DNA of 47,804 bases, taken from positions 1 to 47,804 of IMG/VR virus record IMGVR_UViG_3300042887_001390; one strand, 5' to 3'. The notes beneath the pieces are model-generated. The model was not told where the DNA came from. It ran no database searches and saw only the letters and a program-made list of their open reading frames with translations. Positions 1-47,804 of the stretch are shown piece after piece (positions within the stretch are counted from its first letter, which is position 1; each line of letters opens with the position of its first letter). A program made the position numbers and the translations under genes. This DNA comes from a virus.

Positions 1-3000
1 GGAGTGCAGTCCGACCCATAGCTGAGTTGAAGTAACCCGTTGTATTGCTAAGGAGTGCACTTACACCCATAGCTGAGTTTTGGACACCCGTTGTGTTGCT
101 CTGGAGTGCACTCCGACCCATAGCTGAGTTGAAGTAACCCGTTGTGTTGCTTGAGAGTGCAGCTTGACCCACAGCTGAGTTGAAGTAACCCGTTGTGTTG
201 GACTGGAGTGCAGATGAACCCATAGCTGAGTTGAAGTAACCCGTTGTGTTGCTCTGGAGTGCAGCTGAACCCACAGCTGAGTTTTGGTAACCCGTTGTGT
301 TGGACTGGAGTGCAGCTGAACCCATAGCTGAGTTATAGTAACCCGTTGTGTTATATCTACCTGAGCTTAAACCCAGAAATGTATTAGCATCTGCAGAACT
401 TGCTCTTACTTCAAATCTTGCAGTTCCAGTTGAATCCAATGCGGTTATTAATACAGTAGAAGCAGCAGTTATTGCCTTTATAGATACGACAATAGTTCCG
501 ACAAAAGTGGCAGTTGGAGTTATAACAAGATTGGCAGTTGAGGTTGTAGTTGGTCCAAATGTACCAGTTGCAGTAATACCTGCAAGACTTTGACCACCAA
601 AAGCAACAGTAAATGAACCAGCGGAATACCCTGTTACTGTATAAGTAATTTGATACCTTGTTGATACAACTGCAGCAACAGAATAAGATAAAGCAGTGGA
701 ATTACTTGCACCATTAACCCATCCAGTAGTGTTATCTCCAGTCCATCCTGTTGAAGTCCATGTACCACCAGTAATGAATTCTGTTCCTAATGTTGGAGCG
801 TCTGTAGCAGTTGTTCCTTTTATTGATAACTTAGATGTAAGACCACTAGTTCCAATCCCCACATTACCAGCGGAATCAATGGCTAATCTTGAAACACTTT
901 GCCTTTTATCATAAATAGAAAAAGTTCCATCTGTTGTTGTTCCTAATCCAGATAATAACCACCATCTGTTTGGAGTTGCTGCACCATCTTGTATTTCTAT
1001 AACACTGGAAGCCGCTAAACCAGACAATGCTGTAAATGACGCTAAAGAATTTGTATTATTGTAAGAAACTACTTTTCCAGCGTAAGAGCTAGGGCTACTC
1101 GTCCCAATCCCCACGTTTCCTGACGCATCTATTGTATATGCAGTTCGTGCTGTAGTGAAATCACCGGCTGCCGCTGTATTGATTTGATATTGATAACTAC
1201 CTCCACCATTTGATGTATATCTGATATAACCGCCTGTTGTAATACCCCCAGTGGAGCATGATTGTACAATTTGGCTATAAGGTATATTAACTCTGACAGG
1301 ACCAGAAATATCTAGTTTATATACAGGACTACTCGTCCCAATCCCCACGTTGCCTGACGCATCTTTGTATATCTGACCTGAACCGATGTTAATTATACCA
1401 GTTCCACCAGTCAAAGTTCCAGAATATACAAGATTATTTAATGTACCAACAGAAGTCAATGAAGAAGCAGTAACACCAGATCCTAATGTAGATGAACTAA
1501 GAACACTTGTTCCATTTATTAAATAAGATTTACCAGAAGCAATATCTAAATTTTCTGAAGAAGTCCAAGCAGTAGTAGTTCCAACCCAATTTAATGTCTT
1601 ATCGGTAACACCCTTAACAGTAATACCAGCACCATTAGCAGTGATATCATTATATCCAGTTGTTGTAATTGTAGTAATTGTTCCTGCAGTTGGAGTAGTT
1701 CCACCAGTAGCACTATATGTTACTTGAGTTTTGCTATTTATAGATGTGACAATATAAGAACCACTTCCACCTAAACTACCAGTTCCATTAGTAGCAGAAA
1801 GGGAACTACCAACTATTAATCCTGTAGTTGATACCATTCCAGTAATAACTGCAGACCAAGGACCAGAACCTGTAATAGTTCCTACTGTACCTGTAGCACT
1901 AATTGTTGCACTTGGTACTGATCCTAATTCAATATTTTTATCATCAACAGCTAATGTAGCTGTATTAATTGTAGTAGTTGTTCCATTAACAGTTAAGTTT
2001 CCGGAAACAACTAAATCATTATTAATTGTAGAAGTACCAGTTGTGGCGCCCATACTTAATATAGTTGCAGCTTTAGCAAAATTGACAGTAGTTGCAGTCG
2101 TATTAATTAAATCAAAACTTGTACTTGGAGTGGTCAAAGAAGTTGTAATTGCAGGACTTGTTCCAAATACTAATAAACCAGTTCCAGTTTCATCAGTAAC
2201 AGCAGTTGCTAAATTAGCACTTGTTGGAGTTGCTAAAAATGTAGCAACACCAGTTCCTAATCCAGTTAATGAAGAAGTAGCAGCAGAAATAGTTATATCA
2301 GCAGAACCATCAAAACTTACACCATTAATCAATCTAGCTGTTGCTAATTTAGTTGCAGTTGAAGCATTACCAGTAAGAGCACCAGTAAATGCAGTAGAAG
2401 TAACCGATGTCAAACCAGCCAATGTAGTTGAAGAACCACCTAAAGAAATAGAAGTAGTTCCAACAGTAAGACTTGAATTTGTTAATTTTGTGTTAGCAAT
2501 AGAACCTGATAACATTGTATTTGTAACTGTACCAGTATCACCAGTTGTTACAATTGTACCGGATGTAGCTGGCATAGTTAATATAGTTCCAGTTCCAGCT
2601 ACAGCAGTTGGTATTATCTGAACTGAACCTGATGTAGAACCTTGCATTGTTACCGATAAAATACCAGTCAATGCAAGATTAGAACTTGTTCTATTTAATG
2701 CGACTGAAGTAGTACCAATATAAGTGGTATCTGCTTTTAAAGCAACAGTTGAATCAATGGCAATAGTTACTGCAGTTGTACCATTATAACTTGTTCCAGT
2801 TAAACCAGAACCGATAGTTAATGTATTAAGATTAGATCCTAACGAAATCCCAGAAATTGTGCTATTAACAAGTTTTGCATTTGCAATTGAACCTGCTAAC
2901 ATTGTATTTGTAACAGTTCCTGTATCACCAGTTGTAACAATTGTGCCAGATGTTGCTGGTAAAGTTAATATAGTAGTAGCAGATATTGCAGTTGCAATTA

Positions 3001-4357
3001 ACTGAACTGTACCAGAAGTAGAACCAGATAATGTAACAGAAGTTAAACCTGCTAGTGTTGTTGATGAAGAACCTAAAGAAATAGAAGTTGTTCCAACTGT
3101 TAAACTTGAATTTGTAAGTTTAGCATTAGCAATAGAACCAGCCAACATGGCATTAGTTACAGTAGCAGAATCACCAGTTGTAATAATAGTTCCTGTAGTA
3201 GCAGGAATTGTTAAAACTGTTCCAGTACCAACTGCCGTTACAGGAACTAATTGAACTGTACCAGAAGTAGATCCTGGAAGTGTAAGTGAACTAATACCTG
3301 CTAATGCTAAATTGGCACTTGCTCTATTTAACGCAACTGAAGTAGTACCGATATAATGTGTATCTGCTCTTAATGCAACAGTTGAATCTATAGCAACAGT
3401 AACTGCAGAAGAACCATCGTAAGAAGTTCCAGTTAAACCAGAGCCAATTGTTAATATATTAGTTGCGGTTGCTTTAATAGTTATATCAGCAGAACCATTA
3501 AAACTAATTCCATTTATATTTCTAGCAGTTGCTAAAGTGGTTGCAGTTGTGGCATTACCAGTAAGAGCACCTGTAAACCCAGTAGATGTAACAGAAGTCA
3601 AACCAGCTAATGTCGTAGAAGAACCACCCAAAGAAATTGTAGTTGTTCCAACTGTCAAACTTGAATTTATTAATTTAGCATTAGCAATTGAGCCAGACAA
3701 CATTGTATTAGTAACAGTTCCTGTATCACCAGTTGTTACAATTGTTCCAGTCGTAGCAGGAATCGTCAATATAGTTCCAGTTCCAACTGCTGCTGTAGGT
3801 ATTATCTGAACTGAACCTGAAGTAGAACCTTGCATTGTTACCGATAAAATACCAGTTAATGCTAAATTTGCTGAAGTACGATTAAGAGCAACAGAGGTTG
3901 TACCAATGTAGGTTGTATCTGCTCTTAATGCAACAGCAGTACCAATTCCTATAGTTACTGCACTAGAACCATCATAAGAAGTTCCTGTTAAATTAGTACC
4001 AAAGGTTAAAATGTTAGTAGCAGTTGCTTTAATTGTAATATCGGCAGAACCATTGAAACTAACACCATTGATATTTCTTGATGTTGTTAAAGTTGCAGCA
4101 GAACCAGTTGTGTTTTGATTAAGAGTTGGAAAGTCTGCTGCAACAGCAATTACTGGTGCACCTGTTCCTGTTGTATTTCTTAGAATACCAGTCGCTAAAC
4201 CAGATAAAGTAACCCCATTTATTTTTTGTACTGTTGTTGCATTTCCTGTAGAAACAACATCTCCAGTTAGAAGTGCATTATCCCGTACATAAGTAAAATT
4301 GTCATCTATTTGATTGTTCGTTAAAGGTGATCCAGAAGACCTTAAAATTAGTGCCAT
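1..4357 (-). CDS. Giant tail fibre / adhesin-like protein (C-terminus beyond window)
   Basis: The minus strand is open from an ATG at 4357 to the window edge (about 1452 codons) and the 3' end is missing. The SD-like AAGGAAAA lies about 8 nt upstream. The N-terminus MALILRSSGSPLTNNQ resembles that of the next fibre gene. The body is low-complexity Thr/Ser/Gly/Val repeats: four loose copies of a module containing SLTVGTT and TLAGLTSVT between about 2400 and 4000. Then come motifs of the type NVGIGTSSP, and finally 17-residue NTTGYxNSAMG repeats. GIGTSSP motifs are typical of phage fibres ending in an endosialidase-type intramolecular chaperone (peptidase S74), so one may lie beyond position 1; that is inference. 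Role: distal receptor-binding or decoration fibre. The plus-strand ORFs here are shadows of the repeats. Confidence 0.85.
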   Translation of the reverse strand, partial: MALILRSSGSPLTNNQIDDNFTYVRDNALLTGDVVSTGNATTVQKINGVTLSGLATGILRNTTGTGAPVIAVAADFPTLNQNTTGSAATLTTSRNINGVSFNGSADITIKATATNILTFGTNLTGTSYDGSSAVTIGIGTAVALRADTTYIGTTSVALNRTSANLALTGILSVTMQGSTSGSVQIIPTAAVGTGTILTIPATTGTIVTTGDTGTVTNTMLSGSIANAKLINSSLTVGTTTISLGGSSTTLAGLTSVTSTGFTGALTGNATTATTLATARNINGISFNGSADITIKATATNILTIGSGLTGTSYDGSSAVTVAIDSTVALRADTHYIGTTSVALNRASANLALAGISSLTLPGSTSGTVQLVPVTAVGTGTVLTIPATTGTIITTGDSATVTNAMLAGSIANAKLTNSSLTVGTTSISLGSSSTTLAGLTSVTLSGSTSGTVQLIATAISATTILTLPATSGTIVTTGDTGTVTNTMLAGSIANAKLVNSTISGISLGSNLNTLTIGSGLTGTSYNGTTAVTIAIDSTVALKADTTYIGTTSVALNRTSSNLALTGILSVTMQGSTSGSVQIIPTAVAGTGTILTMPATSGTIVTTGDTGTVTNTMLSGSIANTKLTNSSLTVGTTSISLGGSSTTLAGLTSVTSTAFTGALTGNASTATKLATARLINGVSFDGSADITISAATSSLTGLGTGVATFLATPTSANLATAVTDETGTGLLVFGTSPAITTSLTTPSTSFDLINTTATTVNFAKAATILSMGATTGTSTINNDLVVSGNLTVNGTTTTINTATLAVDDKNIELGSVPSATISATGTVGTITGSGPWSAVITGMVSTTGLIVGSSLSATNGTGSLGGSGSYIVTSINSKTQVTYSATGGTTPTAGTITTITTTGYNDITANGAGITVKGVTDKTLNWVGTTTAWTSSENLDIASGKSYLINGTSVLSSSTLGSGVTASSLTSVGTLNNLVYSGTLTGGTGIINIGSGQIYKDASGNVGIGTSSPVYKLDISGPVRVNIPYSQIVQSCSTGGITTGGYIRYTSNGGGSYQYQINTAAAGDFTTARTAYTIDASGNVGIGTSSPSSYAGKVVSYNNTNSLASFTALSGLAASSVIEIQDGAATPNRWWLLSGLGTTTDGTFSIYDKRQSVSRLAIDSAGNVGIGTSGLTSKLSIKGTTATDAPTLGTEFITGGTWTSTGWTGDNTTGWVNGASNSTALSYSVAAVVSTRYQITYTVTGYSAGSFTVAFGGQSLAGITATGTFGPTTTSTANLVITPTATFVGTIVVSIKAITAASTVLITALDSTGTARFEVRASSADANTFLGLSSGRYNTTGYYNSAMGSAALQSNTTGYQNSAVGSAALQSNTTGYFNSAMGSSALQSNTTGYFNSAVGQAALSSNTTGYFNSAMGRSALQSNTTGVQNSAMGVSALLSNTTGYFNSAMGRTAL
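2..358 (-). repeat. Seven tandem 51-bp (17-aa) fibre repeats
   Basis: The sequence gagtgca recurs at 2, 53, 104, 155, 206, 257 and 308, an exact 51-bp period in frame with the fibre gene. Each unit encodes NTTGYxNSAMGxxALQS. The array continues out of the window. Between units changes cluster in the residue after GY and in the two residues after G. The array is visibly richer in GC than the rest of the window. Confidence 0.95.
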
Positions 4358-4369
4358 TATTTTTCCTTA

Positions 4370-5968
4370 TTATGTTTTAATGCAATACATTAATGCAATA
4401 TTTCGTGGTCTAGTTTCAGTAGAAAATGTTCCAGTAGAAGAATCAGTCCCATCACCTGTATTTGAACTTACTCCACAAAAAGTAGGACCCATTGCTGCAC
4501 CAGATCCAGCAGTAAGTAATTGAAAATAAGTATGTGTGTGTTTTTGTAAAGAATGATGCTGTAAACTACCTAAACCTCTTCCACCATCTAAATTCCTACC
4601 ATGATCCCATCCACGAATAAATTCTCCTCTTAAATCAGGAAGACTAAAAGTTGTTGAACCATTTCCTGTATTTGGTTTACCCATTGCATTCCATAAATTA
4701 ACATAAGTTGTTCTAGAAACAGTAGTGCCATTACATTCTAACCATCCTGATGGAGCAGTTGACCTATAAAATGCCATTACGGCTCCAGCAGGAGTAGATG
4801 ATGAATTACTTATATTTACACCAGTTACATTGCCAGAAACATTCAAATTTCCAACTATAGAAATAGTTCCACTACCATTTGTTCCATTACCACCAGATGC
4901 AGATATTAAAGAATCCCAACTACCATTTGAAGGAGTATGTCCACTTGTCCAAAATTCAAAAGGAGCATTACAAGGTTTGCCAAATCTACCCATCATAATT
5001 TCAGGATATGCTCCATCACCAGCTCCTTCTTGAATGAGATTTATGAATGTTAGATCATTCATCCCTATTCCTTTACCAAACAAAGAATTTACAGTATAAT
5101 TACCATTAGGGTTTAAAGTAGACCATTTATTTGTGACAAAGGCTGTTGTTGCAACTTTATTAGAACTATCGGTTGTAATTTGAGTTACAGCTGTTGCTGA
5201 ACCTAATGATGGTGAAGATAAACTTGTTATATCGATATTTGTACCAGATTTTGCAGCATCTAAAGCGACTCTTGCAGTATCTTTTGTATTAGCACCAGTA
5301 CCACCATTAATTATAGATACTATTCCTGTTACATTTGATGAAGTTCCAGTTATACTAGAATTTAAAAATGCAACAGTTTTAGTTACTCCGCCAGTAGATA
5401 ATTGTAAACCATTTGCAGTATGCCATAAATCGCCTTCAACTGGTGATGTAGGAACTAATAATGTTTTTGGTATTTTTAAAGAAACAACTGAAGTGGTAGT
5501 TGCACATAATATTAATTTTCCAGTTAAGGTATCACCTGCAATATTAACTGCACCAAGTGATGCTCTAGCCAATGGTGCAGTAATTGCACCAGTACCACCT
5601 TTAGTGATAGGTAATGTAGTAGATAAAGTTAATGCTGTATCTGCTGTATCTGCTCGAACACATTCTGTGGATTTTCCATGAATTAAATTAACAAAAATTT
5701 CTCTTGCTTGAAAATCACCATTAACATCTCTAGTTACGATTGTATTTGCAGTAGGAGTAGATGTTGGTACGAGACCTCTTAATTTAGAAGCATCTATACC
5801 AGAACTTTCTCCTTGAGGTCCAGTAGTAATTTTTAATAATACTGATGTTGAGGTAAAATCTGTTATTGCTAATTTAGAGGTAATTTGACCTGATAGATAA
5901 GTAAAGTTGCCATCTAATTCAGTATTCGTAAGAGGAAAAGCCTTAGAACTTCTTAAAATTAATGACAT
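4370..5968 (-). CDS. Tail fibre with phage tail collar domain
   Basis: 532 aa. The C-terminal 140 residues are a phage tail collar domain: GAVMAFYRSTAPSGWLECNG, then FSLPDLRGEFIRGWDHGR, then a His-rich HHSLQKHTHTY stretch, and the terminal TRPRNIALMYCIK typical of T4 gp12/gp37-like and other myovirus fibres. His residues in this setting bind metal in T4 gp12 (family knowledge). The N-terminus MSLILRSSKAFPLTNTELDG matches the neighbouring giant fibre, suggesting a common docking segment. The middle is repetitive Ser/Thr-rich sequence. It is 12 nt upstream of the giant fibre and 2 nt downstream of the 77-aa gene, so probably one transcript. Likely a baseplate- or collar-attached short or side fibre. 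Confidence 0.85.
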   Translation of the reverse strand: MSLILRSSKAFPLTNTELDGNFTYLSGQITSKLAITDFTSTSVLLKITTGPQGESSGIDASKLRGLVPTSTPTANTIVTRDVNGDFQAREIFVNLIHGKSTECVRADTADTALTLSTTLPITKGGTGAITAPLARASLGAVNIAGDTLTGKLILCATTTSVVSLKIPKTLLVPTSPVEGDLWHTANGLQLSTGGVTKTVAFLNSSITGTSSNVTGIVSIINGGTGANTKDTARVALDAAKSGTNIDITSLSSPSLGSATAVTQITTDSSNKVATTAFVTNKWSTLNPNGNYTVNSLFGKGIGMNDLTFINLIQEGAGDGAYPEIMMGRFGKPCNAPFEFWTSGHTPSNGSWDSLISASGGNGTNGSGTISIVGNLNVSGNVTGVNISNSSSTPAGAVMAFYRSTAPSGWLECNGTTVSRTTYVNLWNAMGKPNTGNGSTTFSLPDLRGEFIRGWDHGRNLDGGRGLGSLQHHSLQKHTHTYFQLLTAGSGAAMGPTFCGVSSNTGDGTDSSTGTFSTETRPRNIALMYCIKT

Positions 5969-5970
5969 CT

Positions 5971-6204
5971 TTAACCCCTTTCTATTAGGATATTGATTAA
6001 TCGTTTAATATCTGATATATCGTTTTTAATCATATCTATTTCTTCTTGTTGTCTAAGTGATTTTTCTTTTTCTTCATTTAACTTCTTTTTTTTATTTATA
6101 TAAGAAGTATATTCAGAATTATTAGTATTTATAATGGCATGGGTTAGTTCATCTCGAACCAACCCATCATGACCTTCAACTTTTATAAAGTTAGGCACAG
6201 GCAA
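5971..6204 (-). CDS. Small coiled-coil virion-associated protein
   Basis: 77 aa. The N-terminal part NFIKVEGHDGLVRDELTHAI is followed by a Lys/Glu-rich helix (about residues 35-76) with heptad-like hydrophobics, a predicted coiled coil. It overlaps the end of the DUF4815 gene by 14 nt and is 2 nt before the collar-domain fibre. I recall similar short proteins at this place in T4-like cyanophages, annotated only as structural. The exact role is unknown; a fibre-baseplate linker is plausible. Confidence 0.7.
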   Translation of the reverse strand: MPVPNFIKVEGHDGLVRDELTHAIINTNNSEYTSYINKKKKLNEEKEKSLRQQEEIDMIKNDISDIKRLINILIERG

Positions 6205-9200
6205 TAATCCTAAGATCTTTTACTTGTGGAACATAGCAAGAATTTGTTGAAGTAAATACCAATTTAACTGTAACAGAATCAAAATCAGGTAAATCAACTA
6301 AATCTATTTCACTATCAATAAATATACCATTATTGTTTTTATCAAAAACATAAGTTGCTCTTTTATATTCTACAGTATCAAAAAATTCATAACTTCCAAC
6401 AGTTCCTAATTTATAATAAACTTCAATATTTGCCATAGTTGGAACATTAGCACTCATTATAATTTTTAAGAAAGTGCTTGGATTTGCTAATGAAATTTCT
6501 TTTGTTACATATTTACTATAAGAAGATGAACCAGATGGTGTTATTTCAGAAAAATATCTATCTTTAGATATAATTGTAATATTACCTGTTCCTACTAACA
6601 TATTCTTTTCAACAGTTATTGTAGATCCATCTAATGAAACATCAGTTATCAAAATTGTTGAATTATTAGCTGCAACACTAGATCCACTTATAGTAATATA
6701 TTGACCAGCATATAATGTTTTAACGTGTGCTCTATTTTCTCCAGTATCTGCAATAGCAATAATAGTAGTACCATCAAAAGTTACTGTTGAATCAGCAGTT
6801 ATAATAGTTCTATCATCTATAGGAGATATATTTAATGAAGAAGAAGGAGCATTAATTTTATTATTAACTAAAATAGCACATACACCTCTAGTATCAATAA
6901 TTGGTGATAAAGTATCAATATCAGAGTAAATATCAGTTCTAATAACTGCAGTATTAATTTGACCTGTTTTAGTAGTTAAATCAATAGGTAATCCATCTTG
7001 AGGTCTATGTAATGCATTTTCATGAGAAGCAATCATTCTAGTCCAAGTTAAATTATGTGTTTCCCCTAATGTAACAGGTTCCCAATAATAGGAACCAAGT
7101 GTACTAAATGGTATTTGTGTACCATTTAGAGATTTACCTGTAGTTCCTCTTATATAAGGTATAATTTTAGTGTTAGTAAAAACTTGATTTTTTATAATTG
7201 GTTGAATAGCATCATAATGAATATTTTTAGTTGCAAAAATACCATCACCGCCACCATAACCAGATTGTGTAGCATTTTCAGCAAGTGTTAATATAAAAGA
7301 ATCATATTCTTGGACATCAGTAACACGATGTTCTTTAAATATATTTGCTGGAGATATACCATAAATAGGATTTGCAAGTTTCCAAACACCAGAATATGAT
7401 AATGGTGAATTGGCAACTAATTGTAAAGAAGTATTATTTGTTATAGTAAGAACTTCACCTATAAGAACACCATCTTTTCTATAAACATTTGCACCAACTT
7501 CTAAATCAGAAGTAAATGAAGTTCCAGTACCAGTAACAGTTTTTGTTCCAATAGTAACAGCAATTGTTCCAGTTGCATCAGGAGCACTTGATCTTAAAGT
7601 TACTTTTGAACCAGTAAGAACACCGCTGACCAATTGAGTAGTTTGTCCATGATTATTCATCATAACACGAACTTTATTAGATCCTGCAGTAAACTGAATA
7701 GGATTTGTATCTAAATTAACATCAGTTAAAACAGTATTTTCAAATTCTATAACACCAAATTTACCTGTAACAAATTTTGCTCTATTGATTTTAAATTTCA
7801 AATCTTGGTCTTGATTAGCAGTCCAAGTAGAAGCATTTTGAGATTTAAATAACACACCAGAATACGGTTGTTTATCAATAACTTTAGAAGTTACTTTATC
7901 ATATTCACCCATTTGTGAAATCCAAACTTTATAATCTACTGAATTAGATGTTAATACTATACAATATTCAGTGGCATTTTGAACTTGAACAGGAGATGGA
8001 AATACAAAAGTTGTAGCAACGCTTGAATCAGAAGATGTTGTAATATTTACTGGTAATTTAGTTACTTGTGAAAATGGTAAAATAGAACGACCAGGATAAC
8101 CATTAACAACATTTCTAATATCTAAAATTATTGGCATTGTTGTATCTTTAGATGCAAAGAATATATCAACACTTGTTAAGAAACAACCACCACCTGAGCC
8201 AGATTGTGCAGATACACCACCAGCAGGAATAATTTCTGGAAATCCATCTACCAAAAATGTTTGCGCTAAAGGATCATACCAACCAGTATCACTAACAATT
8301 CTTTGGGAAGTATCTGTAATAGTTCGTGTATCATTAGCAGTTGAGGTTACTATTGTTGCATTTCTTATTGCATTAACAGTTTTTTGTCTTGTTTCAACAT
8401 GACCTTCTGCAGAATATATTCCAGTGGCAGATGATTTAGCTGATATTAAATCATAAGAAGCAATATCCAATAATGCTAATTCTCTTTTACCAGTTCTAAA
8501 ATGTAAAGCATCTGTATTAGGAATATTAAATATAAAATTCAAACCTCCATGAGAATCAGACATTAATCCAGAAGTATAATTATTAGTGGTATGAGCGATA
8601 ACTGTAGCGGTGGCGCCAGAAATTGAACCTACTAAAAGATCACCAGTTTTAAAACCAACTCCATCTGCAGTATTAGAATCTTTAACATTAACTACAAATA
8701 TAGATTTAACACCAGTTGCAGAAGTTTGTTCACCAACAACAACTGCTGTAGCACCAGATAATGACCCAGTAATAACATCACCAAGAGTCAACGCAAAATC
8801 TGGGTTATTGCCCATTGCTCTAGCAGCAGTTTTATAATCATTACCTGAATTAGAATCTGTATCAAAAAGTATATTATTAGTTTTTGTAATTGTAATAACA
8901 TCAGCAGGATCACAAAATCTTAATACATCTTCTTTATCGAAAAAAGGATAATATTTTGTATTTGGTTTTAAACCTCTATTTTGAATAAGAATATTTCTGC
9001 TACGAATAAAAGGAATTGTAGTTACATTTAAAACTTTATCGTCTACAGTTTGATAATCAATAGTTTCTTTAAGAGAAGAAGTAACACCTGTTCTAGTTTG
9101 ACCTAATAATTTAGTATCAGTTGCACGAATTATTTGTCTTGCAGGAGCAGTTCTATTACCAGCACCATTCATATTAATAGCATCTTGAACAGAAATTTGA

Positions 9201-12200
9201 GTATACCCTTGGCTAAGGGCTCTAGCGTTTGCCCAATTATCACCTGCAGTAAAATATTCTAATGTAGTTTTTGTTGCTCCAGTCCATTGTGTTTGCCAAG
9301 CATTCCATACAGTTCCTAAAACACCTGCCTTTTCAGCTAATGCTTTAATTGTATTGTAATTACCCATAACATCTATGATAATATCTGGTTTTCTATTAAC
9401 CTCAAACCAATTATCGCTTGGAGGACTCATAGTCATTACACCAAGGAATGTAAAAACAGCAAATGGATTAATATTTTCTGTTCTTGATGCAAATGGTTGA
9501 TTGATTAACTCAACATTGGTATAGGGTAATGTAATAAGATCTCCAGTCAATTGATAATTTCTACCACCAGAAATTCTATCTGTATTATTGGTAAATGTTT
9601 CAACAAAATCAATATTATCCATACTATAGAATGGTCTTAAAACCCCATTTTCCATATCCATAGAACATAAATAATCTGCCGACGTTACATCACCAATAGT
9701 ATGACCAGTAAAATTATCAACAATAAAACCATTTTTGTACCTGTCCAACCCATCAGCATCTTGGATTGTCATACTTTTTGTGCCTTGTTCGAGCAAAGAT
9801 AATGTTGTATAATATTCTAAACTATCAATACGTTTTTCCAATTTACCTATATCCTTCATTGTATATCTTTTATTAACAATAGGATTTACAAATACAGAAT
9901 TTGAAGAAGTTGAAAAAGTATAAGGTTCTAATGATAATTCATATAATTCCATAGCATCTGCTAAAACGTTTGGAGTTTTAGGTGTTAATGAAGGAGAACT
10001 ATCACTTACAATAAATTGACCTTTAATGTCAATAGAAATATTAGATTTTCTAGCAAGATAATAATCATAAGAAAGAATAACATCTTTACCATATTTTGGT
10101 AAGAAATCATTGCCGCCTGTAAATATAACCGCACCAGTTGTACTATCATCAACTCTAGGTCTAAAATCAATACAATCTCTTAAAAAATAACTGGTGTATA
10201 TAGATATAGTTTTATAATTTGTATAAGAATCTACAGTAAAGAAATCTCCACTACCATGATTAAAATATTCAAATACAACTTGAATTGGAGCAGTTGGTTT
10301 TGCTTGACCTGCTTTTAATGTTAAATTAGAAACACCATAATATGAATCTGTTTGCCCACCAATAAAATTATACCTAGAAGTGATATCAATTGAATATGTT
10401 GCTCCAGGAAGAGCAAAAGTTCCAGATTTCATTTTTACAGATATTACACGAATACCATCAGGTTTTACTAACCAAAGGATATTTGCTTGAGCAGTAACAG
10501 CAGTTGTAAATGTAATTGTAGATGTAGTTAAAGATTTTGATTTTAAACCAATAGTTCTATCTTTTTGAACAGTAGTTAAAATATCAAAAAGTGTTGAACC
10601 ATAAGTTGCACCATTAACACTAAATGTAATTGATAAATTATTAGATGCTCTTACTACAGAAGAAGGAGTTACTGTAGTTCCATTTAAACGACTTATTAAA
10701 GTATAATTTCCAACATCATTAGGATTAGCAAATTCTTTACCACCTGATGTATTAACAACAAGAGTAGAAATACCACCACTACTTACTGATGCAGTTACAT
10801 TTTTATAAATTTCAGAAGTATAATAAGAAATATCTGATACAGTTTTAATAGCATAATTAGGTAAAGGAAAAATTAATTGTGTGTTAAAAGCATTTTGTAA
10901 TTTTGCTGTACTTTTAAATACTGGTAAACCTGTATATGTTCCTGCCGTAAACCCTAATGTTAAAGTAAGATTATCAGCAATACTTGTTATATTTCTAGGT
11001 GCTCCCATAAAATACAAATATTCACCAACTTTAAACTCAGTTAAAAATTTAGTATTTTGACCAGAAACGCTTGTTCCTGATACATTAATTGTTCCAGACA
11101 TTAGTTCAGGAATAACAGTTGTATCAGCAGTAAATGTTATTTCAGCAGAACCACCACTAATTAATATTTGTTTAGCATAGTAATTAAATTGATAAGTTTG
11201 TCCATCAATTGCTCCTGGAATTACATTCATTTTTATATCAAATAAAAACAATTTATAAATAGCACTCGTACCAGATAAAGAACCAGAATCCCATTCAATT
11301 GCTCTAATTCTTGCTGTCCCAACAGCAATTGCACCTGATGGAATTGCTCCTAAAGTTCCAGTATATTTGTTATACAGTGTAGCAGTAGGAAATGCAGAAA
11401 TATCTGGAACAAAATTCATATTTGTTATCAGAATATAATTACCATAATCAACAGGAAATAATACATCTGTTTCAGTATCAGTTGTTCTAGATTTATTTAC
11501 CGTAACACTGGTTGGTCCTATTTTTTCTATTTCATAACCATAAACATATGCTTTTCCTGGTTGCATACCTATATCTAATTTTGACTCCCAAATCAAATTG
11601 TCAGCTACAGTTGCTGCTCTTGGGGATTGAAATATTTGTGTACCATCTGCATTAAAAGTTGGTTGTCCATAAGTATCTAAATATGGATCTTTAATAGTTG
11701 CAAGAGGTGTATTAATACCTCTATTCCAAGCAGGACTTGCAGTTACAGACCAAGTTATGTTAGTATCTAAAGTAACATTTGCTACGTTTGCAGATATAGC
11801 ATTATTTTGTGATGTATAATAAACACCAGAATATGCAACAATATCACCTTGTAAATAAGCAGTATTTGATGTCCAAGCACCTCTATTATTATTACGATAT
11901 TCTCTAACATCTATACTAAAAGGTTTAATTGTATAGTTTCCAGATTCATCATAAGTTCTACGAGCAAAGGTATCTTCAAGAACCGAGTATTCAGTTCTAT
12001 TAACCATATACAAAATCTTACCAGCTTTAACTTGCAAAAGTTGTATAAAATCTGTAGTATCTTCAGAAACTATAGAACGAGATTGTAAGATACAATCTAC
12101 AGCATATCTGTGTGCTCCAGGAGCAGCATAATTATAACTATTTTGAGCATTGTCTAATAATGTTTCATCAATATCAGGAGTTACAACACTTTCTACAATT

Positions 12201-12853
12201 TTAAGACCAACTTTAGCAGTTGGAATTTTTGTAAATTTACTTAATATAACAGTTTGTGCTTCTACAAGAACAAAATTACCATGAATATAATAAACGCCAC
12301 GTTCAATAGAAGCAGCAGAACTTTCGCCAAAAGGAACATTTAATGTAGGAAGAATTTGAACTGTTCTTTCATCTAATGGATTAGTTTCTTCAGTAGTTAA
12401 TAATTCACCAGCAATAAATGTTTTTTGTTCACCATCTGCAATATTGTTATCAGTATCAAGACCAGAATTGATATATTTAACAAATATCATATTTGCATCA
12501 GCAGTTGTTGCAATTGTTGCTTGAACAATTTTAGCTCTAACATTACTGACTGCACCAACAATAGTTTTTCCTATTAATGATGTAATGAAACTTTTGGTAT
12601 CTACGCCACCATATTTTGCCGTTAGTTTTACATATTCTAAACTGGTATCAAAAGAAATTTGTCCAGGAACAACCATAGCACCTTCTTTAAAGATGCTATT
12701 TCCTTGACGTTCAATTTGTTTTTGTAGGATAGTTTGTAATTGTGTTAATTCTCTAGCTTGAACCGCATATCCTGGTCTAAACAATATCCTATGGAATTTT
12801 TTATCTTCATCATAGTTGTCAAAATATGGATCTACATTAAAATTGATTGTCAT
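6191..12853 (-). CDS. 2220-aa DUF4815 virion structural protein (baseplate periphery)
   Basis: The longest gene in the window. The N-terminus NVDPYFDNYDEDKKFHRILF followed by RPGYAVQARELTQLQTILQ is the hallmark of the DUF4815 family, found in large baseplate or fibre-connector proteins of T4-like marine phages. Repeated beta-rich Ser/Thr/Gly segments fill the remainder, including short modules such as GTxxVTGTGTSFTSDLEVG that look like beta-sandwich linkers. It sits after gp8 where T4 has genes 9-12, so it may replace gp10/gp11 functions (positional inference). It has its own late promoter, and the ATG at 12853 is 30 bp downstream of it. No catalytic motif was seen. Confidence 0.85.
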   Translation of the reverse strand: MTINFNVDPYFDNYDEDKKFHRILFRPGYAVQARELTQLQTILQKQIERQGNSIFKEGAMVVPGQISFDTSLEYVKLTAKYGGVDTKSFITSLIGKTIVGAVSNVRAKIVQATIATTADANMIFVKYINSGLDTDNNIADGEQKTFIAGELLTTEETNPLDERTVQILPTLNVPFGESSAASIERGVYYIHGNFVLVEAQTVILSKFTKIPTAKVGLKIVESVVTPDIDETLLDNAQNSYNYAAPGAHRYAVDCILQSRSIVSEDTTDFIQLLQVKAGKILYMVNRTEYSVLEDTFARRTYDESGNYTIKPFSIDVREYRNNNRGAWTSNTAYLQGDIVAYSGVYYTSQNNAISANVANVTLDTNITWSVTASPAWNRGINTPLATIKDPYLDTYGQPTFNADGTQIFQSPRAATVADNLIWESKLDIGMQPGKAYVYGYEIEKIGPTSVTVNKSRTTDTETDVLFPVDYGNYILITNMNFVPDISAFPTATLYNKYTGTLGAIPSGAIAVGTARIRAIEWDSGSLSGTSAIYKLFLFDIKMNVIPGAIDGQTYQFNYYAKQILISGGSAEITFTADTTVIPELMSGTINVSGTSVSGQNTKFLTEFKVGEYLYFMGAPRNITSIADNLTLTLGFTAGTYTGLPVFKSTAKLQNAFNTQLIFPLPNYAIKTVSDISYYTSEIYKNVTASVSSGGISTLVVNTSGGKEFANPNDVGNYTLISRLNGTTVTPSSVVRASNNLSITFSVNGATYGSTLFDILTTVQKDRTIGLKSKSLTTSTITFTTAVTAQANILWLVKPDGIRVISVKMKSGTFALPGATYSIDITSRYNFIGGQTDSYYGVSNLTLKAGQAKPTAPIQVVFEYFNHGSGDFFTVDSYTNYKTISIYTSYFLRDCIDFRPRVDDSTTGAVIFTGGNDFLPKYGKDVILSYDYYLARKSNISIDIKGQFIVSDSSPSLTPKTPNVLADAMELYELSLEPYTFSTSSNSVFVNPIVNKRYTMKDIGKLEKRIDSLEYYTTLSLLEQGTKSMTIQDADGLDRYKNGFIVDNFTGHTIGDVTSADYLCSMDMENGVLRPFYSMDNIDFVETFTNNTDRISGGRNYQLTGDLITLPYTNVELINQPFASRTENINPFAVFTFLGVMTMSPPSDNWFEVNRKPDIIIDVMGNYNTIKALAEKAGVLGTVWNAWQTQWTGATKTTLEYFTAGDNWANARALSQGYTQISVQDAINMNGAGNRTAPARQIIRATDTKLLGQTRTGVTSSLKETIDYQTVDDKVLNVTTIPFIRSRNILIQNRGLKPNTKYYPFFDKEDVLRFCDPADVITITKTNNILFDTDSNSGNDYKTAARAMGNNPDFALTLGDVITGSLSGATAVVVGEQTSATGVKSIFVVNVKDSNTADGVGFKTGDLLVGSISGATATVIAHTTNNYTSGLMSDSHGGLNFIFNIPNTDALHFRTGKRELALLDIASYDLISAKSSATGIYSAEGHVETRQKTVNAIRNATIVTSTANDTRTITDTSQRIVSDTGWYDPLAQTFLVDGFPEIIPAGGVSAQSGSGGGCFLTSVDIFFASKDTTMPIILDIRNVVNGYPGRSILPFSQVTKLPVNITTSSDSSVATTFVFPSPVQVQNATEYCIVLTSNSVDYKVWISQMGEYDKVTSKVIDKQPYSGVLFKSQNASTWTANQDQDLKFKINRAKFVTGKFGVIEFENTVLTDVNLDTNPIQFTAGSNKVRVMMNNHGQTTQLVSGVLTGSKVTLRSSAPDATGTIAVTIGTKTVTGTGTSFTSDLEVGANVYRKDGVLIGEVLTITNNTSLQLVANSPLSYSGVWKLANPIYGISPANIFKEHRVTDVQEYDSFILTLAENATQSGYGGGDGIFATKNIHYDAIQPIIKNQVFTNTKIIPYIRGTTGKSLNGTQIPFSTLGSYYWEPVTLGETHNLTWTRMIASHENALHRPQDGLPIDLTTKTGQINTAVIRTDIYSDIDTLSPIIDTRGVCAILVNNKINAPSSSLNISPIDDRTIITADSTVTFDGTTIIAIADTGENRAHVKTLYAGQYITISGSSVAANNSTILITDVSLDGSTITVEKNMLVGTGNITIISKDRYFSEITPSGSSSYSKYVTKEISLANPSTFLKIIMSANVPTMANIEVYYKLGTVGSYEFFDTVEYKRATYVFDKNNNGIFIDSEIDLVDLPDFDSVTVKLVFTSTNSCYVPQVKDLRIIACA

Positions 12854-12883
12854 CTTTGATACCTTGTTTGTAATAATTACTAT

Positions 12884-12891
12884 TATTTATA
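12884..12891 (-). promoter_or_regulatory. T4-type late promoter TATAAATA
   Basis: The minus strand carries an exact TATAAATA octamer 30 bp upstream of the DUF4815 ATG, overlapping the gp8 stop codon. This is the T4 late promoter consensus recognised by gp55 with gp33. Confidence 0.75.
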
Positions 12892-15001
12892 TCTTAAATC
12901 TAGAAGAAACCGTAATGATTTGATTAGCAGATGCTCTAAATGGTTGTCTATTATCTACATAAATAATATCACCACTAAATCTATTAATATCAGGTAATTC
13001 GACTGCTGTTATAAGAAATGTATCCACTATACCTGAAGTATAACTTGAACTATCAGTTACTTTTAAAACAGATGCACCAAATATAGGTTCAAAAGAATTA
13101 TCAATAGCAGATAATAAAAGACTTTTATTGTATTTTCCTATAACTCTAAATTTATATCTTTTAGATGCATAACTTACAAAAACAAAATCCCCAGCAACAA
13201 AATTTCCTGAAATAACATTAGCTGATGTTACTTTATAACAACTTGTTCCAGAAAATCCATTAAACGATAACAAATTATTATGAGTTTTGGGTTTTTTGAT
13301 TAATGTTACTTGTCTATAATAACTGGTTATCGGAATAGTTTTTATAACATCTTCTATAACTCTACCATAAAATAACACAGTTCTTCCAAACAGTTCATTA
13401 ATAGCATTTTTACCATGACCACCTAATGGTGAAATAATAGCTCTTGCTGATGCATTAGAGCCAGTTCCTGTTATAACAACAGAAGCATAAGTATAATGAG
13501 AACCACCATCAGTATTTGCAATTAGTATTTTTTCTATTCTTCCATTAACAATAACTGGTGTAGCAATACATCCTGAACCATCACCAACAATAGTAACAGT
13601 TGCTGTAACATATCCTTCACCTTTATTAATCATTTTAATAATATTAATTGCACCATTTGATGCTAACAATTCTTGTGTAGATTGTTTAGAATCTAAATCA
13701 TTAACTGTGGTATTAACTGTTATTATAGCACCTGAACCTGTATTATTTAAACTTCTAACAGTTGCAGTTGCTTGTGTATATCCTTCACCAGCATTAGTAA
13801 TTGTAACTAATTGAATTTCACCAGTAATAGCATTTATAACGGGTTCTATTAAAGCAGAAGTATATGTAGAAATACAAAATCCAGTTACACCATAACCATC
13901 AATATCGGTAACAGTAAAAGTTGGAGATGAAACATATCCATATCCGGGATCATCTATCACTATACCTATTATATTTCCATCTTCAATAGTAGGATGTCCA
14001 GTTGCTCTTCTACCATTAGGTAAAGATGGATCACTAAATGTAACATAAGCATCTACAGAATAATTAGTTCCTGTTGTTTGAATAGAAACAGAAGATAAAA
14101 TTGTAGGATTATCTGCTCTTCTACCATCTCCAATTACCTCAATCATAGTTTTTATTAACGTAAATTGAGTTAATGCTGGAACATAAGCAAACGATGTTAA
14201 TGTTAATTCCGTATTACTTTGTACAGATTCAACGGTAAATAATTCAGTTCCTATTTTTATTATTTTAGTAGTTCCTGTATAAGATCCTATTTGGCTAGTA
14301 AATAATGTTCCAACACCATATAACTTCTTAAGATTAGGAACTGCTCCAGTTAAATCAGAACGAACATTACCTGTCAAAACTGTATTAAGAGAATATCCAG
14401 AACCTTTATTATCGACAGAAATATTAGTTAATGCTCCATTACCATAATATTGACTTGTCAACACAGTAGTAACTGGTATTTGAGTTGCAGTTAAAAATTT
14501 ATTTCTTAAATATAATGGTATGTTATACATAAATTTCCAAACATACCCATCTGCTAATGGACCAATAGGAGCAACTTGAGTTCCTGTAGGTTTATTAAAA
14601 GATGGCGCATTTTCGTTATTATATAAACATTTGTATACATTATATTCGTCAGTCACTACAAAAAATAATGCAGTTTCTAATGAAGTTGCACCACTATATG
14701 CAACATTAGTTGCTGAATAAAAATCATAATCATCATAGATGAAACCTGCTTGCCAATCAGTTCTATCAATAACAATAGAAATATCACTAGGACCAATTTC
14801 AGAATATTTTATAAAATCTTTTCTAGTTTGTAATTCAAAAGCAAAATTATCTTCTGCAGCAATAGGAATATCACCTGTTGTTCCCCAACTATAATTTCTA
14901 CCTAATGCGAAATAATATTTTGCGGTACGTCCAACAATTTCTTGTTGGATCGTTTGTGCTAAGTTACTATGAACCGATGAGGTTAGAATTGAGGTTGCCA
15001 T
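12887..15001 (-). CDS. 8: Baseplate wedge subunit gp8 with long internal insertion
   Basis: 704 aa from the ATG at 15001, which overlaps the upstream stop in TAATG; seven upstream codons also open are unlikely to be used. T4 gp8 hallmarks are visible: an early FALGRNYSW, a VIDRTDWQAG, then PLADGYVWKFMYNIP, and the C-terminal FSGDIIYVDNRQPF equivalent to the T4 gp8 end. T4 gp8 is 334 aa, so about 370 residues are extra. These lie in the middle and consist of repeated Gly-rich beta units of the form GxGYxxATVTIxGxGSGA. gp8 is a wedge protein holding gp7 and gp10 in the baseplate. Confidence 0.88.
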   Translation of the reverse strand: MATSILTSSVHSNLAQTIQQEIVGRTAKYYFALGRNYSWGTTGDIPIAAEDNFAFELQTRKDFIKYSEIGPSDISIVIDRTDWQAGFIYDDYDFYSATNVAYSGATSLETALFFVVTDEYNVYKCLYNNENAPSFNKPTGTQVAPIGPLADGYVWKFMYNIPLYLRNKFLTATQIPVTTVLTSQYYGNGALTNISVDNKGSGYSLNTVLTGNVRSDLTGAVPNLKKLYGVGTLFTSQIGSYTGTTKIIKIGTELFTVESVQSNTELTLTSFAYVPALTQFTLIKTMIEVIGDGRRADNPTILSSVSIQTTGTNYSVDAYVTFSDPSLPNGRRATGHPTIEDGNIIGIVIDDPGYGYVSSPTFTVTDIDGYGVTGFCISTYTSALIEPVINAITGEIQLVTITNAGEGYTQATATVRSLNNTGSGAIITVNTTVNDLDSKQSTQELLASNGAINIIKMINKGEGYVTATVTIVGDGSGCIATPVIVNGRIEKILIANTDGGSHYTYASVVITGTGSNASARAIISPLGGHGKNAINELFGRTVLFYGRVIEDVIKTIPITSYYRQVTLIKKPKTHNNLLSFNGFSGTSCYKVTSANVISGNFVAGDFVFVSYASKRYKFRVIGKYNKSLLLSAIDNSFEPIFGASVLKVTDSSSYTSGIVDTFLITAVELPDINRFSGDIIYVDNRQPFRASANQIITVSSRFKI

Positions 15002-15444
15002 TAACTTACCGTTACAACCCAAGTAATTGCGATTGTATCACCTGATTGTTTAGTAACAAGTGGGAATGTAGTACGACATAACATAGTTCCAGCAGTACCA
15101 GCATTTAATATTGCTGCTTCATAAATTGTTCCTGTACCAACACCTGTACCAAAAGTAGCAGTATAAGTTACAGTTGCACCAGATACAACAGTATTGGTTA
15201 AAGCAACACGACCTAATTCTGCCAATAATGCAGTTTGTCCTACAGCAGCAACAGTTGCATCAGAACCAATTGCCATATTAGACATAATAGTTGGTGGTGA
15301 AGATGAACCGAATCGTGAAGCAATATAACCTTTACCAGTAGTAACTACCAAATTTGGCACTTCTAATGTTTCTACTACATCACCATCTATATTTGTCTTA
15401 ACAATTGTTAAAGACCCCGTTACTTTTAAAAAATCTTGAATCAT
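15001..15444 (-). CDS. Conserved small virion structural protein
   Basis: 147 aa with no Cys-rich or catalytic motif. The sequence is beta-rich (VPNLVVTTGKGYIASRFGS, then alternating Thr/Val/Ala strands ending FPLVTKQSGDTIAITWVVTV). Proteins with a NLVVTTGK-IASR pattern occur beside baseplate genes in other myoviruses, and I treat it as a tail accessory protein. The stop overlaps the gp8 start by 1 nt. SD-like AGGAG lies upstream of the ATG. Confidence 0.75.
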   Translation of the reverse strand: MIQDFLKVTGSLTIVKTNIDGDVVETLEVPNLVVTTGKGYIASRFGSSSPPTIMSNMAIGSDATVAAVGQTALLAELGRVALTNTVVSGATVTYTATFGTGVGTGTIYEAAILNAGTAGTMLCRTTFPLVTKQSGDTIAITWVVTVS

Positions 15445-15453
15445 TGAAATCTC

Positions 15454-17187
15454 CTAGTTAAAATAATTTCTATCAGCTTGATATTCTTCAGCAAAATAGT
15501 TTTCTGTGCCAAAATCTGCATTATAAGGATTTAGTTGAGCAAATCCAGTTTCTGTTGTTGTAAATGAATCTGCTAAACTCTTTCCTATTAATAAAGTATT
15601 TATATCACTAGAAATAACTGAATCAGAAAAAGTTGTTCCAAATGTAATAGCAGTAGTATCTGATAAACTAAATGAATCTTCTAATGCCTTATAAAAAACA
15701 TAACTATTAATATCTGTTGTTGTAAAGGATTCAGTTAAACTTTTAACAAAAGAATAATAAGGTTTATCTACAGTCATCAAAACTGAATCCAATAAACCTT
15801 TACTAAAATCTATATCCAAAGATTCAATTACATATATAATCTCAGGAAATTGTTTCTTGATAACAGATACAACAGTTTCTATAGATAATAAAAAGTCATT
15901 TTGGATAGAATATTCACCAAATAGTTTTCTGCCAGTTGGGTGAAGATATTGTAAAACTGCATTTTTATAATTGTCTAATTTTTCATCAACCTTAATAACA
16001 TAAGAATAATCTTGATAAAAATTACCGTCTTGAATATAAGAAACACCAGATACAAAACTATCAGTTGTTAAATAAGCTCCAGGATATTTTGCAACAGAAC
16101 CTAATTGTATAAATAATAATGCATAATCTTCAGTGATAGTTTTAGCGTTATTAGAATAAAATTGTGTTAAAACATCACCAACATAAGTACCATCAGAATA
16201 TAAATCTGAACTATATTGGAAATAATCTTGCTTGTTAATAAATCCAGATTCGACAAATGGAAGTGTTGGATCTTTATATCCAGGAGCAGGATTTTGATAT
16301 ATTATTTCAGTACCACCACCAGCAAGATTTCTTATCTGTGATGTTAATGGATATGAAAATAATTCTCCTTCAATAGTAGAATTTGAAATAGTATAATAGA
16401 AACTACTTTGATATCCTAGTCCAAATGAAATTATTTTTAATTCTGAAATAGAACCATTAAGTCCTACCTTTGTTACTTTTATTGCTGCGCCAGTTCCTAT
16501 AGCAGCATCTATAGAAAAAACTTGACCGATACTAAAATTCTTACCACCTTTTATGATATTAATTTTATTGGTGGTTGGTAAAATAACAGCTTGTATAGTT
16601 TTATATGTTATGGTATTACCAACACTTATAATACCATAGTATTGCTTATCAAAAAATAATTCATATACAGAATTTGCTTCATCTATAACAGAAATATTTA
16701 ATATGTGTATTCTTATTCTTTTAGTGGAAGTTTGAACATAAATATATTGATTTAAACTTTCAAATACATCACCAGAACTAAGTTTAACAAAAATAGAATG
16801 GTCTTGTTCCCATTTACCATCAGATACTCTTAGTATTGATTCACTTGGATGTTGTATTTCTATACTTTTATTGAATAATAATCTAAACAGTAATTCATAA
16901 GATTCTTCACTACCTCTTGAAACAAAATGTTGTTTAAGATAAGCAAGATATGTTTTTATATTTGCATAGTTAGGTGAAGCATGAGCAAATTCGTCTTTAA
17001 GTTCATTAACAAATTCTGTTAATGTTGTATCGATATCTCTAAAATTTTCTAAATTTTTATTGACTTTTTGAGTTTCTAAAAATTTATAATATGCTTCAAG
17101 GAATTTAACAAAAGTTGGGTAATCGTCTAAGAAAAAAGACGGGACTTGTGTTTGAACTATATCCGATGTTTTGTTATATTTTTTCAT
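15454..17187 (-). CDS. gp7-position baseplate wedge protein
   Basis: 577 aa located between gp6 and gp8, the place of gene 7 in T4. The N-terminal 130 residues have the pattern seen in marine T4-like phages: PSFFLDDYPTFVKFLEAYYK, then a run ending RGSEESYELLFRLLFNKSIE. The C-terminal 110 residues carry imperfect repeats of SFTTTDIN/SLSDTTA spaced about 30 residues. T4 gp7 is 1032 aa, so this is shorter and identity rests on position as well as family resemblance. Likely links wedge proteins gp6, gp8 and the peripheral fibre proteins. Confidence 0.7.
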   Translation of the reverse strand: MKKYNKTSDIVQTQVPSFFLDDYPTFVKFLEAYYKFLETQKVNKNLENFRDIDTTLTEFVNELKDEFAHASPNYANIKTYLAYLKQHFVSRGSEESYELLFRLLFNKSIEIQHPSESILRVSDGKWEQDHSIFVKLSSGDVFESLNQYIYVQTSTKRIRIHILNISVIDEANSVYELFFDKQYYGIISVGNTITYKTIQAVILPTTNKINIIKGGKNFSIGQVFSIDAAIGTGAAIKVTKVGLNGSISELKIISFGLGYQSSFYYTISNSTIEGELFSYPLTSQIRNLAGGGTEIIYQNPAPGYKDPTLPFVESGFINKQDYFQYSSDLYSDGTYVGDVLTQFYSNNAKTITEDYALLFIQLGSVAKYPGAYLTTDSFVSGVSYIQDGNFYQDYSYVIKVDEKLDNYKNAVLQYLHPTGRKLFGEYSIQNDFLLSIETVVSVIKKQFPEIIYVIESLDIDFSKGLLDSVLMTVDKPYYSFVKSLTESFTTTDINSYVFYKALEDSFSLSDTTAITFGTTFSDSVISSDINTLLIGKSLADSFTTTETGFAQLNPYNADFGTENYFAEEYQADRNYFN

Positions 17188-17189
17188 TA

Positions 17190-19019
17190 TTATCTACTTG
17201 GAGTAAATACATAACCAGCACCACCTTGACCGCCACCAGAAGAAATAGGATCAACTAAAACATTAACAATAATATTGGCAGTATCTATTCTTACTATTTG
17301 ATGCCTAACAGAAACCACATCAAATGATTGAGGTTTGACCATAATCTCAAATGTATTTGTCGCTAATTGAGTAATATTTAAATCTTTAATGGTTACAATA
17401 CCTTTGACATAATCAACTGTTCCAATATTATTATCAACAACATTATCAACAATACCTGTTTTAAAATACATTTCTAAAGTTCCAATACCATTATCTTTGA
17501 TGTAATAGATATCTAAACTATCAGGTATATAAAATCCTGTAGTATCTACAGAATATTCTGGAACACCAGAATAATAAATTGGATTACCTAAATTTACAAC
17601 ATAAGTAGTATTGTAATCAAAAATTGGTGTAATTTCTCTATGTAAAGTGATAGTTGTTATATTACTTTGAATACTATTATTTGTACTATCAATTAACCCA
17701 CCCAACTTAGAAAATCTAAAAACACCATCAAAACTTAAAAGATTAGTAGAATTATATTTTAATATTGTATCAACAACTGCAGCATTTAAAGTGGTTACAC
17801 CTAAATTGGTTTTCTTAGGATTATAATATACAGTCGTATTAACATTAATATTGATGTATTCAGGATCTACCAATTGAACTAAAGTAGTCATTACAGACTT
17901 TGGTTTTAAGATTTGATTTACAATATAATCTTTATCAACAGAATCTAAATAATCAGCACCTTTTGGTTTAATAGATAAGAAAACTTTTCCATAAACTGGA
18001 GGAACATTTTCTTCACCACCCCACACATTAACTGTATCTACATTAGGATAATATCTATAAACTAAATTTTTATAATCTTCTTCTGTAACTGCTCTATTCT
18101 GCATAGAATAAGCTCTTGGTGCATTAAATTTTATGCTATCAACACTTTCTATTGATGTTCCACCAACTGATTTTTTATTAGTAACTATTGAAGATTTTGA
18201 AACACCACCAAATTGATTTGGAGTTATAGCAAATTGAGCACAATCATTAGCATCAGCACCATGTGTTGTTAGATAAGTTATCGTAATCATATTACCATTA
18301 GATAATTTTTTACCTAAACTTCCGTCACCAAAACTTATTTCATACAGCCCAGATTCTATTTCTTTTAAAAAGTAAACTTCACTAAGATTATTCAAAGAAA
18401 GAATATCATCGGCAAGACTATATTTTACTGTTATATTTGTTCCAGAACTATCATTAACATATACTTTAATAGTTGAAGTATCACAATTAGGATTTGAAAT
18501 GGTATATCTTGATTGAGGAGCAACTACATATTTTTCTGTTAAATATGTTCCTTCTACTATTTTGATATTTGGAAATTTAAACACAGAACCAGTATATTCT
18601 CCAATAACATCTTCTTGATTTAAAAACGTATATTTAATACCATTAATGGTGGTTGTAAAATTAGTTCTTGCTGGTAACAATAATTGATTATTAGCTGTTG
18701 TAATTCCTGTCACTGTCAATGTAACAATAGCACTAGAACAAGTCATAGATTTAGGAGTATATCCTAACATTTTAGCAATAGAAACAACACTATCTCTTTT
18801 ACTTGCTGAATCTAAAAACATTTCATTTAATGCCATGTTATTATACAATGCATTATAATGCGTATTGTATGCTAAAACATCCAATAATACTGAAAGACCA
18901 GAACCATCAAAATTATAATCTTTGAATTGTTGTTGACCTGAAAGATATTTCTTTAAATTAAGTTTAATATCATCAAAGTTGAGTGCATCAACAATTATTT
19001 TTTTACTTGAGTCGGACAT
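17190..19019 (-). CDS. 6: Baseplate wedge subunit gp6 (baseplate J-like)
   Basis: 609 aa. The N-terminal run DGSGLSVLLDVLAYNTHYNA followed by MALNEMFLDSASKRDSVVSIAKMLGYTP is the diagnostic gp6/baseplate J signature of T4-like phages. gp6 forms the dodecameric inner ring that joins neighbouring wedges. A Gly-rich tail (SSGGGQGGAGYVF) ends the protein. The ATG overlaps the gp25 stop by 1 nt and the stop is 2 nt from the next gene, showing translational coupling. Confidence 0.95.
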   Translation of the reverse strand: MSDSSKKIIVDALNFDDIKLNLKKYLSGQQQFKDYNFDGSGLSVLLDVLAYNTHYNALYNNMALNEMFLDSASKRDSVVSIAKMLGYTPKSMTCSSAIVTLTVTGITTANNQLLLPARTNFTTTINGIKYTFLNQEDVIGEYTGSVFKFPNIKIVEGTYLTEKYVVAPQSRYTISNPNCDTSTIKVYVNDSSGTNITVKYSLADDILSLNNLSEVYFLKEIESGLYEISFGDGSLGKKLSNGNMITITYLTTHGADANDCAQFAITPNQFGGVSKSSIVTNKKSVGGTSIESVDSIKFNAPRAYSMQNRAVTEEDYKNLVYRYYPNVDTVNVWGGEENVPPVYGKVFLSIKPKGADYLDSVDKDYIVNQILKPKSVMTTLVQLVDPEYININVNTTVYYNPKKTNLGVTTLNAAVVDTILKYNSTNLLSFDGVFRFSKLGGLIDSTNNSIQSNITTITLHREITPIFDYNTTYVVNLGNPIYYSGVPEYSVDTTGFYIPDSLDIYYIKDNGIGTLEMYFKTGIVDNVVDNNIGTVDYVKGIVTIKDLNITQLATNTFEIMVKPQSFDVVSVRHQIVRIDTANIIVNVLVDPISSGGGQGGAGYVFTPSR

Positions 19020-19408
19020 TATCGAGTTCTCTCTAAAATTATATCAAATGATTGTAATGCTGATGTATTCAATATTTTATAATAAATTGTAATTTCTACA
19101 GAATTATTATCAGGATTTAAATAAACATTTATATTCTGTATTGTTATTCTTGGTTCATAACTGTTAAGGACTTGTTCTATTTGTCTTTGTAATAAAACCT
19201 GTAACATTGGAGTAATAGGTTCAAACAATAATTGTCTAATAGGAGAACCAATTTCGCTATGAAAAGGACGTTCGTAATACATGGTCAACAAAAGAACTTT
19301 CATTGATTGTTTGATTGCCTGATCATTAGTTTTTACACTAACATCACCAGAAAAAGGATGTTTAGTAAAATTTAGATCTATATCTGAAAAAAGTATATCG
19401 GTTGCCAT
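19019..19408 (-). CDS. 25: Baseplate wedge subunit gp25 (lysozyme-like fold)
   Basis: 129 aa, the normal length for the gp25/GPW family. It shows DLNFTKHPFSGDVSVKTND near the start, then MKVLLLTMYYERPFHSEIGS and a central LLFEPITPMLQVLLQRQIE helix. gp25 nucleates the wedge and sheath assembly; despite the lysozyme-like fold the family is structural in T4-like phages. Lies between the PAAR protein and gp6 with 2-nt and 1-nt junctions. Confidence 0.95.
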   Translation of the reverse strand: MATDILFSDIDLNFTKHPFSGDVSVKTNDQAIKQSMKVLLLTMYYERPFHSEIGSPIRQLLFEPITPMLQVLLQRQIEQVLNSYEPRITIQNINVYLNPDNNSVEITIYYKILNTSALQSFDIILERTR

Positions 19409-19410
19409 AA

Positions 19411-19788
19411 TTATCCTGCAAATACCTTAGTTGAACCTTTATTAATTTCGTGATCATAATGTTCATCAGAATTATATTTATCTTTAACTCTTCCTATTCC
19501 TTTACCTTCAACAAATACTTTGTCACTAAATGTACTTAAAGTTGGTGCATGATTAATAGCAGTTGATGTACAAGGATTGCCATCAGGATGTGAAGCCATA
19601 GCATCTCCTTCTCTTACAACACCAAATCCTTGTGCAAATACCTTAGAAGAACCTGCAGCAGTATTTTGTGTAGAACCAGTGTCCCAATTATATCTGTTTG
19701 GATTTGTTCCACATAATGAACCTTGAATACCATCTGTACATTTAACTGTATCTTCACTTCCATTCTTTCTTGCTACTGCTTCTGCCAT
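19411..19788 (-). CDS. PAAR-repeat spike tip protein (gp5.4-like)
   Basis: 125 aa. PAAR-type features include SKVFAQGFGVVREGDAMASH, PDGNPC, and DKVFVEGKGIGRVKD, ending KGSTKVFAG. PAAR proteins form a metal-stabilised cone on the tip of the gp5 or VgrG spike and assist membrane puncture. It directly follows the spike gene, as expected. Strong SD AAGGAGAG upstream, and a late promoter overlaps the end of the spike gene. Confidence 0.9.
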   Translation of the reverse strand: MAEAVARKNGSEDTVKCTDGIQGSLCGTNPNRYNWDTGSTQNTAAGSSKVFAQGFGVVREGDAMASHPDGNPCTSTAINHAPTLSTFSDKVFVEGKGIGRVKDKYNSDEHYDHEINKGSTKVFAG

Positions 19789-19806
19789 AATTCTCTCCTT
19801 TTACAT

Positions 19807-19814
19807 TATTTATA
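19807..19814 (-). promoter_or_regulatory. T4-type late promoter TATAAATA
   Basis: An exact TATAAATA on the minus strand, overlapping the spike gene stop and 18 bp before the PAAR ATG. It could raise expression of PAAR-gp25-gp6-gp7-gp8 relative to the hub genes upstream. Confidence 0.65.
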
Positions 19815-21930
19815 CTAAAATAAATCCACCCTTTGGATATGTACCACCATAAGTCTTATGATGATTCATTGTAAAGTAATCACCTTTGTTACCAGAATAT
19901 TTAAAACTGATATGAATCCAAGTATTTTTTCCATCATATTCTAATATGACTTGATTCCAAGAAGGCAATAATGTTACAAGTTCTTTAGCAATTTGAAACA
20001 TCTTTGCATTACCACCAATGAATTTTAAATCCACACCACAACCTGTTGGATGGTCACCACCTTCTTCAATTGGTTTACCTGTTGATCTACTAAGACCTAA
20101 ATCACCAGCTTGATTACCTACTGGTGGTCTTCTAAAACCACTTGTGATAATAAATGATTTTCTTCCATATTTTTTAACAATTGGATCTAAAACATTTATA
20201 CATAACCCTTTAAGATTACATAAGATTTGTTGAGGAGTATATGTAACACCTTTCACTGTATAATTTTGTTTAGGCATTCTTATGCCACCTTGAGTTAAAT
20301 CACCAATGGTAAAGTATTCAGATAATTTCATATTTGGATTAAATTGACCTGGAGACATATTATCAAATATTTCACAATTAGAACCAATAGTTGCTCCACT
20401 AACACTATTTGCAGTAAGACCTGTTGATGATTCTAAGGCAATCTTTTCTTGTGCGATATCTTCGGCACTAACTTTACCAGAACTTATTCTATCTGATGCA
20501 TATTGTGTAGCATCACCAGAATCTGGTTCATCGAAACCTACTTCAGAACCTCTTGTAGCAATTTCTAATGGATTCATTCTAGATAAAGGACTAGGCTGTC
20601 TTTCGTCCGCAGGATTTTGTAAACCAGAAGGAGATGCTACTTCTGCTGATATGGCAACTAACGCTTCACCTGTACCACCAGCACCATTTGCTCCCGATGC
20701 AATAGCAGCACCCATACCCAAATTTACTACCAAACCATCAACGTTTGTTGCTAATGATGCCGATAAATTTGCAGTTAGACCTGCAGTTATATTTACCGCT
20801 GCTGCTGCAAGTATGTTAGTTGCTAGTGTTGATTGAATATTTGTGGTAGTAGTAGATTTAATGTTTGCACTTAATTTAGATTGTATATTAACGTTCTTGT
20901 CAGTTTTAGCATTGATATCATCTTTAGCAAAAATATTCAATTTTAAATCAGTTTTAAGATTGAAATCTTTTAGCGATTGCAAATTGATTAATTCATCTGC
21001 TTTAACATTGGTACTTTTAATTGAATACAAATTAGTATTGTTTGTAGATTTGATATTGGTATCAATTACAGATTCAATATTAACATTTTTTTCAGATTTG
21101 ATATTGGTGCTTAAATCAGAGTGAATATCTGTAGTACCAACAGATTTCATATTAATTTCGCCATCAGCTTCTATATTGATGTTTGTTGCTCTTAGATTAA
21201 AATCTCCACCAACTGATAAATTTGTATTTCCACTAACATTAATATCTGCATCATTATAGATATTAATTATTGCACTTCCTGAAACTTCTATATTTAAAGC
21301 ATTATTTGTCTTTAAATTATATGCACCATCAACAGTAACATTTAATGCACCTTTGACATATACATTACCATTACGTTCCATTATTTCGTAGTTGTCACCA
21401 ACTATCTTATTAACTCTTGTTCCGTTGGCATCTATTTCAAAAAATGTTCCAGTTCTATGATATAAATGAATCCTTTCTGCTTGTGGAGTATCATCAAATT
21501 CAAATATATGACCTGATTCAGTTTGTTGAACATGATTGTATGGATATGTTGCATTATATGGAACTTGTGCTTGTTCCCATATTCCTCCATTAGCAATAGG
21601 AACATTTACTGTTCTAGTTGCTTCTTTTTTAGTAATAACAGTATTATCTAAATTTGTCCCAGATGCTAATCTATTTGTATCAGCTTCTTTGGTATATAAA
21701 GGATATTTACCTGTTGGATCACTAAAACCTTGAAACGTACCTGAACCATTTATACCTGTACTTGCAACACCATCAGCATCAAGATGACCTATCGGAAGTA
21801 TAGATGAAAATAAAGATAATAATGAATCTTCAATCTCACCTAATATAGAAGATGCATTATCATTTGAAGATGGAGCATCTGGATTAGGTATAATTGCTTT
21901 ACCTAATTGACCTGTAATATTATTTGCCAC
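19810..21930 (-). CDS. 5: gp5 C-terminal spike: beta-helix needle plus M15 peptidase domain
   Basis: About 706 aa from a GTG at 21930, preferred because GGGAG lies 10 nt before it; a TTG at 21954 is in frame but lacks an SD. The reading is +1 relative to the preceding lysozyme ORF. The first part matches gp5 spike entry sequence (VPIANGGIWEQAQVPYNATY, ESGHIFEFDDTP). A long octapeptide-type needle follows, with repeated TNIxS/VNIxS units. The last 170 residues are a peptidase M15-like domain with SGFRRP, the zinc motif HPTGCGVDL and WIHISF. T4 gp5 has no M15 domain. It would puncture the outer membrane and possibly cleave peptide cross-links. Confidence 0.88.
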   Translation of the reverse strand: MANNITGQLGKAIIPNPDAPSSNDNASSILGEIEDSLLSLFSSILPIGHLDADGVASTGINGSGTFQGFSDPTGKYPLYTKEADTNRLASGTNLDNTVITKKEATRTVNVPIANGGIWEQAQVPYNATYPYNHVQQTESGHIFEFDDTPQAERIHLYHRTGTFFEIDANGTRVNKIVGDNYEIMERNGNVYVKGALNVTVDGAYNLKTNNALNIEVSGSAIINIYNDADINVSGNTNLSVGGDFNLRATNINIEADGEINMKSVGTTDIHSDLSTNIKSEKNVNIESVIDTNIKSTNNTNLYSIKSTNVKADELINLQSLKDFNLKTDLKLNIFAKDDINAKTDKNVNIQSKLSANIKSTTTTNIQSTLATNILAAAAVNITAGLTANLSASLATNVDGLVVNLGMGAAIASGANGAGGTGEALVAISAEVASPSGLQNPADERQPSPLSRMNPLEIATRGSEVGFDEPDSGDATQYASDRISSGKVSAEDIAQEKIALESSTGLTANSVSGATIGSNCEIFDNMSPGQFNPNMKLSEYFTIGDLTQGGIRMPKQNYTVKGVTYTPQQILCNLKGLCINVLDPIVKKYGRKSFIITSGFRRPPVGNQAGDLGLSRSTGKPIEEGGDHPTGCGVDLKFIGGNAKMFQIAKELVTLLPSWNQVILEYDGKNTWIHISFKYSGNKGDYFTMNHHKTYGGTYPKGGFILV

Positions 21931-22906
21931 TATTTCTAAACTCCCATTCTGCAATCAAGGTAGGTCTTACTTGTGATGCCCATTTTGTCCCGACTCTATT
22001 ACCCGATTTCCAATAATAATATGTCGGTCCTTTATAAGTATATCCAGGATAAAATGGATCTTCAATAGATGCAAATTCCGCTGCAAGATCCTGACCTGCT
22101 TTTTTCAATAAAGTTTCATTATTTTTATCCGGATTATTATAATATTGTAATAAAGCAGGTCGTTTTCTACATACAAGATATTCTTGACATATTATATCTT
22201 GGGTTAATTGATCAAATTTTCTATCTAAATCAAATTTTAATGAATCTATTGCACCAGCTAATGTTTTTCGAACACATTGATATTTTCCAACTGCCCTCAA
22301 ACAGTTAGGATCACTTTGTGGTAAAGATTGGTCTGCTTGTATTTCTGCTAATGTCATTGATACTAAATTTCTTGGTCCTGAACCAGATATTATTTTACCA
22401 CCACTTGTACCTTTATTATAAGCATTATATCCTGCAGCACCTGATTCTGCTTTTGCTATTAAAATAGCAAGTGGTCCAATAATACCTGAAGGATTTACTG
22501 GCGGTGGAGGAATGACATCTTTTGCTGGTTTTCCTGTTCCTGTTTCTGGTCTATCTTCAATTCCACCACCTAATCCAATACTTGCACCAAGTTCTGAGAA
22601 AAATCCACCTTCGCTTTCTCCACCTGGAACTCCACCCATAGAACCTAACATTAATGGTTGTTGATTATCAGCATCACGAAATATTATAAGTAACCAAGTT
22701 CCTTCTACTGGACCAACTGGTGCGTGACCAATACCACTCATTCCTGCTGATGTAATTGGAAGAATTGGATATGCCCAAGGTAAATCTTCTGTTGGTAAAT
22801 CTGCCTTATCTGAAGAATGTAAACCGAATACTCGAACTTGACATCTGCCTAACCTTAAAGGATCATGTCTATTTTCACATACACCAGTATAAAATATGTG
22901 ATTCAT
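21920..22906 (-). CDS. 5: gp5 N-terminal part: OB-fold plus tail lysozyme
   Basis: 328 aa. The first 100 residues are the gp5 OB-fold: FYTGVCENRHDPLRLGRCQV, VFGLHS, DLPWAYPI, GPVEGTWLLIIFRDADNQQP, LMLGSMGG. A Pro/Gly linker leads to a muramidase or transglycosylase-like domain (about 145-270) with the probable catalytic Glu in AKAESGAAGYNAYNKG, SGSGPRNLVSMTLAE and AVGKYQ. The ORF ends just where the spike ORF begins (11-nt overlap with its GTG). In T4 the two parts are one polypeptide cleaved between lysozyme and needle; here they look pre-split. Confidence 0.88.
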   Translation of the reverse strand: MNHIFYTGVCENRHDPLRLGRCQVRVFGLHSSDKADLPTEDLPWAYPILPITSAGMSGIGHAPVGPVEGTWLLIIFRDADNQQPLMLGSMGGVPGGESEGGFFSELGASIGLGGGIEDRPETGTGKPAKDVIPPPPVNPSGIIGPLAILIAKAESGAAGYNAYNKGTSGGKIISGSGPRNLVSMTLAEIQADQSLPQSDPNCLRAVGKYQCVRKTLAGAIDSLKFDLDRKFDQLTQDIICQEYLVCRKRPALLQYYNNPDKNNETLLKKAGQDLAAEFASIEDPFYPGYTYKGPTYYYWKSGNRVGTKWASQVRPTLIAEWEFRNSGK

Positions 22907-24202
22907 TTATTTAACTCCACTATCTTGAGAAAAATCTTTAATATAAGAATCTTTTGCTATTTCAATATTACATTCATGACTTTTACGAGTTATATAATGA
23001 TTGATTGCTGTTATTAGATATTTACCAGAATAAATTTTATCTTGTATTTCATCATTTGATTCTGATTTTTTTATTGGTCTTACCTTAACAGTATCAATTG
23101 TAACGAGTTGTCCAACAGTATAATCTAATCTTCCAGCAACTACAATATTCAATATGAAATCATTTTTTTCGTGCATCTCATAAAGTCTTTGTTGAAGAAT
23201 ATCGGTATTGGTAGCATCTTGATATCCAATAAATGTTTGTGCTGCTTTAGGTTCTACAATTATTTTTGCACCTGGACTAATTGGAAATTTATAACTAACC
23301 AAAGGATATTGATTAAGATGCTTTGCTCCTGAAAACCCCATCAAAGCATTGTAATATTTCTCATTGTATGTTTTGGTTGTTATATCAGTAGTCATCAAAA
23401 GACAACCCATAAATCCATCGTGAATTCTATTCAATGTATTTACACCATCTCTAACACTAATGGTATGAATTCTTTTAAAATCCATTTCTACCGCTCTTAA
23501 TGCATTTGTTTTTGTTATTTGTCTAGAAAATGAATTGTAATTAAATTCTTGCACAACTATCGGAGAAGTAACCAATGAATTTAATGTAACAAAATTAAAT
23601 CCATCTCTATTCTCAAAAAATACATATGATGGAGATTTTTCTTTATTAATGGCTTGTTCAGCAAGATAATTCATATTTTTAATAGGAGACCAATAATTTG
23701 AAATATAAATGGTATCGTTATATGTTTCTTCTATTATTACTCTTTTTGAATTATCAAATTGCACTTCTTGATCTGACACAATAGATGCAACTATATCAGA
23801 TATTTTTCCTTTGTATCTTCTACTTAATTTTGTATTTGAATCTACAATTGCTTCTTTTGAAATAAAATCCATTTCATACGTTACAGTTTTATCACCAAGA
23901 TATTCTCTATTCTTGATTCTATACATAAAAAATTGTGAATTTATCCTTCCACCTTTTTCTTTTAAGGATGGTGTGCTAATATCGATATTTAATAATTCTT
24001 GCCCAATAAGTGGAACTGTATTAATAAGATCCATTGAATCTTTTATTATTATTGAACCAGTCATAAATGGAGAATATAAATCTTCATATATTTGGATAGC
24101 AACAATTTGATTTATCAAACTAAATTCTGTTCCATCAACAGATTGAATAGAAACCTTATCTATTGATATATCACCAGCAAATTCTATAGATTTAGTAGCC
24201 AT
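22907..24202 (-). CDS. 27: Baseplate hub subunit gp27-like
   Basis: 431 aa. It precedes gp5 with no gap, the normal hub arrangement. It opens with a tail-tube-like domain (VAIQIYEDLYSPFMTGSIII, FISKEAIVDS) and ends with a second barrel (FILNIVVAGRLDYTVGQLVT, KYLITAINHYITRKSH). These are the features of gp27/gpD-like hub trimers that adapt the spike to the tube. Assignment rests on these patterns and position. Confidence 0.75.
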   Translation of the reverse strand: MATKSIEFAGDISIDKVSIQSVDGTEFSLINQIVAIQIYEDLYSPFMTGSIIIKDSMDLINTVPLIGQELLNIDISTPSLKEKGGRINSQFFMYRIKNREYLGDKTVTYEMDFISKEAIVDSNTKLSRRYKGKISDIVASIVSDQEVQFDNSKRVIIEETYNDTIYISNYWSPIKNMNYLAEQAINKEKSPSYVFFENRDGFNFVTLNSLVTSPIVVQEFNYNSFSRQITKTNALRAVEMDFKRIHTISVRDGVNTLNRIHDGFMGCLLMTTDITTKTYNEKYYNALMGFSGAKHLNQYPLVSYKFPISPGAKIIVEPKAAQTFIGYQDATNTDILQQRLYEMHEKNDFILNIVVAGRLDYTVGQLVTIDTVKVRPIKKSESNDEIQDKIYSGKYLITAINHYITRKSHECNIEIAKDSYIKDFSQDSGVK

Positions 24203-24203
24203 A

Positions 24204-25160
24204 TTACCTCAAAAGCAAAGCATTAAATTCGTTAAGGACTTGATCTAAATAAACTTTAGGTAAGACTTTTAAAGTTCTAGATTGTTCATTAAGTCTATAT
24301 TCATAATCAGTATTAGTTATATGTGTCATCAATTGTGGATATGACAATGAAGATATCTGTAAAGTTCCTTTTGATGTTTCGATATAATTTCCATTAACAT
24401 CATCACCATAAGATAAAACTTCTACTGTACCACCAGAAAGGAATGAATTAGATGTCATTAAAATTCCATAACTTCCATTTATTATTTCTTGAACAACCCC
24501 AACTGCATATCCAATAGAAGTTTTATTTCTTATTACATCACCAACTTCAATTGGTATTTTGCAAGTAAAAGAACCTAGATAATCAGGTATAACAGTTATA
24601 TCATGTAATTCTAATATAGTATTGGAAGTTATAGAACGAATATAACCTATAAGAACTCCATCATTTGTATATAAATTATTACCAACAGATAGTTGTTCTT
24701 TAAAAGCAGTATCATATCCAATAACTTTTGATTGACCATTTGCAATTTCAATGTTACCTTTAACTTTCTTAGAAACTTTTATATAACAATATCCATTAGT
24801 AACATTTCCATTTAAATCTTCAAAATGTCTTATAGTATTTGCAGCATTGCCATACTTATTAGCAATCAAAATTTCTAATTCTCTATTACTTAAAGGAAAA
24901 TCATTGATGTAATCATATCGTTGATTAAGCAACATTAAAATCCAATGATATTCTGGTGTGCCATATAACTTTTCAGATATTATTTCTGGTGTATCACCAT
25001 CCATAATTTTATATGTTTCTGTTAATGGCAAACTTTCGATAAATGCTTTTTTAAATCTGATGTTAGTTGTAATATCTTTTATTAAGATACTCTTTTCAGA
25101 TTTATCTTCACCAATAGTAGGAAATGGATATAATAGTGTTTTAAAATTATTGAAATACAT
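24204..25160 (-). CDS. 53: Baseplate wedge subunit gp53
   Basis: 318 aa. The N-terminal 100 residues have the gp53 pattern: YFNNFKTLLYPFPTIG, YKIMDGDTPEIISEKLYGTP and YHWILMLLNQRYDYINDFPL, with a LysM-like core. The C-terminal 200 residues are longer than T4 gp53 (196 aa) and beta-rich, with a VIGYDTAFKEQLSVGNNL segment resembling linkers in the DUF4815 protein. gp53 clamps gp6 and gp25 in the wedge. Start overlaps the gp48-like stop by 1 nt. Confidence 0.88.
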   Translation of the reverse strand: MYFNNFKTLLYPFPTIGEDKSEKSILIKDITTNIRFKKAFIESLPLTETYKIMDGDTPEIISEKLYGTPEYHWILMLLNQRYDYINDFPLSNRELEILIANKYGNAANTIRHFEDLNGNVTNGYCYIKVSKKVKGNIEIANGQSKVIGYDTAFKEQLSVGNNLYTNDGVLIGYIRSITSNTILELHDITVIPDYLGSFTCKIPIEVGDVIRNKTSIGYAVGVVQEIINGSYGILMTSNSFLSGGTVEVLSYGDDVNGNYIETSKGTLQISSLSYPQLMTHITNTDYEYRLNEQSRTLKVLPKVYLDQVLNEFNALLLR

Positions 25161-26239
25161 TAGAAGCCATCCTCAATTTGTTTCTTTGTCAATATAGCAA
25201 GTTCTTTAAATGACATTTGAATATTGATTTGTGTTGGAGAACCGTCATCAAAGGTATTGAATACACCATTTGGTGTATAATTAACACTCATATCAGTCAT
25301 CACACAAGAAGTATGTCTATGGATTGCTGGATTTTCTGTTGAACCATTATAATAAAATATATCAAATTCTGACGGATAGATATAAATAAATGCTGCCTCA
25401 TCTTTAAATTCAGGGTGCATATGAAGTTTAAATTGTTGAATAATCTTTAATATATTAGAAGATTCAGCATAATCTCTTGGAAAAAATTGATAAGAAATTT
25501 GAAACTCTCTAAAATTAACACCTTTAAATAATTGTTCTTTCTTTGGGTTGGCAGCAAGACCTGAAGCAGCAGAAGCAAATGAACCAGTTACTGGTGTTCC
25601 TAGTGCTAATGCAGTTAAAGATGAATTTACAGGAGCAGATAGTTTTGAAACATCACCACTTTGAAATGCTTTAAGTGCTCCTTCAGTTACTTGAGCACCT
25701 GCCATCATTAATCCCATTTCTTCTTCACGCCAATCAACAGAATAACGTATATTTAATTCATTAGGGATATGAAGAGCAATAGCAGTTGTTGTTCTTTTTG
25801 TTTTTCTACCTAATTTACCATCTGCTAATGCAGATACAATAGTTGTCAATCCTGCAGCACTTGCAGCAGCAGTCAAATCAATTATATTAACACCTTTTTT
25901 TAACATATCTAAAACAGCTGCACCTCCAGCCGTAACAGCTGCAGTACCCAAAATTGTAGAAGCAGCTTCAGGTCCTAATTTAATCATTTGAGAACCTGTT
26001 CTTTGGTCATCTGCTACATCGACAACACCAGTTCTTCCTTCTTTAATTAAATAAGAATCTTCAGCCACATTAATATAAAAAACAACATAATTGTCGCCAT
26101 AAACTGGATTACCAAAAAGGTCATTTGGATAAGAAAATTGATCAACATTATATTTGTCTTTATCAAAAGCCAAATATTCTCTATTGATGTAATTGTAATT
26201 ACCTAATCCAGCAGGATCATTTTGTGATGTTGTAGCCAT
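25160..26239 (-). CDS. 48: gp48-like baseplate tail-tube cap protein
   Basis: 359 aa, first gene of the minus structural block. It has a central Ala/Gly-rich hydrophobic stretch (about 90-145) inserted in a tube-like fold, a conserved FREFQISYQFFPRDYAES, YPSEFDIFYYNG and the ending INIQMSFKELAILTKKQIED typical of gp48/gp54 relatives in marine T4-like phages. It would cap the hub and start the tail tube. gp54 is the alternative; the plus-strand gene at 27371 looks more gp54-like. Confidence 0.7.
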   Translation of the reverse strand: MATTSQNDPAGLGNYNYINREYLAFDKDKYNVDQFSYPNDLFGNPVYGDNYVVFYINVAEDSYLIKEGRTGVVDVADDQRTGSQMIKLGPEAASTILGTAAVTAGGAAVLDMLKKGVNIIDLTAAASAAGLTTIVSALADGKLGRKTKRTTTAIALHIPNELNIRYSVDWREEEMGLMMAGAQVTEGALKAFQSGDVSKLSAPVNSSLTALALGTPVTGSFASAASGLAANPKKEQLFKGVNFREFQISYQFFPRDYAESSNILKIIQQFKLHMHPEFKDEAAFIYIYPSEFDIFYYNGSTENPAIHRHTSCVMTDMSVNYTPNGVFNTFDDGSPTQINIQMSFKELAILTKKQIEDGF

Positions 26240-26249
26240 ATAATTTCTC

Positions 26250-26257
26250 TATAAATA
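26250..26257 (+). promoter_or_regulatory. Late promoter for the gp4 operon
   Basis: An exact TATAAATA, 31 bp upstream of the gp4 ATG, in the divergent gap between the minus and plus structural blocks. Confidence 0.75.
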
Positions 26258-26269
26258 TGTTTATACTAT

Positions 26270-26277
26270 TATTTATT
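26270..26277 (-). promoter_or_regulatory. Candidate late promoter AATAAATA for the gp48 operon
   Basis: AATAAATA on the minus strand, one base off the T4 consensus, 30 bp before the gp48-like ATG. It overlaps the region transcribed from the opposing late promoter. Confidence 0.55.
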
Positions 26278-26288
26278 ATCTAATATTT

Positions 26289-26735
26289 ATGGCAGGATTT
26301 CCTACACCAAGAAAATGGTTCCCATCAAACCCACAAAAATACATTGGCGATGTTAATAAAATAATATCCAGAAGTAGTTGGGAAACTAAATTTATGATTT
26401 GGTGTGATAACAATCCAGCAATTGTATCTTGGTCATCAGAAGAAACAGTAGTTCCTTATAGATGTGCTACTGATAATAAACCTCATAGATATTTCTTAGA
26501 TTTTAGAATTCAAGTTAAACAAAGTAATGGTTTATTAAAAACTTATCTGATAGAAATTAAACCACATGGTCAAACAATTCCACCTGTTAGTTCAAGTAAA
26601 AAAACGAAACGGTTTATAACAGAATCTTTGACATTCTTAAAAAATCAATCTAAATGGGCTGCTGCAAATCAATTTGCTAAAGATAGAGGGTGGGAATTTA
26701 TGATTTTAACAGAACACCATCTTTTTGGTAAATAA
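26289..26735 (+). CDS. 4: Head completion nuclease gp4
   Basis: 148 aa, the T4 gp4 length. It has a PD-(D/E)XK/TnsA-like nuclease core: SRSSWETKFMIWCDNNPAIV, SWSSEETVVPY, HRYFLDFRI and LIEIKPHGQT. Gene 4 is required to complete and close DNA-filled heads in T4-like phages. First gene of the plus block, behind an exact late promoter. Confidence 0.92.
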   Translation: MAGFPTPRKWFPSNPQKYIGDVNKIISRSSWETKFMIWCDNNPAIVSWSSEETVVPYRCATDNKPHRYFLDFRIQVKQSNGLLKTYLIEIKPHGQTIPPVSSSKKTKRFITESLTFLKNQSKWAAANQFAKDRGWEFMILTEHHLFGK

Positions 26736-26738
26736 ATA
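26731..26738 (+). promoter_or_regulatory. Candidate late promoter AATAAATA
   Basis: AATAAATA overlapping the gp4 stop codon and 27 bp before the next ATG, the same spacing as the better late promoters. Could also be chance in AT-rich sequence. Confidence 0.4.
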
Positions 26739-26765
26739 GTCTTATAATAATTTAGGAATAAACTA

Positions 26766-27371
26766 ATGGCTGATAAAAAAGTCGCAACATATTATGATAT
26801 TTTTGCTTTAAATAAATATAATTTAAAAGATATTACAGCAAAATCATATTCTTGGTATACACAGCAATCATTATTGTTAGCTAGGCAAGGTTACACAGCA
26901 AAAAGAGTAATTAATAATTCATCAGGTATTCATCCTGGAAAAGTTATTCCTGGGAAGTTGTATATGTTTGCTTATGATGCTAAACATAAAGATACATTAC
27001 CTTATTGGGATAAATTTCCATTATTGTTTCCATTTAAAATGGTAAAGGGTGGATTTTTAGGATTGAATATGCATTATATGCCTGTTCCATTTAGAATAAA
27101 ATTATTAGATAGATTAATGGTAATAGATGGTTCTAAAAATACTAGAAGAGTAAAATTACAATTATCTTGGCAATTGGTTACAGGTGCGTCTAGTTTGAAA
27201 TTGTTGGAACCTTGTGTTCATAGATATTTAAATGATCATGTTCGTTCACAATTTCGTGAGATAGAAAGAGTAGATTGGGCAACTGCAATGATGTTACCTA
27301 CACAACAATTTATTGGGGCGAATAGTTCTCAAGTTTGGAAGGATTCAATGAAAAAAGCAGGTTACATGTAA
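26766..27371 (+). CDS. Conserved T4-like phage protein (possible DNA end protector)
   Basis: 201 aa. The centre has the pattern PGKLYMFAYDAKHKDTLPYW, FPLLFPFKMVKGGFLGLNMH, YMPVPFRIKLLDRL, which I recall as widely conserved in T4-like marine phages. It neighbours gp4; in T4 gene 2 (DNA end protector) is beside gene 4, so a gp2-like role is possible but is positional inference. No catalytic motif. The stop overlaps the next ATG (TAATG). Confidence 0.6.
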   Translation: MADKKVATYYDIFALNKYNLKDITAKSYSWYTQQSLLLARQGYTAKRVINNSSGIHPGKVIPGKLYMFAYDAKHKDTLPYWDKFPLLFPFKMVKGGFLGLNMHYMPVPFRIKLLDRLMVIDGSKNTRRVKLQLSWQLVTGASSLKLLEPCVHRYLNDHVRSQFREIERVDWATAMMLPTQQFIGANSSQVWKDSMKKAGYM

Positions 27372-28072
27372 TGTCATTATCAGAATTTATACAAAACGTA
27401 AAGAGTGAAGGATTATCAAGATCTAATAGATATTTGGTAAACTTCAGTAAACCCAAATCAGTTTCTATGGGTAATGATAACCTTAGAACATATTGTTTAT
27501 TTTGTGACCAAACAGAATTGCCAGGATTATCTTATTCTACAACAGGAATAAGAACTTTTGGTGAGGTTAGAGAAACACCTTATGATAAAAATAGTGAAAC
27601 GATAAATCTTTCGTTTTATGTAGATGCAAATTTAGATGTAAAATATTTCTTTGATAGATGGGTCAATAGTATTATGAATGTTGAATCCAGAACTTGGAAT
27701 TATTATAATGAGTATATTTCTCCAGTTATGTCTATCACAGTGATGAATAAAGATGAAAATAGTGTTTATAATGTAAATTTATATGAATGTTACCCTAAAT
27801 CTATTTCACCAATATCAGTAAGTTATGGAAATAATGATGTTATGAAAATGACTGTTGCTATGCAATACAAATATTGGAAATCAGAACAAATAAATTATAA
27901 TAGTTCTGCAAGTAATATATTACAAAATTTACCATTAACAGACAAAGGTGGGTTTGTTGTACCTCCAAATTATTTTACAAACAATCAAAGTTTTCAAACA
28001 GATTTTGTAGATAGATATGGAAGTGTAAAACAAGAAGTTTCTTCTATCATTCCTTTTATTAATTTTGGATAA
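27371..28072 (+). CDS. Tail-tube-fold protein, gp54-like baseplate/tube initiator
   Basis: 233 aa from the ATG at 27371, coupled to the upstream stop; 12 upstream in-frame codons overlap the previous gene and are unlikely to be used. Tube-protein features: SNRYLVNFSKPKSV, FCDQTELPGLSYSTTGIRTF, INLSFYVDANLDVKYFFDRW, VYNVNLYECYPKSISPISVS. The pattern fits T4 gp19/gp54 relatives. Because it sits with hub assembly genes rather than beside a sheath gene, the baseplate-tube initiator is favoured over the main tube protein. Confidence 0.7.
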   Translation: MSLSEFIQNVKSEGLSRSNRYLVNFSKPKSVSMGNDNLRTYCLFCDQTELPGLSYSTTGIRTFGEVRETPYDKNSETINLSFYVDANLDVKYFFDRWVNSIMNVESRTWNYYNEYISPVMSITVMNKDENSVYNVNLYECYPKSISPISVSYGNNDVMKMTVAMQYKYWKSEQINYNSSASNILQNLPLTDKGGFVVPPNYFTNNQSFQTDFVDRYGSVKQEVSSIIPFINFG

Positions 28073-28081
28073 CACTTTACG

Positions 28082-28495
28082 ATGAATGACAAATTGAATA
28101 AGATTTTTGATATTGCATCTGTAATACCATCAGAGGTTATTACTAAAAATAACCAAGTGATTTTGCCAGATACCGATAAGATAGATTATGATTATAATAA
28201 AACAAGAAATAATCTTCATTCATTATTATCTACAGGACAAGAAGCATTAAATGCTGCATTAGAAGTCGCTCAACAATCAGAAAATCCTAGAGCATTCGAG
28301 GTTGTTGGAAATTTGATGAAACAATTAGCAGAAGTTAATCAACAATTAATGGATTTACATCAACAAAAACAGAAGTTAGATTTACCAGTTAAAAAAGAAA
28401 TGGCAGCAAGTGTTACAAATAATGCTATTTTTGTAGGTTCTACACAAGAACTTTCAAAACTTATTAATAATATGAACGAAAATGGAGTGAATTGA
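28082..28495 (+). CDS. 16: Small terminase subunit gp16
   Basis: 137 aa, close to T4 gp16 (164 aa). The diagnostic helix pair is present: NPRAFEVVGNLMKQLAEVNQ with QLMDLHQQKQKL, comparable to T4 SPRHMEV and LKLHKDM. The C-terminal NNAIFVGSTQELSKLINNM parallels T4 ATVFMGSPTELMDEI. gp16 regulates gp17 and selects DNA for packaging. The large subunit gp17 is not next to it, unlike T4. Confidence 0.9.
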   Translation: MNDKLNKIFDIASVIPSEVITKNNQVILPDTDKIDYDYNKTRNNLHSLLSTGQEALNAALEVAQQSENPRAFEVVGNLMKQLAEVNQQLMDLHQQKQKLDLPVKKEMAASVTNNAIFVGSTQELSKLINNMNENGVN

Positions 28496-28496
28496 A

Positions 28497-29210
28497 ATGG
28501 CTTTACCTAAAATGCAAACACCGATATACAATACAATTGTACCTTCTACACAACAAAGTATCAAATTTAGACCTTTTTTGGTTAAAGAAGAAAAAGCATT
28601 GTTGATAGCACAACAAAGTGAAGATAATAATGTATTGGTAGATACCCTTAAATCTATTGTTAAATCTTGTGTACAAGATAAATTAGATGTTAATAAACTT
28701 GCAATGTTCGATTTAGAATTTCTTCTACTTCAAATTAGAGCAAGATCTATTGGTGAAATAGTCGAATTGACATTTAGATGTGATACTTGTGATGATATTA
28801 AAGCAAGAGCCACGATATCTTTTGATTTAACTAAAATGGAAGTGTATAAAGATCCACTTCATACAACAAAATTAGATTTATTTGATGATGTTGGTGTATC
28901 AATGAAATATCCAAATATTGATTCTATCAAAAAATTTGAAAATATGGATTTAGATAACATTGATAATGTATTTGATCTTATCATAGAATCTATAGATTAC
29001 ATATATTCTGGTAACGAAATTTATCATGCAAAAGAACAAACAACAAAGGAATTATCAGATTTTATCGAAAACTTAACACAAGAACAGTTTCAGAAGATAA
29101 AAGTATTTTTTGAAACAATGCCAAAGTTAAGACAAGATATTGTATACACTTGTCCTGTATGTGAGAAAGTTCATAACAAATATATTGAAGGAATAGAAAC
29201 TTTTTTCTAA
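28497..29210 (+). CDS. 26: Baseplate hub assembly protein gp26
   Basis: 237 aa (T4 gp26 is 208). T4 baseplate family features: FRPFLVKEEKALLIAQQSED near the start, AMFDLEFLLLQIRARSIGE, a CDTC pair and a C-terminal CPVC pair that could bind zinc. It starts 2 nt after gp16. The gene ends ETFF-stop inside a slippery U UUU UUC site, and a -1 shift would extend it into the gp51-like frame (see separate feature), giving about 295 aa. Confidence 0.85.
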   Translation: MALPKMQTPIYNTIVPSTQQSIKFRPFLVKEEKALLIAQQSEDNNVLVDTLKSIVKSCVQDKLDVNKLAMFDLEFLLLQIRARSIGEIVELTFRCDTCDDIKARATISFDLTKMEVYKDPLHTTKLDLFDDVGVSMKYPNIDSIKKFENMDLDNIDNVFDLIIESIDYIYSGNEIYHAKEQTTKELSDFIENLTQEQFQKIKVFFETMPKLRQDIVYTCPVCEKVHNKYIEGIETFF

Positions 29211-29224
29211 TTGCCCTTTCAGGG
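29188..29224 (+). promoter_or_regulatory. Candidate programmed -1 frameshift site at the gp26 stop
   Basis: Heptamer T TTT TTC at 29201-29207 is in the correct phase and immediately precedes the UAA at 29208. An SD-like AAGGA (29188-29192) lies 8 nt upstream, as in dnaX-type frameshifting. A short hairpin CCCT-TTC-AGGG (29214-29224) starts 6 nt after it. The -1 frame runs open through LIALSGDSLSNHYK into the downstream ORF. Confidence 0.65.
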
Positions 29225-29248
29225 GATTCATTATCTAATCATTATAAA

Positions 29249-29383
29249 ATGAATTTTGCTCTTATGCAATTTCACAAATATTCATTAAGTGATATAGAAG
29301 AAATGATACCATTTGAAAGGGAAATTTATATATCATTGTTAATGGCTCACATTCAGGAAGAAAACGATAAATTAAAAGGTTAA
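29249..29383 (+). CDS. gp51-like hub assembly / tail chaperone C-terminal domain
   Basis: 44 aa if started at the ATG 29249: MNFALMQFHKYSLSDIEEMI, then PFEREIYISLLMAHIQEEND and a short tail. The pattern resembles the short protein annotated as hub assembly catalyst gp51 in marine T4-like phages and T domains of tail chaperones. No SD precedes this ATG. The frame is open upstream to a stop at 29186 and encodes protein-like sequence, so translation by -1 frameshift from gp26 is more likely than independent start. It lies 4 nt before the tape measure gene, the standard place of a G/GT-type chaperone. Confidence 0.7.
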   Translation: MNFALMQFHKYSLSDIEEMIPFEREIYISLLMAHIQEENDKLKG

Positions 29384-29387
29384 ATTA

Positions 29388-31592
29388 ATGGAAGAGTTAC
29401 TAGAAAAGCAGAATAAACATTTAGAGCAAATTGCTAATCTGATGAAAACAGATAGATTAATGCAATTGGCTCAAACATATGGTATTCGTAATATCGATGA
29501 GGAAGACAATCATGCCTCAATAGAATTAGACCATATTGCTACTTCTATTGATTCTTTTAAAAAAGAGCAACACGAGGATAAAACAGAATCTAGTATAAAG
29601 GATAATACTAATACAAATACTATAGTAGAAACTTTACAAAAAACAACAAAAGAATCTAAATATGCTTCTGAAAAACAAGCCAAAGAACATCTTGCAGAAT
29701 TAAAAAATTTACAAAAAGTATTCAAAGATAACAATTTTAAAACTGTTGCGGAAAAAAGTATAACAACTCCTATCTTTAAATCAATTGGTGATAAATTTAG
29801 GGATCTTAAAACTTCTGCAGTAAATGTAAAAGATACACTTACAGGTGGTCAATTAATAAAAACTGCTGGTCAAAAGATTGCATCTGCTATATCACCAAGA
29901 TATAAAGATAGATTAGAATATATCAAAAATGAAAGAAATCTTGGTAATAGAGCACAAGAAAAAACCCTTAAAGAAAACTATGCAGAAAGAAGTAGATTTC
30001 TTCAAAGAAATGTTGCCAACGAAGCAATGCTTAAAAAGGCAAGAGGTTCTTTAACAGAAGAAGAATTTCTAAAAGGTGGAAGCAAAGTTGCCAAACAATA
30101 TGAGAAAGAAAAGATTGCTGTTGGGAAAGGTATTAAAGCAACTGATACAAGATATTCAATAGATGATAAAATTGCTGAAAGAGAAAGAAAAGCTGCAATA
30201 AGAAAAGAAAACAAATTAAAAGAATCTACTGATGTAATAAGTGATGTTGCTAAAAAGAAAGCAACTAATATTGTTCCAATGGGAAAGATTAATTTAAAAG
30301 AACCTAAACCAATATTTGGTGCATCTGAAGAAGCAAAATCTGAAGAAGCATTTGCTACAAAACAATATCAAGATACTCAGATAGAAAATGATCTTAAACA
30401 AACAAAATTGTTTGAGGATCAATTAGATGTTCAAAAAGAAATATTAAAAGTTATTAAAGAAAAATCAACCGCTGAAATTTCTGATGGTAATGGTACTAAA
30501 GGTGTATTTGATACTATTGGTGATTTTTTTGGTGATATGTTTGGTAAAGAAACTAAACCTACTCCAGAAACTGTTCCTTCAGAAAAAGGAAAAACTGCAT
30601 CAGGGAAAGAAGGAAAAACTGCGGGTAAAAAAGGTGGTAAATTTGGTAAAATAGGTAATTTTCTTAAAGGTAGTGCCAAAACATTATTAAAAGGTGGAGC
30701 AGGAATTGTAGGTGGATTAGCCTTAGAAGCAGGTGGAGATACTCTTAAAGAAAGTGGTTATCAAACTGCTGGTGATATAGTTTCTACTACAGGTTCTGCT
30801 GTTGAAGGAGCTAGTACAGGTGCTATGGTTGGTGGAATGGCTGGTTCAGTATTAGGACCAGTAGGTGCTGCTGCAGGTTCTGCTATAGGTGCTGGTGCTG
30901 GTGCTATAATGGGCACAGCTCAAGGTTTTAGTGATTCATTTGGTGAAGGTGGATTTGAATTAATACAAAAATTACGAAAAGAAGATGCAATATCTTATGG
31001 ATTAAGTACAACTCCTACTGTCGATAAATGGGATGTCATTGAAAAGTTATCTAAAGAAGAAATTCAAACATTAATAAATACTAATGAATTTGAAGGTAAT
31101 GATTTACAACATTTAGAAAAACTGTTAGAACCACCTCAATCAGTAAAAACTTCTAGTATAGAAGCACCAAATGTTGTAACGAAAGAAGGTGTTTCTATAA
31201 ATCAAGAAGGATGGGATAATAAATCACTTGAACCTATAAAACAGAAAGCAAACCCTATAAGTCAAACTGATGATACAAAATCAGAATTTAAACAAGCATT
31301 AAAAACAGGAACAAAAGCAGAATCGATAAATTTTGATCAAAATAAGAAAGATTTCTTTGAAAAACCTAAATTAACAATTCCTGAAGTTAAACAACCAACT
31401 GTTGGTAATGCAATATACGAAGATTCTAAAACAAATTCTGAATTGAAAAATATTAAACCTGAATCAGCACCTATAATTAATGCACCTTCAGTTACCAATA
31501 CTACAAACAATACAACTCAAAATTCTGTAATAAGATTACCAGTAAGAGATGTAAGTACAACTATCCAAGATTATTTTAAAAGCAGATATTAA
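29388..31592 (+). CDS. Tail tape measure / central hub protein (gp29-position)
   Basis: 734 aa. The N-terminus is a charged coiled coil (EELLEKQNKHLEQIANLMKT); the middle is Lys/Glu helical. A Gly/Ala-rich hydrophobic block at about 425-515 (KTLLKGGAGIVGGLALEAGG, VGAAAGSAIGAGAGAIMGTA) looks membrane-active. The C-terminus ends in an Asn/Thr run and IQDYFKSRY. Long helical protein with a hydrophobic block, immediately after a frameshifted chaperone candidate, is the signature of a tape measure. T4 gp29 (590 aa) is the counterpart. Confidence 0.72.
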   Translation: MEELLEKQNKHLEQIANLMKTDRLMQLAQTYGIRNIDEEDNHASIELDHIATSIDSFKKEQHEDKTESSIKDNTNTNTIVETLQKTTKESKYASEKQAKEHLAELKNLQKVFKDNNFKTVAEKSITTPIFKSIGDKFRDLKTSAVNVKDTLTGGQLIKTAGQKIASAISPRYKDRLEYIKNERNLGNRAQEKTLKENYAERSRFLQRNVANEAMLKKARGSLTEEEFLKGGSKVAKQYEKEKIAVGKGIKATDTRYSIDDKIAERERKAAIRKENKLKESTDVISDVAKKKATNIVPMGKINLKEPKPIFGASEEAKSEEAFATKQYQDTQIENDLKQTKLFEDQLDVQKEILKVIKEKSTAEISDGNGTKGVFDTIGDFFGDMFGKETKPTPETVPSEKGKTASGKEGKTAGKKGGKFGKIGNFLKGSAKTLLKGGAGIVGGLALEAGGDTLKESGYQTAGDIVSTTGSAVEGASTGAMVGGMAGSVLGPVGAAAGSAIGAGAGAIMGTAQGFSDSFGEGGFELIQKLRKEDAISYGLSTTPTVDKWDVIEKLSKEEIQTLINTNEFEGNDLQHLEKLLEPPQSVKTSSIEAPNVVTKEGVSINQEGWDNKSLEPIKQKANPISQTDDTKSEFKQALKTGTKAESINFDQNKKDFFEKPKLTIPEVKQPTVGNAIYEDSKTNSELKNIKPESAPIINAPSVTNTTNNTTQNSVIRLPVRDVSTTIQDYFKSRY

Positions 31593-31593
31593 A

Positions 31594-31615
31594 AAAGGGA
31601 ACCGAAGTTCCCTTT
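31594..31615. terminator. Bidirectional intrinsic terminator
   Basis: AAAGGGAAC-CGAA-GTTCCCTTT hairpin, A-tract before and T-tract after, between the convergent tape measure and gp32 genes. Works on paper in both directions. Confidence 0.9.
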
Positions 31616-31638
31616 GAATAATTTACTTCAGAAAAATT

Positions 31639-32550
31639 TTAATCAGAATCAGCGATATTCTTAAAGTAATTTAAAATATCATCATCTTCATCTTCTGTTA
31701 CCGCAACTTTAGGTTGTGGAGTTGGTATCGATTTAGGTTGAGGAGCTTCAAAAGTTGCTACTCTTTCAGCTACAGCTGAAGCAGTAGTAATTGGAGTTGC
31801 ATCTAAATTCAATACATCAGCAAGTTTACGACTTAATTCCTCAAAGGTTTTAAAGTTTTTCTTATCAAGAAATTCTCTAAGAGGATATTGTTTGTTAACC
31901 AAAGCGACCAATTTCTCTTCATCACCATTAAACAATTCAGATGGTGAATCAAATTCTGATTTATCATAAGATGGCCAATTCTCAACTTGTCTAATACGAA
32001 GTCTAAAATTAGCACCTTTCCAAAGATCAAATACATTTACTGGTGTTTCATCTTCAAAAGTTGGTTTGGCTTTATCCATAATCATATCGAAGATTTTCTT
32101 ACCAAACTTAAACAGTTTAACTTGACCTTCATTTTCTGGATGTTTAGGATCACTGATAACCAAAATATTACAAGTATAATTCAAACGTCTTTTTTGTTTT
32201 CTTGCAATTTCTTTATCTGCTTCAGAACCAGAATTCCAAAGTTTTGCATTAAGGTCACCTAATGGATCTTTCTCACCAATTGTAGATAATGAATTTTCAA
32301 TATACCAACGACCTGTTGGACCTTGAAAACCATGATTAAATATTCTTACCCAAGGTAAGTCATCACCTTCAACTTGAGGTAGGAATCTAATGATAGCAGA
32401 ACCATTACCTGCTTTATCTCGTTCTAATTTCCAGAATCTATCATCTTCAAAAGATTTAGAAGATGCACCTGGATTAGTAATCTTTTCAAATTCAGAAGTG
32501 ATTTTTGAAAAGTCATTGTTACGAAGTTTACGAAGTGATTGTATATCCAT
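31639..32550 (-). CDS. 32: Single-stranded DNA-binding protein gp32
   Basis: 303 aa (T4: 301). The N-terminal LRKLRNND resembles the LAST cooperativity motif. The OB core includes NGSAIIRFLPQVEGDDLPWV, RIFNHGFQGPTGRWYIENSL, QKRRLNYTCNILVISDPKHP and LFKFGKKIFDMI. The acidic tail (TEDEDDDILNYF) matches the partner-binding tail of T4 gp32. T4 zinc ligands (three Cys plus His) are not present in the corresponding loop. It coats ssDNA in replication, recombination and repair. Preceded by its own early promoter. Confidence 0.95.
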   Translation of the reverse strand: MDIQSLRKLRNNDFSKITSEFEKITNPGASSKSFEDDRFWKLERDKAGNGSAIIRFLPQVEGDDLPWVRIFNHGFQGPTGRWYIENSLSTIGEKDPLGDLNAKLWNSGSEADKEIARKQKRRLNYTCNILVISDPKHPENEGQVKLFKFGKKIFDMIMDKAKPTFEDETPVNVFDLWKGANFRLRIRQVENWPSYDKSEFDSPSELFNGDEEKLVALVNKQYPLREFLDKKNFKTFEELSRKLADVLNLDATPITTASAVAERVATFEAPQPKSIPTPQPKVAVTEDEDDDILNYFKNIADSD

Positions 32551-32645
32551 TTTTGTTTCCCGATTAGTTTGCGAAGTATTATATTTCCATTGTATGTCAT
32601 TCTCAATTTCCTCATTATAAAATATAGTTGTATCTCAATTAAACT

Positions 32646-32674
32646 ATTATACTATAGATTTTTCTAAAAGTAAA
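32646..32674 (-). promoter_or_regulatory. Early/middle promoter for gp32
   Basis: -35 TTTACT (32674-32669), 17-bp spacer, -10 TATAAT (32651-32646) on the minus strand, inside the end of the gp59 gene. It leaves a leader of about 90 nt before the gp32 ATG. Confidence 0.7.
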
Positions 32675-33258
32675 GACTTTTCTAAAATATCTTTTATTGT
32701 TTCCTCATTAAATTTTACAAATCGTTCTAATTTCTTAATAATCAATAAGTCTTTACCCCATACAGTTTCTAATGTAGATTCCCATTTATCTATAAAAGGA
32801 ACAAACTTATTCAAAATAAACAGAGATTCTACAGTTATATTACGTCCAAGATACATCTTAAACAATTCTGGTATATCTTTACTATTATCTATCATATCTG
32901 AACAAGTTAAAGATTTCTTTTCCATAGTAAGAATCATATTATCAATATCATTCTTAAAAGTATTGGTAATACTTTGTTTCCTCTTGTTCCAAAGTATGAA
33001 GTTAGATTCAGAAGATGCTATATTATGAATTGGATCATTCTGATATGCATAATTTGATACAAGAAATTGAATAGATTCTGCATCAGTTTCAAACTTTCTA
33101 GCAATTGCATTATAAACATTATAATCTCTTCTTGCTAAAAAGTTTTCAAAAGTTACACCATTAGTTTTACCTTTATATTCAAACAGATTGTATTTCTTAT
33201 TAGTGAAATGCAATTTGACCGCTTTATCATATTTGAACAGAGTAAATCCTGATATCAT
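32647..33258 (-). CDS. 59: Helicase loader gp59
   Basis: 203 aa (T4: 217). The N-terminal part FTLFKYDKAVKLHFTNKKYN is followed by YKGKTN, FLARRDYNVYNAIARKFETD, IQFLVSNYAYQND and ESNFILWNKRKQ, aligning by eye with T4 gp59. It loads the gp41 helicase onto gp32-coated forks. In T4 the order is 33-59-32, exactly as here. Starts 4 nt inside gp33. Confidence 0.88.
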   Translation of the reverse strand: MISGFTLFKYDKAVKLHFTNKKYNLFEYKGKTNGVTFENFLARRDYNVYNAIARKFETDAESIQFLVSNYAYQNDPIHNIASSESNFILWNKRKQSITNTFKNDIDNMILTMEKKSLTCSDMIDNSKDIPELFKMYLGRNITVESLFILNKFVPFIDKWESTLETVWGKDLLIIKKLERFVKFNEETIKDILEKSLLLEKSIV

Positions 33259-33470
33259 ATTACCTCACTGGTTGTAAATTTAGGCAACTTTCCTTCTTCA
33301 ATCATTTCCATTTCAATCTTATCTTTTAGAGATTTACTGATATTAGGAACAATATCAATTGGATCTATAAAATTATCAGCACAATAAGAAAGAATTGCAT
33401 CCATTCTTGATAATTTCTTATCTATGGCAAGATTTTCTATAAACAAAGAGAAATCAACTTCATCGCTCAT
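33255..33470 (-). CDS. 33: Late transcription co-activator gp33
   Basis: 71 aa, shorter than T4 gp33 (112 aa). FSLFIENLAIDKKLSRMDAI and the NISKSLKDKIEMEMIEEGKL segment parallel T4 gp33 (FIIEKMVEEFGMSYLEA and IIEKIQSEAIDENLLRP). gp33 bridges RNA polymerase and the sliding clamp for late promoters, fitting the late octamers in the window. Overlaps both neighbours. The N-terminal about 30 residues of T4 gp33 are absent. Confidence 0.8.
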   Translation of the reverse strand: MSDEVDFSLFIENLAIDKKLSRMDAILSYCADNFIDPIDIVPNISKSLKDKIEMEMIEEGKLPKFTTSEVI

Positions 33471-33723
33471 TTAACAACTCCAAGTAATAATTAACTGACC
33501 TATATTTCAACATTAACTCCTCATATTCATCAAACTTTTCATTATAAGGTTTTCTTATAACACTTTCATATGGTGCTTTGGATAATACTGAATTGCTATA
33601 TTTATTTCCAAAATCAACAAACCATTGGTCAATATCTATTTTTTGTTTAACTAAATCCTCAAATATAACCTGAAGTTTTTCTTTCTCTTTAAGTGCATAT
33701 AAAATTGAATATTCTTTAATCAT
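33460..33723 (-). CDS. Small protein of the gp33-gp59-gp32 operon
   Basis: 87 aa, helical and charged: EYSILYALKEKEKLQVIFED, QWFVDFGNKY, then YNEKFDEYEELMLKYRSVNY. T4 has dsbA upstream of gene 33, but I see no convincing DsbA resemblance. First gene after an early promoter with a consensus TTGACA; it overlaps gp33 by 11 nt. Function unknown. Confidence 0.75.
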   Translation of the reverse strand: MIKEYSILYALKEKEKLQVIFEDLVKQKIDIDQWFVDFGNKYSNSVLSKAPYESVIRKPYNEKFDEYEELMLKYRSVNYYLELLNER

Positions 33724-33753
33724 AATATTTCTCTAAAGTTATAGTATGAAGTT

Positions 33754-33781
33754 ATTATAACATATTTTTACAATCTGTCAA
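33754..33781 (-). promoter_or_regulatory. Strong early sigma70-like promoter
   Basis: -35 TTGACA (33781-33776), 16-bp spacer, -10 TATAAT (33759-33754). The -35 overlaps the clpP stop. Drives the 87-aa gene, gp33 and gp59. Confidence 0.8.
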
Positions 33782-34347
33782 TTTAATTCTTTAATTGTAT
33801 CACACAATCCATATTTTAATGCTTCTTCAGGACTTAACCAAACATCATGAGGGGGCAATAAGATTTTCTTAATTTTATCTTCAGAAAGATTAGAACATTT
33901 TTTATAATGATTAACCAACATTGTGCTAGTAAGGTCAAATGCTTTTGCTGCACTAATCAATTCGTGATGTTTACCTGAACTTCCCCAAGAATACTGATGT
34001 GATAATATAGCAGTATTTGGAGTTAAAACTCTTTCTCCTTTCTTACCAGCCATAAATATCATTAATCCTGCGGAAGCAATTTCACCAATACCAATTGTTC
34101 TTACAGGAATACCAGAACCTCTCATAACATCTATTAAAGAGAATCCTGCTGATAAAGAACCACCACTTGAACATATCATTATATTTAACATTTCTGGTCT
34201 TGTTTCAGAAAAGTTTGCTTCAATTATCCATTCAATACAAGGTCTAATAGATTCATTATCAATATCATCCATAAGAAGATAAAATGATTGTTGTTCCTTG
34301 TTACCAGCAAAGTTCTTATTGATCTTACTAAACATATTATATGCCAT
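33778..34347 (-). CDS. clpP: ClpP-like serine protease
   Basis: 189 aa from the ATG at 34347, chosen because GGAG lies 6 nt upstream; an ATG at 34359 has no SD. ClpP core: MLNIMICSSGGSLSAGFSLI, GEIASAGLMIFMAGKKGERV with nucleophile Ser92 in IASAG, and LSHQYSWG with His117. The Asp comes from the C-terminal half (PPHDVWLSPEEALKYGLCD region). T4-like marine phages often carry such a protein, likely as a prohead or regulatory protease or in complex with host Clp ATPases. Own early promoter. Confidence 0.92.
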   Translation of the reverse strand: MAYNMFSKINKNFAGNKEQQSFYLLMDDIDNESIRPCIEWIIEANFSETRPEMLNIMICSSGGSLSAGFSLIDVMRGSGIPVRTIGIGEIASAGLMIFMAGKKGERVLTPNTAILSHQYSWGSSGKHHELISAAKAFDLTSTMLVNHYKKCSNLSEDKIKKILLPPHDVWLSPEEALKYGLCDTIKELN

Positions 34348-34422
34348 ATTTAACTCCATTTCATTAAGGTTATGACTTATATATTAGTAATCAATAATTC
34401 TACTTAACCGGACTACAGATAA

Positions 34423-34451
34423 AGTATAACACCAAAATCAGTAAAAGTAAA
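34423..34451 (-). promoter_or_regulatory. Early promoter for clpP
   Basis: -35 TTTACT (34451-34446), 17-bp spacer, -10 TATACT (34428-34423) on the minus strand, about 75 bp before the clpP start. Confidence 0.6.
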
Positions 34452-34632
34452 GATAATCTGTAACATATTGATTATTAAACTTTAATAAAAAAATAATGAC
34501 ATTTAAATGCATTTAAGGAATTTAAGTAGTAACTTTATACACATTAGCATTTTTAATGAAAAAAGTGACTTATAAGTTATTGATAACAATGAAAAATAAA
34601 AAGAGAAAATGAGGGAATTTGAGGTATTCTAG
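34452..34632. other. AT-rich non-coding stretch
   Basis: No ORF with a credible start, no RNA gene recognised. Extremely AT-rich, with homopolymer A runs and the palindrome AAATGCATTT near 34507. It separates the terminator of the hydrolase gene from the clpP promoter. It could be an entry or origin-like segment, but nothing in the sequence proves it. Confidence 0.5.
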
Positions 34633-34663
34633 ATAAAAAAAAGTCTTCAATTAAGAAGACTTT
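34633..34663 (-). terminator. Intrinsic terminator after the SleB-type hydrolase
   Basis: On the minus strand AAAGTCTTC-TTAATT-GAAGACTTT is followed by a further T run. It begins 9 nt after the hydrolase stop codon. The A/T symmetry means weak activity on the plus strand is possible. Confidence 0.9.
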
Positions 34664-34671
34664 AATTTGGT

Positions 34672-35148
34672 TTAAACAGCTTCTTTTAGAGATTTATAAA
34701 AATAGTGATTACCAATTTTGACTGTCTTTTTAGGTCTTTTGGAATATCTATGTTTAAATGAATCAAAAGAATCCAAATTTCCTATAGGGTTTTTTGTATT
34801 ACCATATAGAAGATTTGTTGCTAGTTTTATATACTCATTAAATTCTTCTTTTGGAATCTTCTTCTGGGTATACTGTTGTTTTACAACTTTACAAGCTGGT
34901 TTGTGGAATATTTTTTTAGACCGATTAACAATTGTTGCACCCACTGCAAGTTGTCCAGTCAATGATTCACCTCTTGCCTCTGAATAAATTGTTTCAGCAA
35001 CACATTGTATATCTTTCTTTGATATATGACTGTCAACAATAACAGTCCTAGTTTTTGATATAATAGTTTTATTATGATTAATTGTCTTAGCACATAATTG
35101 TGAAGACATAAAAATCATGCATACAATCATTAGTAATTTGATTTGCAT
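34672..35148 (-). CDS. Secreted cell wall hydrolase, SleB/CwlJ type
   Basis: 158 aa. Residues 1-20 form a signal peptide (MQIKLLMIVCMIFMSSQLCA). The rest is a Hydrolase_2 (SleB/CwlJ) domain: CVAETIYSEARGESLTGQLA with probable catalytic Glu57, then VGATIVNRSK and a C-terminal DSFDSFKHRYSKRP and HYFYKSL. It acts on peptidoglycan in the periplasm, so it can serve as an export-dependent lysin or wall remodeller. Strong SD AAGGAG. The leader is long and structured. A weak AATAAATA late promoter lies upstream and a strong terminator downstream, making it a single-gene unit. Confidence 0.88.
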   Translation of the reverse strand: MQIKLLMIVCMIFMSSQLCAKTINHNKTIISKTRTVIVDSHISKKDIQCVAETIYSEARGESLTGQLAVGATIVNRSKKIFHKPACKVVKQQYTQKKIPKEEFNEYIKLATNLLYGNTKNPIGNLDSFDSFKHRYSKRPKKTVKIGNHYFYKSLKEAV

Positions 35149-35290
35149 GTTGTTCTCCTTTACTAAGTTACAATATTAGAAAATGCCTAATATTGCTTCC
35201 CATATCGGTCGACTCATTGCCGTTTTGATATTACCTCGGGATAGATACTTCAGTTTATCTTATAAGCGCACTCCTTTAAAAGTTATTGTA
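35149..35290 (-). promoter_or_regulatory. Structured 5' leader of the hydrolase gene
   Basis: On the minus strand three helices can be drawn before the SD: AGATA/TATCT with an 8-nt loop; TCCC plus ATATC pairing with GATAT plus GGGA around an inner CGG...CCG; and a perfect 9-bp CAATATTAG/CTAATATTG (35171-35195) with a 7-nt loop. GC is higher than in flanking non-coding DNA. An extra AAAGGAG occurs near 35271-35277. No known riboswitch class was recognised. Confidence 0.5.
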
Positions 35291-35295
35291 TATAC

Positions 35296-35303
35296 TATTT
35301 ATT
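35296..35303 (-). promoter_or_regulatory. Candidate late promoter AATAAATA
   Basis: One mismatch from the late consensus, overlapping the stop of the RecB-like gene. It would give the hydrolase transcript a leader of about 140 nt. Confidence 0.4.
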
Positions 35304-35952
35304 AATATCCTTTTCTATGCTTAAAATATCTTCTTTCTTTAAAAGCATTAAGTAACCAATCAGTAGTTTTTTGTATGAATACTTTTGGTTCTTCATCATC
35401 AATAGCCATTAATACAACTAATTGAGGAACATTTTTACCAGTCATTTCAGTAAAAGCAACAGCATACATAGCACATTGAATGAAATATCCTGGTATATCT
35501 TTTAGTTCTTTAATTCTACGACTTGTTTTGAAATCTATAATAGATAAAACTCCATCATATTCTGCAACACAATCTACAGTACCAGCAACTTCAAGGTTAT
35601 GTGAAAATAACATTGCTTCTAAAACATATACATTATCTATATGATTTAAAACAGAAACGAATGAATTCCAAATAGGAGCATCAAACATATCCGCCTTAGT
35701 AGGTTCATTGTTAAGGTAATCTTCACATAATGAATGTATTCTTGTTCCACGACTAGATGCTCTAGCAGAAATCTTATTGGCTTCTTCTTCACCAACACGT
35801 TTTCTCCATTCATGAATATGAGCTTGACCTCTTAATCCAGTTACTCCAGTTACGGATGGATATTTGTTGCCAGTTGGAGTTTCATAAAAACGTGAACCAT
35901 TTACGGTAACACGTTTTAATTTAGGAAGTTCTAAGGGGATATGTTTAAACAT
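35302..35952 (-). CDS. PD-(D/E)XK (RecB/Cas4-like) exonuclease
   Basis: 216 aa. Nuclease motifs in order: YPSVTGVTG, ASSRGTRIHSLCEDYL (the conserved His region), AGTVDCVAEYDGVLSIIDFK with TSRR (Asp and D-x-K of the active site), then the QCAMYAVAF helix (motif QxxxY). Such nucleases are common in T4-like marine phages and act in recombination or host DNA breakdown. Coupled to the upstream 69-aa gene through TAATG. Confidence 0.88.
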   Translation of the reverse strand: MFKHIPLELPKLKRVTVNGSRFYETPTGNKYPSVTGVTGLRGQAHIHEWRKRVGEEEANKISARASSRGTRIHSLCEDYLNNEPTKADMFDAPIWNSFVSVLNHIDNVYVLEAMLFSHNLEVAGTVDCVAEYDGVLSIIDFKTSRRIKELKDIPGYFIQCAMYAVAFTEMTGKNVPQLVVLMAIDDEEPKVFIQKTTDWLLNAFKERRYFKHRKGY

Positions 35953-36161
35953 TAATATCCCATTTTTCCTTCAAGATTGAGATAAGATGATGTAATGCCT
36001 ACCATTACATCCCTTGCTGCTTGATACGTTTTGTATTCAACTGGAATAGGTTGTCCATGCCAATCTTCACAAATTGCCATACCTTGAACTTTGTCTGTTA
36101 CTGTCCAAGTACCTTTAGAAGTTTGTTCCATTTCTGCAAAACGATTTCTATATGTTTTCAT
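35952..36161 (-). CDS. Small conserved early protein
   Basis: 69 aa (TYRNRFAEMEQTSKGTWTVT, DWHGQPIPVEYKTYQAARDV). No recognised domain. It sits directly behind a consensus early promoter with GAGAG upstream of the ATG, and its stop overlaps the exonuclease ATG, so the two are co-expressed. Confidence 0.75.
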   Translation of the reverse strand: MKTYRNRFAEMEQTSKGTWTVTDKVQGMAICEDWHGQPIPVEYKTYQAARDVMVGITSSYLNLEGKMGY

Positions 36162-36189
36162 TTTTCTCTCTTTATTTAAATTATGAGTT

Positions 36190-36218
36190 ATTATATCTTA
36201 TATAAAAAGAGAAGTCAA
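36190..36218 (-). promoter_or_regulatory. Strong early sigma70-like promoter
   Basis: -35 TTGACT (36218-36213), 17-bp spacer, -10 TATAAT (36195-36190), about 28 bp before the 69-aa gene. Confidence 0.8.
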
Positions 36219-36226
36219 GAATTATT

Positions 36227-37636
36227 TTATTTATTTTTCCATGAACCAGTATCTGGAACATATGAACCAATCTTTTGTGCAAGTTCTTTCTCAGGTATTT
36301 GAATCGGACTACCTTGTTTCTTAATCTTTACATATTGTGCACCTTTAGCAATAAAAGAACCACCTGCTTTAGATGTTTTTAAAGTTGAATCAACACCAGC
36401 AGAATTAAAAGCAATCCACATATCACCATTCATATATTTTGATAAATTTGTATCAACAGAATAAATTAAATCATGAAGTGTCATTGCTGCACCTTTATGA
36501 GTAGCAATAAGAATTTCATCACTTACCATTCTACCGCCAACTTTAGCACCTCTAGAAATATTCTGTTCTCTTGCTTTCTCAATTGGTGTTACAATCCATA
36601 CAATATGAATGTTATCTTTTTCATAACCTAATGGCATTACATTGCGAGTAATTCTATCGAGTTTATCTAAATCTTTTAATGTAACATCAAATATCAGATT
36701 TGGCTTTCTATCTGGTGCAGAAGTTGCAATAGATTTAAATAAATTCATTTCTACCTTATCAGTAATTCCCATTTGATTGGAAATAATATCATGTAGAATA
36801 GAAGTATTTTTAGGATCAGATAATGGAAGTGCTTCATAACTGATATCAATACCAGTTTTTGCTTTAATTAATCCGACTAATTGAACTGATTTGCCAACCC
36901 AAGTTTTAACATCATCAACATTGATTACTTTTCCTTCAATACCAAGAAGTTTAGATTGGATAAAACCTTTACCAGAACCTGCACCACCTGCTTGAATAAC
37001 AACATTACCGAACTTCGGATATGCTTTACCTCCAAAGGTAATAAGTGCTTCATCTAGTTCAACTTCTTCTTTTATACCATATAATCCTAATCGCTTCTTT
37101 TCTGTTGCAATTCTTTGATTAATGTTATTTCTATCAAGATTAGAATTTGGGTTAGTTAATTCATTTTGTAATCGCTTTATTGCCCCTTTTATCGCTTCTA
37201 TATCTTTTTTATCACGGGCAGTTAGTGCTTCTTCTAATTCTGAATATTCTCTAAAGGATAACATATTTTCAACATGTAATACTGGATTAGGAGTTTTAAA
37301 ATTCTTCTTTCGCATAATTGTTTTTGCAGCCATTTCTATTTTACTGGATTTTCTATCAAAATGTATATTAACTGGGATATTGATATCTGTGCTTAATGAT
37401 TTGATAACTTCTTCAACTTCTTCTGGAGTTTTAGAGATTTTGATACCGAACTTATCATATAAACTGTGGTAGATGTTAATAAGTTCTGATATTGTAATTT
37501 GTTTTATGTTACGAGGATCGTTGATTCTATCTAGAAAATGTCCACTAAACTCGACATCAATACCAAGTTTAGCAAACAACTTATCTAATGATTTTTCTAT
37601 GACTTGTAACTGTATTTTTGAGATTTTATCTGACAT
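36227..37636 (-). CDS. P-loop kinase-like protein with N-terminal phage domain
   Basis: 469 aa. The N-terminal domain (about 1-125) has FSGHFLDRINDPRNIKQITI and SELINIYHSLYDKFG, then KKNFKTPNPVLHVEN; similar domains occur in other marine T4-like phage proteins. MLSFREYSELEEAL follows. The C-terminal domain carries an adenylate-kinase/zeta-toxin-like P-loop GGAGSGKGF, VINVDDV, a strand NLIFDVTLKD, WIVTPIEKAREQNISRG with candidate lid Arg residues, and GGRMVSDE. It probably phosphorylates or binds a nucleotide-containing substrate; the substrate is unknown. Ends 9 nt before the early promoter of the next operon. Confidence 0.7.
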   Translation of the reverse strand: MSDKISKIQLQVIEKSLDKLFAKLGIDVEFSGHFLDRINDPRNIKQITISELINIYHSLYDKFGIKISKTPEEVEEVIKSLSTDINIPVNIHFDRKSSKIEMAAKTIMRKKNFKTPNPVLHVENMLSFREYSELEEALTARDKKDIEAIKGAIKRLQNELTNPNSNLDRNNINQRIATEKKRLGLYGIKEEVELDEALITFGGKAYPKFGNVVIQAGGAGSGKGFIQSKLLGIEGKVINVDDVKTWVGKSVQLVGLIKAKTGIDISYEALPLSDPKNTSILHDIISNQMGITDKVEMNLFKSIATSAPDRKPNLIFDVTLKDLDKLDRITRNVMPLGYEKDNIHIVWIVTPIEKAREQNISRGAKVGGRMVSDEILIATHKGAAMTLHDLIYSVDTNLSKYMNGDMWIAFNSAGVDSTLKTSKAGGSFIAKGAQYVKIKKQGSPIQIPEKELAQKIGSYVPDTGSWKNK

Positions 37637-37666
37637 TGGAGTTCCTATTAGAATATATTAATGTAT

Positions 37667-38002
37667 TTATTCTTCTAATAAATTTTTAAGTTCCCTTTCG
37701 TATTCTTCTTCAAGTTTAAAGTTTTTGATAACTTTTAACATTGCTTCTCTATGAAGTATTACCTTATCTATTGATTTGAACAATTCAAAAATATCAAAAC
37801 TACCTGCATCCATAATTTCTAATACATTTTGTTCCTGAAGTCTACCTACAAACTTCATAAGATGTGTGAACTGATGGTTTAACCATTTATGCGAGAATAA
37901 CAAATCATCAATAGCATAATTGACATCTGTAACTATTGCTAAACCTAAATCATCTCTATAATTTAAAACCTTTTCGTATGCCGACATAAATCTTGAACTC
38001 AT
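37667..38002 (-). CDS. Hypothetical helical protein
   Basis: 111 aa, all-helical by composition (FMSAYEKVLNYRDDLGLAIV, FELFKSIDKVILHREAMLKV, ending ELKNLLEE). No recognised family. It follows a strong early promoter and GGAGG-like SD, and precedes the P-loop gene by 30 nt, so the two probably share a transcript. Confidence 0.7.
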   Translation of the reverse strand: MSSRFMSAYEKVLNYRDDLGLAIVTDVNYAIDDLLFSHKWLNHQFTHLMKFVGRLQEQNVLEIMDAGSFDIFELFKSIDKVILHREAMLKVIKNFKLEEEYERELKNLLEE

Positions 38003-38047
38003 AACACCTCCTCTCTTTCTTATTATTGTATTGATTCACTATTATGT

Positions 38048-38076
38048 ATTATACTATAGATTTATAGAGTTGTAAA
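38048..38076 (-). promoter_or_regulatory. Strong early promoter
   Basis: -35 TTTACA (38076-38071), 17-bp spacer, -10 TATAAT (38053-38048) on the minus strand, 46 bp before the 111-aa gene. Confidence 0.75.
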
Positions 38077-38135
38077 GATTTACTTTTGAAAGTAAAAAAA
38101 GTAAACCCACCGATTAAGGTGTAGTTTTCGATTTG

Positions 38136-38143
38136 TATAAATA
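38136..38143 (+). promoter_or_regulatory. Late promoter of homing endonuclease 1
   Basis: Exact TATAAATA in the context ATTTGTATAAATA. A 77-nt leader follows with pairing GAGTT/AACTC and an inner GCG-GATT-CGC hairpin. The same context occurs before endonuclease 2. Confidence 0.7.
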
Positions 38144-38220
38144 GATACGATAGAGTTGTTAATCGCGGATTCGCAGTCCCACTAACTCTAATCATTCTAC
38201 TATTAATTACAGGAACTAAT

Positions 38221-38838
38221 ATGACCAGCATAACTACTTATAAAGAAATAACACCCACCTATCTTTGTATCAAACAACATTCAGTTACAAAATTAAAATA
38301 TTTTTGTAAAACTACTAAAAAAGACCCATACAAATATTTGGGTTCAGGTTATCATTGGGTAAATCATTATAAAAAACACGGTAAAGAACATATAAAAACT
38401 TTATGGGTTTCCGAATATTATTATGATACATCTATAGTAGAAGTTGCATTACATTTCTCGAATGAAAATAATATAGTCGAATCTAATGATTGGGCTAATC
38501 TAAAACCTGAAAATGGATTAGATGGCGGTTCTCAAAAAGGTAGAATTGTTTCTAATGAAACAAGAGAAAAATTATCTAAACTTCAAAGCAATCAATCAGA
38601 AAAGACTAGATTACTACGTTCTGCTGCTCAAACAGGTAAAGAGCATTCAGATGAACATAAAGCTAAGAACTCTGCTGCTAATAAAGGTAAAACTAGAACA
38701 GAAGAATCAAAGGCAAAAATGTCTGATTGGCAAAAAGGTGTTCCCAAAAGAATAGAACAATGCCCCCACTGTAATAAAAGTGGGGGAGTTAGTAATATGA
38801 AAAGATATCACTTCGATAATTGTAAATTAAAACCCTAA
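38221..38838 (+). CDS. Seg-like GIY-YIG homing endonuclease 1 (possibly degenerate)
   Basis: 205 aa. The N-terminus is a GIY-YIG-like domain: PTYLCIKQHSVTKLKYFCKT, then DPYKYLGSGYHW and the Glu-containing NIVESNDWANLKPENGL. In the second motif Gly is replaced by Cys (KYFCKT) compared with its paralogue at 46888 (KYFGKT), which may weaken activity. Residues 130-170 hold NUMOD3-like DNA-binding repeats (EHSDEHKAKNSAANKGKTRT, EESKAKMSDWQKG). The C-terminus is a CPHC...H...C zinc finger-like motif. It is a lone plus-strand gene inserted between minus early operons and overlaps the end of phoH by 12 nt, convergent. Confidence 0.85.
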   Translation: MTSITTYKEITPTYLCIKQHSVTKLKYFCKTTKKDPYKYLGSGYHWVNHYKKHGKEHIKTLWVSEYYYDTSIVEVALHFSNENNIVESNDWANLKPENGLDGGSQKGRIVSNETREKLSKLQSNQSEKTRLLRSAAQTGKEHSDEHKAKNSAANKGKTRTEESKAKMSDWQKGVPKRIEQCPHCNKSGGVSNMKRYHFDNCKLKP

Positions 38839-39600
38839 TTTTTCACAGGCAATAATCCACGATTTAACTAAACTAGACCTAACGATATCTTCTGGTGTAA
38901 AATGTATCCTACAGAATTCAGGCATACTATTTGCTACTACAAGAAAATCTGGTAATCCAGATACCTCAGAAGATTTTTTGGTTAAATCGTTTTGCTTAGT
39001 GTCACCAACAAATATAATTTTAGACTGATGACCAATCCTTGTGATGACAGTAGAAAGCTCACCCCATGTCATATTTTGGCATTCATCCACAATTACAACA
39101 GAATTATCTATGGATATTCCTCTTAAAGCAGTTGTTGTTGTAAATTCGATATAACCTTGCTCTTTTAATCGCTGATATGCATCTTTTTTATTAAATAAAG
39201 TTGCACTAATTTGTTCATACGGCAATTCATATAAAGATGTTTTTTCTTCAAGAGAACCTTTAAGGAATCCAACATCTCTTGTTTGAACGGCTGAACGAAC
39301 TATTAGAACTTGGTTAAAAGAATTACCTTTATCCATTACCTCTTCTAATGCTTTGTATAAAGCAATAAAAGACTTTCCAGTACCTGCACTACCAGATAAA
39401 AACATAAAATATTCACCCACTTTATAAGAATTAAAGAATAATGATTGATTCTCGGTTAGTGGTGCGAATGTTTTAAGGTCTTCAATACGCATTTTTAGTC
39501 TATTTGATTGAACACCTTGAATGACTTTATCGTTTGCTGGTTGATTATATTTCGATAAGTCTTCAAAGTGTGTATCAACTATTTTTGGTTTGCGAGCCAT
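38827..39600 (-). CDS. phoH: PhoH-like ATPase
   Basis: 257 aa. Walker A GSAGTGKS at 70-77, then IVRSAVQTRDVGFLKGSLEE, TTTALRGISIDNSVVIVDEC with Walker B at 168-173, and IIFVGDTKQND (sensor region). PhoH is the commonest P-starvation-linked gene of marine phages; biochemical roles proposed for the family are ATP-driven RNA handling. Last gene of the early small-gene operon starting near 41275. Confidence 0.95.
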   Translation of the reverse strand: MARKPKIVDTHFEDLSKYNQPANDKVIQGVQSNRLKMRIEDLKTFAPLTENQSLFFNSYKVGEYFMFLSGSAGTGKSFIALYKALEEVMDKGNSFNQVLIVRSAVQTRDVGFLKGSLEEKTSLYELPYEQISATLFNKKDAYQRLKEQGYIEFTTTTALRGISIDNSVVIVDECQNMTWGELSTVITRIGHQSKIIFVGDTKQNDLTKKSSEVSGLPDFLVVANSMPEFCRIHFTPEDIVRSSLVKSWIIACEKLGF

Positions 39601-39616
39601 ATTCTTCCTTGTTGGA

Positions 39617-39862
39617 TTAAATAATAGTCGTCTTATCTAAGACAGACCCTGGAGTTCTTTGATGTATATTTCTTAAAACTTCTTTAAATCCTCCATCTTT
39701 GTTAATACCATTTCCGATATTAATAGATTTACAAAGTGCACCTCCAGATATAATAAGTTCTAACATAGGATTGCTTTCTTTGAAATCTGTCAACTCAGAC
39801 ATTTTCATAACAATTTCTGTTTCCTCTCCTGTATCTTTATTTTTAAAATTATATGTCGGCAT
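39617..39862 (-). CDS. FmdB-like small phage protein
   Basis: 81 aa. N-terminus MPTYNFKNKDTGEETEIVMK with MSELTDFKESNP resembles the FmdB-type putative regulatory proteins, but the Cys pairs of the zinc ribbon are absent. C-terminal part is Gly-rich and flexible. Overlaps the 64-aa gene by 14 nt. Such phage proteins are widespread in T4-like marine phages; function unknown. Confidence 0.7.
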   Translation of the reverse strand: MPTYNFKNKDTGEETEIVMKMSELTDFKESNPMLELIISGGALCKSINIGNGINKDGGFKEVLRNIHQRTPGSVLDKTTII

Positions 39863-40043
39863 TATATGTTCTCACATAAGAATTTGATTTAGGGTTTAAC
39901 ATTCTGCCTTCTATTGGATCATAATAAACAATTTCTCCATCCATTCTAAATGGTCCTAACAAATCATCCTTTTTCATATAACCATCAATGCTAACAGAAT
40001 TAGGAAGTGCTTCAGATTTAATAGGTTCAAAACTATAATGCAT
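39849..40043 (-). CDS. Small conserved hypothetical protein
   Basis: 64 aa: FEPIKSEALPNSVSIDGYMK, then MDGEIVYYDPIEGRMLNPKS. Overlaps genes on both sides (11 nt and 14 nt), consistent with a coupled operon. No domain recognised. Confidence 0.7.
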   Translation of the reverse strand: MHYSFEPIKSEALPNSVSIDGYMKKDDLLGPFRMDGEIVYYDPIEGRMLNPKSNSYVRTYNADI

Positions 40044-40176
40044 TATTTTCCTCTTGTTTAGGTTCTAAAATTGGTTCGGGTTCTTTCTTACCAAATATCA
40101 AATCCCAATTATCATTAAACTTTTTTTGGTCTACTGGTCTTGGTTTAGAACCTTTCCCACCATGTGTTGCTGTCAA
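40033..40176 (-). CDS. 47-aa HGGKGS protein with TTG start
   Basis: 47 aa. The start is TTG at 40176, set by an excellent SD AAGGAGGTG ending 4 nt before it. Sequence MTATHGGKGSKPRPVDQKKF then NDNWDLIFGKKEPEP. The short pattern HGGKGS-x-PRP...NWDxIFG is a recurrent small phage protein type. Overlaps the 64-aa gene by 11 nt. Function unknown. Confidence 0.75.
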   Translation of the reverse strand: MTATHGGKGSKPRPVDQKKFNDNWDLIFGKKEPEPILEPKQEENNAL

Positions 40177-40191
40177 ATTATCACCTCCTTT

Positions 40192-40323
40192 TTATCTAGA
40201 TTTATAATACTTATATAACTTTACCAAATAAGCAAACTGTATAGGTTCGTGTATATAAGAAGGGAGGATACCAAACATGTCCTCCATTTCAGTATATATT
40301 TTAATTATTTCTTCGTCGGACAT
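40192..40323 (-). CDS. 43-aa small early protein
   Basis: 43 aa beginning MSDEEIIKIYTEMEDMFGIL and ending LVKLYKYYKSR. The ATG overlaps the upstream stop (TAATG). Its last codons overlap nothing, and the next gene's SD lies right after its stop. No domain recognised, but the tight coupling supports a real gene. Confidence 0.7.
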   Translation of the reverse strand: MSDEEIIKIYTEMEDMFGILPSYIHEPIQFAYLVKLYKYYKSR

Positions 40324-40574
40324 TATCTATGTCCATTAAAGATATCAATAACATTTTCATCAACGATATATTTGACTTTTGGAACATATCTAGCATATTC
40401 TAGAATACTTCCCATATATTGGTCTTCATCAGACCAATTCAATTCTTTTGCTTTAATTGGATGATGAATATGACTAACAGGAGTTGCAACTGAAGTAGTT
40501 CTATAAACAACCATTGTTTCAGGATCTACAGGGCAAGTGTTACCAGTATGTTCTACAAATTTATAGTTTTTCAT
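40323..40574 (-). CDS. Hypothetical early protein
   Basis: 83 aa with a His-rich centre (TPVSHIHHPIKAKELNWSDE) and YARYVPKVKYIVDENV. No domain recognised. SD-like AGAGAAG upstream. Sits in the run of small early genes ending at phoH. Confidence 0.7.
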   Translation of the reverse strand: MKNYKFVEHTGNTCPVDPETMVVYRTTSVATPVSHIHHPIKAKELNWSDEDQYMGSILEYARYVPKVKYIVDENVIDIFNGHR

Positions 40575-40598
40575 TTTCTTCTCTAGGTTGGTTTAAAA

Positions 40599-40889
40599 TT
40601 AAGTACCTGCATAACCCCAAGCAGGCATTGTAACAGTAGCATCAATTGCTTTTAAAAGTTTTTGATTAGATTGAATAGTTGGATCATTAAATAGTTTCAA
40701 ATATTTTGGACTATCTGAGGCACATACCCAAGACCAGTATTCCATAGCTAAATCATAATCTTGTTGTTTAATGATATCTTTAACAAAAGATGATTCAGAA
40801 TTGACGACTGCTTTCTTAGGAAAGTCAATCATTTGATTTTGTGCTTCAATTACAATATTGATTTGTTTGGAAGTTAATTCGTTCATCAT
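40599..40889 (-). CDS. Hypothetical early protein
   Basis: About 96 aa from the ATG at 40889 (a second ATG follows at 40886); ten further upstream codons overlap the 55-aa gene and are unlikely to be used. Helical: LTSKQINIVIEAQNQMIDFP, YDLAMEYWSWVCASDSPKYL. The start is one base after the upstream stop. Function unknown. Confidence 0.7.
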   Translation of the reverse strand: MMNELTSKQINIVIEAQNQMIDFPKKAVVNSESSFVKDIIKQQDYDLAMEYWSWVCASDSPKYLKLFNDPTIQSNQKLLKAIDATVTMPAWGYAGT

Positions 40890-40890
40890 T

Positions 40891-41058
40891 TTATTTCTCA
40901 CTTTCTTTAATAACAACATTGATTTCGGTATTTAACCATATTTCTTTTATCTTCATTGCGTCATCATAACTCATATCTTTATATTCAGTTATAACATCGG
41001 CTCTTGGCCAAATACCAACAGCCTTAGGAGCAACTACTTTTACATTATATTTTTTCAT
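40891..41058 (-). CDS. 55-aa small early protein
   Basis: 55 aa: MKKYNVKVVAPKAVGIWPRA then YDDAMKIKEIWLNTEINVVI. Too short for usual gene calling but has its own early promoter and abuts the next gene. It shares the leader AAGTGAGAAATAAA with that gene. No domain recognised. Confidence 0.7.
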   Translation of the reverse strand: MKKYNVKVVAPKAVGIWPRADVITEYKDMSYDDAMKIKEIWLNTEINVVIKESEK

Positions 41059-41088
41059 TTATTTCTCACTTTATTTAATTTATAAGTT

Positions 41089-41116
41089 ATTATACTATAT
41101 TGATTGTATAAGTCAA
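41089..41116 (-). promoter_or_regulatory. Early sigma70-like promoter (copy 1)
   Basis: -35 TTGACT (41116-41111), 16-bp spacer, -10 TATAAT (41094-41089), 31 bp before the 55-aa gene. Confidence 0.8.
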
Positions 41117-41122
41117 CAACTT

Positions 41123-41275
41123 TTATTGTTCTTCGTATAACATTTCTACCAAATCTTCTTTGAAAGTCCAAACATAATCTTCTACTAATTGCTTCAAAAA
41201 TCTAGGATCATTACAATCTTTAATCATGTTATCAATTAGTGCTTGACGTTTCTTATCAATTTCATTTATTTTCAT
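41123..41275 (-). CDS. 50-aa small early protein
   Basis: 50 aa from the ATG at 41275 (NEIDKKRQALIDNMIKDCND, FLKQLVEDYVWTFKEDLVEM). A longer open frame reaches 41422 but would run across the promoter and the opposite holin start, so it is rejected. Acidic and helical. Function unknown. Confidence 0.7.
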   Translation of the reverse strand: MKINEIDKKRQALIDNMIKDCNDPRFLKQLVEDYVWTFKEDLVEMLYEEQ

Positions 41276-41309
41276 AATATATTTTATCTCTTTATTTAAT
41301 TTATAAGTT

Positions 41310-41337
41310 ATTATACTATATTGATTGTAGAAGTCAA
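41310..41337 (-). promoter_or_regulatory. Early sigma70-like promoter (copy 2)
   Basis: -35 TTGACT (41337-41332), 16-bp spacer, -10 TATAAT (41315-41310), 34 bp before the 50-aa gene. First promoter of the operon that ends with phoH. Confidence 0.8.
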
Positions 41338-41347
41338 CATTTATTTT

Positions 41348-41355
41348 AATAAATA
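41348..41355 (+). promoter_or_regulatory. Candidate late promoter of the holin
   Basis: AATAAATA on the plus strand, 21 bp before the holin ATG and back-to-back with an early minus promoter. Late timing suits a lysis gene. Confidence 0.5.
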
Positions 41356-41376
41356 TGCAAATAAAAGGAGATAAAA

Positions 41377-41631
41377 ATGGAAAGTTTATACACAAGATGG
41401 AGACCAGCAATTGCATGGTCATATATGGTGATATGTTTATTTGATTTTATGGTTGGACCAATAATATATAATACACTTCAGTATCTAGAAGATGGAACTA
41501 ATATTTCAATGTGGCAAAGCATTACACTTCAGGGTGGAGGATTGTATCATCTTTCGATGGGTGCTATTGTGGGTGTATCTGCATTTGGTAGAACCAAAGA
41601 GAAATTGGCTGCTTCAGTAGTAAAAGAATAA
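41377..41631 (+). CDS. Probable holin (3-TM family)
   Basis: 84 aa with AAGGAG upstream. N-terminus MESLYTRWRPAIAWSYMVIC leads into a first membrane segment (about 10-33), with further hydrophobic stretches near 45-58 and 58-70 (LYHLSMGAIVGVSAFG), and a charged C-terminus. The RP near the start and overall pattern match the Holin of 3TMs family. A lone plus-strand late gene beside the endolysin operon. Pore formation at lysis time is the expected role. Confidence 0.75.
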   Translation: MESLYTRWRPAIAWSYMVICLFDFMVGPIIYNTLQYLEDGTNISMWQSITLQGGGLYHLSMGAIVGVSAFGRTKEKLAASVVKE

Positions 41632-41643
41632 ATATATGGGTGG

Positions 41644-41719
41644 TACAACTATCTAGGTTCAAACCTTATTGCGATAATTTCAATATGAGGAAGTATGCAT
41701 CGGGTCTTAGATAGTTGTA
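41644..41719 (+). ncRNA. Candidate structured RNA closed by a 12-bp helix
   Basis: TACAACTATCTA (41644-41655) pairs perfectly with TAGATAGTTGTA (41708-41719). Inside are AGGT-TCAA-ACCT and TATTG...CAATA hairpins, so a 76-nt branched fold can be drawn. A terminator-like hairpin begins 7 nt later. On the plus strand it is the 3' UTR of the holin. It contains a T-loop-like TTCAAAC but no tRNA fold was found. No known RNA family recognised. Confidence 0.45.
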
Positions 41720-41725
41720 TGGCAA

Positions 41726-41750
41726 TTGCGGTACAGTTTATGTACCGCAA
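41726..41750. terminator. Terminator-like hairpin between holin and pqqA
   Basis: TTGCGGTACA-GTTTA-TGTACCGCAA, a perfect 10-bp stem. On the plus strand CCTTTT follows (weak U-tract). On the minus strand it begins 4 nt after the pqqA stop. It lies between convergent genes. Confidence 0.7.
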
Positions 41751-41754
41751 CCTT

Positions 41755-41829
41755 TTATCTGTTCATAATATAACAAGTTACTTCAAATCCTAATCTAATA
41801 TCATTATAAGTCGGTATTTCCCACTTCAT
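41755..41829 (-). CDS. pqqA: PqqA-like PQQ precursor peptide
   Basis: 24 aa, the normal PqqA length. Begins MKWEIPTYND; residues 11-24 are IRLGFEVTCYIMNR, against the bacterial PqqA pattern RLGxEVTxYxxNR. Glu16 and Tyr20, the pair joined by PqqE to form pyrroloquinoline quinone, are in place (ExxxY). SD AGGAG 6 nt upstream. It overlaps the 46-aa gene and is the last gene of the operon. No pqqBCDE is in the window, so it would depend on host enzymes or act as a decoy. Function as PQQ precursor is inference from sequence. Confidence 0.85.
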   Translation of the reverse strand: MKWEIPTYNDIRLGFEVTCYIMNR

Positions 41830-41944
41830 CTTCTTCTCCTAGTTTATACATAAAATTCAAGAATTCCTCAAACGTCATACCTCCTGGCATTGTATAGAAT
41901 GTGCATTCAACTGCTTCTTGCATTCGTTCTAAATCAAAGTTCAT
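41804..41944 (-). CDS. 46-aa acidic protein upstream of pqqA
   Basis: 46 aa: MNFDLERMQEAVECTFYTMP then GGMTFEEFLNFMYKLGEEDE. Overlaps both neighbours (pqqA by 26 nt, the membrane peptide by 11 nt). Acidic and probably helical; no family recognised. It is too short to be PqqD. Its overlap suggests translational coupling to pqqA. Confidence 0.65.
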   Translation of the reverse strand: MNFDLERMQEAVECTFYTMPGGMTFEEFLNFMYKLGEEDEVGNTDL

Positions 41945-42071
41945 TAAAAAGACTTACTACTATTTTTTTAAATAGATAATTTATTAATGAGTAAAGAGCA
42001 AATAAAGTTACATAACAAATTGTAAATGTCATAAATATAGATAAACATAATACAATTGATAATTTATACAT
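41934..42071 (-). CDS. 45-aa membrane peptide next to endolysin
   Basis: 45 aa with one or two hydrophobic segments (YKLSIVLCLSIFMTFTICYV, then LFALYSLINYLF) and a short charged end KKIVVSLFNEL. SD AAGGA 6 nt upstream. Lies 9 nt after the endolysin. Small membrane proteins here are often holins, antiholins or spanin parts, but none is proven. Confidence 0.65.
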   Translation of the reverse strand: MYKLSIVLCLSIFMTFTICYVTLFALYSLINYLFKKIVVSLFNEL

Positions 42072-42080
42072 TTCATATCC

Positions 42081-42494
42081 TTAAATTGTTTTTCCTGCTT
42101 GTAAATCCTTTAATGTCAAACCACCAGTGTATTGACAATGTGCAAGTTCTTTAAATGTTTTCCAATTACCAGCCCATTCTAATCCTAACGATTCAGCAAT
42201 CTGACCACATTTATTAAATGCAGCAGTATCATTCCATTGTGCTTTACCATTAACGATTGGACAAAAGTCAAATGCTATTTTATAATTATGAAAAGATTGA
42301 CCTGCTTTTGCATTGGTAACTTTACTTCCAGGAGTTGTTCTTCCTTGAGCATATATTGCATTTTGTGATTCATTATCTCTATAGGTAGATGTAATCAAAA
42401 CATCTATACCTGCTTCGGCACATTTTGCAATAAATTGTTTACAAAGTTCTTCTACTTTAGGATGTAAATCTTCTAATTTTCTACTGTTAATCAT
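42081..42494 (-). CDS. Endolysin, M15 (VanY/CwlK-like) L-alanyl-D-glutamate-type peptidase
   Basis: 137 aa, the usual length for single-domain M15C endolysins. STYRDNESQNAIYAQGRTTP, then AGQSFHNYKIAFDF giving zinc ligands His69 and Asp76 (SxHxxxxAxD, with Lys at the usual Gly), and FKELAHCQY with Glu116 and His119. It cleaves peptide stems of peptidoglycan. No signal peptide, so it needs a holin; one is encoded 500 bp away on the other strand. Separated by 14 nt from the ADP-ribosyltransferase gene. Confidence 0.9.
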   Translation of the reverse strand: MINSRKLEDLHPKVEELCKQFIAKCAEAGIDVLITSTYRDNESQNAIYAQGRTTPGSKVTNAKAGQSFHNYKIAFDFCPIVNGKAQWNDTAAFNKCGQIAESLGLEWAGNWKTFKELAHCQYTGGLTLKDLQAGKTI

Positions 42495-42508
42495 TTATTT
42501 CTCCTAAT

Positions 42509-43501
42509 TTATAATCTTGAAAAGTCTGATTGTTTAGAATCATGGGAACTAACATGATACCATTTCTTAGCGTCTCTATCAAATTGCATTCCTTCCTTCT
42601 TCGCTTTATCTTTTTCAGCAAATGGAACTTGATGATAGAACTTATGTATATCAGTTTCTTTGTAATTTTTTATATCTTTTTGAGGTATTCTTTTAACATG
42701 GTGTATGTGGTACATAGTATTATTTGGTCCTAACACTTCCTCTGTGTACAAATATTCAATATGGTATTTGTCTAATGTAGAATCTGTTCTGGGAATCAAC
42801 ACTTCATGTTCTTCAGGGTGCATAGAATTAGAACCTATCATACCAACAGGTTGATTCTTTTCTAATTCCCAATGTAATATATGTTTAATTGGGCTTGTCT
42901 TTTCATATCTAGTATGAGTTCTTGTAGCAAAATATGATGCTATCTCTTTTGATATTGAAGAAGATAGATATGTTGGTTGTTTGAATACCTTGTTACCCTG
43001 AGGACTTAAACCAACATGTTGAGCATCCCTAATATCAAAGTTTGCTCCAGACCACGTATGAAGATTTTTTCTTGCTAGTGGCTTAAAACTTTTTTCATCT
43101 AAGGTTTTAATATGTTGTAGTATAGCAGAATCATTTATCATAGGATGGTTTCCTAATCCAACCTTAGTTTCGTGCGACCTAACTAATTTTCTTGATAACT
43201 CCCTAGAATCTTTGGTGAATGCGTTTAATGCATTCTTACCTTCAGCATCAGCGGCATGTTCATCTTCTAATTCTCGCATTGCTTGTTGGATACTAGCGAC
43301 GTAACCAAAGTCATTATGTCTAGTATTAAGCCATGTATTATAAGTTGTTGAAGTTGATTCATTAACTTCTTCTTTTATTTTAGCATGTTGACCATGAGTA
43401 TTTGTTATAACAACAGGATCTTTTTCTATAGCATGTTGACCATGAGTATTTGTTATAACAGTTGGATCAGCAATTTCTGTAAATTCTTTAAAACTTTTCA
43501 T
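42509..43501 (-). CDS. ADP-ribosyltransferase with capsid-targeting-like leader and DUF5710-like end
   Basis: 330 aa in three parts. Residues 1-11 MKSFKEFTEIA resemble the T4 internal-protein capsid-targeting leader (MKTYQEFIAEA). Residues 12-40 are two copies of DPxVITNTHGQHA. About 140-255 is an ART domain: LHTWSGANFD, STS-like motif TYLSSSISKEIASYFATR (177-194), a strand IKHILHWELEKNQ, and the catalytic ExE, Glu231 and Glu233, in PEEHEVLIPR. The C-terminus (288-317) VPFAEKDKAKKEGMQFDRDA followed by KKWYHV matches DUF5710. Likely packaged and injected to modify host proteins, as T4 Alt does. The usual R-x-G of the R motif is SG here. Directly abuts the agt stop. Confidence 0.8.
   Translation of the reverse strand: MKSFKEFTEIADPTVITNTHGQHAIEKDPVVITNTHGQHAKIKEEVNESTSTTYNTWLNTRHNDFGYVASIQQAMRELEDEHAADAEGKNALNAFTKDSRELSRKLVRSHETKVGLGNHPMINDSAILQHIKTLDEKSFKPLARKNLHTWSGANFDIRDAQHVGLSPQGNKVFKQPTYLSSSISKEIASYFATRTHTRYEKTSPIKHILHWELEKNQPVGMIGSNSMHPEEHEVLIPRTDSTLDKYHIEYLYTEEVLGPNNTMYHIHHVKRIPQKDIKNYKETDIHKFYHQVPFAEKDKAKKEGMQFDRDAKKWYHVSSHDSKQSDFSRL
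43381..43460 (-). repeat. 48-bp direct repeat in the ADP-ribosyltransferase leader
   Basis: The 32-nt block beginning TAGCATGTTGACCATGAG occurs identically at 43381-43412 and 43429-43460. It is in frame and duplicates ITNTHGQHA. Confidence 0.9.
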
Positions 43502-44503
43502 TTATTTCCCCACTAAGTTTTCTTCAAATATTTTCCAACAATTTTCCCAAGTCCATTTCTTTGAATGTTTCTCTACATCATCACGTTCGAGATATAAACA
43601 TGCAGAAATTGCATCTTCAAGGTCTTCATTCATAAAACCAGTAACACCTTGTTCTATTACATCAATAGGTCCAGCAACAGGATATGCTGCAACAGGAGTA
43701 CCCATAGTCATTGATTCTATCATAACAATACCAAAAGTATCCGTTCTACTTGGAAAACATAATACATCAGCATTTCTATAATACTGAGCAAGTTCTTTAC
43801 CTTTCTTATACCCGACAAACTCAACATTTGGGTATTTAGTTTCTAATTCTTTACGATAAGGGCCATCACCTACTATTTGAATTTTATACTCAAATACATC
43901 CGACGTTATTTTACATAAGTCATCTAATCCTTTCTCTTTAGATATTCGACCGACATATAAAATTGTATAATAATTTGTTTCTTCTCTTATAATATCACTG
44001 AATATTTCTTTATCAACACCTCTAGTCCAAGGTATAATATCAGAAGTAAATCCATGAGATTTAAGTTCATCAACCATTGTTTGAGTAGTGGTTAATACTT
44101 TTTTAGAATCTTGATGGAACCATCTAACATAATTATATGTCAATGATTCTGGAATACCATAAATCTCTTTTAAAAATTCAGGAAATTTGGTATGATAAGA
44201 TGTATTATAATTATAACCTTTCTTATTACAATAACGTCTTACAACCCAACCTACAGGTCCTTCAGTTGCAATATGAATGTAATCAGGTTTAATTTCTTCT
44301 ATTATTTTTCCAACATTAAATGGAATACTGATTTTAACTTCAGGATAACCTAAAGCAGAAAAGTAAAAGAATAGACTTGGATCGATATAACTGATTTTAT
44401 AATTATTTTTTAATGCTTGTTTTTCTATATTTGTAAAAGTTGTTACTACACCATTAACTTGGTCTAATAAATTATCGGTTACTATTAAGATCGTTTTTTG
44501 CAT
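43502..44503 (-). CDS. agt: GT4 glycosyltransferase, Agt-like (glycolipid synthesis)
   Basis: 333 aa, complete GT-B fold. The N-terminal Rossmann part has ILIVTDNLLDQVNGVVTTFT, PDYIHIATEGPVGWVVRRYC and TSYHTKFPEFL; the nucleotide-sugar half has ILYVGRISKEKGLDDLCKIT, IVGDGPYRKELE and FPSRTDTFGIVMIESMTMGT. This TDTFG variant of the E-x7-E motif occurs in diacylglycerol and mannosyl-type GT4 enzymes. Paired with PlcP in the same operon, as in SAR11 and other marine bacteria, it would glycosylate diacylglycerol. Substrate is inferred. Its start overlaps the 57-aa gene by 19 nt. Confidence 0.82.
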   Translation of the reverse strand: MQKTILIVTDNLLDQVNGVVTTFTNIEKQALKNNYKISYIDPSLFFYFSALGYPEVKISIPFNVGKIIEEIKPDYIHIATEGPVGWVVRRYCNKKGYNYNTSYHTKFPEFLKEIYGIPESLTYNYVRWFHQDSKKVLTTTQTMVDELKSHGFTSDIIPWTRGVDKEIFSDIIREETNYYTILYVGRISKEKGLDDLCKITSDVFEYKIQIVGDGPYRKELETKYPNVEFVGYKKGKELAQYYRNADVLCFPSRTDTFGIVMIESMTMGTPVAAYPVAGPIDVIEQGVTGFMNEDLEDAISACLYLERDDVEKHSKKWTWENCWKIFEENLVGK

Positions 44504-44658
44504 AATGCAGATACCTTATACCAATCGAATTTTAAGTTAAATGTCATTGCTGCTGCTGATTTTTCACATTCCATTTCCGTAGCAAAAGGTATTTGAATTG
44601 TTCCTGGAATATCGTTTGGATCGTTAATATTTACTGCAAGTAAAAAAAGTATCCACAT
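44485..44658 (-). CDS. 57-aa Cys-pair secreted or anchored protein, copy B
   Basis: 57 aa: MWILFLLAVNINDPNDIPGT, IQIPFATEMECEKSAAAMTF, ending SALCKKRS. Short hydrophobic N-terminus, two Cys residues. Paralogue of the gene at 45424 with the same length, Cys spacing region (MEC...LC) and MWIL start. Lies between plcP and agt, 1 nt after the plcP stop, overlapping agt. Function unknown; an association with the two enzymes is suggested by placement. Confidence 0.75.
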   Translation of the reverse strand: MWILFLLAVNINDPNDIPGTIQIPFATEMECEKSAAAMTFNLKFDWYKVSALCKKRS

Positions 44659-44659
44659 A

Positions 44660-45424
44660 TCATTTATTTCCTCTGTTTTCTGCCCAAGTCCAAGTAACTA
44701 TTTCCCAAGTACCATCAAGATGTTCTACTAAAGCAGTCATACTTTCTACCCAGTCACCATCATTCATATATGATAACCCATCAATTTCTTTTATCTCTGC
44801 ATGATGTATATGTCCACAGATAATACCATCAAATCCACGTTTCTTGCAATATACAATTAGATTCTTTTCGAAGTCAAATATAAAATCTACTGCTGATTTT
44901 ACTTTGTGTTTGATATATGCACTCAATGACCAATAACCAAATCCCATCTTATGTCTAATCCAATTAAACTTATTATTTAGATTCAGTATAAGGTCATATC
45001 CTTTATCACCAATATATCCCAACCAAGGTGCAATAGTAGAAATTCCATCAAATATATCTCCATGGATAACCAGATATCGTTTACCATCAACACCAATATG
45101 TTCAATTTGATTTACTATTTCTATATCACCAAATCCTATTCCATAAGGCATTAATGGTCTTAGAAATTCGTCATGGTTACCAGCAACATAAATTACTTTT
45201 GTTCCACGTTTAGCTAATTTAAGTATTTTCTGAACAACATTAGAATGCGATTGGTTCCACATCCATTTATTTTGTTGAATACGCCAACCATCAATTATAT
45301 CACCAACCAAATAAAGTGTTTCACATTTATTATGCTTAAGGAAATTATGAAGTTCTGAGGCTTTACAATCTCTAGTACCGAGATGGACATCAGATATAAA
45401 GATGCTTTTGTATTGTTGTTTCAT
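44660..45424 (-). CDS. plcP: PlcP-like metallophosphoesterase (lipid remodelling)
   Basis: 254 aa calcineurin-type phosphoesterase with all metal motifs: Asp12-x-His14 (SDVHLGTRDC), Asp42 (GDIIDGW), Asn83-His84-Asp85 (AGNHDEF), His121 (IHGDIFDG) and His205-x-His207 (GHIHHAE). The sequence YKSIFISDVHLGTRDCKASE and LYLVGDIIDGW are those of proteins annotated UDP-2,3-diacylglucosamine diphosphatase and of PlcP, the phospholipase C-type enzyme that makes diacylglycerol during phosphate starvation. PlcP is favoured over LpxH because of the partner glycosyltransferase. Start overlaps the upstream stop (TGATG). Confidence 0.85.
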   Translation of the reverse strand: MKQQYKSIFISDVHLGTRDCKASELHNFLKHNKCETLYLVGDIIDGWRIQQNKWMWNQSHSNVVQKILKLAKRGTKVIYVAGNHDEFLRPLMPYGIGFGDIEIVNQIEHIGVDGKRYLVIHGDIFDGISTIAPWLGYIGDKGYDLILNLNNKFNWIRHKMGFGYWSLSAYIKHKVKSAVDFIFDFEKNLIVYCKKRGFDGIICGHIHHAEIKEIDGLSYMNDGDWVESMTALVEHLDGTWEIVTWTWAENRGNK

Positions 45425-45597
45425 CAGTATAATTTTTTACATATGGCATTAATTGTATAGTTATTTAGTTTAGACCCATACGTCAAGTTTTTTGCTGATT
45501 GTTTACATTCTTTTTCTGTTTTAATTGGAACTTGAATTGTAACATCTGGTGAATAAGCATTATTAACACTTACCACTAATATTAATAGAATCCACAT
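45424..45597 (-). CDS. 57-aa Cys-pair secreted or anchored protein, copy A
   Basis: 57 aa: MWILLILVVSVNNAYSPDVT, IQVPIKTEKECKQSAKNLTY, ending NAICKKLY. N-terminal hydrophobic stretch resembles a signal peptide with possible cleavage after AYS. Two Cys residues match those in copy B. The ATG overlaps the upstream stop and its stop overlaps plcP's ATG, so it is tightly coupled to plcP. Confidence 0.75.
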   Translation of the reverse strand: MWILLILVVSVNNAYSPDVTIQVPIKTEKECKQSAKNLTYGSKLNNYTINAICKKLY

Positions 45598-45695
45598 TAC
45601 TGCATATCCTCAATAACTCTGATTATAAGAACAAATAGGGCAACTGTTGCTATCCAAGTTGCAACTCTTAAAATAAACAAATTTAATTTTTTCAT
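45597..45695 (-). CDS. 32-aa single-pass membrane peptide
   Basis: 32 aa: KKLNLFILRVATWIATVALF then VLIIRVIEDMQ. One membrane span. 1-nt spacing from the 71-aa gene and TAATG coupling to copy A. Such micro-proteins are often missed; function unknown. Confidence 0.65.
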   Translation of the reverse strand: MKKLNLFILRVATWIATVALFVLIIRVIEDMQ

Positions 45696-45696
45696 T

Positions 45697-45912
45697 TTAC
45701 CAATTTTCCACGCCAGAAATTTCAGTGCTAAATCTACCTTCTGTATCATCAATATCAAAATCAAATGATAATGTTAAGATACTACCTAATCCACCAATAG
45801 ATCCTGAATCCTCAATAGTAATATTATCTACATCTTTAAAGACATCTCTAATAAGAATATTATTGATATTTTGCAACTCTTTTCTAGAAATTGTAACTGA
45901 TTTTCCGCTCAT
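45697..45912 (-). CDS. Hypothetical 71-aa protein
   Basis: 71 aa, acidic: SGKSVTISRKELQNINNILI, then DNITIEDSGSIGGLGSILTL and FDFDIDDTEGRF. No family recognised. SD AGGTGAA-like upstream. Part of the plcP operon. Confidence 0.7.
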   Translation of the reverse strand: MSGKSVTISRKELQNINNILIRDVFKDVDNITIEDSGSIGGLGSILTLSFDFDIDDTEGRFSTEISGVENW

Positions 45913-45934
45913 TCTTCACCTCATTCTACATAAA

Positions 45935-46108
45935 TTATTTGTGCCACATAATTGTATCATTAATATAATTGAATAGTGGATAGAACCAAAATCCTGCCAC
46001 CATAAACCACATATTAGATACACCATATTTTTCTAATGTGTATCCCAAAATACACCATAAGGTTACACCAACTAAACAACTTATCAATCCTAACACAACA
46101 ACTCTCAT
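45935..46108 (-). CDS. 57-aa two-span membrane protein
   Basis: 57 aa from the ATG at 46108, chosen because GGAG lies 5 nt upstream and the start is one base after the 212-aa stop; the longer open frame to 46198 overlaps that gene by 89 nt. Two hydrophobic segments: RVVVLGLISCLVGVTLWCIL and SNMWFMVAGFWFYPLFNYI. Function unknown. Confidence 0.75.
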   Translation of the reverse strand: MRVVVLGLISCLVGVTLWCILGYTLEKYGVSNMWFMVAGFWFYPLFNYINDTIMWHK

Positions 46109-46109
46109 A

Positions 46110-46748
46110 TCAACTCCACAAATTTCTATAATAGACACCGAACAATCTGAATCCATTTTGGATTCTTGCTTCGTATTTTGCCATTCCTTCCCAATCATAT
46201 TTTTGAGTATGTTTTGGTCCGTGTTTCATTTCCCAACAGGTATCACCTTCATATACTTCATCAGACTCGACCCAAGTTATATCAGATACTCCAGTCTTGA
46301 ACTGATCCATCCAATTATCTTCAAGTTTAGTTTCAAATGCAAAAACCATTTCTCCTAACACCCAATCCCATCTCTTAAACCAGTTATCATCAGTATCCCA
46401 TTCATTTTCGCATCTTGGAGCATTCATAGATTTTAGATAATCTGGAACGTCTTCATCACTTACATATGGAGCACCTTGTTTAGAATCTTTCAATTCTTTC
46501 AACATTGGCAAAATAATTGGAGCAAGTGTATGATCCATACTCCATGTGTCCCAACGATCAATCTTTATATAATTTATTCTTGGATGAACTGTATCCAAAA
46601 ACTTTTGATTCCATTCACACAAAGTTTGTAACCATTTGGGTGGTTCAGTTTTATAGGCATCATAGTCTTTACGCCAATAGAAAAACTTCTCTAGGATTAT
46701 GAAAGGAGAAATCCAATGTGAGGTATAATTTGATATATATATTTTCAT
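46110..46748 (-). CDS. Conserved phage protein (IDxWDTWSMDxTLAPI family)
   Basis: 212 aa, Trp-rich. Core IDRWDTWSMDHTLAPIILPM, LKELKDSKQGAPYVSDEDVP, RWDWVLGEMVFAFE. I recall this pattern as strongly conserved in many T4-like marine phages without assigned function. First gene of the operon, behind a consensus early promoter. Confidence 0.75.
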   Translation of the reverse strand: MKIYISNYTSHWISPFIILEKFFYWRKDYDAYKTEPPKWLQTLCEWNQKFLDTVHPRINYIKIDRWDTWSMDHTLAPIILPMLKELKDSKQGAPYVSDEDVPDYLKSMNAPRCENEWDTDDNWFKRWDWVLGEMVFAFETKLEDNWMDQFKTGVSDITWVESDEVYEGDTCWEMKHGPKHTQKYDWEGMAKYEARIQNGFRLFGVYYRNLWS

Positions 46749-46772
46749 GTTTCTTCACCAATTTTCAATTTG

Positions 46773-46780
46773 TATAAATA
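46773..46780 (+). promoter_or_regulatory. Late promoter of homing endonuclease 2
   Basis: Exact TATAAATA in the context AATTTGTATAAATA, nearly the same as before endonuclease 1. Leader of about 100 nt. Confidence 0.7.
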
Positions 46781-46782
46781 CT

Positions 46783-46811
46783 ATTATATAACGAATAATG
46801 TTATAAGTCAA
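46783..46811 (-). promoter_or_regulatory. Strong early promoter of the plcP-agt-pqqA operon
   Basis: -35 TTGACT (46811-46806), 17-bp spacer, -10 TATAAT (46788-46783), 35 bp before the 212-aa gene. Back-to-back with the late promoter of the divergent homing gene. Confidence 0.8.
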
Positions 46812-46887
46812 GCAATAAAAAATGCCAATCACGATACTGCAAATATCTATTGGCTCTAATCATTTTCTACATAAACAGGAGTCTATA

Positions 46888-47634
46888 ATGACCAGCACAA
46901 CTATTTATACCATAGCACCAACTTATCTTTATATTAAGCAACATTCTGTTACTGGATTAAAATACTTTGGTAAAACCAACAGAGATCCATACAAATATCT
47001 AGGTTCAGGTAAATATTGGACCAGACACATCAAAAAATATGGCAAAGAGCATGTGGTTACTTTATGGGTTTCTGAATTATACACCAATAAAGAACTGCTA
47101 ACTGAATTTGCATTGTTTTTTTCTGAAGAATATAACATAGTAGAATCCAAAGAATGGGCTAATCTTATTCCTGAAAATGGATTAACTGGTGCATTATCAG
47201 GATCGGGTAATCATATGTACGGTAAAAAAGGTGAAGACCATCCTAATTATGGAAAAATTAGCCCAACGAGAATTACCAGTTCTTTAGATGCTTGGGCATC
47301 TTTTACAAATGAGCAAAGAGCTGATAGAGAATTAAAAAGACAAAATACCATATCAGAAAGAACACAAGAACAACAAGATACTATCAACAAAAAAATAAGT
47401 TCTATGAAACTTGGAACCAAGATGCCAACCAGATCAGACGAACATCTATTAAAACTTTCCCTAGCAAATGGTAAAAATTATTTGGTAACTTCTCCAGAGG
47501 GTGAGCAATTTCAAATTTGTAGTTTATCTGCATTTTGTAAAAAGAATAATTTGCACAACAGTTCTATGTCTGAAGTATCTAGAGGTAAAAGAAAACACTA
47601 TAAAGGTTGGTTGTGTATTAGATTACCTGATTAA
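46888..47634 (+). CDS. Seg-like GIY-YIG homing endonuclease 2
   Basis: 248 aa from the ATG at 46888 (AGGAG upstream, same start sequence as endonuclease 1); an in-frame ATG at 46822 is rejected. GIY-YIG-like domain: PTYLYIKQHSVTGLKYFGKT, DPYKYLGSGKYWTRHIKKYG, and Glu in NIVESKEWANLIPENGL. The C-terminus has a NUMOD1/IENR1-like DNA-binding unit: SPEGEQFQICSLSAFCKKNN and RGKRKHYKGWLCI. Unlike copy 1 it retains the YFGK glycine. A mobile gene inserted between phage operons. Confidence 0.88.
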   Translation: MTSTTIYTIAPTYLYIKQHSVTGLKYFGKTNRDPYKYLGSGKYWTRHIKKYGKEHVVTLWVSELYTNKELLTEFALFFSEEYNIVESKEWANLIPENGLTGALSGSGNHMYGKKGEDHPNYGKISPTRITSSLDAWASFTNEQRADRELKRQNTISERTQEQQDTINKKISSMKLGTKMPTRSDEHLLKLSLANGKNYLVTSPEGEQFQICSLSAFCKKNNLHNSSMSEVSRGKRKHYKGWLCIRLPD

Positions 47635-47657
47635 TTACCGATTATTATTTTCATTCT

Positions 47658-47804
47658 TCAACTCCAAAAATTATCTTGTCTTCGCCAGTCATGGTTGATG
47701 CCCAATCTTTCACATATCAACCATTCTGGGCTATCGCTAAGGGTAATGACTTCATCCGATATATTGAGAATTTCCTTCGCAATCAATTCAGCAAACTTTT
47801 CCAA
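47658..47804 (-). CDS. C-terminal end of a hypothetical protein
   Basis: 48 codons open from the window edge to a TGA at 47658: LEKFAELIAKEILNISDEVI, SPEWLICERLGINHDWRRQD, ending NFWS. The FAELIxKE pattern is common in small phage hypothetical proteins. The N-terminus lies outside the window. No function assigned. Confidence 0.6.
   Translation of the reverse strand: MEKFAELIAKEILNISDEVITLSDSPEWLICERLGINHDWRRQDNFWS

Follow-up and report, generated by a model that had tools for sequence, protein, structure and literature searches.

How should one understand a gene for a 24-residue peptide resembling PqqA, the precursor of the cofactor pyrroloquinoline quinone (PQQ), when it is found in a phage and at the end of a run of phage genes? 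The window analysed here (the whole stretch of 47,804 nucleotides) belongs to a T4-like myovirus, of whose genome it is a 47.8-kb fragment, with T4-type genes for baseplate wedge and hub proteins, the tail tube cap, the DNA end protector, gp32, gp59 and PhoH. Its neighbours on either side (T4-type baseplate, gp32, gp59, PhoH and endolysin genes) place the pqqA-like gene within the phage genome and not in host DNA. Adjoining phoH there is also a homing endonuclease-like gene (NUMOD3; 38221-38838, plus strand).

The micro-ORF and its surroundings

The features at the locus are the following.

41377..41631 (+): holin-like gene, 84 aa, convergent with pqqA; GTA_holin_3TM, just under cut-off
41728..41752 (-): hairpin TTGCGGTACA-TAAAC-TGTACCGCAA, directly past the pqqA stop; -16.7 kcal/mol
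41755..41829 (-): pqqA-like micro-ORF, translation MKWEIPTYNDIRLGFEVTCYIMNR; Pfam PqqA and TIGR02107 matches
41804..41944 (-): 46-aa ORF, PHROG 17259 (unknown function); its 3' end overlaps the pqqA start
41830..41845 (-): ribosome-binding site GGAG, 6 nt before the ATG, within the end of the upstream ORF; read from the sequence
42081..42494 (-): endolysin (VanY/M15 peptidase), upstream, in the same gene run as pqqA

The micro-ORF runs over 24 codons from ATG to TAA and, with its own start and ribosome-binding site, has the size of PqqA (about 22-29 residues). Its translation places Glu at residue 16 and Tyr at residue 20, with the three residues between them that are proper to PqqA; these two we take to be the residues joined by PqqE during PQQ synthesis. 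Residue 19 is Cys. Coordinates, strand, length, both residues and a clean Shine-Dalgarno sequence had been proposed in the sequence-only reading of this DNA, and all of them hold. The PqqA HMM search that it had called for gave 31.2 bits with Pfam PF08042 (cut-off 21.1) and 33.7 bits with the NCBI equivalog TIGR02107 (cut-off 20), and a six-frame search of the whole 47.8-kb record returned this ORF as the sole PqqA match (E = 9e-8). With both scores above the curated cut-offs and such an E value, this is not a chance match. PHROGs contained no model matching the peptide and a PDB search with it gave no match. Judged by its sequence, the ORF is a real pqqA gene. It shares with bacterial PqqA (PF08042, TIGR02107) the length, the W-x-x-P motif, the RLGFEVTxY core, the Glu16/Tyr20 pair and the HMM scores, whereas it is distinguished by being phage-borne with no pqqB-E nearby and by Cys19, which is not in the bacterial copies sampled.

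The minus-strand run that pqqA closes includes the endolysin and two small ORFs. pqqA is its last gene, since a strong hairpin follows and the holin-like gene beyond points towards pqqA, so that the earlier suggestion of an operon end is well founded. The U-rich side of the hairpin reads as a plus-strand terminator, and the hairpin may serve both convergent genes. In two other viral contigs (L303 and L319), the same holin-like gene likewise has a pqqA of the window's type as its neighbour; moreover, L319 has, in the same place and with the same pqqA overlap, a homologue of the 46-aa ORF (80% identical). The interval separating the holin-like gene from the pqqA hairpin contains an inverted repeat (ACAACTATCTA ... 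TAGATAGTTGT) at 41640-41720, with no Rfam and no tRNA match, and an RNA family search around pqqA found nothing. Upstream of the endolysin, a 330-aa protein with an ADP-ribosyltransferase-type domain and a DUF5710 is encoded at 42509-43501 (-). A TATAAAT located 19 nt before the endolysin start was considered as a T4-type late promoter and not used, such a motif being weak in AT-rich DNA.

pqqA in cultured and uncultured phages

Among the best 25 matches listed for the gp6-like protein of the window, those of the Methylophilales phage Melnitz and of pelagiphage HTVC008M are the most similar (40% identity). L303 comes from a close relative, to which the proteins of the last 1 kb of the window are 100% identical. 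The proteins of 46822-47804 are 100% identical to the viral contig L503 (G582), and in the pqqA-holin region that is shared, similarity is far lower; this contrast in identity looks like a sign of recombination between close relatives. When relatives are chosen by PhoH, the closest fragments lack a pqqA in the neighbourhood of PhoH, and pqqA was found in 1 of 28 whole viral records picked by PhoH similarity, most of them fragments, which hints faintly that the gene is variable across this wider group. The search among related phages, proposed earlier as a check on the peptide, succeeded for L303 and L319, with the same neighbours, as well as for many other phages; it did not reveal a universal gene.

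IMG/VR was scanned with three patterns: a degenerate core (at least 120 contigs, each with a short PqqA micro-ORF), the N-terminal half (at least 120) and the Leu13 type (42, complete). Together they gave at least 192 distinct viral contigs with a PqqA micro-ORF. In the 1.68 Mb of flanking DNA fetched, pqqB, C, D or E was found in 0 of these viral contigs, against 21 of 120 loci in the host comparison set where pqqB-E lie beside pqqA. Linkage to pqqB-E is likewise absent from the window, where these genes were not recognised among those scanned. Such linkage is common and not required, extra host pqqA copies also being unlinked (PMC4109929). A tRNA-linked insertion site, suggested by Melnitz and by L290, was rejected, as a tRNA lies within 300 nt of just 2 of 191 copies.

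In the phage collection, PqqA turned up in nine Methylophilales phages (Melnitz x4, P19250A, Venkman, MEP301, MEP401 and MEP402), which were located via pqqA itself and are thus not proof that every Methylophilales phage has the gene. MEP431-434 and Venkman EXVC038S, which appear by name in the taxonomy, were not among the records that the searches gave. The other carriers found are one Manatee Spring podovirus (spring water, metagenomic) and 'Acinetobacter phage MD-2021a' (two contigs). The latter was set aside as phage evidence, for the contig inspected (L123, CAKLQF020000010.1) has pqqBCDE and polyphosphate kinase and is bacterial DNA. None of the nine has pqqA annotated as PqqA: the ORF carries no annotation at all in Venkman, P19250A, MEP301, MEP401 and MEP402. 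In Melnitz (MZ577097.1, L122 3967-4072) pqqA is on the plus strand and the annotation over it consists only of the minus-strand hypothetical protein QZI94879.1. Papers on Melnitz, MEP301, the MEP401 lineage and OM43/SAR11 phage isolation do not mention pqqA as a phage gene, and our literature search found no report of cultured methylophages with an unannotated pqqA, nor of the extent of pqqA in viruses.

Viral pqqA is nevertheless already known. In Lake Baikal, VP_266, a T4-like virus with a predicted Methylophilaceae host, was described in 2020 as carrying pqqA and proposed to aid PQQ supply (PMC7678222), and pqqA was listed among reservoir viral genes in 2026 (PMC13188868). The window copy, also in a T4-like virus, is a further case of a gene that is more widespread than noticed. 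Unlike the window, in which no dehydrogenase was recognised among the genes scanned, VP_266 has a methanol dehydrogenase on the same viral sequence.

PQQ dehydrogenases and hosts

One 72-kb viral contig (G558) combines pqqA with a PQQ dehydrogenase of the methanol/ethanol family (607.9 bits), a formate dehydrogenase (884.8 bits) and phage-type genes for ribonucleotide reductase, DNA ligase and GroEL, a gene content in agreement with the Lake Baikal report. On this contig (L496) the PQQ dehydrogenase (3990-5864) and the formate dehydrogenase alpha subunit (5944-8784) lie side by side and adjoin curli-like proteins. The PQQ_2 domain was found in none of 49 other records searched, and in most cases here no PQQ dehydrogenase was recognised along with pqqA, within the limits of the fragments. 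The earlier idea that a phage copy could serve host methanol dehydrogenases fits the nine Methylophilales phages and G558; in the window itself, the scanned genes include no recognised dehydrogenase.

Among bacterial genomes, most of the 80 records listed for the ending GFEVTxY[V/I/M]MN[K/R] are named Methylophilaceae or its genera, the remainder bearing broader names such as Betaproteobacteria, Nitrosomonadales or uncultured bacterium. In the family around an OM43-type genome (G035), 149 of 150 genomes have pqqA, usually in several copies. Cultured Methylophilaceae strains possess 3-12 pqqA against generally one set of pqqBCDE (PMC4109929), a ratio that points to a role for precursor dosage in these bacteria. 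Such orphan extra copies (PMC4109929; Ge et al. 2015, cited in PMC6520949) resemble the phage gene in being stand-alone precursor genes that draw on one enzyme set; they differ in their location on the host chromosome and in their peptide, MWT(T/K)PAATEMRFGFEVTMYVMNK, the window peptide being of another type. Additional homologues of pqqA are also present in the methylotroph M. extorquens AM1 (PMC6520949).

Most phage PqqA copies are identical or near-identical to the Methylophilaceae peptide. As for the window PqqA, its best bacterial matches are in some Gammaproteobacteria (75% identical), against 48% for the peptide of the OM43-type genome; at this identity, the peptide is not of the Methylophilaceae type. 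Cys19 occurs in several phage copies of the window type and in 0 of 369 sampled gammaproteobacterial genomes. In the genomes with the best gammaproteobacterial peptide matches (G481, G245 and G377) there was no pMMO/AMO family match, and nothing exceeded the curated cut-off for hexulose-phosphate synthase. OM43 could nevertheless be a host of the window phage, because Melnitz, an OM43 phage, likewise has a PqqA diverged from the type of its host. On these comparisons, the host of the window phage is probably a bacterium that makes PQQ, and likely a gammaproteobacterium in the broad sense.

What a lone precursor gene would do

Phage pqqA is under purifying selection. Copies that share one peptide have many different DNA sequences (for instance, 24 sequences among 30 copies), and pairwise pN/pS between the window copy and seven viral relatives is 0.10-0.38. 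At positions outside the core pattern, pN/pS is 0.54 for the Leu type and 0.29 for the Phe type, the latter value retaining some search bias since part of its set came from the N-terminal pattern.

We consider it probable that the window carries a genuine pqqA, standing alone in a T4-like phage of a PQQ-making bacterium and feeding the host PqqBCDE during infection. The phage peptide would be bound by host PqqD and cross-linked at Glu16-Tyr20 by host PqqE, after which PqqB, PqqC and proteases would complete PQQ for the host quinoprotein dehydrogenases. Within the pathway PqqA alone is consumed, each PQQ molecule costing one peptide, which makes PqqA the part most sensitive to host shut-off; as the Pqq enzymes can persist once host gene expression stops, the phage would need to bring this gene alone. 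We infer in this way that phage PqqA would boost the cofactor. On the other hand, PQQ bound in dehydrogenases may outlast the infection, and the benefit is not obvious for phages without a dehydrogenase of their own. Host PqqE may also handle the window peptide less well, since Cys19 is absent from the sampled gammaproteobacterial genomes. Cyanophages bring the short-lived photosystem II protein PsbA, a consumable component of a host machine; phage pqqA may be compared to psbA in that the phage would supply the consumable part, with the difference that PsbA is a protein subunit of photosystem II and not a cofactor precursor.

A substrate encoded apart from its enzymes might in principle also compete with the host peptide, and the phage product would then be a decoy that occupies PqqD or PqqE, lowers host PQQ and diverts the cell from respiration. 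The divergence of the window copy from the host peptides found, together with a Cys19 seen here in phage copies only, would be in line with this. Yet a decoy need not keep the cross-linked residues, and Glu and Tyr are both kept in 120 of 120 viral copies listed among the matches to the N-terminal-half pattern, host loci excluded, a pattern that does not require them; moreover, most phage peptides, identical or near-identical to those of hosts, would be poor inhibitors. We regard a decoy as quite improbable. Another possibility is that a PqqA-like peptide is the substrate of a different modifying enzyme, for another product, as short peptides serve many radical-SAM pathways. TIGR02107 is, however, an equivalog model, passed with margin, and the window genes scanned include no recognised maturation enzyme, which makes this the case of a very slight chance.

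The gene could finally be a passenger (moron), acquired from a host in whose genome numerous pqqA genes are scattered, and of little benefit to the phage. Several scattered copies in Methylophilaceae genomes would make capture easy, and the place of pqqA as last gene before a hairpin suits such an origin: a hairpin of -8 kcal/mol or lower stands after 55% of the pqqA genes in viruses and after 19% of other ORFs, in phages that are related and not independent, so that the p-value is not a true probability. Against this, divergent copies across phage types retain the peptide while silent sites change, and the nine cultured Methylophilales phages that carry it are of different types. A passenger gene therefore seems unlikely to us, and supply of precursor to the host enzymes remains our preferred reading. 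We also lean, by a little, to a wider picture in which stand-alone pqqA would be near-universal in phages of PQQ-dependent methylotrophs and present in some phages of other Gammaproteobacteria, would have been acquired by unrelated phage types and missed because of its ~70 nt, and would keep the host cofactor line running after host shut-off, the T4-like clade of the window having evolved its own Cys19 version.

Genes of ~70 nt can be important and yet overlooked, as illustrated by the PqqA annotation in 0 of 9 Methylophilales phages. The cultured phages with pqqA (Melnitz, Venkman, P19250A, MEP301, MEP401 and MEP402) provide direct test material; the medium published for OM43 hosts has 1 nM PQQ in it (PMC9004378). 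Coastal water is rich in methylotrophs such as OM43, whose oxidation of methanol relies on PQQ enzymes; if the phages of these bacteria routinely bring in the PQQ precursor, methanol oxidation would be kept going by infection.
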